A stretch of DNA of 64,000 nucleotides from Methanosarcina vacuolata Z-761 (lineage in GTDB: Archaea > Halobacteriota > Methanosarcinia > Methanosarcinales > Methanosarcinaceae). Below the pieces are notes generated by a model that was not told where the DNA came from, made no database searches, and saw nothing but the letters and a program-made list of their open reading frames with translations. Every line of letters begins with the position of its first letter. The first letter of the stretch is position 1. The stretch lies in the NCBI RefSeq assembly GCF_000969905.1, contig NZ_CP009520.1:2666001-2730000 (forward strand), read 5' to 3'. Shown here one piece after another: positions 1 to 64,000 of the stretch. A program made the translations under genes and the position numbers.

Positions 1-2
1 AC

Positions 3-464
3 CTGGTATATGATCAAATTAGCGGTGAGGAACTTCCCGGTCAGGTTACTTATGGAGAGGCCTTCAGTGTCCAGCCTTTTGGAAACGACCTGGTCACAAT
101 GACCTTAAACGGCACTCAGATCGACGCCTTGCTGGAACAGCAGTTTGACAACCCATCCCCTGGCAGTAAGCGAATATTGCAGGTCTCAAAAGGCTTTAGT
201 TATACCTGGAACGAAAGCGCCCCCACGGGCGAGAAGGTCGATATATCCAGTATAAAAATCAATGGAACTTCTATCGATCCGAGCAGTACTTACCGCGTAA
301 CAATGAATGGATTCCTGGCTGATGGAGGAGATAATTTCTCTGTAATGAAAGAAGGGACCGATAGGATGGTAGGATCTCCAGACTTAGATGCCTTTGTCAA
401 TTACCTGGAGACCTTTTCTCCTCTGGCTCCCGGATCTGAGAACCGCATAGTTATGGAAAAATAA
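3..464 (+). CDS. 5'-nucleotidase/metallophosphatase, C-terminal part (gene begins before the window)
   Basis: The reading frame is open from the window edge (codon at base 3) to a TAA at 462-464, about 153 residues. The segment matches the 5'-nucleotidase C-terminal (substrate-binding) domain of the UshA/5'-nucleotidase family: YGEAFSVQPFGNDLVTM, then an L-x-V-S-K-G-F-S-Y strand, then PSSTYRVTMNGFLADGGDNF, which carries the nucleotide-binding N-G-F-L-x-D-G-G-D core. In this family the missing N-terminal half holds the two-metal phosphoesterase centre. Members are usually exported and hydrolyse nucleotides or 2',3'-cyclic nucleotides to nucleosides and phosphate. The substrate cannot be told from this fragment. 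A hairpin plus T-run follows about 135 bases downstream. Confidence 0.88.
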   Translation: MVYDQISGEELPGQVTYGEAFSVQPFGNDLVTMTLNGTQIDALLEQQFDNPSPGSKRILQVSKGFSYTWNESAPTGEKVDISSIKINGTSIDPSSTYRVTMNGFLADGGDNFSVMKEGTDRMVGSPDLDAFVNYLETFSPLAPGSENRIVMEK

Positions 465-599
465 GAATATAGAAGAATATCGGGAAGAACATAGGAAAGA
501 ATACAGGGAAGAATCTATAAAAATATATAAAAATATATAAAAATGTAGAAAAATATAGAGAAGAAGATAGGGAAGAATATAGAGAAGTGAGTTACCAAT

Positions 600-630
600 C
601 CGGCAGTTTTCCCTGCCGGGATATTTTTTA
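600..630 (+). terminator. Hairpin plus T-run after the 5'-nucleotidase gene
   Basis: A 7-bp stem (CCGGCAG at 600-606, CTGCCGG at 613-619) is followed by ATATTTTTT. It would end transcription from the 5'-nucleotidase gene. The stretch between the stop codon and the hairpin is a purine-rich series of degenerate GAAGAATATAGG-like repeats with no gene. Confidence 0.6.
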
Positions 631-899
631 CTGACAACTTCCTTCCCACCATGAATAGGCTGTTCGACAACAACTGGCAATCAAAGTTGGGGTGGTGCAT
701 CCAGATGCCAGGCAAGGAAGTATTAGACTGAAATAGATCTAGCAACGGAACTGAACTGGGTAACCTATCTTTTGCCTGATTTTCAAAGGTTCACCGCATA
801 ACCCAAAGCAGTGTGAGCTGCTAACAGGTACTGTCTTGTAGAATCAAATGTAGTTTTGAGACAGGTTGTTGTAACAGCTTTTTGCATTTTTTTCTCTAT

Positions 900-1095
900 G
901 AAACCACGTTTCTTCAAAAGTTACTTTACAACACATGGTGCTATATTCATACCCTTTGATTCCTTATGCACTCTTTTCCACCATGCCCTAATTTATTGCT
1001 TCTATACATGCGTATTTTCTTACATCGTTCTCGTTCAAAGTTTCAAAAATTCTCTCATTTTTGTTCGATTTCTTCTGGATACTTTTGACCATTTT
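900..1095 (-). pseudogene. Degenerate transposase N-terminal fragment (ISAzo13-like)
   Basis: Read on the minus strand from about 1092, the DNA encodes MVKSIQKKSNKNERIFETLN, then ENDVRKYACIEAIN, and after a one-base frame change KLGHGGKECI. A 'D-x-R-K-Y-A-x-x-E-A-x-x-L-G-H-G-G' pattern is the start of the helix-turn-helix region of ISAzo13-type transposases. Stops and frameshifts follow, and no C-terminal catalytic half is recognisable. No other gene is seen between 465 and 1233. The family assignment rests on a short motif. Confidence 0.35.
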
Positions 1096-1233
1096 CAGGT
1101 AAATGGAAACATTGTACGTTTTATATAGCTGGAGAGTATATTTTGTTCGAATAATTTAAGGTTCAATAGCCTTTGTGCTGTGAAGCTTTAGGTAGCGGAT
1201 TCCTTGATTTTCAAAGTGTGGAGGAGTGTGGCA

Positions 1234-1743
1234 ATGAATATCACATTAATTGGCATGGCCGGAGCGGGGAAAAGTACTATTGGGAGAGCCCTTGCGAAGC
1301 GCCTTGGCTATACTTTTATCGATGTGGATCACCTGATAAGGGAAAGCACCGGAATGCCCCTCCAGAATCTGATTGATAAAGAGGGAGATTCGGCTTTTAT
1401 CAGATTTGAAGAAGAAGCCATTCTAAAGCTTGGGCAGGTGGACAGGAGCGTTATTTCTCCTGGCGGGAGTGTAATTTATTCCGAAAAAGCCATGACTCAT
1501 TTAAAAAAAATCTCAAAAATAATCTTCCTGGACGCTGCCTTTAGAAGCATTGCCAGAAGGCTTCCCAATGCACGAAAAAGAGGTATAGTAGGACTCAGGG
1601 ATAGGAGCCTGAAAGAGCTTTTTGAAGAAAGGAAGGTCTTTTATCAGAAATATGCTGATTTTTCAATAAAGCTCAAAGGGAGAGAAAATATTCAGGAAAT
1701 TGCTGAAAAGATTGTTGAGTTATGTTTTGAAGAGAGTACCTGA
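1234..1743 (+). CDS. Shikimate kinase-like P-loop kinase (bacterial type)
   Basis: The protein has 169 residues, a normal length for bacterial AroK. The Walker A loop GMAGAGKST is at residues 8-16. DVDHLI near residue 32 fits the shikimate/Mg-binding D-x-D. FIRFEEEAI carries the Arg that contacts substrate. SPGGSVIY stands where AroK has GGGxV, so one glycine is replaced. An Arg-rich lid (RKRGIVGLRDR) follows. The ATG at 1234 is chosen over an upstream in-frame ATG because GGAGGAG lies 7 bases before it. Archaeal shikimate kinases are usually GHMP-type enzymes, so this bacterial-type gene may be a paralogue with another substrate or an import. It stands alone; no other aromatic-pathway gene is within 40 kb. 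Confidence 0.78.
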   Translation: MNITLIGMAGAGKSTIGRALAKRLGYTFIDVDHLIRESTGMPLQNLIDKEGDSAFIRFEEEAILKLGQVDRSVISPGGSVIYSEKAMTHLKKISKIIFLDAAFRSIARRLPNARKRGIVGLRDRSLKELFEERKVFYQKYADFSIKLKGRENIQEIAEKIVELCFEEST

Positions 1744-1985
1744 AATTGTGGCTTAAACTGGTTTATTAAGGTTTACAGTTGTGTTTTAATATAATTGCTT
1801 TTTCGAGGTAGAGATTTTTAGATTTATCCATTTTAAATTTTCTATCAGAGTCTCTAACTTTAAGAATAGCTTCTTTTAAGGACATTTTCATTCAGGAACG
1901 GTTTTATTTAAGAACAATCGGCTTTATGGATGACATACTTTAAGGACAGTTTACTTTAAAGCAGTTCAGATATATGGTTTACCTC

Positions 1986-2150
1986 ATTAATAGCCTGTTA
2001 GAACAGCTTACTTAAAACAATAATAGCCTGTTAGAACGGCTTACTTAAAGCAATAATAGCCTGTCAGAACAGCTTACTTAAAACAATAATAGCCTGTTAG
2101 AACGGCTTACTTAAAACAATAATAGCCTGTCAGAACGGCTTACTTAAAAC
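1986..2150. repeat. Tandem repeat, 33-bp unit, 5 copies
   Basis: The unit begins AATAATAGCCTGTTAGAACA and continues GCTTACTTAAAAC. Five copies run head to tail with alternating T/C and A/G differences (CTGTTAG versus CTGTCAG, AACAG versus AACGG). The flanking bases from about 1890 contain looser versions. The whole spacer 1744-2261 holds no gene that I can support. The array sits upstream of the ACT/UPF0210 pair and could affect its expression, but nothing in the sequence proves this. Confidence 0.9.
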
Positions 2151-2261
2151 AATAGTTTACTTTATTAGCAATCAGGTCTTCAATCTGAGCAAAATCTCTC
2201 AGTTTATAACGTTTAAGCATCGGCCTGCAGGAAAAAAGGTCCGAGCAGCAGGAGACATAAA

Positions 2262-2540
2262 ATGGCATCAAGTCGTTTCATAATTACGGTTATAGGCAGC
2301 GACCGGGTAGGAATTGTTGCCAGGATCACTACTGTGATGGCAAGTTTCAATGTAAATATTGTTGACATTACTCAGACTATCATGCAGGATATATTTACCA
2401 TGATTATGCTTGCAGAAGCTCCACAGGAGAATTTCGACCTTGCAGCTTTCCAGGAGGCTATGAGTACCGAGGGAAAGAGCCTTGGAGTCGAGGTCAAGGT
2501 ACAGCACGAAGACGCATTCCGTTTCATGCACAGGATCTGA
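2262..2540 (+). CDS. ACT domain protein (UPF0237)
   Basis: This 92-residue protein is essentially a single ACT domain. FIITVIGSDRVGIVARIT at residues 6-23 is the ligand-binding first strand and turn, with the G-x-D-x-x-G-I-V pattern. NVNIVDITQTIMQDIFTMIM forms strands 2-3. ACT domains bind small ligands, mostly amino acids. UPF0237 proteins are of unknown function and are commonly encoded next to UPF0210 proteins, as here: the gene starts 98 bases downstream on the same strand. An AGGAG lies 8 bases before the ATG. I infer that it is the regulatory or sensing partner of the UPF0210 protein. Confidence 0.92.
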   Translation: MASSRFIITVIGSDRVGIVARITTVMASFNVNIVDITQTIMQDIFTMIMLAEAPQENFDLAAFQEAMSTEGKSLGVEVKVQHEDAFRFMHRI

Positions 2541-2554
2541 TCTGGAGACTATCT

Positions 2555-2602
2555 GAAAATGATCTGGAAAATGATCTGGAAAATGATCTGGAAAATGATC
2601 TG
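2555..2602. repeat. Tandem repeat, 12-bp unit (GAAAATGATCTG), 4 copies
   Basis: Four perfect 12-bp copies sit in the short spacer between the ACT gene and the UPF0210 gene, starting 14 bases after the stop codon. A fifth, broken copy follows. Confidence 0.92.
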
Positions 2603-2638
2603 GAAAATTAATCTGTCTGGAATGAGAGGTAATTTTTC

Positions 2639-4000
2639 ATGTATATAAACCCAAAAGAAATTCTGGAAACAATCCAGATGGTCAGGATGGAACATCTCGA
2701 CATCAGAACCGTAACAATGGGTATCAGCCTGAGGGACTGCAGCCATCCTGATATTGAGGTTTTCAATGAGAATATCTACGAAAAGATAACCACCCGTGCA
2801 AAAGAACTTGTGGGTACAACGAATGAAATCCAGAGCCTCTACGGAATTCCAATAATCAATAAGCGAATCTCAGTAACTCCAATAGCTGTGGCAGCCGAAA
2901 GTTGCAGGTCTCCTGATTTTGTTTCCATTGCAAAAACCATGGACGAAGCTGCAAAAGACGCACAGGTAGACTTTATAGGAGGTTTCAGTGCCCTTGTCCA
3001 CAAAGGCGCAACCGTTGGGGATCTAAAGCTTATCAATTCCATTCCTGAAGCTCTTAAAAGCACGGAAAAGGTATGCTCGTCGGTAAATGTTGCCACTACA
3101 AAAACCGGGATCAATATGGATGCAGTTGGCTTGATGGGCAGCATCATTAAAAAGACCGCGGATTTGACTGCGGATAGGGATGGGATAGGCTGTGCCAAGC
3201 TTGTGGTTTTTGCAAATGCCCCTGAAGACAATCCCTTTATGGCAGGAGCCTTTCACGGAATTGGGGAGCCTGAATGCGTTATCAACGTTGGGGTCAGTGG
3301 GCCTGGCGTTGTGAATGCTGCAATCCGCGAGCTTGAAAAACCGAATCTTACAGAAATTTCGGAGACAATCAAAAAGACAGCCTTTAAAATAACCCGCATG
3401 GGAGAAATGGTAGGTCGGGAGGTTTCTCGAAGGCTTGGAGTCGAATTCGGGATTCTTGACCTTTCCCTGGCTCCGACGCCTGCAATTGGGGACAGCGTTG
3501 CTGCGATTCTTGAAGCAATGGGACTTGAACGCTGTGGGGCTCACGGAACGACTGCAGCCCTTGCCCTGCTGAATGATGCCGTAAAAAAAGGCGGAGCAAT
3601 GGCTTCCTCCTCAGTAGGAGGCCTGAGTGGGGCTTTTATCCCTGTCAGTGAGGATGCGGGCATGATCGAAGCCGTCAGGGCCGGAGCCCTCAGCCTGGAA
3701 AAGCTTGAAGCTATGACCAGCGTCTGCTCGGTCGGCCTTGATATGATCGCAGTTCCTGGTGATACTCCTGCTTCCACCCTTTCGGCTATTATCGCTGACG
3801 AGATGGCCATAGGAGTAATAAATAGAAAAACAACGGCAGTCAGAGTTATCCCGGCTCCTGGAAAAGGGGTTGGGGATTCCGTAGAATTCGGCGGCCTGCT
3901 TGGAAATGCTCCTATTATGCCGGTAAGTGATTTCAGTTCCGAAGTTTTCGTAAAACGGGGGGGAAGAATCCCGGCTCCTATACAGTCACTTACAAACTGA
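2639..4000 (+). CDS. UPF0210 (DUF711) protein
   Basis: This 453-residue protein has the length and landmarks of the UPF0210/DUF711 family: an N-terminal segment with [33 protein letters not shown] in the middle, and glycine-rich blocks [28 protein letters not shown] and [20 protein letters not shown]. Family structures show a glycyl-radical-enzyme-like barrel, but no activity has been established that I can name. GAGGT lies 8 bases before the ATG. The tight pairing with an ACT-domain gene suggests a metabolite-controlled enzyme. A hairpin terminator follows the stop codon. Confidence 0.93.
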
Positions 4001-4011
4001 AGGGTGAACCA

Positions 4012-4045
4012 GCCGGTAAATCCGGCACCTTATTTTTTGTTTTTC
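4012..4045 (+). terminator. Hairpin plus T-run after UPF0210
   Basis: Stem GCCGG (4012-4016) and CCGGC (4022-4026) with a 5-base loop, then a T-rich tract (TATTTTTTGTTTTTC). It lies 11 bases after the stop codon. Confidence 0.65.
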
Positions 4046-4137
4046 GGAAGCGGGTCGACAATCCATCAAGTATTTTTCAATATGGAGCTACTGATTTTTG
4101 TCATGGAATAATATCTACAGGGCATTTTTTTGAAACT

Positions 4138-4195
4138 GTTTTGGCTTAAATGTTTTGGCTTAAATGTTTTGGCTTATAATTTTTTGGCTTATAAT
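4138..4195. repeat. Tandem repeat, 14-15-bp unit (GTTTTGGCTTAAAT), 4 copies
   Basis: Two perfect 14-bp copies are followed by two 15-bp variants ending TATAAT. It lies in the 4001-4510 spacer, which otherwise holds only the next repeat and no supportable gene. Confidence 0.88.
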
Positions 4196-4398
4196 TTTTT
4201 GTCCGGAAATAATATTTGCTTGAAAGCAATTTTTTGTATAATTAATTTAAAATAATTTACGCTACTCGTATATCCTGGAGTAAGGGATAGATGGGGTATC
4301 ATCGAATAAATGAATATCCTGAGGCCGCTGATCCTTCTCTTCGAATACGTGTTTGGGGGAACATAATATTTCGGAGAGGCTGTATTGGGGGATGCAGT

Positions 4399-4452
4399 AA
4401 GTGGATTCAGCGCCTCAAGTGGATTCGGCGCTTCAAGTGGATTCAGCGCCTC
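4399..4452. repeat. Tandem repeat, 18-bp unit (AAGTGGATTCAGCGCCTC), 3 copies
   Basis: Three copies, the middle one with two changes. The GC content is clearly higher than the surrounding spacer. A 71-codon open frame crosses it (4291-4506), but its composition is repeat-driven and no family is recognisable, so I do not call it a gene. Confidence 0.9.
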
Positions 4453-4510
4453 TGGACTTCTTCTTGCTGTTCTTTTGATTTGTTTTTGATTTGTTTATAC
4501 TTTTAATTGA

Positions 4511-4576
4511 AGAATTCAGGATGCAAAGCTCCGAGTTCCGCTTGAAAGCCGGTATCTGGACCTTAAGGAGGCATAG
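4511..4576 (+). pseudogene. Remnant of porA (last about 21 codons)
   Basis: Directly before porB, the frame reads [18 protein letters not shown] and then TAG (4574-4576). An in-frame TGA at 4508-4510 and unrelated AT-rich sequence lie upstream. The short stretch looks like the C-terminal end of a pyruvate:ferredoxin oxidoreductase alpha subunit, whose gene normally precedes porB in Methanosarcina. The AAGGAGG at its end would serve as the porB ribosome-binding site. The assignment rests on position and the short C-terminal pattern, so confidence is moderate. Confidence 0.5.
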
Positions 4577-4578
4577 CA

Positions 4579-5469
4579 ACGAGTAGAACTGCACCGAAAA
4601 CGTATATCACATCCGGACACAGTGCCTGTCCGGGTTGCTGTGATGCTTTTGCTGCAAAATTTACACTCATGGGAGCAGGTCCTGACAGTATTGTTGTCAA
4701 CCCTACTGGCTGCCTGGAAGTTACAAGTACGCCTTTTCCGCGTTCTTCATGGCAGGTTCCCTGGATCCACTCCCTTTTTGAAAATGGAGCTTCAGTGGCT
4801 TCAGGTATTGAAGCTGGCTTAAAAGCCCTTGGTAAAAAGAAAGATACTAAAATTATAGTTATTGCAGGCGACGGTGCCACGATGGATATAGGCTTCGGGG
4901 CTATTTCAGGTGCGTTTGAGCGGGGCCACGACTTTACCTATGTATGTATGGACAACGAAGCCTATATGAACACCGGAGTCCAGCGCAGCAGTGGAACGCC
5001 CTATGGTGCAAGCACAACGACCACTCCAGCCGGAAAATTCTCCTTTGGAAACCCTTTTCCCAAAAAGAATATGCCTGCAATTATAGCAGCTCATGGATCT
5101 CCATATGTGGCCACGACCTCCATAGGTTTCCCAAGAGACATGATTCGTAAGGTCAAAAAGGCAACTGAAGTCATAGGCCCTACCTATATCCATGCTCATG
5201 CTCCGTGTACAACAGGCTGGGGTTTTGATACCTCAAAGACTCTGGAGATCGCCAAACTCGCAGTTGAAACCTGCCTCTGGCCCATGTATGAGATGGAAAA
5301 CGGGGAAATTACCCAGGTCAGGAAAATTAAGAACCCAAGGCCGGTCGAAGAATATCTGAAAGTCCAGAAAAGGTTCAAACATCTCTTCACCATGGAAGGC
5401 GGTGAAGAAGAAATAAAGAAGATTCAGGCCATGGCGGACTGGAATATAAAACATTTCGGGCTTCAGTGA
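4579..5469 (+). CDS. porB: Pyruvate:ferredoxin oxidoreductase beta subunit, orphan copy with lost start codon
   Basis: The protein matches PorB, the thiamine-diphosphate and [4Fe-4S] subunit that oxidises pyruvate to acetyl-CoA with PorA, PorC and PorD. Near the N-terminus are [12 protein letters not shown] (cluster cysteines); then NPTGCLEV, the ThDP/Mg motif [33 protein letters not shown] and CTTGWG. All are in frame. The natural start is a problem. The frame opens after a TAA at 4564, and the first ATG (4669) would remove the CxxC cluster ligands. AAGGAGG at 4565-4571 is followed 7 bases later by ACG at 4579, exactly where an ATG would be expected (ACG-AGT-AGA, '[15 protein letters not shown]'). 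porA is reduced to its tail, and porC and porD are absent. It is probably a recently inactivated duplicate, although the rest of the frame is intact. Confidence 0.8.
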
Positions 5470-5496
5470 AAAATGAAGTTCTTGTATCATGAATTT

Positions 5497-6393
5497 TTAT
5501 TTCGAATTTACCCAGAGCGCCCTCATCGTTTCCCTTATTGCTTCGATATTTTTTATATTATCTTCATCATTTATGATATCAAGTTCATTAAAGGATTCAA
5601 GAGCTATCTTAGCTGCAATTGAGGCATCGTTCAGATACTTGCTCCCTGCATAGCTCACAATGGTCTGGAGGGCAGAAGATGCCTGGAAAACCGCACTTTC
5701 CATGTTTTCGTCCTCAGCTTTTTTCCCAACTTCTTCAATAGAACCTGCTATACTTCTCACCGTGTCCTGAAGGTTTTCTTGCATGGCTTCAGCAGCCATC
5801 TCCTGAAGCATAAGCTCTACTCCCACTGCAGCCTCCTCAAGGTTTTTCTGGGCAGTAAGTTTTCCAATATCCCCAAGGCATGAGATACATATTGCCGTAT
5901 TTTCCGAAAGATTTGGAAACTTCACTCTGGTAACTGCTTTTCCGATTTCTCCAAGCCCGATTATAACTGCCATGGTTTCTCTTTCATTATTGAGAAGAGC
6001 TGCCGTATTTCCGCTTTTCCCGAGTACTGAAGCTGCGAGTTTGGCTACCGTTTCCATCTGCTGTTCAGCAGCTATTTTTCCTATAGCTCCAAATGAAAGT
6101 AGCACCTGGATAGTTGTGTCCTGCATATTCTGCTCTATGGAGCACTGCAACAGCCTTTCAAGGGCGCGGATGGCATTGACTGCGGCATTCTCCATGCCCT
6201 GGAGAGTGGCAGCTTTTCCGATTTCCTTTATGGAAACTACAGTTTTTTCAGCTTCTGGTTCTTTTCTCTCATTTAGATAACCTGTGCCGATTTCGGTCAG
6301 AAAATTAAGGGCCTTACTAACTCCTTCGTCAAACCCTTCATTAATGGAATTAAAGCCCATACTTACCATTTTGTCTTCTTCCTTTGAAATCAT
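5497..6393 (-). CDS. Helical-repeat protein of unknown function
   Basis: The 298-residue protein has no signal peptide or membrane segment. It is built of about seven alpha-helical repeats of roughly 38-45 residues. Each has a variant of 'I-G-K-x-A-x-x-x-x-M-x-x-A-x-x-x-A', for example IKEIGKAATLQGMENAAVNA, FGAIGKIAAEQQMETVAKLA and CLGDIGKLTAQKNLEEAAVG. This suggests a solenoid like HEAT or ARM repeats. The same I-G-x-x-A-x-x-x-x-M-E pattern occurs in the protein at 41482-42234, so the two are paralogues. Start: ATG at 6393 with AAAAGGAG 9 bases upstream. It is convergent with porB, and the two genes' ends are 28 bases apart. I infer a scaffold or binding role only. Confidence 0.85.
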   Translation of the reverse strand: MISKEEDKMVSMGFNSINEGFDEGVSKALNFLTEIGTGYLNERKEPEAEKTVVSIKEIGKAATLQGMENAAVNAIRALERLLQCSIEQNMQDTTIQVLLSFGAIGKIAAEQQMETVAKLAASVLGKSGNTAALLNNERETMAVIIGLGEIGKAVTRVKFPNLSENTAICISCLGDIGKLTAQKNLEEAAVGVELMLQEMAAEAMQENLQDTVRSIAGSIEEVGKKAEDENMESAVFQASSALQTIVSYAGSKYLNDASIAAKIALESFNELDIINDEDNIKNIEAIRETMRALWVNSK

Positions 6394-6608
6394 GGCATAA
6401 GACTCCTTTTCAGCTGTTAGGCCTTCTCATAAAAGATTTGCGAGAAGAGCTTTAGTACACGTTTTTCTTAAAAAATCTGTTATTCTCGTCAATTAATACT
6501 CCGTTTTATTTTTCTACTTATTTTCCAGATGATCTTGATTTATGTTTTCCTTTATTCAAATATTTTCAGGTAATGGTGAGCTTTCAGACGAGTTAATAAG
6601 TCATTAAA

Positions 6609-7445
6609 TTGATAAACTCATTAGATAAAATTATTAAACTGGCTAGAAAAGGATTTTATTTCTCCTTATTAGGTATCCGCCAATTCGCATTACCCGCAGT
6701 CTATAAAACATGCATTAAGAAGGCGATTTATCTGACGCAGGAAAGAAAAATTCAGTCTCAACAATCCCGGTGCCGGGCAGAAAAGGACTCATTCAGGTGT
6801 GAGCTTATAAGCTTTAATGAAGTCTTACGGCTTTCCAGAATTCTTGCCCGAAAAATCAAAGCTTCTGGCTATATGCCTGATCTGATTGTTGCCATCGGGA
6901 GAGGAGGTTATGTGCCTGGAAGGTTGGTTTCCGATTTTTTACTCTTCAATGACCTTACCTCAATGAAGATTGAACACTACTCAAGAGCTGCGGACATGCG
7001 GGAAGAAGCAAGGATAAAATTCCCTATTCCTGTGGAGATAACAGGAAAAAAAATCTTGATTATCGACGACGTAACCGATACCGGCGAGACGCTTAATCTT
7101 GCAGTAGATTACGTTTTAAACCTGAATCCTGCGTCCGTCAGGACTGCAGTGCTCCAGCATAAAATTTCCTCTAATTTCACGCCTGATTTTTATGCCCAGA
7201 AGATTATCAAGTGGCGCTGGATCATTTACCCCTGGGCAAGGTATGAGGACCTGGCAGGGTTTGCAGAAAAAATTATTCAGAACTGGACTCTCGATCTCTC
7301 TCAAATTATAGCCGAGTTTAAGCACAGGTATGAGCTGGATCTCAAGGAAACTGAACTTTTAGAAATTCTTGATGATCTTGCTGAAAGAGGTGAGCTTGAA
7401 AGCACAGAACTGGACAACAGAAAGTTATGGAGCCTCAAGCAATAG
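6609..7445 (+). CDS. Phosphoribosyltransferase-domain protein
   Basis: The PRPP-binding signature KILIIDDVTDTGETL lies at about residues 148-162, preceded by DLIVAIGRGGYVPGR, the typical flanking strand and loop. This fits the type I phosphoribosyltransferase family that handles purine bases (xanthine/guanine-type, COG2236-like). The core domain begins near residue 62 (CELISFNEVLRLSRILARK). About 60 residues before it are basic and unassigned, and about 65 residues after it form an acidic helical tail (ELLEILDDLAERGELEST). No ATG is available at the front; TTG at 6609 is the best start, with no clear ribosome-binding site. The base used cannot be read from the sequence. Confidence 0.82.
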   Translation: MINSLDKIIKLARKGFYFSLLGIRQFALPAVYKTCIKKAIYLTQERKIQSQQSRCRAEKDSFRCELISFNEVLRLSRILARKIKASGYMPDLIVAIGRGGYVPGRLVSDFLLFNDLTSMKIEHYSRAADMREEARIKFPIPVEITGKKILIIDDVTDTGETLNLAVDYVLNLNPASVRTAVLQHKISSNFTPDFYAQKIIKWRWIIYPWARYEDLAGFAEKIIQNWTLDLSQIIAEFKHRYELDLKETELLEILDDLAERGELESTELDNRKLWSLKQ

Positions 7446-7488
7446 ACACTTCAGGAAAAAAGTTCTAATCAAAAAATCAGATCTGCCG

Positions 7489-7717
7489 AATTAACGTATC
7501 AATCGAATTAACGTATCAGTCGAATTAATGTATCAATCGAATTAATGTATCAATCGAATTAATGTATCAATCGAATTAATGTATCAATCGAATTAATGTA
7601 TCAATCGAATTAACATATCAATCGAATTAACATATCAATCGAATTAACATATCAATCGAATTAACATATCAATCGAATTAACATATCAATCGAATTAACA
7701 TATCAATCGAATTAACG
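7489..7717. repeat. Tandem repeat, 17-bp unit, 13 copies plus a partial
   Basis: The unit is AATTAATGTATCAATCG. Thirteen head-to-tail copies lie at 7489-7709, then an 8-base partial. Variants are sorted into blocks: two copies with ACGTATC, five with ATGTATC and six with ACATATC. This shows growth by local copying of neighbouring units. There are no spacers, so it is not a CRISPR array. It starts 44 bases after the phosphoribosyltransferase stop codon. Confidence 0.97.
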
Positions 7718-7719
7718 GA

Positions 7720-7890
7720 CCTGTAGAAGTGACAGCTCCCGCCAATGAATTGATGGGCATCTACGGAATTTCAACCGATGCAAGACAGACGCGCATTCAT
7801 CCTACGTTTGAAAACGCGGGGATTCTGTTTCGATGTTGTAATAAACAGTATGAAATTTGTAGTTATGAGGATATGATAAACATACCTCAT
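7720..7890 (+). other. Possible gene fragment after the 17-bp array (unrecognised)
   Basis: From 7718 the frame reads GPVEVTAPANELMGIYGIST, then DARQTRIHPTFENAGILF, and continues to a stop at 7945-7947. A GTG at 7729 could start it. The first 40 residues look more protein-like than the rest, which overlaps the convergent gene at 7891. I recognise no family. It may be the broken end of a gene whose front was replaced by the repeat array. Confidence 0.2.
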
Positions 7891-8319
7891 TTAGAGCTTC
7901 AAAATTCCCAGATCAAGGCTCAGGGACACCACTATTGCAACAATTGAAAGCACTGAAATGATAAGGTAATTTGCACGTTCTTTTGATACCGAAAGGCTGC
8001 ACAGCAGATATTCCAGTCCTTCCAGGTCTTTATCTGAAAGTTTCTGCCGATTCCTGACTTTTTCCAGCAGGTCCAGGTTTTTGACAACGACAAACCTTCT
8101 CTTTGCAATATGGTATCTGTGTGTGAAGAACCAGAGGTAACCCACTACTCCAATATACCAGATTGCTTTTCCCCAGAATGCGCTGTAATGATCAGCTATA
8201 ATTATACTTCTTAACAGGATGGCAGAAATCAACCCTACGTAAAAGTATAAATTGATTACAGGCATCCCATATCTATGGGGGACTTCAAATGTCGGAGTTT
8301 CATATTTTAACTCGTTCAT
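7891..8319 (-). CDS. Small membrane protein of unknown function
   Basis: This 142-residue protein has about four hydrophobic segments: INLYFYVGLISAILLRSIII (near residue 22), AIWYIGVVGYLWFFTH (near 52) and, at the C-terminus, YLIISVLSIVAIVVSLSLDL. Between them is a charged cytoplasmic-looking region (RRFVVVKNLDLLEKVRNRQK, then LSDKDLEGLEYLL). The ATG at 8319 has AGGT about 11 bases upstream. It lies downstream of glnK on the same strand, 66 bases away, so it may be cotranscribed with amt-glnK. No family is recognised. Confidence 0.7.
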   Translation of the reverse strand: MNELKYETPTFEVPHRYGMPVINLYFYVGLISAILLRSIIIADHYSAFWGKAIWYIGVVGYLWFFTHRYHIAKRRFVVVKNLDLLEKVRNRQKLSDKDLEGLEYLLCSLSVSKERANYLIISVLSIVAIVVSLSLDLGILKL

Positions 8320-8385
8320 GGTTCTTCTACCTGATTACTAAAGTTGTTAATAAATAACTGTAAATAAAGAAAAAGGAGATGCAGT

Positions 8386-8733
8386 TTAAAGAGCATCTCC
8401 GTCTCTTTCTCCAGTTCTTATTCTGACTACGGTTTCTATAGGGGTAACAAATATCTTCCCGTCTCCAATTTCTCCAGTATACGCTGACCTCTGAATAATT
8501 TTCACAATATCTTCAATTTTTTCTTCAGGTGCTGCGATCTCTATTTTGGTTTTGGGGAGAAGATCCACACAATATTTCTTACCTCTCCACTGCTGTACGA
8601 TTCCTTTCTGCTGTCCACGTCCTTTGACATCAGTTACTGTCAGGCTAGGATACCCGGCTTCTTCAAGGGCATCTTTTACCTCATGCAGTTTCATGGGCTT
8701 TATTATTGCTTCGATTTTACACATTTTAGTCAT
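8386..8733 (-). CDS. glnK: Nitrogen regulatory protein PII (GlnK)
   Basis: A 115-residue PII signal protein. The N-terminal strand KIEAIIKPMKLHEVKDAL, the T-loop GRGQQKGIVQQWRGKKYCVD, LPKTKIEI and the C-terminal loop YTGEIGDGKIFV are all present. The T-loop tyrosine equivalent to the uridylylated Tyr51 of E. coli is kept (KKY), while the earlier loop tyrosine is a tryptophan. PII trimers bind ATP/ADP and 2-oxoglutarate and plug the Amt channel when nitrogen is sufficient. The gene starts one base after the amt stop codon, with GGGAGGA inside the amt end as its ribosome-binding site, so the two are translationally coupled. NrpR-type control is likely in this genus. Confidence 0.97.
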   Translation of the reverse strand: MTKMCKIEAIIKPMKLHEVKDALEEAGYPSLTVTDVKGRGQQKGIVQQWRGKKYCVDLLPKTKIEIAAPEEKIEDIVKIIQRSAYTGEIGDGKIFVTPIETVVRIRTGERDGDAL

Positions 8734-8734
8734 G

Positions 8735-10144
8735 TTAGTCCTCCCTCATCAGGTATTCGGGATACTCTCTGATTCCGTGTTCACTGATATCAAGGCCCAT
8801 GATTTCTTCTTCTTCTGACACTCTAAGCCCTATTACGGCATCGAGGATTTTGAAGATTATATACGAGATCCCAAATCCCCAGACCATGGTTACCAGTACG
8901 GATATAAGCTGGATGAGTAGCAAGCTGATTCCTCCACCGTAGAAGAGTCCAGGTGCTCCAGCAGCATATGTGGCATCTGCAAGAATTCCGTTTCCTATCC
9001 CTATAGAAAAGAGCCCTACAGAGATAAGTCCCCAGCTTCCACAATATCCATGCACTGCAATTGCACCTACAGGATCATCCAGTTTCAGTTTGTTTTCATT
9101 AAACATGACACCTACATAAATTATTATCCCGGCAACAAGACCAATAGCCAGGGCTGCCCAGTTTGATATCGAGCCACAGGGGGCGGTAACGGCTACAAGT
9201 CCACCGAGAAGCCCGTTTGCAGTGAGGGAGGGGTCCGGCTTTCCGGTCTTTATCCAGGTAATAATCATGACCGTAAGAGCTCCTGCAGCGGCTGCAAGGA
9301 AGGTGTTGACTACTACCAGGTTCATATAAGGATCATTTGCATTGAGGGTACTGCCTCCGTTGAATCCCAACCACCCGAGAGCCAGGATAAGAGTTCCCAG
9401 GAAGGTAATAGTCAGGTTGTGACCTGGAATAGGTACGGGTTTTCCGTTTTTGAATCTCCCTATCCTTGCGCCCACAAGAATCACACCAGCAAGGGCAGAA
9501 TATCCTCCTATTGAGTGTACAACTCCAGAACCGGCAAAGTCATGACTCGCCACTCCTATTGCTTTTACTAGTGGGCTATCGGCACCACTTAAGAGAGCCA
9601 TATCCGCTCCGCTCCAGATCCAGTGGCCGTATACAGGATAAATTACGGCTACCATCATGACGCAGTAGACAAGATAAGCCTTAAAATTGGTTCTCTCAGC
9701 CATTGCCCCTGAAACTATAGTAGCACCGGTAGCCGCGAAAACCATCTGGAAGAACCACGAGTTCCAGGTTGCATTGTCCGCGCCTGCCAGGAAGAACTGA
9801 TTGGTTCCTATTAAACCTGCGGCATCAGCTCCATACATTATGCCCCAGCCAACAGCCCAGTAGACGAGAATACCCAGGACAACAGTCATGAAGTTTTTCA
9901 TAAGGATGTTGGCGGTATTTTTACTTCTCGTAAGCCCCGTTTCCACGAGCGAGAAACCTGCATGCATAAAGAATACCAGTCCACTTGCCAGTAACAACCA
10001 CATAAACGTTAGTGTAGTCTTTATTTCCTCAATCGAGGCTGCATTTTGGTCAGACGTTACTGCAAAGGCTGGTGAAACCAGTGCTATAAGTAGAACAAAC
10101 GTAACTATTGATAATTTTTTTATTCTTTCCATCTTTTTCACCAT
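8735..10144 (-). CDS. amt: Ammonium transporter Amt
   Basis: The protein has about 469 residues with a cleavable N-terminal hydrophobic signal (LSIVTFVLLIALVSPAFA) and about eleven membrane helices. The twin pore histidines are recognisable in ASHDFAGSGVVHSIGGYSAL and AIAVHGYCGSWG. The Amt signature FNGGSTLNAND and the N-terminal FMHAGFSLVETG are present. It conducts ammonium/ammonia across the cytoplasmic membrane and is regulated by the PII protein encoded next to it. Start choice is uncertain. ATG at 10144 follows GGAGG by 12 bases. An in-frame GTG at 10171 would add nine residues. Confidence 0.95.
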   Translation of the reverse strand: MVKKMERIKKLSIVTFVLLIALVSPAFAVTSDQNAASIEEIKTTLTFMWLLLASGLVFFMHAGFSLVETGLTRSKNTANILMKNFMTVVLGILVYWAVGWGIMYGADAAGLIGTNQFFLAGADNATWNSWFFQMVFAATGATIVSGAMAERTNFKAYLVYCVMMVAVIYPVYGHWIWSGADMALLSGADSPLVKAIGVASHDFAGSGVVHSIGGYSALAGVILVGARIGRFKNGKPVPIPGHNLTITFLGTLILALGWLGFNGGSTLNANDPYMNLVVVNTFLAAAAGALTVMIITWIKTGKPDPSLTANGLLGGLVAVTAPCGSISNWAALAIGLVAGIIIYVGVMFNENKLKLDDPVGAIAVHGYCGSWGLISVGLFSIGIGNGILADATYAAGAPGLFYGGGISLLLIQLISVLVTMVWGFGISYIIFKILDAVIGLRVSEEEEIMGLDISEHGIREYPEYLMRED

Positions 10145-10201
10145 ATTTTTCTTTTGCCTCCATTTCTTCACCGGAAACCAGTAACCGGTTGACTACTCTA
10201 T

Positions 10202-10213
10202 ATTATATATACT
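10202..10213 (-). promoter_or_regulatory. Archaeal TATA box for amt-glnK
   Basis: On the minus strand, CGAAAAGTATATATAATATA is a strong BRE/TATA arrangement about 60 bases before the amt start. Near the expected transcription start lies the perfect palindrome AACCGGTT (10185-10192 region), beside GGTTACTGGTTTCC. The latter is a two-mismatch version of the GGAA-N6-TTCC operator type recognised by NrpR. The TATA box is seen; control by NrpR is inference. The rest of 10214-10757 holds no gene. It includes a purine-rich run (about 10670-10735). Confidence 0.6.
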
Positions 10214-10757
10214 TTTCGATTGCTTGCAATAAGTATTACAATGTATATAGAAAAATTAATGAATAAGTTATCTGCCACGCATATCCAGAAATAAGTAAAA
10301 GACGTAATTTGTTATGGAAACTAACTCTTAGTTTTGTAGAAAAAACTTTCCGAATCAGCTACAAAAGGCTGAACCATAGAAACTTAAATCGCATGCGCCT
10401 GCGCAAGCCTTAAAGATTGGACATGCTGCCGGAACTCCTGCTCGATTTCTTAAAAATATTCAAATCTCCTTTTGCTAGATTCCCTTAATATGAAGACTGA
10501 AACTCCAGTTTGGATACATTTTTTAGCGATTTATTGAATATTTCCTCAAGTGCTAGTGGAATATTTAAAAAGAGTAAATGTACGAAAGAGATAAAAAAGC
10601 ACGTAAGACTTCGTTTTATTCCCGACATGCTGGACGGTTTTTTCAACTTTTTGTCTCTCAGAGTAATTAAAAAGGAAAAAGGAAAAGGAGAAAAGAAAAA
10701 GGAATCCGAAAAGGAAAAAAGGAAAAAAGACCGAAATTTTAAAATGTGTAAGGTCCT

Positions 10758-11498
10758 TTACATTACTGTTTCAGTGACCAGTTCCCGATCTCCTTTTGAA
10801 AAGACTCTGGATACCCGGACTTTCCAGTCTCCATCGGGATTCTCTTTGTCGGCCTGGATGAGGTTATAGCACTGCTTTGTCCTTCCCCTTGTTTTGGAAG
10901 AACAGAAGGTGCCTGCATTTACCACAAGCATGTTATTGAGGTTCCAGACCCAGGGAATATGGCAGTGTCCGCAGAGGACAAGATTCACCTTGCAGCGGTT
11001 AAGAAGTTCGAGTACATCGCCTGCATCCACAAGGACAGTATTTTCCCTGCCTGCCAGAGGTATAGGTACAAGGTGATGGTGCATGGCAAAAACCTTGAAA
11101 TTTTCCCCTGAAAAAGCTTCTTTGATCCAGCCATAGTTTTCCCTGCCCAGATGACCTTCATCAAGATCGGGCTGTGAAGAATCGGCCCCGACAACCGTAA
11201 CATTCTCAAAATTCCGTGAAAAATACCGGTCTGTGAAGAGGTCTTCAAAGTGCACATATCCTGCATTTTTCGAATCATGGTTTCCCGGGACAAGAATTTT
11301 ATTTTTACATTCAATCCTGTCAATAAACCTCTTTACTCCATCATATTCTGCTGAAAACCCATTCTCGGTCAGGTCACCTGTAATCACGACAAGGTTCGGT
11401 TCCAGCCGGTTTATACCATCAACCATAGACTCTGCAATCTCCGGAACAAAGTACGCATCTGAATAATGGATGTCTGAAAGGTGTACAATCTGTATAAT
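10758..11498 (-). CDS. Calcineurin-like metallophosphoesterase with a non-standard start
   Basis: The metallophosphoesterase motifs are all present: HLSDIHYSD (motif I, D-x-H), VVITGDLTENG (GD), VPGNHDS (GNH[D/E]), FAMHHHLVP and LCGHCHIPW (GH-x-H). It is probably a cyclic-nucleotide or phosphodiesterase-type enzyme with a two-metal centre; the substrate is unknown. The first ATG (11426) lies after motif I and would give a dead enzyme. The frame continues upstream to ATT-ATA-CAG-ATT-GTA-CAC at 11498 and is closed by a TAA just beyond. GAGG is 8 bases before the ATT, where a start codon should be. I therefore place the start at ATT 11498 (246 residues). Either ATT is used or an ATG has been lost. 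Confidence 0.8.
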   Translation of the reverse strand: MIQIVHLSDIHYSDAYFVPEIAESMVDGINRLEPNLVVITGDLTENGFSAEYDGVKRFIDRIECKNKILVPGNHDSKNAGYVHFEDLFTDRYFSRNFENVTVVGADSSQPDLDEGHLGRENYGWIKEAFSGENFKVFAMHHHLVPIPLAGRENTVLVDAGDVLELLNRCKVNLVLCGHCHIPWVWNLNNMLVVNAGTFCSSKTRGRTKQCYNLIQADKENPDGDWKVRVSRVFSKGDRELVTETVM

Positions 11499-11887
11499 TT
11501 CTTCTTCCTCTTATTTTCTTAATTTTGTAACATATATTGAATCTCTTATATTCAGAGCACAGGATTTCTTTACCATTATATATAGGTATCTCTTAAATCT
11601 ACATATTTGGAAGTATCTAATTATAATTCGTTAAAAAAAGATTGTTGGATATTAAAACCTCATTTGAGTACTATAAATATGTACCTAATTATTATTCATG
11701 GACAATGTCTATAAAAATTACAAACCTAAATTCTCCGATATGCCCCCAGCTCATTTCAGCCTATTTTCTACCAGTAGTCGGGCGCGCGGCAGACTTCGGC
11801 CCATCAATTTGTCAAAAAATACCAAAACGGATCGGGCAGCAGGACCAGAACTTTTTAAATTAGACGGCTTTCAAAAGTGTTGACCCG

Positions 11888-12042
11888 AAACCGTTGCGCC
11901 GGTTTATCACAAACCGTTGCGCCGGTTTATCACGCCGATAGAGTTTGGGTATAAGGTTATCAGACTCAAACGGTTCTTGGGGTTTTCGGTCAAGCCTTTT
12001 TTCAAAAGGGTTGCGGTCAAGCCTTTTTTTCAAAAGGGTTTG
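11888..12042. repeat. Two pairs of direct repeats (23 bp and about 28 bp)
   Basis: A perfect 23-bp tandem pair lies at 11888-11910 and 11911-11933. Each unit contains the dyad AAACCG...CGGTTT. A second pair (CGGTCAAGCCTTTTTT... , about 28 bp, differing by T-run length) lies at 11987-12013 and 12014-12042. The 11499-12326 spacer holds no gene that I can support. Confidence 0.8.
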
Positions 12043-12203
12043 CGTTAAGCCTGTTAACGGTTCGGTTATATTAGGTAAATCAGCCTTCCTGAGCAAGTTA
12101 AAAACGTAACTTTTCTTGCCCTTTAAGTAGCCTTATTGGTCCATTTTAGTTTCACTAGCCCATACTTCAGCCCTCTTGAGCGAACGAAGTGAGCGAAAAG
12201 GGC

Positions 12204-12230
12204 CCCGTCCTCCCGAGACGGGACTCGGGC
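12204..12230 (+). other. GC-rich hairpin upstream of aspS
   Basis: CCCGAG (12212-12217) pairs with CTCGGG (12224-12229). An alternative stem CCCGT/ACGGG uses overlapping bases. It is not followed by a T-run, so a terminator is unlikely. It lies about 100 bases before the aspS start and is preceded by GAGCGAACGAAGTGAGCG, a near-palindromic stretch. It may be a processed leader or an interspersed element. Confidence 0.3.
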
Positions 12231-12326
12231 AACAAATAAATTAATAATGAGTTATGACTATTCACCTACGTTTCAGCTTCATCATTACATTTTTCATTTA
12301 ATTTACCCCACAATTAAGGTGAATTT

Positions 12327-13661
12327 ATGTCATTAGCAAAACTTAGAACACATTATACAGCCGATGTTAAACCCGAAAAAGTTGACAACGGTCAGAAAAT
12401 TACTTTGGCAGGCTGGGTCCATGAGGTAAGAGACCTCGGAGGGATCTGTTTTGTAGTGCTTCGAGACCGAGAAGGAAAAGCTCAGGTTACTCTCGTAAAG
12501 AAAAAGATTGACAAAGAGCTGTTTGATGCTGCAAGAAGGCTTGTACGCGAGTCAGTAATTTCAGTAACCGGCTCTGTTAAATTCGAAGAGAAAGCTCCGA
12601 ACGGATACGAGCTACTTCCTGAGGAGATCACTGTCCTGAATGTTTCAAATTCTCCATTGCCAATGGATACTACTGGCAAGGTGGCGGCTGAACTGGATAC
12701 CAGGCTGGACTCGCGGTTCATTGACCTCAGGCGGGCCGAGACTACTGCGGTTTTTAAGATCAGGCACCAGGCTCTCCAGGCTATCAGGGAATACTTTGTA
12801 GAAAACGGATTTATCGAAACTGCAACCCCAAAGGTCGTAGCAACTGCAACCGAAGGAGGTACTGCACTTTTCCCGATTACTTACTTTGATAGAGAAGCTT
12901 TTTTGAACCAGAGTCCTCAGCTTTTCAAACAAATCCTCATGAGCGGGGGTTTTGACAGAGTCTTTGAGATTGGCCCCATTTTCAGGGCCGAAGAGCACGA
13001 TACTCGCAGGCACCTGAACGAAGCTACTTCTATTGATGTCGAGGTCAGCTTTGCAGACCACTTCGATGTAATGGAAATCCTCGAAAACCTTGTGGCTTAC
13101 GTTTATGCCCAGGTTATTGAGAAGTGCAAGTCTTCCCTTGAAACACTTGAGGTTGAGCTCAAAGTTCCGAAAACTCCTTTCCTTAAGCTTACCTATGACG
13201 AAGTAATCGAGATCATAAACGCCCGCTCTGAAGAGAAAATGCACTGGGGAGATGACCTCGGCACATTTGGAGAGCATATTGTGGGCAATTACGTCTACGA
13301 GACCACAGGAGAATCTCACTATTTCATTATTGACTGGCCTACTGAGATTAAGCCTTTCTATGCCATGCCTTATGAGGACAGGCCTGAGTTCAGCAAGTCA
13401 TTTGACATGATGCACCGTACAATGGAACTCTCCTCAGGAGCTCAGCGTATCCATATTCCGGATTTACTTAAGAGCCGGATAGAATCACAGGGCCTTAACC
13501 CTGATGGCTTTGAGTTCTACCTTAAAGCATTCGAATACGGAATGCCTCCACATGCAGGCTGGGGTATGGGCTGCGAACGTTTCATCATGACCATGCTCGG
13601 AACCGAGAACATCAGGGACACTGTACTCTTCCCCAGGGACAGGAGAAGACTTTCTCCCTGA
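12327..13661 (+). CDS. aspS: Aspartyl-tRNA synthetase, archaeal type
   Basis: 444 residues, the usual length of the archaeal AspRS without the bacterial GAD insert. An N-terminal OB-fold anticodon-binding domain ([20 protein letters not shown]) is followed by the class II catalytic core. That core has motif 2 [14 protein letters not shown] and motif 3 [15 protein letters not shown]. It charges tRNA-Asp; in many archaea it also charges tRNA-Asn (non-discriminating), which the sequence alone does not settle here. ATG at 12327 follows AAGGTG by 5 bases. It stands alone, with rpiA 155 bases downstream. Confidence 0.97.
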
Positions 13662-13685
13662 AATCCCTTCTTTTTGGAGTTTAAA

Positions 13686-13771
13686 CGTTTCCAGCTTAAA
13701 CACTTCCAGTTTAAAAATTTCCAGTTTGAACACTTCCAGTTTAAAAATTTCCAGTTTAATCTCCAGTTTAG
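13686..13771. repeat. Tandem repeat, 15-bp unit (CACTTCCAGTTTAAA), about 6 copies
   Basis: Alternating CACTTCCAGTTTAAA and AATTTCCAGTTTGAA units run from just after the aspS stop codon to about 30 bases before the spacer ends. The units alternate in type, which suggests an original 30-bp doublet. Confidence 0.88.
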
Positions 13772-13816
13772 GAATTTCATAATTTTTTCAGGATTCGAAC
13801 CGGAAGGGAACATAGT

Positions 13817-14515
13817 ATGACAGAAAGAAATATATCTACCGATTCCCCGGAAAAAAGTGCAGCTGGCATCGCTGCATCTCGGATGGTAGAATCGGGAATG
13901 GTTGTGGGGCTTGGAACGGGCTCAACAGTTGCATATACAATTAAAGAACTCGGCAGGCGGGTCAGGGAAGAGGGGCTCGAAATCCTGGGCGTTGTTACCT
14001 CATACCAGTCTGAAACACTTGCCATAGAAGCCGGTATTCCTCTGGCCACCCTTGCCCAGCATCCGGAACTGGACATTGCCATTGATGGGGCAGACCAGAT
14101 CGATTCAAAGCTGTACGCAATCAAAGGCGGGGGAGCGGCCCATACTCGGGAAAAAATAGTATCGGCATCTGCAAAGCGTTTTCTGGTCGTAGCTGACGAA
14201 TCAAAAACGAGCACCCAGCTTGATAAGCCTGTGCCGGTTGAAGTCCTTCCCTTTGCAAAAACCCTTGTGATTAAAAAAATAAAGGAGCTGGGAGGAAAAC
14301 CTGAGCTGAGGTTAGCTCTGAGAAAAGACGGGCCTGTGATAACCGACAATGGAAACTTTGTACTTGATGTAAATTTCGGCGTAATAAACGATCCTGAAGG
14401 TCTGGCCCTTCGACTATCTTCAATTCCGGGAGTTGTTGAGCATGGAATTTTTTCCAATGTGGATGAACTCTATATCGGGAAAAAAGATGGATCAGTAGAG
14501 ATAGTCAGAAAGTGA
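13817..14515 (+). CDS. rpiA: Ribose-5-phosphate isomerase A
   Basis: 232 residues with all RpiA signatures: [12 protein letters not shown] (phosphate loop), [18 protein letters not shown] (catalytic Asp region), [14 protein letters not shown] and a C-terminal [17 protein letters not shown]. It interconverts ribulose-5-phosphate and ribose-5-phosphate, which supplies PRPP and hence the trp, purine and phosphoribosyltransferase reactions in this genome. The ATG at 13817 has GGAAGGGAA shortly upstream. No partner gene is adjacent. Confidence 0.97.
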
Positions 14516-14760
14516 AAGTAATCAGGAAACATAAACGTTTCACCTTCTTGAATCGGAATATACCCGGTATGTTTTTATAGAAGTATTATCAGTTATTTTC
14601 TGATCAAATACTGCTTCATACAAGGCAACTGATGAAATCATATTTTCAGGCTGATCTGGGGCTAAAAGCGACTATAGCCAGGACAACTTCAAATTATCAA
14701 GTAAAAAAGCTTCGATACACTTCGATACATATACTTCATTTTAAGGAGGTTTTGGTTTAG

Positions 14761-16404
14761 ATGGAAAAAGGTGGCCAGCCAATCATAATAGTAGATCCTA
14801 GAAAAGAGCAGACAAAGGGAAAAGAAGCGCTCAGCATGAACATTGCGGCTGCAAAGGCAGTGGCCAGTATAGTCAAGAGCACACTCGGACCGAGAGGAAT
14901 GGACAAGATGCTTGTCAATCCTATAGGGGATATTACAATCACAAATGACGGTGCAACCATTTTACATGATATGTCCATTGAGCACCCGGCAGCCAAGATG
15001 GTAGCCGAAGTTGCAGAGTCACTTGAAAGCTCGGCTGGGGACGGGACTACAAGTGCTGTCGTATTCACAGGCAGCCTGCTGGAAAAGGCAGAAACCCTTA
15101 TTGAGAATGGAGTCCACCCGACAGTTGTTGTCAAGGGATACAGGCTTGCAGCCGAGAAGGCTGTTGAGATTCTCGAGAACCTTGCAATCTCAACTGCCGA
15201 GAACGAAAAGGAAAAGCTTTTAGAAGTTGCCAGAACCTCTATCACGGGCAAAGCTTCCGAAAAGTACGGCCGTTTGATTGCGAAACTCTGCGTGGATGCT
15301 GCGCTCTCGATTCGTGAAAGGGGAGTCGTTAACCTTAAAGACGTTATTCTTTCAAAAGATGTCGGCGGCAAGATCGAAGATACCGAGTTTGTTGAAGGCA
15401 TTGTAATAGACAAAGTTGCCCTGGACAAAGAATTTCCTCTTAAAATTGTGAATCCTGCAATCGCTCTGATCGATACCTCCATGGAGATTGCCAAGACCAC
15501 AAACAAAGCAAAACTTCAGATAAATGCATATGGCGATCTTGAGGGTTTTGTAAAGCAGGAAGAGGCAGCTCTATTCGAGATGGCAGACTATGTCATCAGG
15601 GCAGGGGCAAATGCGGTTTTCTGTTCAAAAGGCATGGATGACAAAATCGCAGCCTACCTGCAAAACCGGGGAATTTATGCAACCCGCAGGGTTAAGAACG
15701 ATGATATGCAGCACCTTGTAGATGCCACAGGCGGCAGGCCTATCCGCAATCTCAAAGAACTGACAAAGAAAGAACTCGGACATGCCGGTCTCCTTGAACA
15801 GGACCGGGACGGCGACCAGGGTAAGACCTACCTCAGAGACTGCAAGGGTGCAAAATCCGTATCAATTGTCATCAGGGGCGGTACTGAACACATAGTTGAC
15901 AACCTTGAACGCGCAATTGACGATGCCCTCAGGGTAGTAAAATGCGCCATAGAAGACGGCAGGATAGTTGCAGGCGGCGGTGCTTCCGAAATCGAAGTCG
16001 CACTCGAGCTTCGTGCATATGCCGCCAGCATAGGCGGACGTGAACAGATGGCAATCAGGACTTTTGCAGACGCCATTGAAGAAATCCCGAGGACAATTGC
16101 CAGAAACGCAGGCCTGGACACTATCAACACAATAGTGAACCTCAGGGCAAAGCACGCCGAAAACAAAAACGCAGGCCTGAACATCAATACCGGTGCTGCC
16201 GAAGACATGCTCGAAAAAGGCATTGTTGACCCTCTCAGGGTTAAGGTCAACTCTGTCAAAGCAGGTTCCGAAGCCGCAGTGATGGTGCTCCGTGTGGACG
16301 ATATTCTTCGAGCCCAGAGCTCCGACATGCAGGACGTAAAACCCGAGCACAGGGCAAGCACTTATGATGGCATGGCAGCTCCTGCACTTAACATGCGCAG
16401 GTAA
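14761..16404 (+). CDS. Thermosome subunit (group II chaperonin)
   Basis: 547 residues, the usual length of archaeal Hsp60/TCP-1-like subunits. VKSTLGPRGMDKMLV and ITNDGATIL bind nucleotide, GDGTTSAVVFTG is the ATPase motif, and IVAGGGASEIEVALEL is the conserved equatorial block. It forms double-ring folding chambers in the cytoplasm. The C-terminus ends ALNMRR, without the Gly-Gly-Met-rich tail of many family members. AAGGAGG lies 11 bases before the ATG. Methanosarcina has several subunits, and which one this is cannot be decided by eye. Confidence 0.96.
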   Translation: MEKGGQPIIIVDPRKEQTKGKEALSMNIAAAKAVASIVKSTLGPRGMDKMLVNPIGDITITNDGATILHDMSIEHPAAKMVAEVAESLESSAGDGTTSAVVFTGSLLEKAETLIENGVHPTVVVKGYRLAAEKAVEILENLAISTAENEKEKLLEVARTSITGKASEKYGRLIAKLCVDAALSIRERGVVNLKDVILSKDVGGKIEDTEFVEGIVIDKVALDKEFPLKIVNPAIALIDTSMEIAKTTNKAKLQINAYGDLEGFVKQEEAALFEMADYVIRAGANAVFCSKGMDDKIAAYLQNRGIYATRRVKNDDMQHLVDATGGRPIRNLKELTKKELGHAGLLEQDRDGDQGKTYLRDCKGAKSVSIVIRGGTEHIVDNLERAIDDALRVVKCAIEDGRIVAGGGASEIEVALELRAYAASIGGREQMAIRTFADAIEEIPRTIARNAGLDTINTIVNLRAKHAENKNAGLNINTGAAEDMLEKGIVDPLRVKVNSVKAGSEAAVMVLRVDDILRAQSSDMQDVKPEHRASTYDGMAAPALNMRR

Positions 16405-16439
16405 AGCCGGGTTTAAGTTAAAATATTTAGTAAACATAG

Positions 16440-16475
16440 AAAAGCTGCAGGTTTTATTCTGTGGCTTTTTTCAAA
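16440..16475 (+). terminator. Imperfect hairpin plus T-run after the thermosome gene
   Basis: AAAAGCTGCAG pairs with CTGTGGCTTTT (9 of 11 positions) around GTTTTATT, with a T-run at the 3' side. It lies about 35 bases after the stop codon. The remaining spacer to 16766 holds only a probable TATA box. Confidence 0.5.
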
Positions 16476-16676
16476 ATCTTTTTTCTGAACTGATTTTTAA
16501 CTTTTTTACATAGTTTTGTTCTTCAGGTTTAATTTTAAGTCCTAGACTTATAGTCCCTGATAGATTGGCAATAAGCTTGTGACATAACAATAAATATTAG
16601 GAAGTTGTCAGGTAGATAATACCCCCTGCATCTTAGAAATGCTGCCTGATTTTAATTCTATGATTTGAGAACAATA

Positions 16677-16696
16677 TGAAAATATATATCTATAAT
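16677..16696 (+). promoter_or_regulatory. TATA-like element upstream of the HerA-type ATPase gene
   Basis: GAAAATATATATCTATAATT lies about 75 bases before the ATPase start codon. In an AT-rich spacer this is only suggestive. If real, it would be the promoter of the island at 16.7-30 kb. Confidence 0.35.
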
Positions 16697-16766
16697 TAGG
16701 TCAACTTGTCGATTAGGTATAAAGGCGGTGTAAGATGACTATTTCGCCAAAATAGAGGCCTAACTT

Positions 16767-19700
16767 ATGAGATATATAGAAGAACGGACCAAAATGCAAA
16801 ATCGTGTTTCTGAAATCATGCAAAGTGGACTGGAAATTGCAGACCTGTTTATAAATAAAAACTATTTAATTGATATCGGTAAATGCGACCCGATACCATT
16901 AGAGGATATTCAACGCTCTTTCTCGTATATCTCGATGTTTGAAGTTAGTAAAATTGTATATGACGTTGATGAGAACATTAACGATAAACTCGTTAGTGTT
17001 TATAGTGCATTATCGAATTTTGGAAGTTCAGCTTTACTTGTTATTTTCAGTGATAAAGAAGGTGTAAAGTTTTACCTCGGAACAAGAGATGTTAATCAAC
17101 CAAATACCGCAAAAGAAATTTTGCAGAAAAGCTTGAGAGGAAATTTTCCTGGTATTGAAATAAATGAACAATCATCTTCAGAAATTGAAAGAATATTAGA
17201 GTCTCATATTCCCAGCGTATATTCTAATATGGCTGTTTCCTCCGTTTCAATTGTTCCTAGCGCAAGAGACGATGATAAGGATAAATTTGTACAGGGAATG
17301 GAGAAATTTATTGATTCTATGTCAGGTGAAAAGTACACTGCGGTATTAATCTCTTCACCATTAAGTAAAGCTGATTTGGAGAATAAGAAACGAGGATATG
17401 AAGAGCTTTATTCCACACTTTCTCAATTTTCACAGGCAAATATGACTTATGGCGAAAATAACAGCGAAGCTGTAGCTATAGGAATAAGTGATAGCTTCTC
17501 AAAATCGATAAATGAAGGCATTAGCGACACAACTGGAACAAATACGAGTACTTCCAGTGGAACAAGTAAGTCTCGGTACCATGGTCATAATTATTCTATT
17601 TTTTTCATGGGGTTTAATTCTGGTGAAAATGATGGAACAAGTACTGGGAGCTCTACCGGCTCTTCTACTGGCCATACTGACACTCGTTCTGAATCTGAGT
17701 CTACGAGCAACACAAAATCAGATACAAGGACGACTACGGAAGGAACTTCTACAAGTATAGCAATTACCAGACAGAATAAGACTGTACAGGAACTATTAGA
17801 GAAGATAGATGAGCAATTAGATAGAATCAAAAATTGCGAAGCATACGGATTATGGGACAGTGCCTGTTATTTTATTTCTGAAGATCCCGAAACATCCATT
17901 GTCGCAGCTAATACGTATAAAGCGTTGGTTGCTGGAGAAAAGACAAGTGTTGAAAATTCATTTATAAACCTGTGGAATAATGAATATGAGAATTCAGATA
18001 ATAGCTTAATAATTTTGGATCATCTCCGACATGGTCTTCATCCTCAGTTTAGATATCTTCCTAATAGTGGAGAGGGCAATTACACAGAACAAACAATTAC
18101 TCCAGCAAGTATGATTAGTGGTGTTGAGTTGCCTATTTTAATGGGAATTCCACACAAATCTGTAGTCGGTGTGACATCTGTTAATTCTGTTGCATTCGGA
18201 AGAAATGTGTTTGTAAAAGAGCAAAAAGATAACTCTCGAAATATTGACATCGGGGCTGTCTACCATATGGGAGAGGTATTCGAGAACAATAGAGTGAAGT
18301 TGGATTTAGAGAGTTTAACAGCACATTGCTTCATAACCGGATCAACCGGCTCAGGAAAATCAAACACAACTTACAAAATTATAGATGAATTAATCTCACA
18401 AAAAAACAATGTTAAATTCTTGGTCATTGAGCCAGCAAAAGGTGAATACAAATTAGCTTTTGGTGGTATGCCGGATATTAACATATTTACAACAAATCCA
18501 AAATATTATGACATGTTGAGTATAAATCCATTTGAGTTTAATGGAGAAATTCATGTATTAGAACATCTGGATAGACTTATAGAAATATTCAGTGCATGCT
18601 GGCCATTATATGCAGCTATGCCAGCATTTTTGAAAGCATCATTTGAGAAAGCATATATTCTTCATGGCTGGGACTTAAATCACTCTATACATATTAATCG
18701 AGGGAACGGAAAATTCCCAACATTCAAAGATATCGTTGACATCTTGCCTAAGTTGCTCAAAGAATCTAAGTTTTCCGATGAAGTAAAGGGAAATTATGTT
18801 GGATCTTTGGTGACCCGTGTTGAATCTTTAACAGATGGTCTGGTCGGACAAATTTTTTTGGGGCATGCAATCGACGATGATGTGCTATTTAATCAAAATA
18901 CAATTGTTGACCTGAGCCGTATAGGATCTGTTGAAACAAAGGCATTGCTAATGGGCATGTTGGTATTAAAGTTGAGTGAGTTTAGACAATCAACGTCACT
19001 TGGCACAAACCTGCCACTTAAGCATGTAACCATACTGGAAGAAGCACATAACCTTTTGAAAAGAACCTCTGTAGACCAGGATCAAGAATCTGCAAATGTT
19101 CAGGGCAAATCCGTTGAAATGATAAGCAATTCTATTGCTGAAATGAGAACATTTGGCGAAGGCTTTATTATTGTCGACCAATCCCCAACGTCTGTAGATA
19201 TATCCGCGATAAAAAATACTAATACAAAAATAATTATGAGGTTACCTGAAAGGAATGATTGTGAGGTTGCCGGTTGTTCAATTGGTCTAAGTAATGAGCA
19301 GATTATGGAATTAACTAAACTGGATAAGGGCGTTGCTGCGATATATCAAAATAACTGGTTAGAGCCCGTTTTAACAAAAATAGATAAGAGCAGTGATCTA
19401 TATGAAATATCATCAACTCCGATTCAGGACAGGAAGAATAGAACGGCTTTAATAGGAGAATTACTTACTGAACTTATTCTCCAAGATGAAGATAATATCT
19501 TTAATATGTCGTGGTTCAATACAATTATTAATTCTGCAAAAGTTTCCAAGCTCGCCAAAACTGATATAAGAAATCTTCTTTTGGAATATCAGAAAAAGTT
19601 TGAGACGGAACAAAAACAATTTGCTTTTTTTGAACTCATTTTTAAACTTATGAATTGTAATGATTTGTTTAGGATGTTTGAAGATAAATTACCAAACACA

Positions 19701-19928
19701 TCGGAATTACAAAAGCTTCCAAAAAAGTCGGAGATTGATAATCCTGCTGTTAAAGCTTGTAGAATATATGTTGATTATATCACTAAGAACTTGGATCTCT
19801 ATGCAGATTTTGATGAACAAACAAGAAGAACAGTATTTATAAAACTCTTAGACTACAAGATTCAAAGTGAACCGAACAATAGTGAGAGATATAAATTTGT
19901 ACATTATTGCGTCAATAAGTTGTTTTAA
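16767..19928 (+). CDS. Large HerA/DUF87-type ATPase
   Basis: The 1053-residue protein is a probable motor ATPase of the HerA/FtsK superfamily. Walker A is FITGSTGSGKSNTTYKI near residue 525, followed by KFLVIEPAKGEYK. Walker B is HVTILEEAHNLL near residue 752, followed by FIIVDQSPTSVD and MRLPERNDCEVAG (sensor/Arg region). The N-terminal 230 residues are a separate domain. Residues about 235-330 are extraordinarily rich in Ser, Thr and Gly (GTSTGSSTGSSTGHTD, then SESTSNTKS). A helical C-terminal domain ends the protein. No membrane segment is evident. Family members pump DNA or protein through hexameric rings. It begins the island, and the gene for the giant repeat protein follows after about 200 bases. 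Function in this setting is unknown. Confidence 0.9.
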   Translation: MRYIEERTKMQNRVSEIMQSGLEIADLFINKNYLIDIGKCDPIPLEDIQRSFSYISMFEVSKIVYDVDENINDKLVSVYSALSNFGSSALLVIFSDKEGVKFYLGTRDVNQPNTAKEILQKSLRGNFPGIEINEQSSSEIERILESHIPSVYSNMAVSSVSIVPSARDDDKDKFVQGMEKFIDSMSGEKYTAVLISSPLSKADLENKKRGYEELYSTLSQFSQANMTYGENNSEAVAIGISDSFSKSINEGISDTTGTNTSTSSGTSKSRYHGHNYSIFFMGFNSGENDGTSTGSSTGSSTGHTDTRSESESTSNTKSDTRTTTEGTSTSIAITRQNKTVQELLEKIDEQLDRIKNCEAYGLWDSACYFISEDPETSIVAANTYKALVAGEKTSVENSFINLWNNEYENSDNSLIILDHLRHGLHPQFRYLPNSGEGNYTEQTITPASMISGVELPILMGIPHKSVVGVTSVNSVAFGRNVFVKEQKDNSRNIDIGAVYHMGEVFENNRVKLDLESLTAHCFITGSTGSGKSNTTYKIIDELISQKNNVKFLVIEPAKGEYKLAFGGMPDINIFTTNPKYYDMLSINPFEFNGEIHVLEHLDRLIEIFSACWPLYAAMPAFLKASFEKAYILHGWDLNHSIHINRGNGKFPTFKDIVDILPKLLKESKFSDEVKGNYVGSLVTRVESLTDGLVGQIFLGHAIDDDVLFNQNTIVDLSRIGSVETKALLMGMLVLKLSEFRQSTSLGTNLPLKHVTILEEAHNLLKRTSVDQDQESANVQGKSVEMISNSIAEMRTFGEGFIIVDQSPTSVDISAIKNTNTKIIMRLPERNDCEVAGCSIGLSNEQIMELTKLDKGVAAIYQNNWLEPVLTKIDKSSDLYEISSTPIQDRKNRTALIGELLTELILQDEDNIFNMSWFNTIINSAKVSKLAKTDIRNLLLEYQKKFETEQKQFAFFELIFKLMNCNDLFRMFEDKLPNTSELQKLPKKSEIDNPAVKACRIYVDYITKNLDLYADFDEQTRRTVFIKLLDYKIQSEPNNSERYKFVHYCVNKLF

Positions 19929-20133
19929 TAATAACTATCTCAAAATATAATTATTAAGCCAAAGAGTTTACTGCAAGAATTCATCCTAAAACCAGTTTTA
20001 TTCCCACATTACCAGAGTTCTAAAATTTTTTCGTAGTTATAGTCTTGCGTGATAATTCCAAATTAGAGACTTAGAGAACTCAATATGGGATTATGGAGAA
20101 GTGGCAACTATACTATTATCAGAAGGTAAGTGC

Positions 20134-23100
20134 ATGTCTGAGATTGGAGGCCCTGAAGGCCCTGAAGGCCCTGAAAAATTTAATGTGACTGACAATAATG
20201 AAGTCGCTGAAAAAAGTAATATCGGTAAAGAATTAGACGCTTATTATACAGATGATTTTGATGATGATTTAAACGAGGATCCAGTTGATGAAGTTGACGA
20301 TGATTTAAACGAGGATCCAGTTGATGATGATTTAAACGAGGATCCAGTTGATGATGATTTAAACGAGGATCCAGTTGATGATGATTTAAACGAGGATCCA
20401 GTTGATGATGATTTAAACGAGGATCCAGCTGATGATGATTTAAACGAGGATCCAGTTGATGATGATTTAAACGAGGATCCAGTTGATGATGATTTAAACG
20501 AGGATCCAGTTGATGACGATTTAAACGAGGATCCAGTTGATGACGATTTAAACGAGGATCCAGTTGATGATGATTTAAACGAGGATCCAGTTGATGATGA
20601 TTTAAACGAGGATCCAGTTGATGACGATTTAAACGAGGATCCAGTTGATGATGATTTAAACGAGGATCCAGTTGATGACGATTTAAACGAGAATCCAGCT
20701 GATGATGATTTAAACGAGGATCCAGTTGATGACGATTTAAACGAGGATCCAGTTGATGATGATTTAAACGAGGATCCAGTTGATGACGATTTAAATGAGG
20801 ATCCAGTTGATGATGATTTAAATGAGGATCCTGAAGAAAATAATGAGCTTAATAATGAAGTCGCTGGGAAAAGTAATGTCGGTAAAGAATTAGACACTTA
20901 TTATACAGATGATTTTGATGATAATTTAAACGAGAATCCTGACGTTATTGATCCTGACGCTACTACTGATAATTTAAACGGAAATTCTGATTTAAATGAG
21001 AATGCTGACGTTATTGATTCTGACGCTACTACTGATAATTTAAACGGAAATTCTGATTTAAATGAGAATGCTGACGTTATTGATTCTGACGCGACTAATG
21101 ATGATTTAAACGGAAATTCTGATTTAAATGAGAATGCTGACGTTATTGATTCTGACGCGACTAATGATGATTTAAACGGAAATTCTGATTTAAATGAGAA
21201 TGCTGACGTTGTTGATCCTGACGCTACCAATGATGATTTAAACGGAAATTCTGATTTAAATGAGAATGCTGACGTTATTGATTCTGACGCTACCAATGAT
21301 AATTTAAACGGAAATTCTGATTTAAATGAGAATGCTGACGTTATTGATTCTGACGCTACTAATGATGATTTAAACGGAAATTCTGATTTAAATGAGAATG
21401 CTGACGTTATTGATTCTGACGCTACTAATGATGATTTAAACGGAAATTCTGATTTAAATGAGAATGCTGACGTTGTTGATCCTGACGCGACTAATGATGA
21501 TTTAAACGGAAATTCTGATGTAAACGAGAATGCTGACGTTATTGATTCTGACGCTACTAATGATGATTTAAATGAGAATGCTGACGTTGTTGATCCTGAC
21601 GCTACTACTGATAATTTAAACGGAAATTCTGATTTAAATGAGAATGCTGACGTTGTTGATCCTGACGCTACAAATGATAATTTAAACGGAAATTCTGATG
21701 TAAACGAGAATGCTGACGTTATTGATTCTGACGCTACTAATGATGATTTAAATGAGAATGCTGACGTTGTTGATCCTGACGCTACAAATGATAATTTAAA
21801 CGAGAATTCTGATGTTATTGATTCTGACGTTATTGATTCTGATGCTACAAATGATAATTTAAACGGAAATTCTGATGTAAACGAGAATGCTGACGTTGTT
21901 GATCCTGACGCTACTACTGATAATTTAAACGGAAATTCTGATTTAAATGAGAATGCTGACGCTACTGATACTGCTGATGATTTTGATGATTTTAATGAGG
22001 AACCTGAAGAAAATAATGAGCTTAATTATGAAGTCGCTGGAAAAAGTAACGTCGTTAAAGAATTAGACGCTTATTATGATCAAAATAGAGTGACCAAGCC
22101 TGAAGGTAAGCCTGAAGGAAATAATGATGACTTAAATGAGAACCCTGAAGGAAATAATGAGCTTAATAATGAAATCGTTGGAAGTAACATCGGGAAAGAA
22201 TTAGATGCTTATTATGACCAAAATAGAGGGAATACAGAAACTAAAGCTGGTGAGACTGGGACAGATGAAGACAACGCAGATTCTAACGTTGAAGTAACTC
22301 AATCTAATTCTAACATTAAACCTAATGCAGAAACTAAAGGTAGTGAGACAGATAAAACTCGTGAAATTGGGACAGATGAAGACAACGATAAGATAAAAGC
22401 TGGTGAATCTAAGACCAAATCAGAAAACGGTAAGATAAATGTAGATATTCAACCTAATGCAGAAATTCAAGAAAAGAGATCTGAAAGTTTAGAGAAGAAA
22501 TCTGATAGTAAACCTGAAAATAAGAGAGGAGATAGTAAGGGTTACCAATATCAGAGTCATAATTCACGAAAACGAGAACATAAAGAAACACTTAATAAAT
22601 GGCTTGATGATCAATATGTACAGATCAAAGATGCGGCAGTAAAAGGTGATAAGCTAGCGGGAAAAAAGCTTAAGTCTTGGGACGAACAAGTCAAGAAGTG
22701 GAAAGAACAAGTCGAGAAAGGAGAAAAAGAGAAGTCAAACACTAAAAATCCAGAAAAAGAGACTGAATCTGAGATAAGTCAGAAAAAGGCTGAAGCTAAC
22801 TTGGCAAAGAAGAAGTTTGAGATCGCCGAAGCTTGGAACAAACATGTCAAGAAAGAAGAAACACGTAATAAATGGATCGATGATCAATTTGTACAGATCA
22901 AAGATGCGGCAACAAAAGGTGATAAGCTAGCGGAAAAGATGCTTCAGTCTTGGAATGAACAAGTCAAGAAGGGAGAAAAACATAAGCTAAACAATGAAAA
23001 ATCTGATATAAGTCAGAAAAAGGCTGAAGCTAGCTTGGCAAGGAAGAAGCTTGAGATCGCCAAAACTTGGAACAAACATGTTCATGAAGAATCTGCGATG

Positions 23101-23577
23101 AGACAGAAAAATGCTGAAGCTAGCTTGGCAAAGAAGAAGTTTGATATCATCCAAAAACGAGCGGCACAAGGTGATAAAAAAGCTATAGATGTACTACACG
23201 ACTGGGAGAAAAGCGTTGAGAAAGAGAGGTTGGGGCCTGCCGCGAGAACAAAAGACTGGATAATTGCCACGAGAAAGAGCATCCTCGAAGAAGCCATGTC
23301 TGACAAGTCAAAACTTCCAAATAACGTCATCGGTTGGTATAAACAAGAGAAAAGTAGAATCATCAATGACCTTCAAAAGAGTGCACGAGACGGAGATACG
23401 AAAAAGCAACACATTTTAGAAGATCAAAATCTACTAGCTGATTATTTAGTCGAGAATATGCGTGAGCCACCTGGATACGATCTTGGTCACCAGCTAGGAG
23501 ATAAGCTTGGAGATAAACCTGGAAGACTAGAGTTTACGGCAGATAACCGTGGACGAGGAGGTAAATTCAGGTTATAA
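20134..23577 (+). CDS. Giant acidic repeat protein with possible nuclease-like C-terminus
   Basis: About 1147 residues, no signal peptide or membrane segment. Order: a short head (GGPEGPEGPEKF); about 20 nine-residue repeats (DDLNEDPVD); about 15 repeats of about 22 residues (around DSDATNDDLNGNSDLNENAD); a charged linker; and a Lys/Glu-rich helical region. The motif K-S-N-x-G-K-E-L-D-x-Y-Y recurs four times, bracketing the repeat blocks. The helical part has four copies of 'A-x-x-G-D-K-x-A-x-x-x-L-x-x-W' (DAAVKGDKLAGKKLKSW, DAATKGDKLAEKMLQSW, AAQGDKKAIDVLHDW). The end, PPGYDLGHQLGDKLGD...TADNRGRGGKFRL, has the D-x-G-H and N-R arrangement of HNH/EndoVII-type toxin domains; this is a weak resemblance. 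ATG 20134 (AAGGT 8 bases before) is preferred over GTG 20101. Confidence 0.78.
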   Translation: MSEIGGPEGPEGPEKFNVTDNNEVAEKSNIGKELDAYYTDDFDDDLNEDPVDEVDDDLNEDPVDDDLNEDPVDDDLNEDPVDDDLNEDPVDDDLNEDPADDDLNEDPVDDDLNEDPVDDDLNEDPVDDDLNEDPVDDDLNEDPVDDDLNEDPVDDDLNEDPVDDDLNEDPVDDDLNEDPVDDDLNENPADDDLNEDPVDDDLNEDPVDDDLNEDPVDDDLNEDPVDDDLNEDPEENNELNNEVAGKSNVGKELDTYYTDDFDDNLNENPDVIDPDATTDNLNGNSDLNENADVIDSDATTDNLNGNSDLNENADVIDSDATNDDLNGNSDLNENADVIDSDATNDDLNGNSDLNENADVVDPDATNDDLNGNSDLNENADVIDSDATNDNLNGNSDLNENADVIDSDATNDDLNGNSDLNENADVIDSDATNDDLNGNSDLNENADVVDPDATNDDLNGNSDVNENADVIDSDATNDDLNENADVVDPDATTDNLNGNSDLNENADVVDPDATNDNLNGNSDVNENADVIDSDATNDDLNENADVVDPDATNDNLNENSDVIDSDVIDSDATNDNLNGNSDVNENADVVDPDATTDNLNGNSDLNENADATDTADDFDDFNEEPEENNELNYEVAGKSNVVKELDAYYDQNRVTKPEGKPEGNNDDLNENPEGNNELNNEIVGSNIGKELDAYYDQNRGNTETKAGETGTDEDNADSNVEVTQSNSNIKPNAETKGSETDKTREIGTDEDNDKIKAGESKTKSENGKINVDIQPNAEIQEKRSESLEKKSDSKPENKRGDSKGYQYQSHNSRKREHKETLNKWLDDQYVQIKDAAVKGDKLAGKKLKSWDEQVKKWKEQVEKGEKEKSNTKNPEKETESEISQKKAEANLAKKKFEIAEAWNKHVKKEETRNKWIDDQFVQIKDAATKGDKLAEKMLQSWNEQVKKGEKHKLNNEKSDISQKKAEASLARKKLEIAKTWNKHVHEESAMRQKNAEASLAKKKFDIIQKRAAQGDKKAIDVLHDWEKSVEKERLGPAARTKDWIIATRKSILEEAMSDKSKLPNNVIGWYKQEKSRIINDLQKSARDGDTKKQHILEDQNLLADYLVENMREPPGYDLGHQLGDKLGDKPGRLEFTADNRGRGGKFRL
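20263..20831. repeat. 27-bp in-frame tandem repeat, about 20 copies
   Basis: The DNA unit (starting GATGATGATTTAAACGAGGA) encodes the nine-residue repeat. It is nearly perfect at DNA level, with mainly GAT/GAC synonymous differences, so expansion is recent. On the opposite strand it leaves an artificial open frame of Ser/Lys-rich repeats (20244-20897), which is not a gene. Confidence 0.95.
20938..21970. repeat. 66-bp-class in-frame repeats, about 15 copies with deletions
   Basis: Units encode 'DVIDSDATNDDLNGNSDLNENA' style blocks. Some units lack the NGNSDLNEN part, giving shorter steps. Variation is mostly TCT/CCT (Ser/Pro) and ATT/GTT (Ile/Val), so composition is conserved while sequence drifts. 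Confidence 0.9.
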
Positions 23578-24452
23578 TTATATCAATATTCATTGGTCAT
23601 TGGTTAAGGATTCATTTCCTTGTCCTGTTACTCTTTTTGAACCAAATTCTTTCATTTTTTATTCAAACCATTCATCTCTAAACCTTTCTCTGTTTACATG
23701 CGGATCCAATACTTGACTTTCATATTCACTCACTATCGTTTCAAAAGTTCTTCATGGATCTACGGTTAAGTGAGGACTCGTGACAACTTGTGTTAATTGT
23801 CTCAACAATTTTCAAATATTTTAATAAATAATGAGCTGGAACAGAGTATCGATTTCGTATAAAGAGGCAAAAATTTAAGGTAGGCTTCTAGTGCAAAATC
23901 AATATCTTTCAGGCAAGAAAATTCCTTGACCGATGACCAATAGTAACTGCTTTAATTCTGCTATTTACACAATTAACATTCCGTTCTTTTTATTACTCCT
24001 GCTTTTTAATAGTTTTTTATAATAGTAATTGAATAACTATCTTTTAAAATAAACATTTTTTATAATTATGTATCTACATTTAATTTCAATAAAAGAAGTG
24101 TTGGAACAAATAGACAAATTTAAGAATTATAAATTAAATTATAACTTTGTTAACACTTAGAATTAGAATTGCTTAATAGTCGATTGCTTTTAGTAAACTA
24201 GAAGGATTATTAAAATGGTTGGCAGCTACACAGATATACAAACTTATACGACTAAAAGGATACTAATTTTCTCAGCAGTATTTAATTTCTTAGCAACCGC
24301 GCTTCTTTTCTCAACTTGAGTTGCACCTTTTGGTGCTATTGTAGTAATGTAATAGCTTTTGTCAACTATTCTAGACACTCTATGAGCACACAGTCTGTGT
24401 TTACAGATGTCCTTTTGCATTAGAAATCACTGAGATACAAGGAGATTAAGAA
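23578..24452. other. 875-base spacer inside the chaperone island
   Basis: No convincing long gene. It contains imperfect inverted copies of a TCATTGGTTAAGG-like element (23591-23610, and inverted at 23925-23943), with a CTACGGTTAAGTGAGG relative at 23760. The same motif pair occurs in the spacer after the Hsp70 gene. There is also a small hairpin (GCACC...GGTGC, about 24323-24337). A 34-codon frame is listed separately. Confidence 0.6.
24215..24319 (+). CDS. Possible 34-residue membrane peptide
   Basis: ATG at 24215 with GAAGGA about 8 bases upstream opens a frame of 34 codons, starting MVGSYTDIQTYTTKR and ending in a hydrophobic stretch (ILIFSAVFNFLATALLF). It lies between the giant repeat protein and the GrpE-like gene. 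The good ribosome-binding site and single membrane helix make it plausible. There is no family support. Confidence 0.25.
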   Translation: MVGSYTDIQTYTTKRILIFSAVFNFLATALLFST

Positions 24453-25205
24453 ATGGGCAATAATGACAAAGAAGAACCTCCTACTGATCAAAGAATGGTA
24501 GATGATGCGTTTTCTGAAAATATAAAAGATGATGTTTCCGATACAGTTACAAGCAACGAAGAAATGAAAGAAGAGAAATTGATACTCGATGAGCCTCTCA
24601 ATGGGCCGAATGTCGAAAAGTGTACTGAAAAGGAACTCGGAAAAGCTGAAAATGTAAGCATCAGCAATGATGATATTTTGCAAAACATTACCGACCTTTC
24701 GGCTAAAATAGACTCCCTTAATCAACTCTTTTCCGAAAAAACACAGCATATGGAACATAAGGGAAAAATTATCGATCAAATGCATAAAGAGCTTCAGAAG
24801 TATAAGGATGACATTTACTCACAGGTTCTCAGAGAAGTTATTCTTGACATTATTGAAGTTAGAGATAGTATTTTGAGAATAACCGATTTTTACCTCAAGA
24901 AGCCTGAAGGAGAATGGGATATTCCCAACGAAACTTTTGCAGGATATGCTCTTGACATTCAAGATATATTAGAGAAAAATGGCGTTGAGATATACGAAAG
25001 CAGTCCTGGAGATTCTTTTTTGCCGTTGAAACAACGGGCAATTAAAAAAGTGATTACAGGAAGCAAAGAATTACATGGAAAGGTAGCCGAGTCTCTAAGC
25101 TGTGGTTATAGTTATAACGGAAAAACGATTTCTGCAGAAAAAATTGCTTTTTATTATTATGAAGAGCCAGCTGAAATAATGGCTAAGAATGGCACAGAGG
25201 TATAA
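24453..25205 (+). CDS. GrpE-like nucleotide exchange factor
   Basis: 250 residues. The acidic, low-complexity N-terminus (about 75 residues) leads into a long helix (ITDLSAKIDSLNQLFSEKTQ, then HKELQKYKDD). The GrpE core follows, 'LREVILDIIEVRDSILRITD', which resembles the L-R-x-L-L-x-V-x-D-N-L-E-R-A of GrpE. A C-terminal domain of about 90 residues replaces the usual beta domain and is divergent. GrpE releases ADP from Hsp70. The next gene, one base away, encodes an Hsp70, which supports the call. AAGGAG lies 8 bases before the ATG. It is a diverged, probably dedicated exchange factor and not the housekeeping grpE. Confidence 0.78.
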   Translation: MGNNDKEEPPTDQRMVDDAFSENIKDDVSDTVTSNEEMKEEKLILDEPLNGPNVEKCTEKELGKAENVSISNDDILQNITDLSAKIDSLNQLFSEKTQHMEHKGKIIDQMHKELQKYKDDIYSQVLREVILDIIEVRDSILRITDFYLKKPEGEWDIPNETFAGYALDIQDILEKNGVEIYESSPGDSFLPLKQRAIKKVITGSKELHGKVAESLSCGYSYNGKTISAEKIAFYYYEEPAEIMAKNGTEV

Positions 25206-25206
25206 A

Positions 25207-26838
25207 ATGGCTAAATATGTATACGGTATTGACCTTGGTACAACATATTCATGTATAGCTTATGTTGATGAAAGTGGAAGGCCTAACGTTATTAAAAATT
25301 TGGAAGGAACAAATACTACTCCTTCTGTAGTTAATTTTGCAAGTACGAATCAAGTTGTTGTAGGACAAGCGGCAAAGGAGACTGCTGTTATTGACCCTAA
25401 GAATACGGTCTCGCTGGTAAAAACTTTAATGGGAAAAAGCAATTTCGCCATAAGTTATAATGGTGAAGATAAATCTCCTGAAGAAGTGTCGGCCTACATA
25501 TTAAGAAAGCTCACCGGAGATGCGGCAAAGGAAATTGATGAAGAAGTAAAGGATGTAGTGATTACTTGCCCTGCTTATTTTGGTACTGCTGAAAGAATAG
25601 CGACAAAGAATGCAGGAGTTATTGCTGGTCTCAATGTGCTGGAGATTATTAGTGAACCTGTTGCTGCAGCAATTTACTATGGATGCACTAAAGAACTTGA
25701 AGAAAAAACTATTCTTGTTTACGATCTGGGTGGGGGAACTTTTGATGTTACTATCATGAGTATTGGCTCAGAAAAAATTGAGATTATATGTTCTGATGGG
25801 GACCATGACTTAGGTGGTAAGGATTGGGATGCTGCAACCATGCGTTACCTTGCAGATGAATTTGTTTCTCAAACAGGAAATAACTGTGACTTTGATGAAT
25901 ATGCTCAGCAAGATCTGCGTTTAAAAGCTGAAAAAGCAAAACAGCAATTGTCTGCTAGAGAAAAAACTCCTGTGGTGGTTGACGTAGCTGGAAAAAAAGC
26001 AAGAATCGATTTCTCAAGAGATAAGTTTGATGAAATTACTTCAGCATTATTAAAATCTACACTTGATAAAACTGATGCTGCTATTACTGTGGCACAGCAA
26101 CGCGGTTTTAAAGTGAATGAACTTCTTTTAGTTGGCGGTTCTACAAGAATGCCACAGGTAACCAGAGCACTTGAAGATAAGTATGGTATAAAACCTAAAA
26201 TTCTTGAACCGGATGAGGCTGTTGCTAAAGGAGCTGCTATTCATGCTGTTAATGTTTACATCAACAAGCAACGAAGTTATTTCAAATGGGGTGAAGACAA
26301 CAAAGGCGACGTGACTTCAGATTCCGTTTCAAATCCGTCTAATAGTGTCGAACAATTATCTGTTGATCCTAAAATGATGAGCAACGATGGAAAAACGCTT
26401 TCGATTGTTGTGGCTACAACTAAAAGTTTTGCTGTAGAAGCAATTGTAAATAAGGATCTAAAATGTTGCAATATGATTCTCAAAAACGATCCTATGCCTG
26501 ATGGTGCCATATCTGTGTCCCAGATATTTGGAACGAGTCGAAAGAATCAGGGAGAAGTTGAAATCGTTGTTTATGAAAGCGATTTTATGGATGAATTTTT
26601 TGAGATTGATGAAGATTATGCAATTGGTACAGTAATCTTAGAATTGCCGAACAATCTTCCCAGTGGTGCGCCGATTGAGATAACTTTAAGCCTTAATAAT
26701 GAAGGCATTTTAGAAGTCACTGGTAAAGACATAACAAGCAATAAAGAGGTTCATGCAGCTATGCGGTCAAAATATATCATGAACAGCGAAGCGGTTGAAG
26801 AATTAAAAGAAAAATCAAAAAACATGGTTGTTATGTAA
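25207..26838 (+). CDS. Hsp70 (DnaK-like) chaperone with short, diverged substrate domain
   Basis: 543 residues, against about 610-640 for housekeeping DnaK. The ATPase domain is complete: YVYGIDLGTTYSCIAYVD, VVITCPAYFGTAERIATKNA, ISEPVAAAIYYG, VYDLGGGTFDVTIM and LLLVGGSTRMPQV. After residue 370 a charged linker replaces the canonical D-V-x-P-L-S-L entry. The remaining 170 residues form a much-changed beta domain (GTVILELPNNLPSGAPIEIT, ILEVTGKD) with almost no helical lid. ATG 25207 is one base after the GrpE stop codon, so expression is coupled. A frame-compatible ATG at 25189 lies inside the GrpE gene and is less likely. Cytoplasmic; probably works with the proteins on either side. Confidence 0.93.
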   Translation: MAKYVYGIDLGTTYSCIAYVDESGRPNVIKNLEGTNTTPSVVNFASTNQVVVGQAAKETAVIDPKNTVSLVKTLMGKSNFAISYNGEDKSPEEVSAYILRKLTGDAAKEIDEEVKDVVITCPAYFGTAERIATKNAGVIAGLNVLEIISEPVAAAIYYGCTKELEEKTILVYDLGGGTFDVTIMSIGSEKIEIICSDGDHDLGGKDWDAATMRYLADEFVSQTGNNCDFDEYAQQDLRLKAEKAKQQLSAREKTPVVVDVAGKKARIDFSRDKFDEITSALLKSTLDKTDAAITVAQQRGFKVNELLLVGGSTRMPQVTRALEDKYGIKPKILEPDEAVAKGAAIHAVNVYINKQRSYFKWGEDNKGDVTSDSVSNPSNSVEQLSVDPKMMSNDGKTLSIVVATTKSFAVEAIVNKDLKCCNMILKNDPMPDGAISVSQIFGTSRKNQGEVEIVVYESDFMDEFFEIDEDYAIGTVILELPNNLPSGAPIEITLSLNNEGILEVTGKDITSNKEVHAAMRSKYIMNSEAVEELKEKSKNMVVM

Positions 26839-27180
26839 ATACAGTTCATTGGCATCGGTTAAGGGATTTTTCCTAAAGCCATCGGTTTTGTATGAGAAAT
26901 CCCCTCCACTTTTTATTCATTTTACAAAATCGAACCTCACTCCACTTCCTGATCAACTAAGGTTTTTAAGTAATTGTAAAAGTAGTGAACACGACTTATC
27001 ATGATCCTCACTTAACCGATGACGAACAAATTAGCTTTGCTTCTCACAATACTCATAGACCGTAACAGATCAACTTAATTTGAAGAAAAAAGCGGATAAT
27101 TTTCAAAGACCACTCAAACAATTAGCGAGTATGCCACTGGTTTGAGGGTGATGTAATTATAGATACAGAGTGGTATTTTC
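26839..27180. other. Spacer with inverted motif pair after the Hsp70 gene
   Basis: No gene seen. It carries TCATTGGCATCGGTTAAGGG (26846-26865) and, inverted, CACTTAACCGATGACGAACA (27009-27028). A further ATCGGTTTTG lies at 26881. The same core (TCATCGGTTAAG) pairs up in the spacer after the repeat-protein gene, so the two spacers share a repeated element. Confidence 0.55.
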
Positions 27181-29964
27181 ATGAATGAGAACTGCTATTT
27201 ACTATTAGAGTTAGATTTCGACCCTCCCATAGAGGATCAGTCCATAATAAACGAAAGAATTGAAGAAAAGACTAAATTTTGGTCTAGTAATTACAATGAT
27301 TTCAAAAGAGGTACAGAGTACAGACATTATCATCAAATGCTTCCAAAAATAAAAGAAATAATGAACGACCCCAGCAAGCGTAAAAAGGAAGCTGCTTCTG
27401 CTCGCAATATTGCATATGCTTTGTTAGATGAGGATCTTAAAATACTTGGCATGAATGGAGAAATTTCCGAAGATGTCGTTGTAAACATTGCAGATAAAAA
27501 AAAGATGTCTATTAATATAGTTAAAAAAAGAGCTTCTGCTCTTGGGATAAAAATTATCCCGAAGGTTGATTTTCAGATAACTTATGACAAGTATTATAAA
27601 AACAAACCTCAGAATGCTGATGAATTCGAAAGTGTAGTAGTCTATCTCAAGCCATTTAATAAAGATAATTTGTATGACTTCCTAAATCCAGGTACTATGC
27701 AGAATGTGGACAAACTGCCATGCGATAAGCTCAAACAACTAGCACAGGAAAAAAAGAAAAACGAGTTCTATAAAAATGATACTGCGAGCAGTTCCGGTAA
27801 AAAAGTCTGCGAAGCCTGTGAACTGGCTTTTAAGGACGAAAGCCGCAAAACAATTTATGATGATTATTTAGCATGGTGCAAAAGAAGAAGTATTTTAGAC
27901 CATGCAAAAGAAATATCAAAGGTAGCTGATGGAAACTTGTCTTATGAACAAGGTAATTTTTACATAGGGCAGTTAACTGAGTTATTTAAGGATAGAAAAT
28001 TGGCTGAAAATATTTTTATTGCCTTTTGTAAAGTTGAGAAAATAGCATATAATCCAGAATTATATAATCCAGATTCGCAGAAAAGAAGAAGAAGCGAGAA
28101 AGAAACCAATAAAGAGAAAGCAAGAGAAGAAGCTGAAAAAAAGAAAGCAAGAGAAGAGCAAGAGAGGTTACATAAACAGAAGGAAGAAGCCGAAAATAAA
28201 GAAAGGGAAAAACAAGAAAGGTCACGTAAACAGAAGGAAGAAGCCAAAAATAAAGAAAGAGAAGAACAAGAGAGGTCACGTAAACAGAAGGAAGAAGCTG
28301 AACAGGCTGAAAATAAAGAAAGGGAAGAACAAGAGAGATTACGTGGACAGAAGGATAAACCTGGAAATATAGAAGGACATGATGTACTAAAAAAGTTAGC
28401 TATCGGGGCAATTATATGTCTTCTAACGCTTGGTGGAATTGCACTGATGAGTGGGAACAATGAAAGTCAATCTGAAGTTTCAGCACCATATCAGACAGTA
28501 GGCGAGAGAGGATATAGTACGAATTCAAATATAAATGGTTCAGAACAACCAGTACACCCTGTTGCCGACTTTTGGTCAGATATAACTTCCGGAGAAGCAC
28601 CATTAAAGGTACAGTTTTTTGACGAGAGCACCGACTCACCAACCTCCTGGAACTGGGACTTCGGGGATGGAGTTACTTCAACCAAGCAAAATCCAATACA
28701 TACCTATACAACAGATGGAACTTACACGGTGAAAGAGACTATAACAAATGAAATAGGTGGGGATACAGAAACAAAAGAGAGTTATATCACTGTTACAGCT
28801 CCTGCAGAGGCTCTAACTGCTGTTGCTCCAGTTCCTGATTTTTCTGCATCCGTAACTTCAGGAGAAGCACCTCTTACAGTATCTTTTACTGATGAAAGCT
28901 CAGGATCTCCTACCGAATGGCAATGGAATTTTGGAGACAGTTATGATATCTTCACCGAGCATAATCCAACGCATACCTATACAAAAGCTGGAACTTATAC
29001 AGTAACAGAGACTGTAACCAATGAAATAGGTGGGGATACAGAAACAAAAGAGAGTTATATCACTGTTACCGCTCCTGCAGAGGCTCTAACTGCTGTTGTT
29101 CCAGTTCCTGATTTTTCTGCATCTGTAACTTCCGGAGAAGCACCTCTTACAGTATCTTTTACTGATGAAAGCTCAGGATCTCCTACCGAATGGCAATGGA
29201 ATTTTGGAGACAGTTATGATATCTTCACCGAGCATAATCCAACGCATACCTATACAAAAGCTGGAACTTATACAGTAACAGAAACTGTAACCAATGAAGC
29301 AGGTCAGGATATGGAAACAAAAACAGACTATATCACTGTTACCGCTCCTGCAGAGACTCCAACCGTTGTTGTTCCAGTTCCTGATTTTTCTGCATCTGTA
29401 ACTTCCGGAGAAGCACCTCTTACAGTATCTTTTACTGATGAAAGCTCAGGATCTCCTACCGAATGGCAATGGAATTTTGGAGACAGTTATGATATCTTCA
29501 CCGAGCATAATCCAACGCATACCTATACAAAAGCTGGAACTTATACAGTAACAGAGACTGTAACCAATGAAGCAGGTCAGGATATGGAAACAAAAACAGA
29601 CTATATCACTGTTACAGCTCCTGAAAGTGATGACACAACATCCGATAACAAAGAAACTGATTCAGGCACTGACACAACATCCGGTGACACAAGCCTTCCC
29701 ACTGAATCTGAGGTATTAACATTTGTAAATAATTATCAAGGGGTAAGCGACTTTATAGAAACTGTTTCAGGAGATTCGGAATCTTCTAATCCTACGTGGA
29801 AATGGGATATATGGCAAGATCAGTATGGAGATAGATTGATAAGCTTCTACTACTACCAAAATAATCCCAAAGGATATGACAGCACCTATTTTGACAGCGA
29901 AGGAAACATAATTTCAACAAAGGATTTGGAGTTAACATTGTTGAATAGTTACAAAGGAGCTTAA
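27181..29964 (+). CDS. Membrane-anchored J-like/coiled-coil/PKD fusion protein
   Basis: 927 residues. The N-terminus (CYLLLELDFDPPIEDQSIIN, then KRGTEYRHYHQMLPKIKEIM) resembles J-domain-type proteins but lacks the HPD tripeptide. A middle domain has a C-x-x-C pair (KVCEACELAF). About 100 residues of Arg/Lys/Glu-rich coiled coil follow (KEREEQERSRKQKEEAE). One membrane helix, LAIGAIICLLTLGGIALMSG, lies near residue 402. Then come four PKD domains (WNWDFGDG, WQWNFGDS three times), of which the last three are nearly identical. A short C-terminal domain rich in Trp and Tyr (WKWDIWQDQYGDRLISFYYY) ends the protein. Topology predicted: N-terminus inside, PKD stalk outside. It is the last gene of the island. 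It links a chaperone-like cytoplasmic part to the cell surface. Confidence 0.85.
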   Translation: MNENCYLLLELDFDPPIEDQSIINERIEEKTKFWSSNYNDFKRGTEYRHYHQMLPKIKEIMNDPSKRKKEAASARNIAYALLDEDLKILGMNGEISEDVVVNIADKKKMSINIVKKRASALGIKIIPKVDFQITYDKYYKNKPQNADEFESVVVYLKPFNKDNLYDFLNPGTMQNVDKLPCDKLKQLAQEKKKNEFYKNDTASSSGKKVCEACELAFKDESRKTIYDDYLAWCKRRSILDHAKEISKVADGNLSYEQGNFYIGQLTELFKDRKLAENIFIAFCKVEKIAYNPELYNPDSQKRRRSEKETNKEKAREEAEKKKAREEQERLHKQKEEAENKEREKQERSRKQKEEAKNKEREEQERSRKQKEEAEQAENKEREEQERLRGQKDKPGNIEGHDVLKKLAIGAIICLLTLGGIALMSGNNESQSEVSAPYQTVGERGYSTNSNINGSEQPVHPVADFWSDITSGEAPLKVQFFDESTDSPTSWNWDFGDGVTSTKQNPIHTYTTDGTYTVKETITNEIGGDTETKESYITVTAPAEALTAVAPVPDFSASVTSGEAPLTVSFTDESSGSPTEWQWNFGDSYDIFTEHNPTHTYTKAGTYTVTETVTNEIGGDTETKESYITVTAPAEALTAVVPVPDFSASVTSGEAPLTVSFTDESSGSPTEWQWNFGDSYDIFTEHNPTHTYTKAGTYTVTETVTNEAGQDMETKTDYITVTAPAETPTVVVPVPDFSASVTSGEAPLTVSFTDESSGSPTEWQWNFGDSYDIFTEHNPTHTYTKAGTYTVTETVTNEAGQDMETKTDYITVTAPESDDTTSDNKETDSGTDTTSGDTSLPTESEVLTFVNNYQGVSDFIETVSGDSESSNPTWKWDIWQDQYGDRLISFYYYQNNPKGYDSTYFDSEGNIISTKDLELTLLNSYKGA

Positions 29965-29967
29965 AGG

Positions 29968-30002
29968 GATATTCAAATTGAAATATCTCTTTTTACTTTT
30001 TT
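29968..30002 (+). terminator. AT-rich hairpin plus T-run at the end of the island
   Basis: GATATTCAA pairs with TTGAAATATC with a one-base bulge, followed by TCTTTTTACTTTTTTG. It lies directly after the J-like/PKD gene. Confidence 0.55.
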
Positions 30003-30043
30003 GTCTGTTCAGCAGGAAAGCTTCCAGACAGTGTTGACCTATG

Positions 30044-30080
30044 GTTTCAATTCTTGTTTTAATGGATTTCTTCGGGAATG
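30044..30080 (+). CRISPR. Single degenerate CRISPR-type repeat, no array
   Basis: The 37 bases begin GTTTCAATTCTTGTTTTAAT and continue GGATTTCTTCGGGAATG. From memory, Methanosarcina type I/III CRISPR repeats begin GTTTCAATCCTTGTTTTAAT and continue GGATCTTGCTC, with length 37. About 23 of the first 24 bases agree, and the 3' half is decayed. No second copy exists in the window, no cas gene is near, and no spacer-repeat pattern follows. The 29965-30351 spacer otherwise holds no supported gene. Confidence 0.45.
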
Positions 30081-30351
30081 AGTAAGAACATCATCACAAA
30101 TAACATCATACTCAACACCCATCCACACCATCGAACTTATAGGTATGCTCAGTGAATAGGATTTGGAATCTGCAACTGTGTGAAGCCTTGTTTGAGTCAA
30201 AACAGTTGGGTGTACCCTACGGGCAAAAGCAGAAGAATTACGCATATATAATGACTTAGAGGCTATAACTTGATAAGATCAGCTATGACAAGCAGAGGGT
30301 CTGGCAAGAGCTTTCCTGGTATCATAGGGATCTGAACAGAATTAAAGGGAT

Positions 30352-31188
30352 TCACATTTCTCCGTAAAACCGCAGGTAATCTTCCATTGCCTTTTTTGCC
30401 TGAGCAGGATACTCTTTTTTCATATATTCAATGAATTCGTCCCTTGATTGAATTTCCTTCAAAACTTCGAGCATACGGGCGGCAAATTTTCTTGATTCCA
30501 TACTTCCTTTCCGAAGTTCAAAAGAAAGGCAGAGAGCCTCTTTAGGAAAATACTTTCTTCTAACCCAGGGAGATACCGAACCAAGGAGCACTCCTTCTTT
30601 TAGAATGCTGTAAGCAGGCACTCCTATAAGTTCAAGCCTGTTCTTTCCGGCCAGCTTTTCAATATTTTCGCCGGAATAGGAATGAAGCTCAATGTAAATT
30701 TCGGGTTTTAATTCTTCAATCGCCTTGATGATCTTTTTTCCTATTTCGGGATAGTAATCCGGGTTCAGGGTTGAAATGTACTTTCCGCAGTCTACAAGTG
30801 GGATCAGGGCCAGAGAACCGATTTCAGGAGGTTTGATGTCTTTCAGGAGTCCAGTTGTATCTTTCCATTCATCTCCGTGAAGGCCTGCAACAAAGAGCCT
30901 AACTGGCCTTCCGCGACCGTATATTCTCATCCCGATATATGGACACGAATCTGGCCGCGTTTCTATGCTTTCGTGCTTGCCGAAAAAAGAATCCTCGGAA
31001 TTCTCTTTTTCGTTGGTCCATTTTCCTTTAGAATTCTCTATTGCTTCAGAATTCTCTATTCCGCCTGAATTCTCTATTGCTTCAGAATTCTCTATTCCGC
31101 CTGAATACTCTATTGCTTTAGAATCCTCTATTCCGCCTGAATGCTCTCTTCTGTCAGTATTCATCTGTTTTGAGGCCTCAAAACTCAT
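30352..31188 (-). CDS. DUF2119 protein (zinc-carboxypeptidase-like fold)
   Basis: The conserved part matches DUF2119 of methanogens: RPVRLFVAGLHGDEWKDTTG, IELHSYSGENI and SVSPWVRRKYFPKEALCLSF. The H-x-x-E-like GLHGDE and the later ELHSY suggest a metal site like the aspartoacylase/succinylglutamate desuccinylase group. Activity is unknown. Before the domain lies a low-complexity insert of 6-8-residue repeats (SGGIENSEAIEN), encoded by near-identical DNA repeats (about 31030-31145). Start: ATG at 31188, which overlaps the previous gene by 11 bases; frames further upstream are probably not used. It is probably translated by coupling, since no ribosome-binding site is seen. Confidence 0.8.
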   Translation of the reverse strand: MSFEASKQMNTDRREHSGGIEDSKAIEYSGGIENSEAIENSGGIENSEAIENSKGKWTNEKENSEDSFFGKHESIETRPDSCPYIGMRIYGRGRPVRLFVAGLHGDEWKDTTGLLKDIKPPEIGSLALIPLVDCGKYISTLNPDYYPEIGKKIIKAIEELKPEIYIELHSYSGENIEKLAGKNRLELIGVPAYSILKEGVLLGSVSPWVRRKYFPKEALCLSFELRKGSMESRKFAARMLEVLKEIQSRDEFIEYMKKEYPAQAKKAMEDYLRFYGEM

Positions 31189-31888
31189 TTTTTTCGGGCT
31201 GATCTTCTGTGAGCAACTCTTTATCTTCGGGTAGAGGCTTTCTCGCGACCACATAAATTTCCTGCTTTTTAGGATTGATAACCTGTTGAATTTCAAGCCC
31301 AAGGTTCTCGATTTTACTAAGTATCGGTTTTGGGTTCTTCTTTTTCGGGATTTTGATAACCTGAAGCAGCTTTCCCCCGGGTTTCAGTAGAGGCAGCACT
31401 ATCGAAAGAGCTTTTATTGAGTCCTCAGGTTCCAGGGTCATATCCGAAAGAATAACATCTACGGGCTCTTCTGAGAGCAAATTCAGAGGTATGGTGAAGA
31501 CATCTCCGAATGTTACTTCAACATTTTCCTTTTCGTATGCAATTTTTCCAAGTTCGCTCCTGAAGTCCTTGCTGAATTCCACGCCTTTCACATGGCCTGC
31601 AATTTCCGAGGCAAAGAGAATAAAGCCGCCTGCGCTGGAGCCAAGGTCAAGCACTTTATCTCCAGGCTTAAGAATTCCACTTTCCTCCTGAATAAGCTTG
31701 AGTTTGAAATAGCCCTGAGGCTGGTCAAGGCCCTCAGTAACTTCGATTATATCATCAGTAGACACGTCTCTGGAGGCTTTTGTTATTGCCGTGCCGTTTA
31801 CCTTAACATTTCCGGCAAGGATAGCCGTCTTGGCTCGTCCCCGTGACTTGAAATGGCCCATATCTACAAGGTATGCATCCAGTCTCAT
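31178..31888 (-). CDS. S4-domain/FtsJ-like RNA methyltransferase (TlyA-like)
   Basis: 236 residues from ATG 31888. The N-terminal S4 RNA-binding domain is MRLDAYLVDMGHFKSRGRAK, then ILAGNVKVNG. The Rossmann methyltransferase domain has motif I VLDLGSSAGGF, then GVEFSKDF, VILSDMT and GGKLLQVIKIP. This order is that of TlyA-family rRNA 2'-O-methyltransferases; archaeal members are less studied and the target is inferred. A TATA-like TCTATATATA lies about 30 bases upstream of the ATG, so the transcript may be leaderless. A longer open frame upstream (to 32011) is not supported. DUF2119 follows with overlap. Confidence 0.85.
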   Translation of the reverse strand: MRLDAYLVDMGHFKSRGRAKTAILAGNVKVNGTAITKASRDVSTDDIIEVTEGLDQPQGYFKLKLIQEESGILKPGDKVLDLGSSAGGFILFASEIAGHVKGVEFSKDFRSELGKIAYEKENVEVTFGDVFTIPLNLLSEEPVDVILSDMTLEPEDSIKALSIVLPLLKPGGKLLQVIKIPKKKNPKPILSKIENLGLEIQQVINPKKQEIYVVARKPLPEDKELLTEDQPEKNEF

Positions 31889-32205
31889 GGGGCATTGTAT
31901 CGGCAGAGCCTGTATATATAGATAGTATAGGTAGCAAATCGGTGAGTGTTGGAATATTCGATTATGGGGGATCCTGACAATTGTCCTGATTTTTAAAAAT
32001 GAAAAAGTCATTTATGTGTTTGATTATATGCAATGTTCAAGAGCAGGGTTCAAGAGCAGGGCACATACAGAGCTTCGAAATTATTTACAGTTTCAGTATC
32101 TATTGTAAAGAAATAGATATATTTTTAAACAATAATTTTTTACTTATTTTGTAATTGAGGCTTATATTCAGGTCTTTATTTCAATATAAGGTATTTTTTC
32201 AAAAA

Positions 32206-32273
32206 AGGTACTTTTTAAAACGAGGTACTTTTTAAAATGAGGTACTTTTTAAAACGAGGTACTTTTTAAAACG
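32206..32273. repeat. Tandem repeat, 17-bp unit (AGGTACTTTTTAAAACG), 4 copies
   Basis: Four copies with one substitution in the second. The unit length equals that of the array at 7489, but the sequence is unrelated. It lies between divergent genes (31888 minus, 32444 plus) in a spacer with no other feature that I can support. Confidence 0.92.
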
Positions 32274-32443
32274 AGGCTTTTCAACACAAGATATTTCTAA
32301 CAAATTAAGTGTGTGTGCATAATGTGCTGTTTATAACATAATAACATATTATTTGTACGAGTTTATTTTATTGAACTTACTTAACTAACCTCTAATGCTT
32401 ATGCTTCAGGAATGCATCTCCATCCTGCAAATCTGGTGAGATA

Positions 32444-33424
32444 GTGTATCAAAAAATACTTCAAAAATTTACGTCTCTGTTTCCCCTCTGGGCGGTTCTC
32501 TTATCGGCCGTTGCATATGTTTATCCTGAGTACTTTGCTCCCCATCAGGGACTTATCGTACCTTTTCTAAGCTTTATTATGCTTGGGATGGGAATCACCC
32601 TCTCGGTGGACAGCTTCCTTGCAGTATTGAAGAGACCTTCAGCAGTCATCCTGGGCACCTTGATGCAGTACACAGTTATGCCACTTGCAGCCTGGATAGT
32701 TTGCCTGGTTCTAAAGCTTCCACCTGATCTGGCTGCGGGCGTGATCCTGCTGGGCTGCTGTCCTGGCGGTACGGCTTCGAATGTGATCTCTTATCTGGCA
32801 AAAGCCGATGTGGCTCTTTCAATAGTGCTTACTTCGGTTTCTACCCTTCTCGCTTTTCTAGCAACACCTTTCCTTACCTGGGTTCTTATAGGTCAGACCG
32901 TGGAAGTCGATGTCATGGGTATGCTTGTGAGCGTTGTAAAGGTAGTAATCGTGCCTGTTGTGCTCGGGCTTGCAATCAACTACTTCTTTGAAAAAAAGAT
33001 AAACGCAGTGAAGGATGTCTTTCCGGCAATCTCAGCCGCAGCCATAGTAATTATCATCGCGGTGATTATAGGGACAAACAGTGCGAACCTTGGAAAGAGC
33101 GGCCCGCTGGTACTGCTTGCAGTGATCCTGCATAATGGGCTTGGCCTTGCAGGCGGTTATGGGGTTTCAAAGGCCCTGGGGTTCAGCGAGACCGAAGCAA
33201 GGACTATTGCAATCGAGGTCGGGATGCAGAATTCCGGCCTGAGCGTCGCTCTTGCGATAAAACATTTCACAGCAACAGCCGCGCTTCCGGGTGCGATATT
33301 TAGTATCTGGCACAACCTGTCCGGAGCTTTCCTTGCAGGACACTGGTCAAAACATAGTGTATCCGTTCCTGATGAAAGTAAGGTGCCTTCCAAAAAGGGC
33401 ATCCATAGTAAGAAATTGGGGTGA
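32444..33424 (+). CDS. Bile acid:sodium symporter (BASS) family transporter
   Basis: 326 residues with about ten membrane helices. BASS hallmarks: FLSFIMLGMGITLSVDSF (TM2), the crossing region GVILLGCCPGGTASNVISYL and EVGMQNSGLSVALAIKHF. The CPGGTASN and E-x-G-x-Q-N motifs line the sodium and substrate site. Bacterial and archaeal members move organic anions such as pantoate or pyruvate with sodium; the substrate here is unknown. The start is GTG 32444, with GGTGAG 6 bases before. A perfect 8-bp hairpin (33421-33440) overlaps the stop codon. Confidence 0.93.
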   Translation: MYQKILQKFTSLFPLWAVLLSAVAYVYPEYFAPHQGLIVPFLSFIMLGMGITLSVDSFLAVLKRPSAVILGTLMQYTVMPLAAWIVCLVLKLPPDLAAGVILLGCCPGGTASNVISYLAKADVALSIVLTSVSTLLAFLATPFLTWVLIGQTVEVDVMGMLVSVVKVVIVPVVLGLAINYFFEKKINAVKDVFPAISAAAIVIIIAVIIGTNSANLGKSGPLVLLAVILHNGLGLAGGYGVSKALGFSETEARTIAIEVGMQNSGLSVALAIKHFTATAALPGAIFSIWHNLSGAFLAGHWSKHSVSVPDESKVPSKKGIHSKKLG

Positions 33425-33440
33425 AATCTGGAGATTTCAC
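33421..33440. other. Perfect 8-bp hairpin at the end of the BASS gene
   Basis: GTGAAATC-TGGA-GATTTCAC spans the stop codon. It is followed by an A-run, not a T-run, so it is more likely an mRNA 3'-end structure than an intrinsic terminator. The rest of 33425-34038 is T-rich with no gene. Confidence 0.5.
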
Positions 33441-34038
33441 AAAAAAGATGTTGGAAAGCAGGAAAAATCTGGAAAATCTATAGAGATCACCGGATTTTTC
33501 CTGTATTCATTTAATTATCTCATTTTTATCTATTTTCATGGTTTATTTTCTTCTTCTGAATTTCTTTTTTCTCTTTCATTTTTTTCCTTTATTTTTCTCT
33601 GCCAATTTATCATATTTAACAATTTTATATTCCTGTTTTATCCTGAAATTATGTTTTCAGCCTTCCAGGCCACTAAATATGGAAAAGTTTCAAAATTTTG
33701 GAAATAAGTTGACTTTTTGTTTCCTATTCAGTTGCAAGCCAGTTGGACGTAGGATTAAAAATCACCAGCTTTAGGACTAGGGTTAGTTTTAGTATCAGTA
33801 GTTTAAAATAATTATGGGAATAATTATGTTCTATAACGGGAGCAATAGGACTTGTGGACAGCTTGTAGTATGGCAAGATTACAGTTAAAAAGCAGTATCT
33901 AAACAGAATTTTGTAGTTAACTTAATCATAACGTCTATTCTGTGTGATTTTGTACTCCAATATGTATCCTATACTTATGTATCCGATACTGCAAGATTAA
34001 AGAGTTTTACAAAGTTTAAATATAGGAGTTGAGGGGAC

Positions 34039-36120
34039 ATGAAGAAGGGAGTAATAGGTCTGTTCGCTTTTGGCATTGTACTGGTTAACACTTTAACCCT
34101 TGTGGCTTTTGGTTCTTCTGAAACCTTGAGGAGTAACATGAGCACTTCAGAAAAGGAAAAAGCTTTCGACCCCGAAAGTATGAATCTCTCAGTAAAACCT
34201 GGAGACGACTTCTATGAATATGCTGAGGGAGACTGGATCAAAAACCACCCAGTACCTCCGGATAAGTCCCGATACGGAGCGTTTGCAATAGTAGAGGACA
34301 GGACTTATGACCGTGTCAAAGGAATTTTGGAGAGTGCAGCCAGCAATACCTCAGCTCCTGATGGAAGCCTCGAGCAGAAGATCGGCGAGTTCTACAATAT
34401 GGGAATGGATAATGCCACTCTGGAAAAGCAGCATCTTGACCCAATCAAAGGCGAGCTGAAGATGATAGACAATATCTCCAGTGCTTCCGACCTCCAGACC
34501 GTTTCGACGCAAATGATGGAGTACGGCCTGGATCCTTTCTTTTCAATATATGCTGCACCTGACAAGAAGAACAGCAAGATCATGATTGCTACCCTTACTC
34601 AGGGAGGGCTAGGCCTTCCGGATAGAGATTTCTATTTCAGACAGGACAATGAATCTATTAAAATCAGAGAACAGTATTTGACTCATGTTACCAGGATGTT
34701 TGCCTTCCTCGGCGATAGTCCAGAGGTTGCTGAAAATAATGCCAGGACTGTGATGAGGATAGAGACCAGGCTGGCCAATGCATCCTTTACCAATGTTGAA
34801 GACCACGATGAGGTCAAAACGTATAACAAGATGAGCATTGAGGAGCTTCAGGCCTTTGCACCAGGCATTAACTGGTCCTGCCTTTTTAGCTCTCTGGGTT
34901 ATCCGGATGTAACCGAGGTCAACGTCAGAAATCCTTCTTTTTTTAAAGAGCTAAGCAGCGCCCTTCAGGACGAGAGCATAGCCGATTGGAAGACTTTCCT
35001 GCGCTGGAAGCTGATTTTAGGTACGTCTCCTTACCTGAGCCCCGAAGTAGAGGAGGAGCACTTTGATTTTTATGGACGAAAACTCAATGGCCAGCAGGAG
35101 ATGAAGCCCCGCTGGAAGAGAGTTATTGAAGCGGAAAATGAGGCTATGGGCGAGGCCGTAGGCCGCATCTATGTGGATAGATATTTTGACCCAGGTTCCA
35201 GGGCCAGGATGCAGGATATAGTATTCAACCTGAAAACGGCCTTTGGAGAGAGAATTCAAAACCTGATATGGATGGAACCTGAAACCAAAAAAGAAGCCCT
35301 CAAAAAGCTTGAAGTTCTGGATGTACAGGTCGGCTACCCGGATGAATGGCTGAACTATTCGGAGCTTGAAGTTAAAAACGATTCATATGCCATGAATGTG
35401 CTCAGGGCTTCTAAATTCAAGTTCTATCACGGTCCCAGTGGTCTGGATAGAATAGGCCAGCCTGTAAATCGCAAGCTGTGGGAGATGAATCCCCAGGAGA
35501 CTAACGCCTATGCGGACTACAATAAAATAATTATAGTCTTCCCGGCAGGCATTCTTCAGCCTCCTTTCTTCAATAAGGATGCTGATGACGCTGTTAATTA
35601 CGGTGCCATAGGTGCTATTATAGGACACGAGATGACTCACCATTTCGACAGCCAGGGAAGAAAGTTCGATGCAAGTGGAAATTTGACGGATTGGTGGACA
35701 CCAGAAGATGCCAATAACTTCAACAAAAGCACGGAGGTTCTGGTGGACGAATATAACAGATTCGAGGTTTTGCCTGGCCTGTACGTCAATGGGGACCTGA
35801 CCCTGCCTGAAAACGTAGCAGATTTTGGCGGATTGACCGTGGCCTATCACGCTTATAAGCTCTCATCGAAAGAGGATCCGGAAATGATTGATGGATTCAC
35901 TGGAGACCAGAGGTTCTTTTTAAGCTTCACCCAGGTATGGAGAGAATCGGACACAAACGAATCACTTAGGACGTTAGCACTGACTGATACCCATTCACCA
36001 GCCAGGTTCAGGGTCAATGGAGTGGTTTTCAACGTGCCTGAGTTTTACAGGGCGTTCCCGAGCGTAAAGCACTCGGATAAACTCTACAGACCAGAAAGTG
36101 AGAGGCCGGTGATATGGTAA
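34039..36120 (+). CDS. Secreted M13 (neprilysin/PepO-type) metallopeptidase
   Basis: 693 residues. A signal peptide (GVIGLFAFGIVLVNTLTLVAF) is followed by FYEYAEGDWIKNHPVPPDKS, the typical M13 N-terminus. The zinc site is IGHEMTHHFDSQG (HExxH, near residue 530) with ENVADFGG (E-x-x-x-D, near residue 591). The substrate-binding NAYADYN is present. The usual C-terminal C-x-x-W of eukaryotic members reads RPVIW, without the cysteine. These enzymes cleave short oligopeptides, here outside the cell. The ATG has GAGGGG 5-10 bases before. It is monocistronic by appearance. Confidence 0.95.
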   Translation: MKKGVIGLFAFGIVLVNTLTLVAFGSSETLRSNMSTSEKEKAFDPESMNLSVKPGDDFYEYAEGDWIKNHPVPPDKSRYGAFAIVEDRTYDRVKGILESAASNTSAPDGSLEQKIGEFYNMGMDNATLEKQHLDPIKGELKMIDNISSASDLQTVSTQMMEYGLDPFFSIYAAPDKKNSKIMIATLTQGGLGLPDRDFYFRQDNESIKIREQYLTHVTRMFAFLGDSPEVAENNARTVMRIETRLANASFTNVEDHDEVKTYNKMSIEELQAFAPGINWSCLFSSLGYPDVTEVNVRNPSFFKELSSALQDESIADWKTFLRWKLILGTSPYLSPEVEEEHFDFYGRKLNGQQEMKPRWKRVIEAENEAMGEAVGRIYVDRYFDPGSRARMQDIVFNLKTAFGERIQNLIWMEPETKKEALKKLEVLDVQVGYPDEWLNYSELEVKNDSYAMNVLRASKFKFYHGPSGLDRIGQPVNRKLWEMNPQETNAYADYNKIIIVFPAGILQPPFFNKDADDAVNYGAIGAIIGHEMTHHFDSQGRKFDASGNLTDWWTPEDANNFNKSTEVLVDEYNRFEVLPGLYVNGDLTLPENVADFGGLTVAYHAYKLSSKEDPEMIDGFTGDQRFFLSFTQVWRESDTNESLRTLALTDTHSPARFRVNGVVFNVPEFYRAFPSVKHSDKLYRPESERPVIW

Positions 36121-36236
36121 AATTATCGCTGGAAGCCGTTTCGTTCCTGAAAGCGAAATACAGCACCTATGAAAAGTCATGAACCCTGAACGATAGTACC
36201 TGTCGGGCAGCTCTACTCTGCTTTGAAGTTATGCAG

Positions 36237-36278
36237 TGAACCTGTGGGGGCCCGGCAAAAGATAGGCCACCCCGTTCA
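36237..36278. other. Strong interrupted hairpin after the M13 peptidase gene
   Basis: TGAAC...GGGG...GGCC on the left pairs with GGCC...CCCC...GTTCA on the right around a 10-base loop. There is no T-run. It could be an RNA element or a decayed repeat. The 36121-36435 spacer holds no gene. Confidence 0.35.
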
Positions 36279-36435
36279 GTTATAGTGCTACGATTCCCAC
36301 ATAAATCCATTATTTTGTGAGAATTGTGAGGAATTTGTTCATCGTAGACGGATTTTGAAGTTTGGGTTTATGGATGTAGTCTAGAATCGATGCACCAGAA
36401 AGTAATTAAAGTAGTATCGGGAAGAAGAGCAGATC

Positions 36436-37239
36436 ATGGACAAAAAAGTCATAATCCTATCGATTGCTTTTGCGGCCATAGCCTGTATTCAGCACTTAAT
36501 TACAAAAGGCAATATTAATAGGGAAACACTCACGATTGCTATATTAAGTTCAATAATTCTCGCATTTTACTTTACATGGTTTATGCCTGAGCTCAACCTC
36601 AGGAAAAGGGACACGTACTTTCTGACATGCATTACGCTGTTTGTTGTCGCGAGCCTTAACAACTTCATTGAGGCATACTTCTTCACAGATGTATTCAATA
36701 CAACTTTTACTCTGGTAGCCGCCATCACAGTTTCGTTATTGACCACTTTAATCCAAACGTCTCTTGCAATCTATATTCTGAAACCTGAAGGCAACATGAC
36801 TCTGAGAAATGCCATCCGTGAACACGTGAGAGCAAATGAACATTATGTACTGCGTATTATAGCCGCATCCCTTGTCTATTTTCCGGTGTACCTAACATTC
36901 GGTCTCATCATATCACCTTTCGTGATCCCCATATACACAAACCCTCAAAACGGCCTTTCAGTCCCCTCTTTCTCACTTATGTTCCCGCTTGAGCTAGTGA
37001 GAGGTGCAATATATGCCATTGTCCTTGCAGCAGTTTTTGCCAGCCTGAAAAAGCAGAAGAACCTTAATTTCAAAGTTGCTGCAACTCTACTATTTATTCC
37101 CGGCGCCTTCATACCGCTCCTTTCAAGTCTCACACAGGCAAATGCATTCAGCCAGGTCGCTCCATACCACATATTCGAAATTCTCGGTGATTCCATAGTT
37201 TATGGTTATATAGTATCCCGAATTTTTCATAAAGTGTAA
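36436..37239 (+). CDS. Polytopic membrane protein of unknown function
   Basis: 267 residues with about seven or eight hydrophobic segments (KVIILSIAFAAIACIQHLIT, TIAILSSIILAFYFTWFM, YFLTCITLFVVASLNNF, LVAAITVSLLTTLIQTSLAI, IIAASLVYFPVYLTFGLIIS and others). Loops are short. No catalytic or binding motif is visible and I recognise no family. The ATG at 36436 has only a weak GA-rich region upstream. Confidence 0.75.
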   Translation: MDKKVIILSIAFAAIACIQHLITKGNINRETLTIAILSSIILAFYFTWFMPELNLRKRDTYFLTCITLFVVASLNNFIEAYFFTDVFNTTFTLVAAITVSLLTTLIQTSLAIYILKPEGNMTLRNAIREHVRANEHYVLRIIAASLVYFPVYLTFGLIISPFVIPIYTNPQNGLSVPSFSLMFPLELVRGAIYAIVLAAVFASLKKQKNLNFKVAATLLFIPGAFIPLLSSLTQANAFSQVAPYHIFEILGDSIVYGYIVSRIFHKV

Positions 37240-37489
37240 TCTCAGAAATTTGCAATTTCAGCCTTGTCTCTACAAGTAAATGATTATGAACATGATTCTG
37301 AGCATAAAATTGCTGGCTGTATTTTTGAGATCTTAGAAACTCTGGCAACCAGCGTTTAGAAAAACATTTAATTTTGAGTTTTTGAACCGCAGATGTGTAT
37401 AGATTTTTGGACCCCCGAGTACTCAACGACCGCGAAGCGGGCGGCCTTTCAGAAAAAAAGAAAAAAAAGATTAAATCCGAAAAAGCAGC

Positions 37490-37612
37490 AATATTATCGT
37501 TTATTCTCACCTTCCCCTCTCTTATTCTTAATCCTCTCAAGCAAAACCTCCGCCGTCTCATAATCCCTGCCTTCTCTTCTTGCAATCTCAGCCTCTGTGT
37601 CTAGTATATCGA
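37490..37612 (-). pseudogene. hsdS 3'-end remnant (copy 1)
   Basis: On the minus strand the sequence reads DTEAEIARREGRDYETAEVL and LERIK, the C-terminal end of a type I restriction specificity subunit. About 50 bases here are identical to those at 40050-40100, which is also on the minus strand. Nothing of the target-recognition domains remains. Confidence 0.7.
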
Positions 37613-37679
37613 TTCTCAAATATATCCATAATAAGAAAATAAATACCGTTTATGACGCAAATATTATTTTAAAGTCAGA

Positions 37680-37820
37680 TGGAATTTTGTAACACGGAAA
37701 ACGCAGCCTGCCGCATAGTGCTTCTATCTGGATATACAACCACGGAAAACACGGAAAGCACGGAAGAACCACGCCTTTACTACTGATTTCCGTGTCTTCC
37801 GTGCTTTCAGTGGTTTTCAA
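37680..37820. repeat. CACGGAA-rich interspersed palindromic element
   Basis: Copies of ACCACGGAAAACACGGAAAG (37738 onward) face an inverted block TTCCGTGTCTTCCGTGCTTT (37788-37807), and another ACACGGAAAACGC lies at 37692. This kind of element is scattered through many genomes and gives false 'STEDTE' frames. The 37240-38154 stretch has no complete gene. Confidence 0.6.
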
Positions 37821-38154
37821 AAAATTCATTTTGGACATACTTTGGAATAGATGCACTGGTCCCCTGAAAATAACTTTATTCAAGCATCAGGATTAAATAG
37901 AATCTCGAAGGACCAACGCTCTCTCCTCATTCTCTCCTTTTCGAAATTGATACTTTAACTACGTGAATTCTTATTGAACCTAAAACTTAATGTTACCGTA
38001 GAAATCTATAATTCTGTCAGAATTACATTTAATAAATTGATTAATTAAAAAAATCATCTAGTCAAAATTTACAAAAATTTGCGAATTCAAAAAGTTATAT
38101 AAAAATCAAATGAAAATTCTATTAATATAAACAAGCAAGATATCTGGTAATTTA

Positions 38155-39018
38155 ATGAAAAATCTAAATCATAAACAAAGGGCTCTTCTTTACACTATAG
38201 ACAGACTCCACGAGAGGGACTTATCTTCCAGGTTAATGATAACGAAGAGTCTTTTTTTGTCATCCCACGTAGAAAAAATAGACAAATTAATGAAATTCTA
38301 TCATTTTTTTCCTCATCATTACGGACCTTTTTCCAATGTTTGCTATGCAGATATCTCCACACTACAAAAAGAGGGCTATATCATAGAAAAGGAAAAGAAA
38401 ATTGAATTAACCGAAAAAGGGAAAGTAGCCTTGAAAGGAATTGACCAGAAAGCAACATTGAAAATAAATCGGGTTGTTAGAAAATTCGACTCAGAAAAAG
38501 AAATTATGGAATACGTATATCGAAAATTTCCTGATTATACCATAAGAAGCAAACTTCTTCCCCCTCAAAAAAATGTAAAATATGATCCTGGCCTTTTCAC
38601 TATCGGTTACGAAGGAAGAGATATTGACCTTTTCCTTAATATCTTAATTCAGAATGCCATAGATGTTCTTGTTGATGTCAGGAAAAACCCTTTCAGCATG
38701 AAATTCGATTTCACAAAAAATAGCCTTAAAAATTATCTCGAAAACTCGGAGATTCGATACCTCCACATCCCCGAACTTGGTATAGAAGGAGAAAAAAGAA
38801 AAGACCTTCTCACACTCAAAGATTACGAAAAACTCTTTGAGTACTACGAAAAAACAACAATAAAAAACAATCCCGAGCTTTTAGATAATATTGTGGAATT
38901 AGGCCGAAGCCACCGTGTAGCTCTAATGTGCTTCGAAGCCGATGTAAATATGTGCCACCGTGGAGTTATTGCAAGAAATATAGTTCAGAAAGAAAATGTG
39001 GAAGTATTAAATATCTGA
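38155..39018 (+). CDS. Winged-helix plus DUF488 protein
   Basis: 287 residues. The first 100 resemble a YwgA/SocA-like helical and winged-helix module (FYHFFPHHYGPFSNVCYADI, then LQKEGYIIEKEKKIELTEKG). The rest is DUF488: FTIGYEGRDIDLFLNILIQN, VLVDVRKNPFSMK and the cysteine motif MCFEADVNMCHRGVIA. DUF488 proteins are of unknown activity, and related fusions are common near restriction-modification genes. The next gene starts 52 bases downstream with a strong ribosome-binding site, so the two form an operon. It is bracketed by two hsdS remnants. A role in defence is inferred from context. Confidence 0.8.
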   Translation: MKNLNHKQRALLYTIDRLHERDLSSRLMITKSLFLSSHVEKIDKLMKFYHFFPHHYGPFSNVCYADISTLQKEGYIIEKEKKIELTEKGKVALKGIDQKATLKINRVVRKFDSEKEIMEYVYRKFPDYTIRSKLLPPQKNVKYDPGLFTIGYEGRDIDLFLNILIQNAIDVLVDVRKNPFSMKFDFTKNSLKNYLENSEIRYLHIPELGIEGEKRKDLLTLKDYEKLFEYYEKTTIKNNPELLDNIVELGRSHRVALMCFEADVNMCHRGVIARNIVQKENVEVLNI

Positions 39019-39070
39019 AACACATAAAAGATGTAAAACTACTGTTATATTTTTTGGAGGTTTCTCCTGA

Positions 39071-39829
39071 TTGAAACAGGAAACCGAGAAAATCTTAGTT
39101 CTGGTGAGGGCTACACCAGAAGAAAGTAGAAAGCATGGATATCTTGTATGTGTTGCCGGAATAAATGAGAAAGGAGAATTCAGGAGAGTTTATCCTTTTG
39201 AATTTAGTTATGGGGGAAAGTTAATCGGTTTTAAGAAGAAAGACCGGATAGAAGTTGTCCTGACGGAACCGGATAACGATCAAAGAAGAGAAAGCAGAAA
39301 GCAAATCAGCTATAAGAACCTGCATTCCCCTGTTGAGGACGAAGAGCTAAGAAATTTACTCAAGTCAAAAGTGAGTTCAATTGAAAAATTAAAAGAAGAA
39401 AATGCAAGTCTTGGAGTAGTTAAGCCTGAACTTTTAGACATAAAGATCGAAATAAATAGCACTGAAATATACGACCGGCAGCAGTATTTCAATTTGATGG
39501 GCGATTATCTGGTCGAGAAAAGAGAAAAAGTCAAAATGCCTGTCGAATTAAGATACCATTTCAGATGCAAAAATGATCCCACCTGCAAAGGACACCAGAT
39601 CATTCTCCTTGACTGGGAACTTAATGAACTTGCAAGAAACGTCATGCGGACAGACATAGATCCGGCATCCATAGAAGAAAAGATTAGAAACAAATTCTAT
39701 GACTACATGAAGAAAAGAGACCTCTATTTTGTGCTGGGAACCCATTTCCGTTTTAAGACCTGGATGATTATAGGAATTTTCTACTTTAAGAAGAAAGACG
39801 AAAAGCAAAAGAACCTTTTTGATTTTTGA
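39071..39829 (+). CDS. Unknown protein, partner of the DUF488 gene
   Basis: 252 residues starting at TTG 39071, with GGAGG 10 bases before. The N-terminal part (ILVLVRATPEESRKHGYLVC, FRRVYPFEFSY) looks like a small beta-barrel. The second half holds RCKNDPTCKGHQIILLDWEL, a C-x5-C-x-G-H cluster that may bind metal, and ends with a compact domain (YFVLGTHFRFKTWMIIGIFY). I recall this layout from hypothetical proteins encoded beside DUF488 proteins but can name no function. The operon and flanks suggest a defence or toxin-like role; this is inference. Confidence 0.65.
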   Translation: MKQETEKILVLVRATPEESRKHGYLVCVAGINEKGEFRRVYPFEFSYGGKLIGFKKKDRIEVVLTEPDNDQRRESRKQISYKNLHSPVEDEELRNLLKSKVSSIEKLKEENASLGVVKPELLDIKIEINSTEIYDRQQYFNLMGDYLVEKREKVKMPVELRYHFRCKNDPTCKGHQIILLDWELNELARNVMRTDIDPASIEEKIRNKFYDYMKKRDLYFVLGTHFRFKTWMIIGIFYFKKKDEKQKNLFDF

Positions 39830-40009
39830 AAGTTAAGGTTTTTTCCATTTCTAATAGTAACTTTAGGGACCACATATACGCATTTTTCTTATTCAAATCA
39901 GGAACGGATGATTTTTGATATTGGGTACCGATGCTCTCACCGGCTGCCAGGCAGCCGGCCTTTTCCTTAATGCAAAAAGAAAGAGACTGAACTTCAAAAA
40001 GCAGCACTG

Positions 40010-40300
40010 TTATTTTTTCTTATCTTTTATCCCTTTCTCTGCTTTTATCCTCTCAAGCAAAACCTCCGCCGTCTCATAATCCCTGCCTTCTCTTTTTGCA
40101 ATCGCAGCCTCTGTTTCAACAAGTTGACCGGAAAATGCTTTTGCAAGAATGGACTGCCTTAGTTTTTCCGTTTTTTCCCTGGCCGCTGTAACTTTAGCTT
40201 CAATTGAGTTGGCAAAGGCAAAGAGGGCATCAACACGACGAACAATTTCTTGTTTTGTTCGTCTGTCATTAAGAAAAGCCGCTTCGCTTCGCGAGCGGGA
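40010..40300 (-). pseudogene. hsdS 3'-end remnant (copy 2)
   Basis: The minus strand encodes RRTKQEIVRRVDALFAFANS, AREKTEKLRQSILAKAFSG and QLVETEAAIAKREGRDYETA, the C-terminal conserved helical region of type I restriction specificity subunits. The recognition domains are missing. The frame to 40348 upstream is not hsdS. With the copy at 37490-37612, it brackets the DUF488 gene pair in the same orientation. No hsdM or hsdR is in the window. Confidence 0.85.
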
Positions 40301-40400
40301 CAAGAACGACCAGGATACAACAGTAAGGTTATACTTTTTCAAATTCAAAGTTGCTTTTTCAAACGTACACTTTTATATAATCCTGAACTTACCTTCTGCC

Positions 40401-40595
40401 ATGAGCAACGGTACTGTCAGAGCAAACATTAAAGAAGGGATGAATGTCGGAATTGTCCTAAAAGCAGACCAGAGGACCGGAAAAATTACCCAGGGCATTG
40501 TAAAAAGAATTTTAACCAACTCTTCAACGCATCCACACGGAATAAAAGTTCAGTTAACGGATGGCCAGGTTGGAAGAGTCAAGGAAATTTATTGA
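40401..40595 (+). CDS. YwbE family protein
   Basis: A 64-residue protein matching the YwbE/DUF2196 family along its whole length: VRANIKEGMNVGIVLKADQR, TGKITQGIVKRILTNSSTHP and HGIKVQLTDGQVGRVKEI. The family folds as a small beta protein of unknown role, found in bacteria and archaea. ATG 40401 is chosen because the family begins here; the longer open frame upstream runs through the hsdS remnant and is spurious. Confidence 0.88.
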   Translation: MSNGTVRANIKEGMNVGIVLKADQRTGKITQGIVKRILTNSSTHPHGIKVQLTDGQVGRVKEIY

Positions 40596-41020
40596 AAGCT
40601 ACAGGACAAATTATAGGGATAAATTAAAGATAGCTCTTTTTAAAAATTGATAACAGTGTGATTTGTTGATGCAGACTTTTCTGGGGATATAAAATCTGAA
40701 AATATTGAGGTTGAAATTGTTCCATATCCTTTGGACTCCACTGATTTGGATGATTAAAATACGGGCGTAACTGAAACCATTGAAATTCCTGAGCGAACAT
40801 GTGAAGAGAATAAACAGTCCTATTCAGGTGAAAAAATTGCTGAATTAAGGGAGAAAAGCGTTCTAGAGAGGAGTTCCCGGTAAAGCTGAAATAAGTCCCG
40901 AGTACTCTTTGAAAGTTTCTCACTTCTTTGAAACCATAAGTTTTAAATAAATTACTAAAGTTTTACTCTAAAGCAAATTATTGCTTCCTTAATAAGTGCT
41001 TGAGGTTTCAAAATGAAGTG

Positions 41021-41175
41021 TTATAAGAGGCATTTAGATTTAGACTGCATTTAGCATACAACATAGTTGTTCAGATAGGAGGAAGGTAAGGAGTAGAACC
41101 CTTCCCCCTACCTCGGAGGTTGACTTACTCACGCAGAGAAATATGCCAGAAATCCTGCGTGAGTTTTTTACTCAG
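41021..41175 (+). ncRNA. Candidate structured small RNA with intrinsic terminator
   Basis: TAGGAGGAAGG (41076-41086) pairs with CCTTCCCCCTA (41100-41110). CCTC-GGAGG (41111-41119) is a further small helix. A perfect 10-bp stem ACTCACGCAG (41127-41136) / CTGCGTGAGT (41155-41164), followed by TTTTTT, closes the unit. A TATA-like GTGTTATAAGA lies at about 41018-41028. No open frame covers it, and the next gene is 300 bases away, so it is more like an independent RNA than a leader. I recognise no RNA family. The rest of the 40596-41481 spacer holds no supported gene. Confidence 0.5.
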
Positions 41176-41256
41176 ATGATATATATTATGCATGAAATGT
41201 ATTTAACTCTTTCTATTTTGTAGCTATGTCTATAACTCAGATCAGTTTTTATTTTA

Positions 41257-41317
41257 ATCTCAGTTTTAATTTCAGTTTAAATTTCAGTTTAAATTTCAGT
41301 TTTAATCTCAGTTTTTA
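41257..41317. repeat. Short tandem repeat, 12-13-bp unit (AATTTCAGTTTA), about 5 copies
   Basis: ATCTCAGTTTTA and AATTTCAGTTTA variants alternate between the candidate RNA and the helical-repeat gene. Confidence 0.8.
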
Positions 41318-41481
41318 CCAGGTAAACATATAAATAAAGTATAATTTTAAATAGTAATCTTAAAGTTCCCTACATATTTTGAAAATTATAGGAAGACTAA
41401 TATCTGAGTAAACCTATATAAATACTTAAATTTTTCAAATCCAATAATTTTTAACGAATTTTACTGGAAAGGGGTTTTAAT

Positions 41482-42234
41482 ATGTTCTCACTGAACGAAC
41501 AAAAGGCTATTGAACTTGGAGAATCTGGAGAACGAGCAATAAGAGAACAGAATGAATATGATGCGCTCCAATATGCTGAGTACCTCCGGGAATTCGGGCA
41601 AGAGTTGCTCGAAGGAAATTTAGAGAAAGATTTAAAGCGAGTCGCGATCTCACTCCGGAATATTGGTAATAAAGCAATCCAGAAAAAGATCGAGAACGTT
41701 GCGTCCACGGCTCTTAGTGACCTTAACTCTCTTTCTGAAGCTGCACTTGACAAGGGCTTTTCCAATGCAATGTGGTCTTTTTCAAAAGCTGTACAGGAAA
41801 TAGGAAAAGGAGCGGTACAGTTCCAGATGCTTGAATCTGCAAAAATTGCACTCGATACGCTTAAAATGATAGGACTGGGTGCGGTAGAAAAGAAAATGGA
41901 AGTTGTAACCCTCTGGACGACCATGTCAATTGAGGAAATGGCTTATCTTGCAAACCGGCAGCAGCTTGAAGATTTAACCAAGGACGCAAAAGAAGCAAGA
42001 GAAGAAATTATAGAATACTCCGAAGCCTCGGGGTTTGTTACAAGGGAACAGATTGAAAAATACCCACAGCTTATCGCCCAGACCGTAAGTCAATTCTCAG
42101 AGCTTCAGAACCTTCAACCTGCAGGTTATGCGGCAAAGCCCAATGAGGAATTCACAGAAGAGGAATTCTTTGAGGAAGAGGAAGAAGGAGAGGAGCAGGA
42201 GCCTGAAACTGAGGCTGCCAAAAAGGAAATGTGA
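41482..42234 (+). CDS. Helical-repeat protein with acidic tail, paralogue of 5497-6393
   Basis: 250 residues. Three or four helical repeats carry the 'I-G-x-x-A-x-x-x-x-M/I-E-x-x-A' pattern, for example LRNIGNKAIQKKIENVASTA, VQEIGKGAVQFQMLESAKIA and LKMIGLGAVEKKMEVV. The last 35 residues are almost purely acidic (EEFTEEEFFEEEEEGEEQEP). No signal or membrane segment. The ATG at 41482 follows AAAGGGG by 7 bases. The shared repeat pattern makes it a relative of the protein at 5497-6393, with fewer repeats and an added tail. Function unknown; a cytoplasmic scaffold is possible. Confidence 0.82.
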   Translation: MFSLNEQKAIELGESGERAIREQNEYDALQYAEYLREFGQELLEGNLEKDLKRVAISLRNIGNKAIQKKIENVASTALSDLNSLSEAALDKGFSNAMWSFSKAVQEIGKGAVQFQMLESAKIALDTLKMIGLGAVEKKMEVVTLWTTMSIEEMAYLANRQQLEDLTKDAKEAREEIIEYSEASGFVTREQIEKYPQLIAQTVSQFSELQNLQPAGYAAKPNEEFTEEEFFEEEEEGEEQEPETEAAKKEM

Positions 42235-42238
42235 GCCT

Positions 42239-42336
42239 GGTAATCAGGAAAAATTAGCCTGAGAATCAGAAAAATGATACTGGTAATCAGGAAAAATTAG
42301 CCTGAGAATCAGAAAAATGATACTGGTAATCAGGAA
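42239..42336. repeat. Tandem repeat, 43-bp unit, 2.3 copies
   Basis: The unit starts GGTAATCAGGAAAAATTAGC and is repeated exactly at 42282 and partly at 42325. It begins 5 bases after the stop codon of the helical-repeat gene. Confidence 0.92.
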
Positions 42337-42357
42337 AAAATTTCCGGGAAAATTTCT

Positions 42358-42392
42358 GGCTGCTTACACAGCCGGATGTTTTTTATTATAAT
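42358..42392 (+). terminator. Hairpin plus T-run between convergent genes
   Basis: GGCTG (42358-42362) / CAGCC (42369-42373), then GGATGTTTTTTATT. It would end transcription of the helical-repeat gene and overlaps the trpG end. Confidence 0.6.
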
Positions 42393-42966
42393 TTTTGGAA
42401 ATTTCCAGAAAACTTTCTATTATTTTCAGCCCATTGGGAGTAAGCACGGATTCGGGGTGGAACTGCAGGCCATAGATTGGATACTTTACATGTTCAACTG
42501 CCATAATGCTCCCGTCCTCAGCCCTGGCGGTAACTTTTATCCCGGGCGCAGGCTCCCCAATCTCAAGTGAATGATAACGGCCTGCTTCGAATGGGCCATC
42601 AAAGGCTGAAAATAATGCAGAGTCCTCATGCAGAATCTTCGAACTTTTTCCATGCACCGGGCCGACCTTGCTTCTTCGGACGACTCCGCCGAAAGCCACA
42701 TTTATTGCCTGATGTCCAAGGCAGACTCCAAGAAGGGGAATTTCCCTGCCCATTTCCCTGATTATGTCCAGGCAATTTCCTATATCCCTGGGGTCTGAAG
42801 GATTCCCTGGGCCCGGCGAAATAACCAGAGCATCAGGTTTAATCTCCCTGAGTTCCTCAAGGGAAACCGTATTTGGAAGTACCAGAGTATCTTTTTCGAA
42901 ATAAGAGATATAATCTACAAGATTCCATACAAAGGAATCCTTGTTGTTTATGAAAACCACTTTCAT
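42364..42966 (-). CDS. trpG: Anthranilate synthase component II (glutamine amidotransferase)
   Basis: 200 residues, class I glutamine amidotransferase. The oxyanion region VISPGPGNPSD, the nucleophile LLGVCLGHQAI and the His/Glu pair LQFHPESVLTPNG are all present. It supplies ammonia from glutamine to TrpE for anthranilate synthesis. AGGAGGTG lies 7 bases before the ATG. It is the last gene of the trp operon, 167 bases after trpE. Confidence 0.96.
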   Translation of the reverse strand: MKVVFINNKDSFVWNLVDYISYFEKDTLVLPNTVSLEELREIKPDALVISPGPGNPSDPRDIGNCLDIIREMGREIPLLGVCLGHQAINVAFGGVVRRSKVGPVHGKSSKILHEDSALFSAFDGPFEAGRYHSLEIGEPAPGIKVTARAEDGSIMAVEHVKYPIYGLQFHPESVLTPNGLKIIESFLEISKNYNKKHPAV

Positions 42967-43133
42967 CTGAAAACACCTCCTGAACTTATCATTTTTAGTT
43001 CATTTTCTCCTCGTATCTCTCCTTTAACCTCCCCTTTCATGAAAAGCCCGTTTCCTTGAGTTTTTTTCGGTAAAACGTCCCTATCTGAACTTCTTTTCAT
43101 AAATTTCACCCCAAAATCACTTAACAAATTGTT

Positions 43134-44774
43134 TTAAATTTCTCCTTCGATTGCCGCAAGCATTGCTCCCATCTTACGTTCGGTTTCCCTGAATTCATAA
43201 CCAGGATCAGAATCAGCTACTATTCCAGCTCCGGCCTGCACTGATGCTTTCTTGCCTTGTACAATAATAGTCCGAATTACGATTGCAAAATCGGCGTCTC
43301 CGTTCCAGCTATAATATCCGACTCCTCCCCCGTATATCCCTCGCGGGGAAGTTTCAAGTTCGGAAATAATTTCCATGGCGCGGATTTTCGGAGCTCCTGA
43401 GAGCGTTCCTGCCGGAAATATTGCCCTGAAAGCATCGAACTGGTCACATTCCGGTCTCAGAGTGCCTATAACCTTACTTTCGATATGCTGGACATGGGAA
43501 TACTTCAGGACTTTCATGAATTCGGATACCTTCACTGAGCCGCTTTCCGTAACCATTCTTACATCGTTTCTCCCAAGATCGACAAGCATCACATGTTCAG
43601 CCCTTTCTTTTTCATCATGCATCATGTGTGCAGCAAAGGCCTCATCTTCGGCTTCGGTTTTTCCACGGGGACAGGTGCCTGCAATCGGGTTTGTGATTAG
43701 AGTCCTTTCATGGACAGTCAACAGAGTTTCAGGGCTTGCCCCAACAATTGCCAGGTCTCCGAACTCAAAAATGTACATGTAAGGGCTTGGATTAATTGCC
43801 CGAAGCTGCATATAAAGTTCAAAAGGCGACTGTTCGAGCGTAAACTCGCATTTTCTGGAAAGGACTGCCTGAAAGATATCTCCTGCAAAAATATGCTCTT
43901 TCGCCTGGACTACCGAGTCCTCAAACTTCTGCTTTCCGGCATTGCAGTCCGAAACAGGTAAGCCTGGAAAGATTGATCCGCCTGGTATTGCAACTTCTGC
44001 CGAGTTTCCTGAGAGTGCAGCTTCTTTAAGTATGGCATAGAGCTTCTCGGCTTCCAGAAGAGCTTCTTCATAGATTTCTCCGGCATCCAAACCCGTATTT
44101 ACGAAAGGAGTGATTACGATATATATCTCTTCAGTTATATGGTCGAAAACAAACGTTTTCGAAACCATCAGGTACTGGAGTTCCGGAATTTCGGACTCAA
44201 AGCCTTTTTTGACCCCTAACCAGCTATCGTAAATAGCATCATAAGCCGTATAGCCTATGGCCCCGCCCAGGAAAGTCTGCCTGTCAAAACGTTTTGCGTT
44301 CAGGAGTCCCATCCCATTTCCAGGAGGAAAAACCAGGCGAAGAGCATCGAAACCATCTTTTCCCTCAGGAATTGGAGCCGTGAATTTTAAGTTTCTCAGT
44401 TCTGAGTTTTCTTTCTCCAGATTCTCCTCTATGGTTTCACACCCACAGGTATCTTTGATTTTCGACCGAGCTTCTTCAAAAAAAGGAGACGCATTTGGGT
44501 TAAGGAGTTCAAGGGAAATTTTCCTGTCACTTATCCTAACTACGGCATCAGGATCATTTCCAACAAAAGAGTACCTTGCCTTAGTTTCCTGTTTTTCCAC
44601 TGATTCCAGCAGGTACGAATAACCTGAGGTCCCTGAGGCCCGCAGGGCGCGGTAAAGTTCAAGAGGAGAACATGTAACATTATCGATTCTTGCAAGGAGC
44701 TGGATAAAGCCTGGCTGGCTTACTCCTGATGCAAGCTCTTTGAATTCTTCTTTTCCAAGGTCAAAGGAAAGCAT
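43134..44774 (-). CDS. trpE: Anthranilate synthase component I
   Basis: About 546 residues. The chorismate-binding domain is clear: AGDIFQAVLSRKCEF, NPSPYMYIFEFGD, NPIAGTCPRGKT, DLGRNDVRMV, FPAGTLSGAPKIRAM and GGVGYYSWNGDADFAIVIRT. Near the N-terminus SYLLESVE with a following serine is the LLES tryptophan-binding motif, so feedback inhibition by tryptophan is likely. It makes anthranilate from chorismate with TrpG. Start: ATG 44774 with GAGGTG about 5 bases before; a GTG two codons upstream is also possible. The gene overlaps the end of trpF by 14 bases. Confidence 0.96.
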   Translation of the reverse strand: MLSFDLGKEEFKELASGVSQPGFIQLLARIDNVTCSPLELYRALRASGTSGYSYLLESVEKQETKARYSFVGNDPDAVVRISDRKISLELLNPNASPFFEEARSKIKDTCGCETIEENLEKENSELRNLKFTAPIPEGKDGFDALRLVFPPGNGMGLLNAKRFDRQTFLGGAIGYTAYDAIYDSWLGVKKGFESEIPELQYLMVSKTFVFDHITEEIYIVITPFVNTGLDAGEIYEEALLEAEKLYAILKEAALSGNSAEVAIPGGSIFPGLPVSDCNAGKQKFEDSVVQAKEHIFAGDIFQAVLSRKCEFTLEQSPFELYMQLRAINPSPYMYIFEFGDLAIVGASPETLLTVHERTLITNPIAGTCPRGKTEAEDEAFAAHMMHDEKERAEHVMLVDLGRNDVRMVTESGSVKVSEFMKVLKYSHVQHIESKVIGTLRPECDQFDAFRAIFPAGTLSGAPKIRAMEIISELETSPRGIYGGGVGYYSWNGDADFAIVIRTIIVQGKKASVQAGAGIVADSDPGYEFRETERKMGAMLAAIEGEI

Positions 44775-45477
44775 TGGCACACCTCACTTCTTCAATAAAA
44801 CTTTTGATTTTTACGGCATCTTTTTTCCCGCAGGTCTCAACCCCGGATGCCGTGTCTACAGCATAAGGCGAAACAGCCCTGATTGCTTCCCGTACGTTTT
44901 CAGGCTTGAGCCCGCCTGCAAGGATAAGGGGAAGCCGCGTTTCTTCTAAGATTCGCCGGCTCAGAGTCCAGTCGTGCACACAACCTGTGCCTCCGGGCTT
45001 TTCGGACTTTGCCGTATCAAGCAGAATGGAATCTACAATGTCGGCTTCTTCCAGAAGACTGACCTCTTCAAGCAGGCTTGAGACAGAAGTCGGATTTCCG
45101 GAACCTTCGTTTGAAGCTTCTCCCTGTGCAGGTACGGACAGAGTTTTTATGATAGGGATGTCCGTTTTTTCTTTTATTATTTCAAGTTCAAGATGGGGCA
45201 GCCTGGAGTGGATCTGCACGATATCGGGTTTTATTTTTTTAATCAGACCCACGGCAGTATCCGCGTTTTCAGGCATGATAACCAGTACGGAACTCATAGT
45301 TTCAGGGACTCTGGATACGAGGTAGGCAGCAGTATCGGAATCGAGCTTTCTTGGGCTCTCGACAGGAACTTCTGTAATAAACCCAACTGCATCGGCTCCG
45401 TAAAAGGCTGCGAGTTCGATTTCTTCAGGGCTGCGGATCCCACAGATCTTTATTCTCGTTTTCACTTTCGCTGTCAT
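44761..45477 (-). CDS. trpF: Phosphoribosylanthranilate isomerase
   Basis: 238 residues. The TIM-barrel starts with IKICGIRSPEEIELA (catalytic Cys), then GADAVGFITEVP, DIVQIHSRLPHLELE and DSILLDTAK (catalytic Asp). GGTGCVHDW and LPLILAGGLKPENV bind phosphate. PDI-V-Q-I-H-S replaces the usual VQLHG. Between the fifth and sixth strands there is a slightly long Ser/Glu-rich loop (SNEGSGNPTSVSSLLEE). It converts PRA to CdRP. The ATG overlaps the trpD stop codon by 4 bases. Confidence 0.94.
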   Translation of the reverse strand: MTAKVKTRIKICGIRSPEEIELAAFYGADAVGFITEVPVESPRKLDSDTAAYLVSRVPETMSSVLVIMPENADTAVGLIKKIKPDIVQIHSRLPHLELEIIKEKTDIPIIKTLSVPAQGEASNEGSGNPTSVSSLLEEVSLLEEADIVDSILLDTAKSEKPGGTGCVHDWTLSRRILEETRLPLILAGGLKPENVREAIRAVSPYAVDTASGVETCGKKDAVKIKSFIEEVRCANAFL

Positions 45478-46571
45478 GCCCTCTCTCCCGAGGCCGGGCT
45501 TAATATGGGCGTTTTTGAGCGCATTGACATGCTTTTTCCCGAAAGACTTCCCTTACTTTTCTGTCTAAACCCCGAAGTAAAAGTCTTGAACTGGTTGAAT
45601 TTAACCATGACCTTTCCACTGTCAATGGCATCCTCGGCAATAGGAATTGCTTGCCGGATAGAACCTACTATCCCGCCTACATAAAGGGCGGCAGCCGCAT
45701 TCAGGACTACAATGTCTCTTTTAGGCCCTTTCTGACCCTTAAAGATGCACAGCAGGTCTCTTGCATTTTCTTTTGGAGTGCCACCCTTTATATCCTCGGG
45801 ATTTGCCTGCAACATGCCAAGATCTTCCGGGGTCAGCGTATAGGTTGAAACCTTGCCGTCTTTTAACTCCGCAACATAGGTTTCGCCCGTGTTTGTGATC
45901 TCATCCATTCCATTTCCGTGCACAACAAGAGCATGCTCGGTCCCGAGTTCCGCAAGAGCACAGGCTATTGGTTCACAGAGTTTTTTATCAAAGACCCCTA
46001 TCACCTGCCCTTTAGCACCTGCCGGGTTGGTCATGGGTCCCAGAATGTTGAAAACCGTGCGGACTCCGAGTTTTTTCCTTACCCCTGCAACTCTCTTCAT
46101 AGCCGGGTGAAAAACCGGAGCAGCCATGAACCCTATTCCTATCTCTTCGATTGTTTGCCTGACAGCTTCGGGCTCCAGGTCAATTTTAATTCCCAGGGCT
46201 TCAAGCACATCCGAACTCCCTGACATTGAAGTGGCAGCCCGATTTCCATGCTTGGCTACAGGAACACCTGCTGCAGCAGTAACAATTGCAGCTGCTGTCG
46301 AGATATTGATTGTATTAAGGCCGTCTCCTCCTGTCCCACAGGTATCAACAAGCCTGAAAGATGTTTTGGGCCGGATAGTGTTTCCGGCTTTTTTCATTCC
46401 CCTTACAAAGCCTGCGATTTCTTCGGGCTTTTCACCCTTTGCCCTCAGAGCAAGCAGAAATCTTCCGATTTCCTCATCCTGTGCTGTACTCAGAATTTTA
46501 TCTATTGCAGCTTCAGCTTCTTCGGGGCTCAGATCGTGCCCTTCTTCCAGCTTTTGAATATATCTCTGCAT
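45474..46571 (-). CDS. trpD: Anthranilate phosphoribosyltransferase
   Basis: 365 residues from ATG 46571, with AAGGAGGGAG just before it; a longer upstream frame is not supported. Family motifs: DTCGTGGDGLNTINIST (PRPP loop), VPVAKHGNRAATSMSGSSDV, NILGPMTNPAGA, DEITNTGETYVAEL and FKGQKGPKRDIVVLNAAAAL. It joins anthranilate to PRPP. The C-terminus is longer than usual by about 30 residues (KSKGSLSGKSMSMRSKTP) and looks unstructured. It precedes trpF, with a 4-base overlap. Confidence 0.96.
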   Translation of the reverse strand: MQRYIQKLEEGHDLSPEEAEAAIDKILSTAQDEEIGRFLLALRAKGEKPEEIAGFVRGMKKAGNTIRPKTSFRLVDTCGTGGDGLNTINISTAAAIVTAAAGVPVAKHGNRAATSMSGSSDVLEALGIKIDLEPEAVRQTIEEIGIGFMAAPVFHPAMKRVAGVRKKLGVRTVFNILGPMTNPAGAKGQVIGVFDKKLCEPIACALAELGTEHALVVHGNGMDEITNTGETYVAELKDGKVSTYTLTPEDLGMLQANPEDIKGGTPKENARDLLCIFKGQKGPKRDIVVLNAAAALYVGGIVGSIRQAIPIAEDAIDSGKVMVKFNQFKTFTSGFRQKSKGSLSGKSMSMRSKTPILSPASGERA

Positions 46572-46673
46572 TTCTCCTCCCTCCTTTGAACTCCTGATTT
46601 CTTCTTTTCCAATGTAATTCAAGATTCAAAATCTTCTCAACTGTTGATGTTCTTGATTTTTCGGATTATTTCT

Positions 46674-46732
46674 CTTTAACTGGCTCTTCTGATTCCGGAC
46701 CATTTCCTTTAACTGGCTCTTCTGATTCCGGA
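46674..46732. repeat. 26-bp direct repeat, 2 copies, at the trpA end
   Basis: CTTTAACTGGCTCTTCTGAT followed by TCCGGA occurs at 46674-46699 and 46707-46732. The second copy includes the trpA stop codon, so the trpA C-terminus has been partly duplicated into the trpA-trpD spacer. Confidence 0.88.
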
Positions 46733-47500
46733 TTTGAGTTCCTTTGCAAGAGCTTCCAGCCTTTCGTTTACGTCTTTTCCTTCCTCTATAATCTTGACAA
46801 AAGCCGAGCCGACTATAACTGCATCTGCTCCGGCGTCTCTAACTTCTGCAGCCTGTTTTCCTGTTGAGATCCCGAATCCCACAGCCTTAGGAAGCCCGGT
46901 TTCTACTCTGGAAAGCAGCTCTCTGGTGGAGGATGAGACATCTTCCCTGGCTCCAGTGACCCCAAGCCTCGAAACAAGGTAAAGGAAACCTGATCCTCTT
47001 TCCAGGATTTTCTGGATTCTTCCCTCGGTTGTTGTAGGCGCAATTAGAAAGATCAGGTCAAGCCCGTGCTTTTCGCAGCTATTTTTCAGGTCAGCCGCTT
47101 CTTCTACAGGGATATCGGGTACTATCAGTCCGCTTATTCCGGCATCTGCAGCCTTTTCCACAAATTTTTCCACTCCATACCTGAATACAGGGTTGTAATA
47201 GGTCATGCAGACAAGTGGAATCCCAACATCCAGGGTTTTAATGAGCTCAAAATAACGCTGTGTATCCATGCCTGCTGCAAGTGACCTCTGTCCTGCCACC
47301 TGGATTGTCGGGCCGTCCGCTACAGGGTCTGAAAAGGGGAAACCGAGTTCTATGATATCCGCACCTCCGTTCACCAGAGCTTTTACAATCTCCCCGGTTT
47401 TTTCTGAGGACGGGTCTCCTGCCATTACGTAACAGATCAGAGCACCTTCCTTTTTCTCCCTGAGTTCTGAGAATTTTTCGGAAATTTTTTGCCTTTCCAT
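46709..47500 (-). CDS. trpA: Tryptophan synthase alpha subunit
   Basis: 263 residues. Catalytic Glu in DIIELGFPFSDPVADGPTIQ and catalytic Asp in VPDIPVEEAADL. The phosphate-binding GFGISTGKQAAEV and ADAVIVGSAFVKII are conserved, as is FLYLVSRLGVTGAR (loop 6 Thr). It cleaves indoleglycerol phosphate to indole for TrpB. The gene follows trpB with one base between. The end of the gene is repeated in the spacer before trpD. Confidence 0.97.
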   Translation of the reverse strand: MERQKISEKFSELREKKEGALICYVMAGDPSSEKTGEIVKALVNGGADIIELGFPFSDPVADGPTIQVAGQRSLAAGMDTQRYFELIKTLDVGIPLVCMTYYNPVFRYGVEKFVEKAADAGISGLIVPDIPVEEAADLKNSCEKHGLDLIFLIAPTTTEGRIQKILERGSGFLYLVSRLGVTGAREDVSSSTRELLSRVETGLPKAVGFGISTGKQAAEVRDAGADAVIVGSAFVKIIEEGKDVNERLEALAKELKSGIRRAS

Positions 47501-47501
47501 T

Positions 47502-48782
47502 TTAGATCCCTCCTCTCAGGCTAAGGACGGTTTCCAGATCCTTATCGCCTCTTCCAGACAGGTTTACAACCACTACATCTCCCAGTTCTCCGGCTTCTGA
47601 GGCTTTCTTCAGGTAAGCAAGGGCATGGGAAGATTCCAGTGCAGGAATTATTCCTTCATGCCTGCTCAGTTCATGGAAAGCTCCAAGTGCTTCATCATCA
47701 GTTGCATATCTGGCTGTAACCCGGCCGATTTCGGACAGGTAAGCCAGTTCAGGCCCTACCCCTGAGTAGTCAAGCCCTGCGGAAACGGATTCGGATTCAA
47801 GGATCTGCCCGTTTTTATCCTGCAGTACTTTTGTTCTTGCACCGTGCAGGATACCTTCTTCTCCTGCACAGAGAGAGGCTGAGTGAAGGGCGGCTTTTTC
47901 CGTACATTTAAGGGCTTTTCCTCCGGCTTCGACAGCAATCAGTTTGACATCCTTATCCTCAATAAAGGGGTAGAAGATCCCCATTGCATTACTTCCGCCG
48001 CCTGCACAGGCAATAATGGAATCAGGCATACACCCTTCTTTTTGCAAAATCTGTTCCTTTACTTCACGACCTATAACGCTCTGGAAATCCCTTACTATTA
48101 CAGGATAGGGATGAGGCCCTACAACCGATCCTATGAGGTAATGCGTGTTTTCTATGTTCGTGACCCAGTCCCTGAAAGCCTCGTTAATAGCATCCTTAAG
48201 GGTTTTTGAACCGGATTCCACGGGTACTACTTCAGTGCCCATGAGTTCCATGCGGTAGGCGTTCATCTGCTGACGTTTGACATCCCTGGCCCCCATGTAG
48301 ACAACAGTTTCAAATCCGAGATTTGCCCCTGCCATAGCTGTTGCAGTCCCATGCTGTCCTGCACCGGTTTCGGCAATCAGCCTGGTTTTTCCCATGTATT
48401 TTGCAAGCAGGGCCTGTCCTATTGCATTATTTAATTTGTGGGCCCCTCCATGCACAAGGTCTTCCCTTTTGAGGTAGATCTTTGACCCGTACTTTTTGCT
48501 CAGGTTCCTGGCAAAATAAAGAGGTGTTTCCCTGCCTGCAAAATCCCGCAGGTAATGGTCAAGTTCGGCAAGGAATTCAGGGTCATTTTTATACCGTTCG
48601 TATCCCTCTTCCAGCTCTTCTAAGGCCGGCATGAGGACTTCTGGTACGTACTGCCCCCCATATTTCCCGTATTTTCCTTTTACCTGGCCTGTCTGCCCGT
48701 TTTTCAAATTCTTCTGCGAACCTGCGAGTTTATTTAAGTATGAGTCCTTTGCAGGAAATTCTGAAACTTTAGTTTCTGTCAA
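47502..48782 (-). CDS. trpB: Tryptophan synthase beta subunit
   Basis: About 426 residues. The PLP lysine lies in [37 protein letters not shown], the glycine-rich phosphate loop [10 protein letters not shown] and [13 protein letters not shown] are conserved. It makes tryptophan from serine and indole channelled from TrpA. No ATG precedes the conserved part for a long way. TTG 48782 has GGGAG 8 bases before and gives a 30-residue linker-like N-terminus ([20 protein letters not shown]). The longer upstream frame to 49016 overlaps trpC and is rejected. Confidence 0.95.
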
Positions 48783-48957
48783 TTCAATTACTCCCTTGTC
48801 TTTTTGATGAATCCTGTAACATAATTTTGATATCGCGTTTGTAAGCGTAGTTTTTGAATACACTTTGAATGAATATTGAATGAATTTTAAATGAATTAGA
48901 GTGGATTTTCCAACCTGTCCAGTCAGGCTAAAAGCTCCGAAAAGTCTGGAAAAACAG

Positions 48958-49764
48958 TTAATAACGCCAACCAGCGCCCTGGACGAATTCTTTCGTTTTA
49001 TCAAAAACAGAATCACTTTCCATAAGTGCGGAACCTATCAGCACGGCATCCGCGCCTGCCTGAATTACCCGTCTGACATCCTGTACGCTGTTCATCCCAC
49101 TTTCGCTTATTATAAGGTGCCTGGTTCCGTGATCAAGGTCACATTCCCGGATAATGGGAGCCAGCTCTTCTGTGGTTCCGAGGTTGATTTTAAGGGTCTC
49201 TAAGTCCCGGTTATTAATTCCTATAACTCTTGCATCGGTTTCCAGAGCTAAATCGAGTTCTTTCCTGTTGTGGACCTCTACCAGAGGCTCCACTCCTTTT
49301 TTAAGGGCAAGCTCAACAAAAGTCCCGAGTTCTTCTCCAAGGATACCTGCAATCAGGAGTACAAGATCACTTTGAGCTTCTTCAAGCTGCACCCTGTCAA
49401 TAATGAAGTCTTTCCTCAGGACAGGCAAGCAGACCTTACTTCTAACTGAGTCCAGGTTTTCAAGTGATCCCCTGAACACCCCAGGCTCGGTCAGGACTGA
49501 AACCGCAACAGCTCCGGCTTCTTCCATCTCCCATGCAAGCTCAGCAGCCGTTGCAGGTGGAATATCCCTGAAAGTTCTCCCTGGCGATGCGGGCTTGACC
49601 TCTGCAATTACAGGCACCCTACCATCGGCTTTTGCGTCTGCCACAGCCGAGATAAAGTCCCTTTTCTCAAATCCCATCTCCTGGCTTTCACTGGAGGTCT
49701 GCGGCCCAAGGGCCTGTATACGGGTTTTTGTTGTGTTGAGGATGTGAAGAATTGAAGCGTGCAT
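48958..49764 (-). CDS. trpC: Indole-3-glycerol-phosphate synthase
   Basis: 268 residues. [17 protein letters not shown] holds the catalytic Lys and Glu region, [14 protein letters not shown] and LLIAGIL are barrel strands, and [28 protein letters not shown] and [12 protein letters not shown] bind phosphate. It closes the indole ring from CdRP. This is the first gene of the trp operon, with TATA and TGTACA elements upstream. The ATG at 49764 leaves a short leader of about 25 bases. Confidence 0.96.
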
Positions 49765-49787
49765 TATTTATCACTAAAGTATATTTT

Positions 49788-49826
49788 TGTACATCAACGT
49801 CTAATGAAGTACTTTGTATAAAAAGG
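49788..49826 (-). promoter_or_regulatory. trp operon promoter: TATA box and TGTACA palindrome
   Basis: On the minus strand CCTTTTTATACAAAGTACTT is a good BRE/TATA region (49816-49824). About 26 bases downstream, at the expected transcription start, lies the palindrome TGTACA (49788-49793); AGTACT (49808-49813) lies between. TGTACA is the core of the TRP boxes bound by the TrpY repressor in Methanothermobacter. That a TrpY-type regulator acts here is inference. The rest of 49827-50245 holds no gene. Confidence 0.5.
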
Positions 49827-50245
49827 TTTTGGATAAGCACAATATGAACTGAAATTCTTATTTCGTAAAAGTCGCAAATCCTTGTACTCAGTTAAACATA
49901 TTTTGGATTTTAAGAATGGAGTTTATTCCTTGCTCATTTCCAACACTGCACTACTTCTCACTTATTCAGAACAGGAAGAGAAAATCGCAAAAATGATTCT
50001 GTTTTGAAGGAACTGCTAACGTGTTTGATTTTCGTTTTTTACTCCATTGAGTAAGGAAAGTTAGGAATTATTCAAGTATAATATCAAGGTATTTGTTGCC
50101 AAAAATCATTATTGAGATACTGAAATTACGGATCAATTTCTGAACTGCAAATTTGAAGTTATATTTTATATCATTCCTTCAAATTTAAATAAAAAACTTT
50201 ATAAATTAGGATAGTTGTAAATTACTAACATTTTTTTATATAAAT

Positions 50246-51967
50246 ATGAAGCGAAATATAAAGGAGGACCTTAAAATAGAATATCGAAACGCTAACAAAT
50301 TTAGGATAACGTTACTATTTTTTATTATCCTTTTTCTGGGATTAATGAGTGCATCAGTTACGCACGCTGAAAGTTATAAGTTTGTTACCAAATGGGGTTC
50401 TTATGGTGATGGTGCTGGACAATTAAATCATCCACGTGCCATTGTTGCAACTTCATCTGGATATATTTATGTTGCCGATACAGACAATCATCGGGTTCAG
50501 GAATTTAATAACAATGGCAAATTCATTAACCAATGGGGCTCTACTAATGATATATCACTGGGGTATGTAATCGGTGTTGCTGTAGATTCTTCAGGTAACG
50601 TTTATGTTACTGATACTAACAATCGCATTGTGAAGTTTGACAAAAATGGTAATTTCATTACAAAATTTGGTTCTTATGGAAGTGGCAATGGACAGTTCAA
50701 AGATGTTCATGACTTTTGTTTAGATTCATCTGGCAATATTTATGTTGTCGATACGGGCAATAATCGAATTCAGAAGCTCGATAACAATGGAAATTACTTG
50801 ACCCAGTGGGGTTCTTATGGCAGCAGTAATGGGCAATTCAAGAATCCCATTGATGTTGCCTTAGATTCTTCGGATAATGTTTATGTTGCTGACAAAGATA
50901 ACCATTGCATTAAAAAGTTTGACAGTAGCGGCAATTATCTAATGCAATTCGGTAATTCTGGCAATGGCGATGGACAGTTTAATAACATTATAAGTGTTTT
51001 TGTTGATTCTTCTGGCGATATTTATGTTTTGGACATAGGGAATACTCGCATTCAGAAGTTTGACAGTGACAGCAATTATCTAACACAGTGGGGTTCCTAT
51101 GGGACAAATGATGGGCAATTCAGAAACCCTGAAGATGTTGCTGTAGATTCTTCAGGCAATGTTTATGTTGCTGATGCTGACAACAATCGCATTCAGAAGT
51201 TTGCTCCAGTATATCCACCAGTAACTAATTTTGTCAGCAATGTTACCACAGGCTATGCTCCCCTGACAGTAAAGTTTACTGACACAAGTACAGGAACACC
51301 ATTTTCCTGGAAATGGAACTTTGGAGATGGGGCTTCTTCAACGGTAAAGAATCCGATACATACATATTCCAAAGCAGGAAAATACACCGTAAAACTTACT
51401 GCAACCAATGAAGGGGGCAACAGTACTGCAACAAAAACAAATTATATAACTGTCAAAACGACTACTGTAAAACCGGTTGCATCTTTCTCTGCATCTCCAA
51501 CATCAGGGAAAGCGCCATTAACAGTAAAATTCACAGATAAAAGTACAGGAACGCCGACTAAATGGAAATGGACTTTTGGTGACGGAGCAACTTCAACAAA
51601 ACAGAATCCAACTTATAAGTATTCAAAAGCAGGAAAGTATACAGTGACACTTACGGTTACCAACGCAGCAGGTAGTAATACGGTAACAAAAACGAATTAT
51701 ATAACAGTAGTAGCAAAACCTGTTGCTGCATTTTCTGCGTCACCAACCTCCGGAAAAGTTCCATTAAACGTTAAGTTTACTGACAAAAGTACAGGAACGC
51801 CGACTAAATGGAAATGGACTTTTGGTGACGGAGCAACTTCAACAAAACAGAATCCAACTTATAAATATTCAAAAGCAGGGAGTTATACTGTTAAGTTAAC
51901 AGTAACGAATGCTGCTGGAACTAACACTAAAACTATTTCTAAGTATATTACAGTGAAAAGTAAATAA
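50246..51967 (+). CDS. Secreted NHL beta-propeller/PKD surface protein
   Basis: 573 residues. An N-terminal membrane/signal segment (ITLLFFIILFLGLMSASVTH) is followed by six NHL repeats of about 47 residues (VAVDSSGNVYVADADNNRIQ) forming one beta-propeller. Three PKD domains follow (WKWNFGDG, WKWTFGDG twice). Such proteins are typical of Methanosarcina envelopes and are thought to mediate adhesion or surface assembly. The last PKD domain and the 3' flank are nearly identical to those of the next gene. ATG 50246 has no clear ribosome-binding site before it; a second ATG three codons inside the hydrophobic part is less good. Confidence 0.88.
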   Translation: MKRNIKEDLKIEYRNANKFRITLLFFIILFLGLMSASVTHAESYKFVTKWGSYGDGAGQLNHPRAIVATSSGYIYVADTDNHRVQEFNNNGKFINQWGSTNDISLGYVIGVAVDSSGNVYVTDTNNRIVKFDKNGNFITKFGSYGSGNGQFKDVHDFCLDSSGNIYVVDTGNNRIQKLDNNGNYLTQWGSYGSSNGQFKNPIDVALDSSDNVYVADKDNHCIKKFDSSGNYLMQFGNSGNGDGQFNNIISVFVDSSGDIYVLDIGNTRIQKFDSDSNYLTQWGSYGTNDGQFRNPEDVAVDSSGNVYVADADNNRIQKFAPVYPPVTNFVSNVTTGYAPLTVKFTDTSTGTPFSWKWNFGDGASSTVKNPIHTYSKAGKYTVKLTATNEGGNSTATKTNYITVKTTTVKPVASFSASPTSGKAPLTVKFTDKSTGTPTKWKWTFGDGATSTKQNPTYKYSKAGKYTVTLTVTNAAGSNTVTKTNYITVVAKPVAAFSASPTSGKVPLNVKFTDKSTGTPTKWKWTFGDGATSTKQNPTYKYSKAGSYTVKLTVTNAAGTNTKTISKYITVKSK

Positions 51968-52066
51968 TATTGTTGACGAGTAACCAATGAAAATAAGCAA
52001 GGTATAAAAGGCATTCAAATTCTATTGAATATAATCCTTTTAACCTTGCTTTAAATTTTTGAGAGA
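51713..52066. repeat. Duplicated 3' block (copy 1)
   Basis: From the last PKD domain through the stop codon and about 100 bases of 3' flank, this block is almost identical to 53820-54172. The identity continues beyond the coding region up to TTTTTGAGA, so a segment was duplicated or converted as DNA. Confidence 0.85.
51997..52053 (+). terminator. Long hairpin after the NHL/PKD gene
   Basis: AAGCAAGGTATAAAAGG pairs with CCTTTTAACCTTGCTT with one bulge, followed by TAAATTTTTG. The same structure follows the next gene at 54105-54161. The 52067-52468 stretch holds no gene that I can support. Confidence 0.6.
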
Positions 52067-52468
52067 TATATAAACTTTCTGTTTTATTCGTTAATCTCCA
52101 AGTCATATCTTGAAAAAACTGGCTCTTCGCCATTCCCTATGGATAAGATGATTTTCAATTCAAGGTCGCATTGGTTTTTATGGGGACATTATGAGGATAT
52201 CCACACAAAAAAAAGAAGAGCTAAAGAACTACAAGAATTTCAAGGAAATCCTAACTTATCCTCTTCAAATTGTATGAATAAGTAAATTTCATGTATTTGT
52301 TGAAAATTTAAGAACTTAACTAAGTCTAAGAAACGTATACACACCTGGGTATAAAAACAACAGCAGTAAGCTAACAATGTCCTAAACTCAAAATTTTACA
52401 TATAATGCTTAATGCATGTGATTTTACCTCAGGAGTGCAGAAGTCCAAAAACATACTGAGGTATATAA

Positions 52469-54076
52469 ATGAAAAAAATTAAATTTGATAAAACATGCAG
52501 AAGACATTTCCTCATTAAAGCTTTGGGAATTACGGCACTTACACTTTTAATGTTGGTGAGTATCACAGGTGCAGCACCATTTGCATATATTGTTAATAGT
52601 GCTGGACCTGCTGGCGACGGGGGAAGTTTTTCAGTAATTGATACCGCTACAAATACTATTACAGCTACCGTATCTGGAAATCTAGATGGTCCAGGAGTTG
52701 CAGTAAATCCAGCAGGAACAAAGGTATATGTTACAAACTCAGGTTCCTACAATGATCCGGGAAATACTGTCTCTGTAATTGACACCACGAAAAATAAGGT
52801 TACAGCCACGGTAAAAGTAGGAAATGGTCCTTATGGAATTGCAGTAAGTCCTAATGGAAAAAAGGTATATGTTACAAACTCAGGTACCTATAATGACCCG
52901 GGAAATACTGTCTCTGTAATTGATACTGCAACAAATAAGGTTACAGCTACGGTAAAAGTAGGAAATGGTCCTTATGGAGTTGCAGTAAGTCCTAATGGAA
53001 AAAAGGTATATGTTACAAACTCAGGTACCTATAATGATCCGGAAAATACTGTCTCTGTAATTGATACTGCAACAAATAAGGTTACAGCTACGGTAAAAGT
53101 AGGAAATCGTCCTCATGGAATTGCAGTAAGGCCTGATGGAAAAAAGGTATATGTTACAAACTCAGGCACCTATGATAATCCCAGCTATGCTGTCTCTGTA
53201 ATTGACACAGCAACAAACAAGGTTACAGCCACGGTAAAGGTGGGCCTTGCTCCTGAAGGAGTTGCGGTCAACCCGGCCGGAACAAAGGTATATGTAGTGA
53301 ACTCCGGCGACCCTGCAGAAGGTTGCTTTGTCTATGCTATTGACACAGCAACAAATAAGGTTACAGCCACCGTATCTGCTGGAATCTTTAATAACGGGGG
53401 AATTGAAGTCACTCCAGATGGAAAAAAAATATATGTGATAAATTGGGGAGAGACTGATGTTGGATATGGTATCACTGTAATTGACACAGCGACAAACAAG
53501 GTTACAGACTTTGTGGAGAATGGATTTCATCCTTATGCTTTCGGACAGTTTATAGGTCCTTCAGTAACACCTCCAAAAAAACCGGTTGCAGCTTTCTCTG
53601 CATCTCCAACCTCCGGAAAAGCACCATTAAACGTTAAGTTTACTGACAAAAGTACAGGAACGCCGACTAAATGGAAATGGACTTTTGGTGACGGAGCAAC
53701 TTCAACAAAACAGAATCCAACTTATAAGTATTCAAAAGCAGGAAAGTATACAGTGACACTTACAGCAATAAATGCTAAAGGCAGTAACACGGCAACAAAA
53801 ACGAATTATATAACAGTAGTAGCAAAACCTGTTGCTGCATTTTCTGCGTCACCAACCTCCGGAAAAGTTCCATTAAACGTTAAGTTTACTGACAAAAGTA
53901 CAGGAACGCCGACTAAATGGAAATGGACTTTTGGTGACGGAGCAACTTCAAGCAAGCAGAATCCAACTTATAAATATTCAAAAGCAGGGAGTTATACTGT
54001 TAAGTTAACAGTAACGAATGCTGCTGGAAGTAACACTAAAACTATTTCTAAGTATATTACAGTGAAAAGTAAATAA
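52469..54076 (+). CDS. Secreted YVTN beta-propeller/PKD surface protein
   Basis: 535 residues. A signal peptide (ALGITALTLLMLVSITGAAP) precedes seven YVTN repeats of about 44 residues (SVIDTATNKVTATVKVG, then GVAVSPNGKKVYVTNSG), which build one beta-propeller of the surface-layer type. Two PKD domains (WKWTFGDG) follow a Pro-rich linker (VTPPKKPVA). The DNA of repeats 2-4 is almost identical, so they are recent duplications. The protein likely sits outside the membrane. A start with ATG 52469 has GAGGT 8 bases before. Confidence 0.9.
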   Translation: MKKIKFDKTCRRHFLIKALGITALTLLMLVSITGAAPFAYIVNSAGPAGDGGSFSVIDTATNTITATVSGNLDGPGVAVNPAGTKVYVTNSGSYNDPGNTVSVIDTTKNKVTATVKVGNGPYGIAVSPNGKKVYVTNSGTYNDPGNTVSVIDTATNKVTATVKVGNGPYGVAVSPNGKKVYVTNSGTYNDPENTVSVIDTATNKVTATVKVGNRPHGIAVRPDGKKVYVTNSGTYDNPSYAVSVIDTATNKVTATVKVGLAPEGVAVNPAGTKVYVVNSGDPAEGCFVYAIDTATNKVTATVSAGIFNNGGIEVTPDGKKIYVINWGETDVGYGITVIDTATNKVTDFVENGFHPYAFGQFIGPSVTPPKKPVAAFSASPTSGKAPLNVKFTDKSTGTPTKWKWTFGDGATSTKQNPTYKYSKAGKYTVTLTAINAKGSNTATKTNYITVVAKPVAAFSASPTSGKVPLNVKFTDKSTGTPTKWKWTFGDGATSSKQNPTYKYSKAGSYTVKLTVTNAAGSNTKTISKYITVKSK

Positions 54077-54172
54077 TATTGTTGACGAGTAACCAATGAA
54101 AATAAGCAAGGTATAAAAGGCATTCAAATTCAATTGACTATATTCCTTTTAACCTTGCTTTAAATTTTTGAG
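53820..54172. repeat. Duplicated 3' block (copy 2)
   Basis: Partner of 51713-52066. It differs by a few substitutions (for example AACAAAACAG versus AGCAAGCAG) and includes the same hairpin terminator. Confidence 0.85.
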
Positions 54173-54529
54173 AACCTTTTTAACTTTCGATTTTAACACC
54201 TATTACTCGTTTCTCTCAAGCAACACTAAGCCCACATTGTCTGAAGTCCTAAAAGCAAACTTATTTTGCAGGGTCAAGTGCTCATATCTGTCTGGAGAAA
54301 AAATTAATGAATTAATGTACCACAAAGACAAACCTGAATTATTGCAGTTTTTCTCTGGGGTTCAGTTCGAAAGATGTTGTTCTTACTGTAACATTTCAAT
54401 ATGCATTACTGAGTTTTTGGATATATTATAAGTATCAGATAAATCCTGCGGAGTTTCACTCTTATGTGGGCAGAAGGTCATTTGAAACTCTCTGATAACC
54501 CTCAGCATAATTAATTTAGTAAAAATAAT

Positions 54530-56057
54530 GTAACTATTCAGGTAGCCTTGTTAAGGCTACACAATTTTTCCTCGTTCCGAGGAAAAATTGGATATAAAAT
54601 GAACCATTTTCTTCCTTGATGAAACGTGAAGAGATTCTTGCTTTGTGTGCTTCAAACCCTGAAGTTATTGCTTATATTATAAGTCTTGAATCTCAAATTA
54701 AAGACCTCACTGAAAGATTGCAAGTTTTAGAATTTCGCTTAAATCAAAACAGCCGAAACAGCAGTAAACCTCCTTCTAGTGACTATATTTCCAAAGGAAA
54801 ACCTAATCCAAAAAGTCTCCGTAAACAGAGTGGCAAGAAACCTGGAGGTCAAGAAGGTCATCCAGGAACAACTCTCGAAATGGTAGATAATCCTGATTAG
54901 GTAATAGAGCATTCTTTGAACTGTTGCGAAGAATGCGGCCAGAATCTTGAGGATGTTGAAGTTGAAGCTTATGAGGTAAGACAGGTTTTTGATATTCCGC
55001 CTGTAAATCTTATTGTTACAGAACATCAAAGTCAGATTAAGATCTGTCCTTGCTGTGGAAGGTTAAATAAAGCTGAATTTCCAGAATCAGTAAATTCCCC
55101 AGTTCAATATGGTCCTAATATCGTAGCTTCAGCAATTTACTTTAAAAATCACCATTTCATTCCTTATAAAAGGATTTCTGAATTGTTTCATGATGTAATG
55201 GGGATAAAAATCAGTTCTGCTACCATTATTGAAGCAGAAAGAGAATGTTTCCAGAACCTTGAAGAATTTGAAAACGTAATTCGAGAAAAGTTACTCTCTT
55301 CTCCTGTTATCCATTGTGATGAAACTGGAATGAAAGTTCACGGAAAAAGACATTGGCTTCATGTAGCTTCTACTGACAAATACACTTGTTATTTTGCTCA
55401 TCCGAAAAGAGGATCAGAAGCTATTGATGCTATGGGAATTCTTCCAGAGTTTAAATGGGTAGCAGTTCATGATGGATGGAAACCTTACAACGGTTATAAT
55501 TGTGATCATGCTCTTTGCAATGCCCATCTCCAAAGAGAACTTATTGGAATTGAGGAGAGTTATAAACAGCAATGGGCTAAAGATATGAATGAGCTGTTAT
55601 CTGAAATGAAAAAGTATACTGATGAGTGCAAAGAGCAGGGCAAATATCTGGATTTTGAACAAGTTAAGGCATTAGAAAAAAGGTTCGATACTGTAGTCGC
55701 GAAAGGAATTGAAGAAAATCCACCTTCTCTAAATCCTGAAAGACAAGGAAAACGTGGTATGTATCCAAAAACCAAAGCAAGGAATCTGCTTGATAGGTTT
55801 ATAGAACATAAAGAAAAGATTCTGAGATTCCTGAAAGACTTGAAAGTTCCGTTTGAGAATAATCAAGCAGAAAGAGATGTCAGGATGATGAAACTACAGC
55901 AGAAAATATCAGGAACTTTCAGAACTACACGGGGAGCGGAAGCTTTCTGCAGAATTAGAGCATATATTTCCACAATAAGAAAGAATGGTTTACCTGTTTT
56001 AGAGGGTATTCTCGCGGCGCTCAAAGGAGCGCCGCTAGCTATACCCTGAATAGTTAC
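54530..56057 (+). mobile_element. IS66-family insertion sequence, single-ORF type, with 8-bp target duplication
   Basis: The ends are GTAACTATTCAGG-TAGC (54530) and its inverse ending GAATAGTTAC (56057). The 8 bases AAAATAAT flank both ends, which fits the 8-bp duplication of IS66. Length is 1528 bp. Near the left end are two strong hairpins: GTAGCCTT/AAGGCTAC and AATTTTTCCTCG/CGAGGAAAAATT. Near the right end is GCGGCGCT/AGCGCCGC. Only the large transposase gene is present; the small accessory genes of classical IS66 are absent, as in the ISBst12 type. Confidence 0.9.
54616..56049 (+). CDS. IS66-family transposase with in-frame TAG (possible pyrrolysine codon)
   Basis: 477 codons. A leucine-zipper start (ESQIKDLTERLQVLEFRLNQ) leads to the PPSSDYISKGKP and GGQEGHPG motifs. 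A zinc-finger region (CCEECGQN, CPCCGRLNKA) and the DDE core follow: HCDETGMKVHG, VAVHDGWKPY, CNAHLQREL and NNQAERDVRMMK. Codon 95 (54898-54900) is TAG, inside the stretch DNPD-x-VIEHSLNCCEECG, and the frame is otherwise intact on both sides. In Methanosarcina UAG can be read as pyrrolysine, and transposases with in-frame UAG are known there. If it is not read through, the protein stops at 94 residues. Confidence 0.88.
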
Positions 56058-56188
56058 AAAATAATTACAGAATTCTTTACATAAGATCAATGAATGGTGC
56101 CGCAGCACACAAGAGGATTTTCCTTGAGTGCCATGGCGAACATTATATATATCTTAACCTGATGTATGCTCCAGATTGAGGTGCAGCC

Positions 56189-56824
56189 GTGGAAACAAAG
56201 ACTGTTAAAATTAGTGCCGAGCTCTACGAGGCGCTTGATTTTTGTAGAGACAGAAATAGTGACAGTGCCTGGGAGTCAAGGAGCACGATAATTAGAAAAC
56301 TATTAGCTCGATACGATGACACCTGCCAGCTTATACACGAAAACGGTAGCTACTGGTTCGTCATTAATGGCAGGAAACGAAGTTTCCCGGAGCTCTCGCA
56401 TACTACGGAGAATGTGAGAATCACGCAGGGCCTTCATGACAGGCTCAATGAAGCGAAAATCCACCCTGATGAAACAATAAATACTGTTTTGCAACGTTTG
56501 TTGTTTTCGTACTATGGCAACAAACTGGTTTATCGTATTAACATAAAATCCAGCAATAACAAGGACAGCCAGGATTTAATATTTTTCATGCACGAAGTAC
56601 TTCTTACAGAACCAAAATTTAATAACGCATTGTTTGTCGAAGTTGTAAATGTAGAAAATTACCCGGAAATAAAAAGCAGATACGAAAAAAGCACGTTACC
56701 TCTATCGATATTGTACGATTTTGAAGACCATGAAGTATGGCGCATGGAAGGAAAGCACGATTTATATGAGGTAAGAAGAAATTTAGAGTCCTTTATCGAT
56801 TCATTAGAAGAGTTTATTGATTGA
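56189..56824 (+). CDS. Ribbon-helix-helix-like protein of unknown function
   Basis: 211 residues from GTG 56189, with GAGGTG 6 bases before. The first 45 residues (TVKISAELYEALDFCRDRNS, then STIIRKLLARYDD) look like a ribbon-helix-helix DNA-binding unit. A second similar unit lies at about residues 75-105 (VRITQGLHDRLNEAKIHPDE, then TVLQRLLFSYYG). The C-terminal half is an unassigned alpha/beta domain (LSILYDFEDHEVWRMEGKHD). I infer a DNA-binding or regulatory protein; partner genes are not evident. It lies just downstream of the IS66 element. Confidence 0.65.
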   Translation: METKTVKISAELYEALDFCRDRNSDSAWESRSTIIRKLLARYDDTCQLIHENGSYWFVINGRKRSFPELSHTTENVRITQGLHDRLNEAKIHPDETINTVLQRLLFSYYGNKLVYRINIKSSNNKDSQDLIFFMHEVLLTEPKFNNALFVEVVNVENYPEIKSRYEKSTLPLSILYDFEDHEVWRMEGKHDLYEVRRNLESFIDSLEEFID

Positions 56825-56991
56825 CGTGCGGCTGGAGCTTGCAAACAGGCGATTCTCCGCACCTCATTTCAGAAAGCTTTTGAATATATTTTCCTTTTTA
56901 TGTGATAGCAGTGGACTAACATATTATATGGTCCAATACAGACATTTTAACCATAACAACCCGTAGTTGAACCTTAACTTTTTTTTCTTTT

Positions 56992-57183
56992 CAGGATTTG
57001 TTATTTTCAGGATTTGTTATTTTCAGGATTTGTTATTTTCAGGATTTGTTATTTTCAGGATTTGTTATTTTCAGGATTTGTTATTTTCAGGATTTGTTAT
57101 TTTCAGGATTTGTTATTTTCAGGATTTGTTATTTTCAGGATTTGTTATTTTCAGGATTTGTTATTTTCAGGATTTGTCCTTTT
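56992..57183. repeat. Tandem repeat, 16-bp unit (CAGGATTTGTTATTTT), 12 copies
   Basis: Eleven perfect copies and a twelfth changed at the end. Because 16 is not a multiple of 3 and the unit has no stop codon in this strand, all three frames stay open across it (60-75 codons). These frames are artefacts. No gene is seen in 56825-57494. Confidence 0.97.
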
Positions 57184-57335
57184 AAGAAGTTTCCAATTGT
57201 CACTGGAGCCACTGAGTTTTCCATTTAATCTATTCAAATATAAATAGGCTCTAGCCGTGCCGAGAAAAAAAACGTATGCTAAAAACATCGGCCAGTTCAG
57301 CCGGAAATAATACCATCAGGTTTCCTGCGAACCGC

Positions 57336-57370
57336 AAAAAAGAAAATTAATCTGCCGACAAGAAATCGGC
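57336..57370 (-). terminator. Hairpin plus T-rich tract, minus strand
   Basis: GCCGA/TCGGC (57354-57358 and 57366-57370), read on the minus strand, is followed by AGATTAATTTTCTTTTTTG. It would terminate the secreted-protein gene ending at 57495. Confidence 0.45.
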
Positions 57371-57494
57371 TTAAAGCAATTAAATTATAAACCTGTATCT
57401 CTGACCTGAATATCTGGCAATGTGAATATTTGCTAAAAATCTGCTTGTTGAGCTTGCAAATTTAGTAAGATCCTCTTATTTTAGTATTGCAATC

Positions 57495-58043
57495 TCAGTC
57501 AAAAAACTCTGTCATTGCTTTTACACTTTTGAACATCTCGACAATCATAGGTGTAGTACTATTAGGTTCTCCAAGTGTCGAGTTAGCAGCTTCGATCATA
57601 CTGTCAGGGTATCCGATGCTTGAATTAAGCCGTCCCATGTTCTCGTTTAAGGAAACCACGGAATTTTCCATCTCACTCAAATTTTCAGGGTCCGATTCCA
57701 GCACACCGAGTATGGAATCCGTTGTTGCTATGCCTGCTTCTGTCCCTTCGATTGTAGGCTGCAGAAACGGATATTCCTCAACGCGGGCGTTCAGGGTTCC
57801 GTTTATGAGGTTAAGGTTGAGGTCAAGCATCTGAAGCATGGATGTGAGAAAACGGAAGTTCAGACCTATTTCCTGATCCATCAGTTCATTTTCGTTATAC
57901 GTTGACGCGAAATTTGTTTCATTGTTTTCATCTTCAAAATTAGTCTCCGCTACGTCAGTTCCTGCTAATGAAATTGGAAGCGTTAACAAAATAACCAGGA
58001 AGCATGTAGCTATCCTCAGGCAAAAAACCTTGGTTCTGTTCAT
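57495..58043 (-). CDS. Secreted protein of unknown function
   Basis: 182 residues from ATG 58043 (GGGGG about 8 bases before); a GTG five codons earlier is less likely. A signal peptide (FCLRIATCFLVILLTLPISLA) is followed by an acidic, Asn/Glu-rich region (TNFEDENNETNFASTYNENE) and then a helical domain (FLTSMLQMLDLNLNLINGTL, VVSLNENMGRLNSSI). Several N-x-S/T sites could be glycosylated. No family is recognised; it is probably an extracellular or membrane-associated helical protein. Confidence 0.7.
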   Translation of the reverse strand: MNRTKVFCLRIATCFLVILLTLPISLAGTDVAETNFEDENNETNFASTYNENELMDQEIGLNFRFLTSMLQMLDLNLNLINGTLNARVEEYPFLQPTIEGTEAGIATTDSILGVLESDPENLSEMENSVVSLNENMGRLNSSIGYPDSMIEAANSTLGEPNSTTPMIVEMFKSVKAMTEFFD

Positions 58044-58303
58044 AAAAATTTCCCCCACTATTACCTGTCCAGTTTAGTAAAATTACTCCCTGTCTAAAAA
58101 TACACCTAATAGTCTATAAAAACGCAACGATTTATTTAAAATAATGTAGAAAGTAGAAAACCTTCATAAAGAGAAATTCAAAGAGTTATGTCAAAAATTA
58201 CTGTCCTGTAGCTATATTTTTATTGGAGTGAACTGTAAACTATAGGAGAAAGTAATGTAAAAAATCACAGTTTATCTAAATGTAAAGAAAGACAGGACTA
58301 TAT

Positions 58304-58429
58304 AATGTACTCATAATATAATGTACTCATAATATAATGTACTCATAATATAATGTACTCATAATATAATGTACTCATAATATAATGTACTCATAATATA
58401 ATGTACTCATAATATAATGTACTCATAAC
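58304..58429. repeat. Tandem repeat, 16-bp unit (AATGTACTCATAATAT), about 8 copies
   Basis: Seven perfect copies and one changed at the end. It lies upstream of the secreted-protein gene (minus strand) and directly after the GTPase gene end, between 58058 and 58448. Each unit contains ATGTACT and TATAAT-like strings, so it could create many TATA-like sites. Confidence 0.95.
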
Positions 58430-58447
58430 TGGAATTTCACAAATTTT

Positions 58448-59224
58448 TCAGATAAGCAGTAGCCCGTTTTGCCAATCATTGATTATTCTGGTAGCAGTCC
58501 GTGTTTCGTCCACTTCACCTTTTTTTTGCAGGAAATTGCACTGTTTGCCTATCAGTTCAAGCACATCATAGGAAGTCTCATCTTTGATTATAACACTATA
58601 GAAGGATTCAAGGACCGTTTTATTTTCGGCAAGCATTTTTTCAATTATCTCCAGAGCGACACCGATTTTGTCCTTAAGATGAGTTGCATCCTTTATTCCG
58701 AGCAGGCCCTGCAGGTACTCGTCTTTTTCATCAAAAGGAATCACTCCAGGTGTATCGATAAACATGATGCGTGAGCCTGCATCCACATGCTGGACGCCTT
58801 TTGTGTGGCCGGATATGGGAGACGTGCTTGCCCGGTGCCGACCTGTAACGCCGTTGATTACTGAAGATTTGCCAACATTGGGATAGCCCAGGGTGCCGAC
58901 AAGAACATCCTGCCCTTTTATATCGGCTTTCACAGCGGCCGACGCAAGGATCTGGTGCCTCAGCATCGTTGTTCCGGACCGATCCTTGCTGGAAACAAAA
59001 ACTACAGGTGCAATTTTTGAGAGAGGGGCTTTGGTTTTTTCAAGTTTTTCTCTTGATACAAGGTCGGATTTATTGAGTACTATAATGAAAGGTTTGTTCA
59101 AGCGGATTATCTCGCGCTCAACTTCACTGTTTCGGGTCTCTTCAGGAAACCTGGCATCTATTACTTCAAGAAGGACATCAGCTTTTTTGATAACATCTTT
59201 TACAAGGGCTTTGTAGCTCGCCAT
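58448..59224 (-). CDS. Circularly permuted GTPase (YlqF/RbgA-like)
   Basis: 258 residues with the permuted order of G motifs: G4 VLNKSDLVSRE (near residue 50), G5-like VFVSSKDRSG, G1 GTLGYPNVGKSSVINGV (near residue 112) and G3 FIDTPGVIPF. DVLLEVIDARFPEETRNSEV is the typical leading strand. Members aid ribosome assembly, mostly the large subunit. The archaeal target is not known to me. TATA-like CTTATATACC lies about 30 bases before the ATG, so the transcript may be leaderless. Confidence 0.92.
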   Translation of the reverse strand: MASYKALVKDVIKKADVLLEVIDARFPEETRNSEVEREIIRLNKPFIIVLNKSDLVSREKLEKTKAPLSKIAPVVFVSSKDRSGTTMLRHQILASAAVKADIKGQDVLVGTLGYPNVGKSSVINGVTGRHRASTSPISGHTKGVQHVDAGSRIMFIDTPGVIPFDEKDEYLQGLLGIKDATHLKDKIGVALEIIEKMLAENKTVLESFYSVIIKDETSYDVLELIGKQCNFLQKKGEVDETRTATRIINDWQNGLLLI

Positions 59225-59405
59225 ATGCTCTGGCTATGGCACAAGCTGGTATATAAGATAGTGAGTCAGGTTCAAAAGAGAGAAGATCGAGGGTTCGGCT
59301 TGTGAACACGGGCATGGGCATGTGTAAGTTCATGAATATTGAGTTTTGAGTAAAGCTGCAGTTTGCGGCTTTATTTTTCTTATTTTTTCTTTTTAATATC
59401 TCATT

Positions 59406-59832
59406 TTACTCTGCAAGCTTCGCTGCGTATTCTGCAGCGTAAAAGGCAAATATATCAAAGTCTCTCAGGTTTTCAGCAAGCAGTTTTCTTAATATGTCAA
59501 GATCTACCTCTTCATAAACATGGACCAGGATATTTCTGAATCCAGCAGAAAATGAAAATTTTTCTGCGAACTCTTCAGGAATTATTTCGTATCTGCCAAG
59601 AATCCGAAACACACTCCTATAATCTTCAGGCCTTTCAAGCCCCTCTTTTGAGATAATGATTTCTCCTATGTCAATAGCACATTCAATTGCAAGTTGAAAA
59701 TTTCTCTACTGCGGAACGCTTTTCATAGTTGCTTTCAAGGTTCAGGCTTTCGGGATCTATTGATTTAAGGTAGTCTACGCAACGCTGCATAAAGCTCAAT
59801 TTTCTATATGGATTAAAAGTCAGCACTGCCAT
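59406..59832 (-). pseudogene. Frameshifted hepT (HEPN/DUF86 toxin)
   Basis: The front half reads RKLSFMQRCVDYLKSIDPES, then NYEKRSAVEKF in one frame. The rear half continues in the next frame: FQLAIECAIDIGEII, LERPEDYRSVFRILGR and FRNILVHVYEEVDLDILRKL. The HEPN RNase motif R-x4-H-x-Y is intact (RNILVHVY). A T-run with four Ts instead of three at about 59698-59702 breaks the frame. The usual MntA nucleotidyltransferase partner is absent on both sides. Start ATG about 59832 is approximate. The break could also be a sequencing error in a homopolymer. Confidence 0.8.
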
Positions 59833-59995
59833 TAATCCAATTATAAGGAGTTTGAGGTTTTCAGACAGCTTCTGTGTCAAGATGATAAAAACGCTTATAT
59901 TGTAAAAAAGTAATAAGACATACACTGTAAGTTAATTTCAATAGTTTTGACAGACTCATAAAAGACAAAGAAACAACAGAAACGGAGGACGTAAA

Positions 59996-60148
59996 ATGAG
60001 TGGAGACGAAATGGATAAAAAGCGTAAGAAGATCGCAAATAAAATAATTAGCGATATGACGATAGACGGTGCTTCCAAAGAGGACCTAAAAATTCAAAAG
60101 AAAACAAATAAGGAATTATTAGGACATGAAGGCGAAGTGGAACTTTAA
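59996..60148 (+). CDS. Small charged protein, 50 residues
   Basis: ATG 59996 with ACGGAGGACG 5-10 bases before, a very good ribosome-binding site. The protein starts MSGDEMDKKRKKIANKIISD and ends KELLGHEGEVEL. It is strongly charged and probably helical. No family is recognised. It lies divergently from the broken hepT. The ribosome-binding site and clean frame argue for a real gene. Confidence 0.5.
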   Translation: MSGDEMDKKRKKIANKIISDMTIDGASKEDLKIQKKTNKELLGHEGEVEL

Positions 60149-60301
60149 TATTTTTTCTCTGTAACTGACATGCAATTGTCGAGTTACTTTCTGATATTTT
60201 TTGTATTTAGTCAAATACCCCGAAGTTGCTGTGGGGTAAATCAACGCATCTTTGATTTAATCTTTCTTTCATTACTTATTTCATTTTTTAATATTTTACA
60301 T

Positions 60302-60391
60302 TTACTTTGCGAATCTTGCTGCAGCTACGAATTTTACAGCATAAAAAGCAAATTTATTAAAGTCTTTCAGGCTTTCAATAAGTAATTTTCT
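60302..60391 (-). pseudogene. Second hepT 3'-end fragment
   Basis: The minus strand encodes RKLLIESLKDFNKFAFYAVK, then FVAAARFAK and a stop. This aligns with RKLLAENLRDFDIFAFYAAE YAAKLAE at the end of the broken hepT about 900 bases away. Only the last 30 codons are present. Confidence 0.65.
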
Positions 60392-60451
60392 TATAGCCGT
60401 ACAAAATGAGTAATTATATTTGCCGGATGTTGTCAAAAGGATGTTGTCAAA

Positions 60452-60949
60452 ATGAATTTTGAATTGAGAAAGTGGAAAAAAACCGATGCTGAAAGCTTTT
60501 TCAAGTATTCCAACAATACAAAAATTGCAAAAAATATGAGAGATTCTTTTCCCTCCACTTTAGATGACTGCAGAAAAACTGTAGAAAGCTTTAGCTGTAA
60601 CGATGAAACACAGCAGTGCTGCAGGGCAATTATTGTGAACGGAGAAGTTGCAGGGAGCATTGCATTATTCCTTAAAAATGATGTTTATTGTAAGAGTGCA
60701 GAGATTGCATACTGGCTTGGCGAACCTTTTTGGGGCAGGGGAATAATGAGCGAAGCAATAAAACAGCTTTGCTGGGCAGCTTTTGAACAGTATGATATTG
60801 TCCGGATATTTGCAGAGCCTTATGCACAAAATATCGGCTCAAGAAAAGCTCTTGAAAAAGCCGGATTTGTTTTAGAGGGCATAATGAAGAAAGGAGTCTA
60901 TAAAAATGGTAATTTCTTTGATTATTGCATGTATGCTCTTGTGAAATAA
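60452..60949 (+). CDS. GNAT N-acetyltransferase (RimJ/RimL type)
   Basis: 165 residues. The acetyl-CoA-binding core is AEIAYWLGEPFWGRGIMSEA, then YAQNIGSRKALEKAGFVLEG. This is the RimJ/RimL-like layout, which acetylates protein N-termini, amino acids or small amines; the substrate is unknown. ATG 60452 lies in the context GTTGTCAAAATG, with AAGGATG about 10 bases before. The gene is convergent with the DUF1648 gene. Confidence 0.9.
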   Translation: MNFELRKWKKTDAESFFKYSNNTKIAKNMRDSFPSTLDDCRKTVESFSCNDETQQCCRAIIVNGEVAGSIALFLKNDVYCKSAEIAYWLGEPFWGRGIMSEAIKQLCWAAFEQYDIVRIFAEPYAQNIGSRKALEKAGFVLEGIMKKGVYKNGNFFDYCMYALVK

Positions 60950-61067
60950 CTTGTGAAATAACTTCTGCCTTGTCACTGGTACCAATATTCTCAAATCCGA
61001 ATTTTAGAGAAACTTTAATTTCTAATTGATCAACAACTCAAGCGACCTTCGAAGGAATTGAGTATGC

Positions 61068-61559
61068 TCATAATTCACGGTTATGCTTTTTTTCATTTCC
61101 TAATCGAATGGTCCGTACGATGAAGAATATTAATGTGCCAAATATGATTATCAAAAAAATAGGTAAAAAAATGACTGACAAAGGCTGTACAGTTACAGTA
61201 TGATAATTCAGGTAAAAGAATATAGCTAAGATCTCGACTTTCATGAATATAATTAGATTCCTTGTACTGAGGTACACAGCTTCTTTGTTTTCCTCGGTTA
61301 TTTGAACAGGAACATTCCACATCTGTGGGAAAAAAGATACTACAGTAATGAAAGTATAAAGCAAAATACCTATGGCTGGTAAAATAAGGGTTTGATATTT
61401 ACTTCCCCATCTATCGATTTCACCCAGCGCATTATAGTGCATAGGAACTTGTTGAGGAATTTGGTCCCACTGAGTGTAAATAAAAACGATCATCCCGACT
61501 AAAAATAGAAGTCCTATAATTTCCAAAACAAGTTGGAGTTTAGTATACTTCAATTTCAT
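61068..61559 (-). CDS. DUF1648 membrane protein
   Basis: 163 residues. The signature IYTQWDQIPQQVPMHYNALG, then EIDRWGSKYQTLILPAIG, identifies DUF1648. Four membrane helices: LVLEIIGLLFLVGMIVFIYT, LILPAIGILLYTFITVVSFF, LIIFMKVEILAIFFYL and VIFLPIFLIIIFGTLIFFIV. DUF1648 occurs in SdpI-like immunity and related membrane proteins, so an immunity-type or regulatory role is possible. Start ATG 61559 with GGGAG 9 bases before; a longer frame to 61625 is not needed. Confidence 0.85.
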   Translation of the reverse strand: MKLKYTKLQLVLEIIGLLFLVGMIVFIYTQWDQIPQQVPMHYNALGEIDRWGSKYQTLILPAIGILLYTFITVVSFFPQMWNVPVQITEENKEAVYLSTRNLIIFMKVEILAIFFYLNYHTVTVQPLSVIFLPIFLIIIFGTLIFFIVRTIRLGNEKKHNREL

Positions 61560-61820
61560 AGTGAGATTCTCCCTAATAAACAAAACACAAGCTTCTATTG
61601 CTCGTATTATCTGTCTTTGGCACATGCCTTATTTTATAACATGCCCTATTTTATACCCTATTTTATAGTAAAAGGGGACAAACTCTTCAATTGTACAAAA
61701 TATATAGGCAGTATATAGCGCTAATGTACTTATAACTTATTTCTACAAGAAGCTAAAAATGGAAGGGGAGATCGTTTTAGATCTCCTATTCAATAGTCCC
61801 TTCTTAAGTATCTTCACTGT

Positions 61821-61898
61821 GATCTCTTAAATTGATCTCTTAAATTGATCTCTTAAATTGATCTCTTAAATTGATCTCTTAAATTGATCTCTTAAATA
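61821..61898. repeat. Tandem repeat, 13-bp unit (GATCTCTTAAATT), 6 copies
   Basis: Five perfect copies and a sixth that overlaps the stop codon of the NlpC/P60 gene (61892). The repeat thus includes the last codons of the gene on its minus strand, so it probably grew outward from the gene end. Confidence 0.95.
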
Positions 61899-62380
61899 CG
61901 TGACCATCTTGCAAAGTACGGCATTCCTTCTTCATACACACCAGTGATATTTTCTGTGGTAACATTTTTTGTATCAAAAGATGTGTCTATGAACTGATTA
62001 TTTCCTATGTATATTCCCACATGAGTGGCAAGCCAGTATATTCTGCCGTTTTGGGGAACGTCCTTTTGCCAGAAGATCACATCTCCCGGAGCTGGAGAGC
62101 TTGTATTTACATAATCTGTATTATTTTTCATATCAGGTACTTTCTGGAAAAATATGTCTTTGGCGCCTACCTGGCTGTATACTTGATATACTAAGTGAGA
62201 ACAGTCAATGGCAGTTGTATTATTGCCCCCATGTACGGATTTAACTCCAAGCCAGTTGTTTGCGGCTTCTAATGTTGCGTTTTCTGAGGTTCCAACAGGA
62301 GCTGCTGCTCCAAGGGGTATGAATGCTATTAAAATAGCCAGAAGGAATGTGACTATTAATCTTTCTTTACTTATCTTCAT
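61892..62380 (-). CDS. Secreted NlpC/P60 family peptidase
   Basis: 162 residues. A signal peptide (LIVTFLLAILIAFIPLGAAA) precedes a compact NlpC/P60 domain. The catalytic cysteine is in TAIDCSHLVYQVY, the histidine in ATHVGIYIGNNQFID, and PGDVIFWQKD precedes it. Bacterial members cut cell-wall peptides; archaea have no peptidoglycan, so the target here is open (surface matrix, pseudomurein-like peptide or incoming bacterial material). No gene partner is visible. The ATG at 62380 has only a weak ribosome-binding site. The 62381-62733 spacer holds no gene. Confidence 0.9.
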   Translation of the reverse strand: MKISKERLIVTFLLAILIAFIPLGAAAPVGTSENATLEAANNWLGVKSVHGGNNTTAIDCSHLVYQVYSQVGAKDIFFQKVPDMKNNTDYVNTSSPAPGDVIFWQKDVPQNGRIYWLATHVGIYIGNNQFIDTSFDTKNVTTENITGVYEEGMPYFARWSRI

Positions 62381-62689
62381 TTTTTCTCATCAATATCCGT
62401 GTTTTTACCAGTGTCGAGTAATCATCAAGGATTCAATAATTCCAAATAATTGCAATTGATTTTATGCGATATTTTGTTGTTGACTCGACGCTGGCCTAAT
62501 TATTGTTAAGGCTTGTTTATTATACATCAGAATAAATTTATTTTTATAATTGCCACTACTTAACGACGTTAACATATATACATAACGGCAGGAGTCCATT
62601 TTGGTATGAAAGTAGAGACTCTGAAATAAGAATTAACTAAAAGTTTCAGGTTTGATTTGCTGATGCCTGTAGTACCAGATTATATAAAC

Positions 62690-62702
62690 TGGGGATACAT
62701 AC
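62690..62702 (+). promoter_or_regulatory. TATA-like element of the AOR operon
   Basis: GATTATATAAACTGG lies about 50 bases before the ferredoxin start codon and fits an archaeal TATA box. Confidence 0.45.
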
Positions 62703-62733
62703 TTTCTGAATACAGGAATCTGAGGGGGAAATA

Positions 62734-63252
62734 ATGGCAAAAAGGTTAAAGGTCGCAAATCCGGCCCGTTGTATAGGCTGCTACTCCTGTATGATGGCCT
62801 GTGCAAGAACCTGGTATGATACTATATCTTTGAAAAACAGCCGAATTGATATACAGACCCGCGGGGGGATCGAAACTCCTTATTCTCAAATCGTCTGCCA
62901 TGCCTGCATAGACCCTCCTTGCATGAGGGCATGCCCGCTGAGCGCGCTTACCAAAAGGAAGGGGGGAGGAGTGAATCTCAATAAAGAGATCTGCGATGGC
63001 TGCGGAAACTGTATAGAAGCCTGCCTGGTGGGAGCTATCCATCTGGACGCGGAGAAAAAAGCCGTAATCTGCAAACACTGCGGCGTATGCTCGAAGTTCT
63101 GTCCCCATGATGTGCTGGAAATGATTGAAGTCGAAGACAGCGGAGAAGTAAAGCTTACTGACACGGGCCCTGCTCTGGATACAAGCCCGGTTAGTCCTAC
63201 TGCGTCTCATAAAGACCTCTACGGAGGGAAAGAACCAGGGGAGGGAAAATGA
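62734..63252 (+). CDS. 4Fe-4S ferredoxin-type electron carrier of an aldehyde oxidoreductase locus
   Basis: 172 residues with four [4Fe-4S] sets. CIGCYSCMMACARTW, CHACIDPPCMRACP, CDGCGNCIEACLVGA and CKHCGVCSKFCPHDV are the cysteine motifs. The layout is that of the iron-sulfur subunits (DMSO-reductase B-like) encoded beside aldehyde:ferredoxin oxidoreductases. It likely passes electrons between the tungsten enzyme and a quinone-free ferredoxin pool in the cytoplasm. The ATG has GAGGGGG 6 bases before. It overlaps the next gene by 4 bases (ATGA). Confidence 0.93.
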   Translation: MAKRLKVANPARCIGCYSCMMACARTWYDTISLKNSRIDIQTRGGIETPYSQIVCHACIDPPCMRACPLSALTKRKGGGVNLNKEICDGCGNCIEACLVGAIHLDAEKKAVICKHCGVCSKFCPHDVLEMIEVEDSGEVKLTDTGPALDTSPVSPTASHKDLYGGKEPGEGK

Positions 63253-64000
63253 CAACCGAGCAATACGCTATTGAGGGGCTTAAGAATATACTCTATATTG
63301 ACCTGAGCAGCCATAGCTATCATATTAAGGAAAGGCGCGACCTCTATGAGAAATATCTGGGTGGTGTGGGAGTTGCCACAAACCTCATGCTTGAAGAGTA
63401 CAGAGAAGGCACAGGGCCACTTGATCCGGAGATGCCAATAATCCTCAGCACAGGGCCGCTCTCGGGAGTATATCCTACATGCACCAAGACAGTTGCATTG
63501 TTCCGTTCCCCTCTCAATGGAGAATTGGGAGAATCCTATGCAGGTGGCCATCTTGCTATGTCCATGCGCTATTCAGGGTACGAAACAATTGTTATCAAAG
63601 GGGCCTCCCGATACCCTGTGTATGTGGCAATCCACAACGACAAAGTTACCTTCAGGGACGCCTCTTCCATATGGCATCTCTCTTCAGCAATTGATGTGGG
63701 AAAAATCCTGCGCGAAATAGAACCCGGTGCAGGCAGGCGCAGTATTATCAGAATTGGGCCTGCAGGAGAATGTGGGATCACATATGCCGATGTCAATGTC
63801 GATACCTACCGCCATTTCGGGCGCCTCGGGCTCGGAACGGTCTTTGGGGCAAAGAAACTTAAAGCTATGCTTATTTCCGGAAACAGGGAGCTGAAAAGCC
63901 CTGAACACAATGCTTACCGAAAGACTGTCAGTATGCTCTATGACACTATTGTGAAAACCGGGCTCACTGAGAAGTACCATAACCTAGGCACAAGCGAAAA
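63249..64000 (+). CDS. Aldehyde:ferredoxin oxidoreductase, N-terminal part (runs off the window)
   Basis: From ATG 63249, overlapping the ferredoxin stop codon, the frame is open to the window end (250 codons). It matches the AOR N-terminal domain: LYIDLSSHSYHIKERRDL, YLGGVGVATNLML, PLDPEMPIILSTGPLSG, SPLNGELGESYAGGHLAMSM, IRIGPAGECGITYADVNVDT and RHFGRLGLGTVFGAKKLKA, the last typical of pterin binding. AOR-family enzymes hold a tungsten-bispterin and one [4Fe-4S] cluster and oxidise aldehydes with ferredoxin. The cluster cysteines and the C-terminal domains lie beyond the window. Confidence 0.94.
   Translation, partial: MTTEQYAIEGLKNILYIDLSSHSYHIKERRDLYEKYLGGVGVATNLMLEEYREGTGPLDPEMPIILSTGPLSGVYPTCTKTVALFRSPLNGELGESYAGGHLAMSMRYSGYETIVIKGASRYPVYVAIHNDKVTFRDASSIWHLSSAIDVGKILREIEPGAGRRSIIRIGPAGECGITYADVNVDTYRHFGRLGLGTVFGAKKLKAMLISGNRELKSPEHNAYRKTVSMLYDTIVKTGLTEKYHNLGTSE

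Follow-up and report, generated by a model that had tools for sequence, protein, structure and literature searches.

A putative small RNA gene with two hairpins, conserved in Methanosarcina and read from the minus strand

The window, a stretch of 64,000 nucleotides from the genome of Methanosarcina vacuolata Z-761, in all likelihood contains the gene of a small structured RNA that is conserved across much of Methanosarcina and that was misoriented in the preliminary description. Both the reality of this gene and its position on the minus strand are very probable in our view. The span first proposed for it needs to be both shifted and reversed: the RNA is predicted to run from about 41177 to about 41055 on the minus strand (positions are those of the window), with a promoter-like block extending to about 41219. 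Computation over the window and its relatives established the conserved structure, the strand, the conservation of the flank and the distribution described below.

A DNA search picked up matches in 22 of the 30 Methanosarcina genomes, and a covariance model (R1) a single copy in each of 23 of the 30. With this model, no copy was seen in G010, G015, G016, G017, G019, G022 or G024, some of which are incomplete, nor, under stricter filters, in any of the order's 155 other genomes; among the genomes searched, the RNA is limited to Methanosarcina. The model's match to the copy studied here, G000:C2:2707045-2707178 (minus strand), corresponds to 41045-41178 of the window. No covariance model of Rfam 15 matched 40950-41300 at E values up to 5. 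Across the whole window a single match reached the Rfam gathering score, outside the RNA region: PYLIS_5, the pyrrolysine insertion sequence of a transposase, at 54898-54997 (95.6 bits).

Read on the minus strand, the gene opens with a predicted archaeal promoter (41198-41219; AAAATAGAAAGAGTTAAATACA), the blocks of which are 87% and 97% conserved in 22 copies. Judged from its letters, TTAAATAC at 41206-41199 (about 41203) would be the TATA-like core and, by archaeal spacing from it, the RNA probably starts near 41177, directly after a conserved TAATATATAT (41179-41188; block 99% conserved in 22 copies). The RNA itself would be about 123 nt long (41055-41177), with the 5′ end near 41177 and the 3′ end near 41055 both predicted. 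Hairpin 1 (41127-41164), supported by the fold, the alignment and covariation, has its loop (41140-41152) within a conserved UUCUGGCAUAUU, which 17 of 22 copies share unchanged. The linker that follows (41114-41126) includes CAACCUCC at 41122-41115, complementary to GGAGGUUG; CAACCUCC is found in seven of the 22 copies and a complete ACCUCC in only 10. Hairpin 2 (41073-41113) comprises 13 consensus pairs, five of them with two-sided changes, and 96.9% of its cells are paired. Its loop, GUUCUACUCCUUA at 41087-41099, contains ACUCCUUACC, which in its letters is an anti-Shine-Dalgarno element and is nearly fixed, being complete in 21 of 22 copies. A small 3′ hairpin (ACAAC/GUUGU, 41058-41070) is predicted in the window's copy. 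Runs of at least five Ts lie 3′ of hairpin 2 on the minus strand in eight of 22 copies; the window's copy has a T run of two at most. The copy in G001, a 5.75-Mb genome, carries an insertion in which hairpin 1's 3′ arm recurs together with some of the linker (L020 1468-1623).

The stem letters given in the preliminary description are present, with TAGGAGGAAGG at 41076-41086 and CCTTCCCCCTA at 41100-41110 of the window forming one stem, and ACTCACGCAG at 41127-41136 pairing with CTGCGTGAGT at 41155-41164 in the other, a perfect 10-bp stem. The six Ts also lie where described, at 41164-41169, the first of them being part of the 10-bp stem. Read on the plus strand, the first stem contains an A-C mismatch (41080/41106), which on the minus strand is a G-U pair. 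For the window's copy, the minus-strand fold (123 nt) has an energy of −44.2 kcal/mol (z −4.62), equalled by none of 200 shuffles, and the plus-strand fold (129 nt) one of −34.9 kcal/mol (z −2.02), equalled by six of 200; the copy in G009 folds with a z-score of −3.93. Twenty-two copies (L001-L022) were aligned in both orientations, leaving out L023, a second fragment beside L005. The RNAalifold consensus was −28.7 kcal/mol with 21 pairs on the minus strand and −9.4 kcal/mol with 14 pairs on the plus strand.

To test covariation, a named structure of 23 pairs was applied to the minus-strand alignment, which had been built from sequence alone. The preliminary description had suggested compensatory changes among relatives as a check on the stems, and this test, run on the 22 copies, found two-sided changes in eight of the 23 pairs, with 93.6% of cells paired. 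Such changes filled 32 cells against 6.1 in shuffles, none of 500 of which reached 32, a cell count that overstates the number of events because changes are common to related sequences. Slid controls gave at most five pairs and 10 cells with two-sided changes. The further pair types were not exceptional, being matched by 61 of 500 shuffles. A structured RNA unit, as originally claimed, is therefore borne out, since it folds more stably than its shuffles, has been kept by relatives and has stems that covary.

The gene is assigned to the minus strand because the G-U/A-C asymmetry, the consensus energies, the conservation of the flanks and the fold z-scores all point there, and it was on these four counts that the plus-strand claim failed. 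Departures in the 23-pair structure amount to 34 G-U cells against 10 A-C cells when read on the minus strand, counts that would swap on the plus strand. Block conservation is 87-99% in the stretch upstream on the minus strand (AAATAGAAAGAGTTAAATACATTTCATGCATAATATATATCATCT) and drops to 48-69% further upstream (22 copies), while on the opposite flank, the side for a plus-strand promoter, block conservation runs from 77% down to 25%. The stems did not pair better on the plus strand by folds, consensus energies or G-U/A-C cells. A plus-strand small RNA ended by an intrinsic terminator is thus highly improbable in our view. It could appeal to the 10-bp stem and the six Ts after it, to a T-run of at least five in 17 of 22 copies, and to a TATA-like TTATAAGA at 41021-41028 that, by eye, would suit a start near 41045-41055; it is opposed by A-C mismatches where the minus strand shows G-U, by its poorer consensus fold, by the poorly conserved flank on its promoter side and by a T-run of four or fewer in the other five copies. 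With the minus orientation, the supposed terminator stem therefore becomes the first (5′) hairpin of the RNA. The GGAGG once described as exposed is replaced by anti-Shine-Dalgarno CUCC as the exposed element of the minus strand.

Several other readings of the locus were rejected. A leader of a downstream gene was set aside, as the only listed minus-strand ORF downstream (40624-40923) had no relative at E 1e-5 in 13 loci, and the earlier statement that no gene lies behind the RNA holds, none having been found there. The gene at 41482 is no better candidate for a leader, lying about 300 bases away on the opposite (plus) strand. Two small reading frames, one on the plus strand (26 aa by eye, from an ATG at 41143) and one on the minus strand (MSKKLT... 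in some species), both shift with T-run length among relatives when inspected by eye, and therefore neither was taken as a conserved peptide. Comparison of 12.2 kb around the RNA in 13 of the 23 loci showed that the trp operon and a relative of the 41482 gene (at least 68% identity) adjoin it in eight and not in five. The neighbours vary while the RNA is kept, and the RNA is therefore not tied to one neighbour gene. The 250-aa product of the gene at 41482-42234 matched nothing in Pfam or NCBIfam; in other genomes, several copies of weaker relatives (24-32% identity) lie close to the RNA.

We propose that the minus strand here carries an autonomous gene for a small non-coding RNA, with its own predicted TATA-type promoter. 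The two hairpins would expose conserved loops, and loop 2, through its anti-Shine-Dalgarno letters (ACUCCUUACC), would pair with the ribosome-binding sites of target mRNAs, blocking translation initiation. The linker (CAACCUCC) would aid that pairing in some species, and loop 1 perhaps contributes as well, being able to base-pair with AAUAUGCC around a start codon. We infer that the minus-strand RNA is transcribed, acts in trans and represses translation; action in trans is plausible, and on balance we think that it masks ribosome-binding sites, in the manner known from M. mazei sRNAs.

Pairing was tested on samples of 239 and 264 genes from G000 and G009, respectively, with 150 shuffles per element. 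Against Shine-Dalgarno regions, two of 150 shuffles were as good as the linker in G000 and none of 150 in G009; for loop 2 the preference was weak (27 and 16 of 150). Loop 1 showed no preference for start codons in these samples (39 of 150 shuffles as good in G000, 62 of 150 in G009), and the extended complement of loop 2 was not enriched in G000, where it matched 102 times and the reversed control 106 times. The complement of loop 1, AATATGCCAGAA, gave seven matches in G000 against none for the control. Among genomes lacking the RNA, it was absent from G010, G015, G022 and G024, present three times in G016 and once each in G017 and G019. Over seven genomes, 19 of its 20 sites outside the RNA fall in stop-to-stop frames of at least 120 codons, and several have matching contexts in more than one genome; this apparent enrichment was consequently dropped as evidence.

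The partner of the conserved loops might instead be a protein or some other RNA, and not mRNA starts, making the RNA a scaffold or sponge. Loop 1 fits such a role, being identical in 17 of 22 copies yet preferring start regions no more than its shuffles do, as does the linker, where only 10 of 22 copies have the whole anti-Shine-Dalgarno. We nevertheless think it unlikely, as loop 2 is both anti-Shine-Dalgarno in character and nearly fixed, and the lack of a matching Rfam family leaves no known scaffold to cite.

The minus-strand RNA was compared with small RNAs of M. mazei. The best match of the G009 PylRS is PDB 2q7e, which we take to be an M. mazei entry. Because of this match, and because published primers for M. 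mazei sRNA154 fit its DNA, G009 was taken as M. mazei. The primers place sRNA154 at about L047 9842-10061, 3.7 kb from the minus-strand RNA (G009:C1:1645781-1645917, about L047 5980-6120) and within the same 12.2-kb stretch, at a locus with a GGTA-N6-TACC dyad that is presumably NrpR-like. This locus also has a TTG-started 20-aa frame, which fits the sORF placed at 'nct 4-66' in the available part of PMC11456600; the primers are those in the accessible text of PMC11549558. The distance of 3.7 kb shows the minus-strand RNA to be distinct from sRNA154, although the two are often neighbours, relatives of sRNA154 (E 1e-21 or better) lying within the same 12.2-kb stretch in six of 13 loci. The two are alike in being conserved in Methanosarcina with a stable two-loop structure and anti-RBS letters in loop 2, as far as the available portion of a review describes sRNA154. 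They differ in sequence and place, and neither the dyad nor a 20-aa sORF at nt 4-66 was seen in the minus-strand RNA. M. mazei sRNA162/sRNA171 is likewise conserved in Methanosarcina and masks a ribosome-binding site through a single-stranded stretch, and is described as 191 nt long with three stem loops, a 39-nt linker and two copies in M. mazei. The minus-strand RNA, in contrast, forms two main hairpins and occurs once in G009, and identity with sRNA162/sRNA171 was ruled out by copy number and hairpin count.

Excerpts of the literature report masking of ribosome-binding sites as the mode of sRNA162, sRNA154 and sRNA41, the last having several targets, as proposed here for the minus-strand RNA. 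The minus-strand RNA could even be the ortholog of sRNA41, which masks several ribosome-binding sites in the operons for ACDS (acetyl-CoA decarbonylase/synthase), although we find this doubtful. In favour, sRNA41 masks sites within polycistronic mRNAs, according to the same partial sources, and the linker alone ranks cdhE (four of 260 and two of 311 sampled genes as good) and cdhA (11 of 260 and 10 of 311) high. However, two-loop scores at ACDS starts, scored with cdhD of G000 left out, are ordinary, with 20 to 90 of 260 and 31 to 198 of 311 genes as good, and the excerpts describe sRNA41 by mode and targets alone, rather than by sequence or place. Literature on Methanosarcina small RNAs gave no matching description, in a search that did not extend to the 2009 sRNA paper, where the RNA may already be listed.

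Returning to masking by the minus-strand RNA, the best target candidate seen is the mRNA of a 60-aa 2[4Fe-4S] ferredoxin. The gene was picked by a pattern search (Shine-Dalgarno AAGGAG plus ATATGCC) and not blind; in six genomes the pattern was matched 37 times and its reversed control 21 times, with five matches each in G000, and the same ferredoxin start region was among the matches in all six. Its two-loop score tops all 260 and all 311 sampled genes in two genomes, for a gene chosen after the search. Leaders were compared over the 30 genomes without G002 and G024. Of the 22 genomes that have the RNA, 18 carry AAGGAGTG together with ATATGCCA ahead of the ferredoxin gene, as do two of the six that lack it (Fisher p 0.038, ignoring kinship); the start part alone (ATATGCCA) is present in 22 of 22 and five of six. 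This difference may be read as a hint of co-evolution at best. In G000, the 16 letters AAAAGGAGUGUGAAUA are common to the ferredoxin leader and to the start region of a 630-aa protein (L193), where they likewise precede the gene. The ferredoxin match in G001 is probably, from its position and kind, MA0431 of M. acetivorans, described in the available parts of PMC3160891 and PMC5296606 as the electron acceptor of the ACDS/Cdh complex. A far-reaching extension would have loop 2 on the Shine-Dalgarno and loop 1 on the start codon of the same mRNA, antiparallel, as a two-site clamp used genus-wide with this acetate-type ferredoxin, the ACDS electron acceptor, as core target, and would join the RNA with its frequent neighbour sRNA154 in an RNA control island linking carbon and nitrogen metabolism; we regard this as quite improbable.

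Few archaeal trans-acting small RNAs have known targets, the first three having been analysed in M. mazei according to the accessible part of a 2019 paper. As a single-copy, covarying candidate that occurs in most of the Methanosarcina genomes searched and has strongly conserved loops and a predicted promoter, the RNA described here lends itself well to the mapping of targets in methanogens amenable to genetics. Because it is linked to sRNA154, the idea of an sRNA cluster can be tested too.
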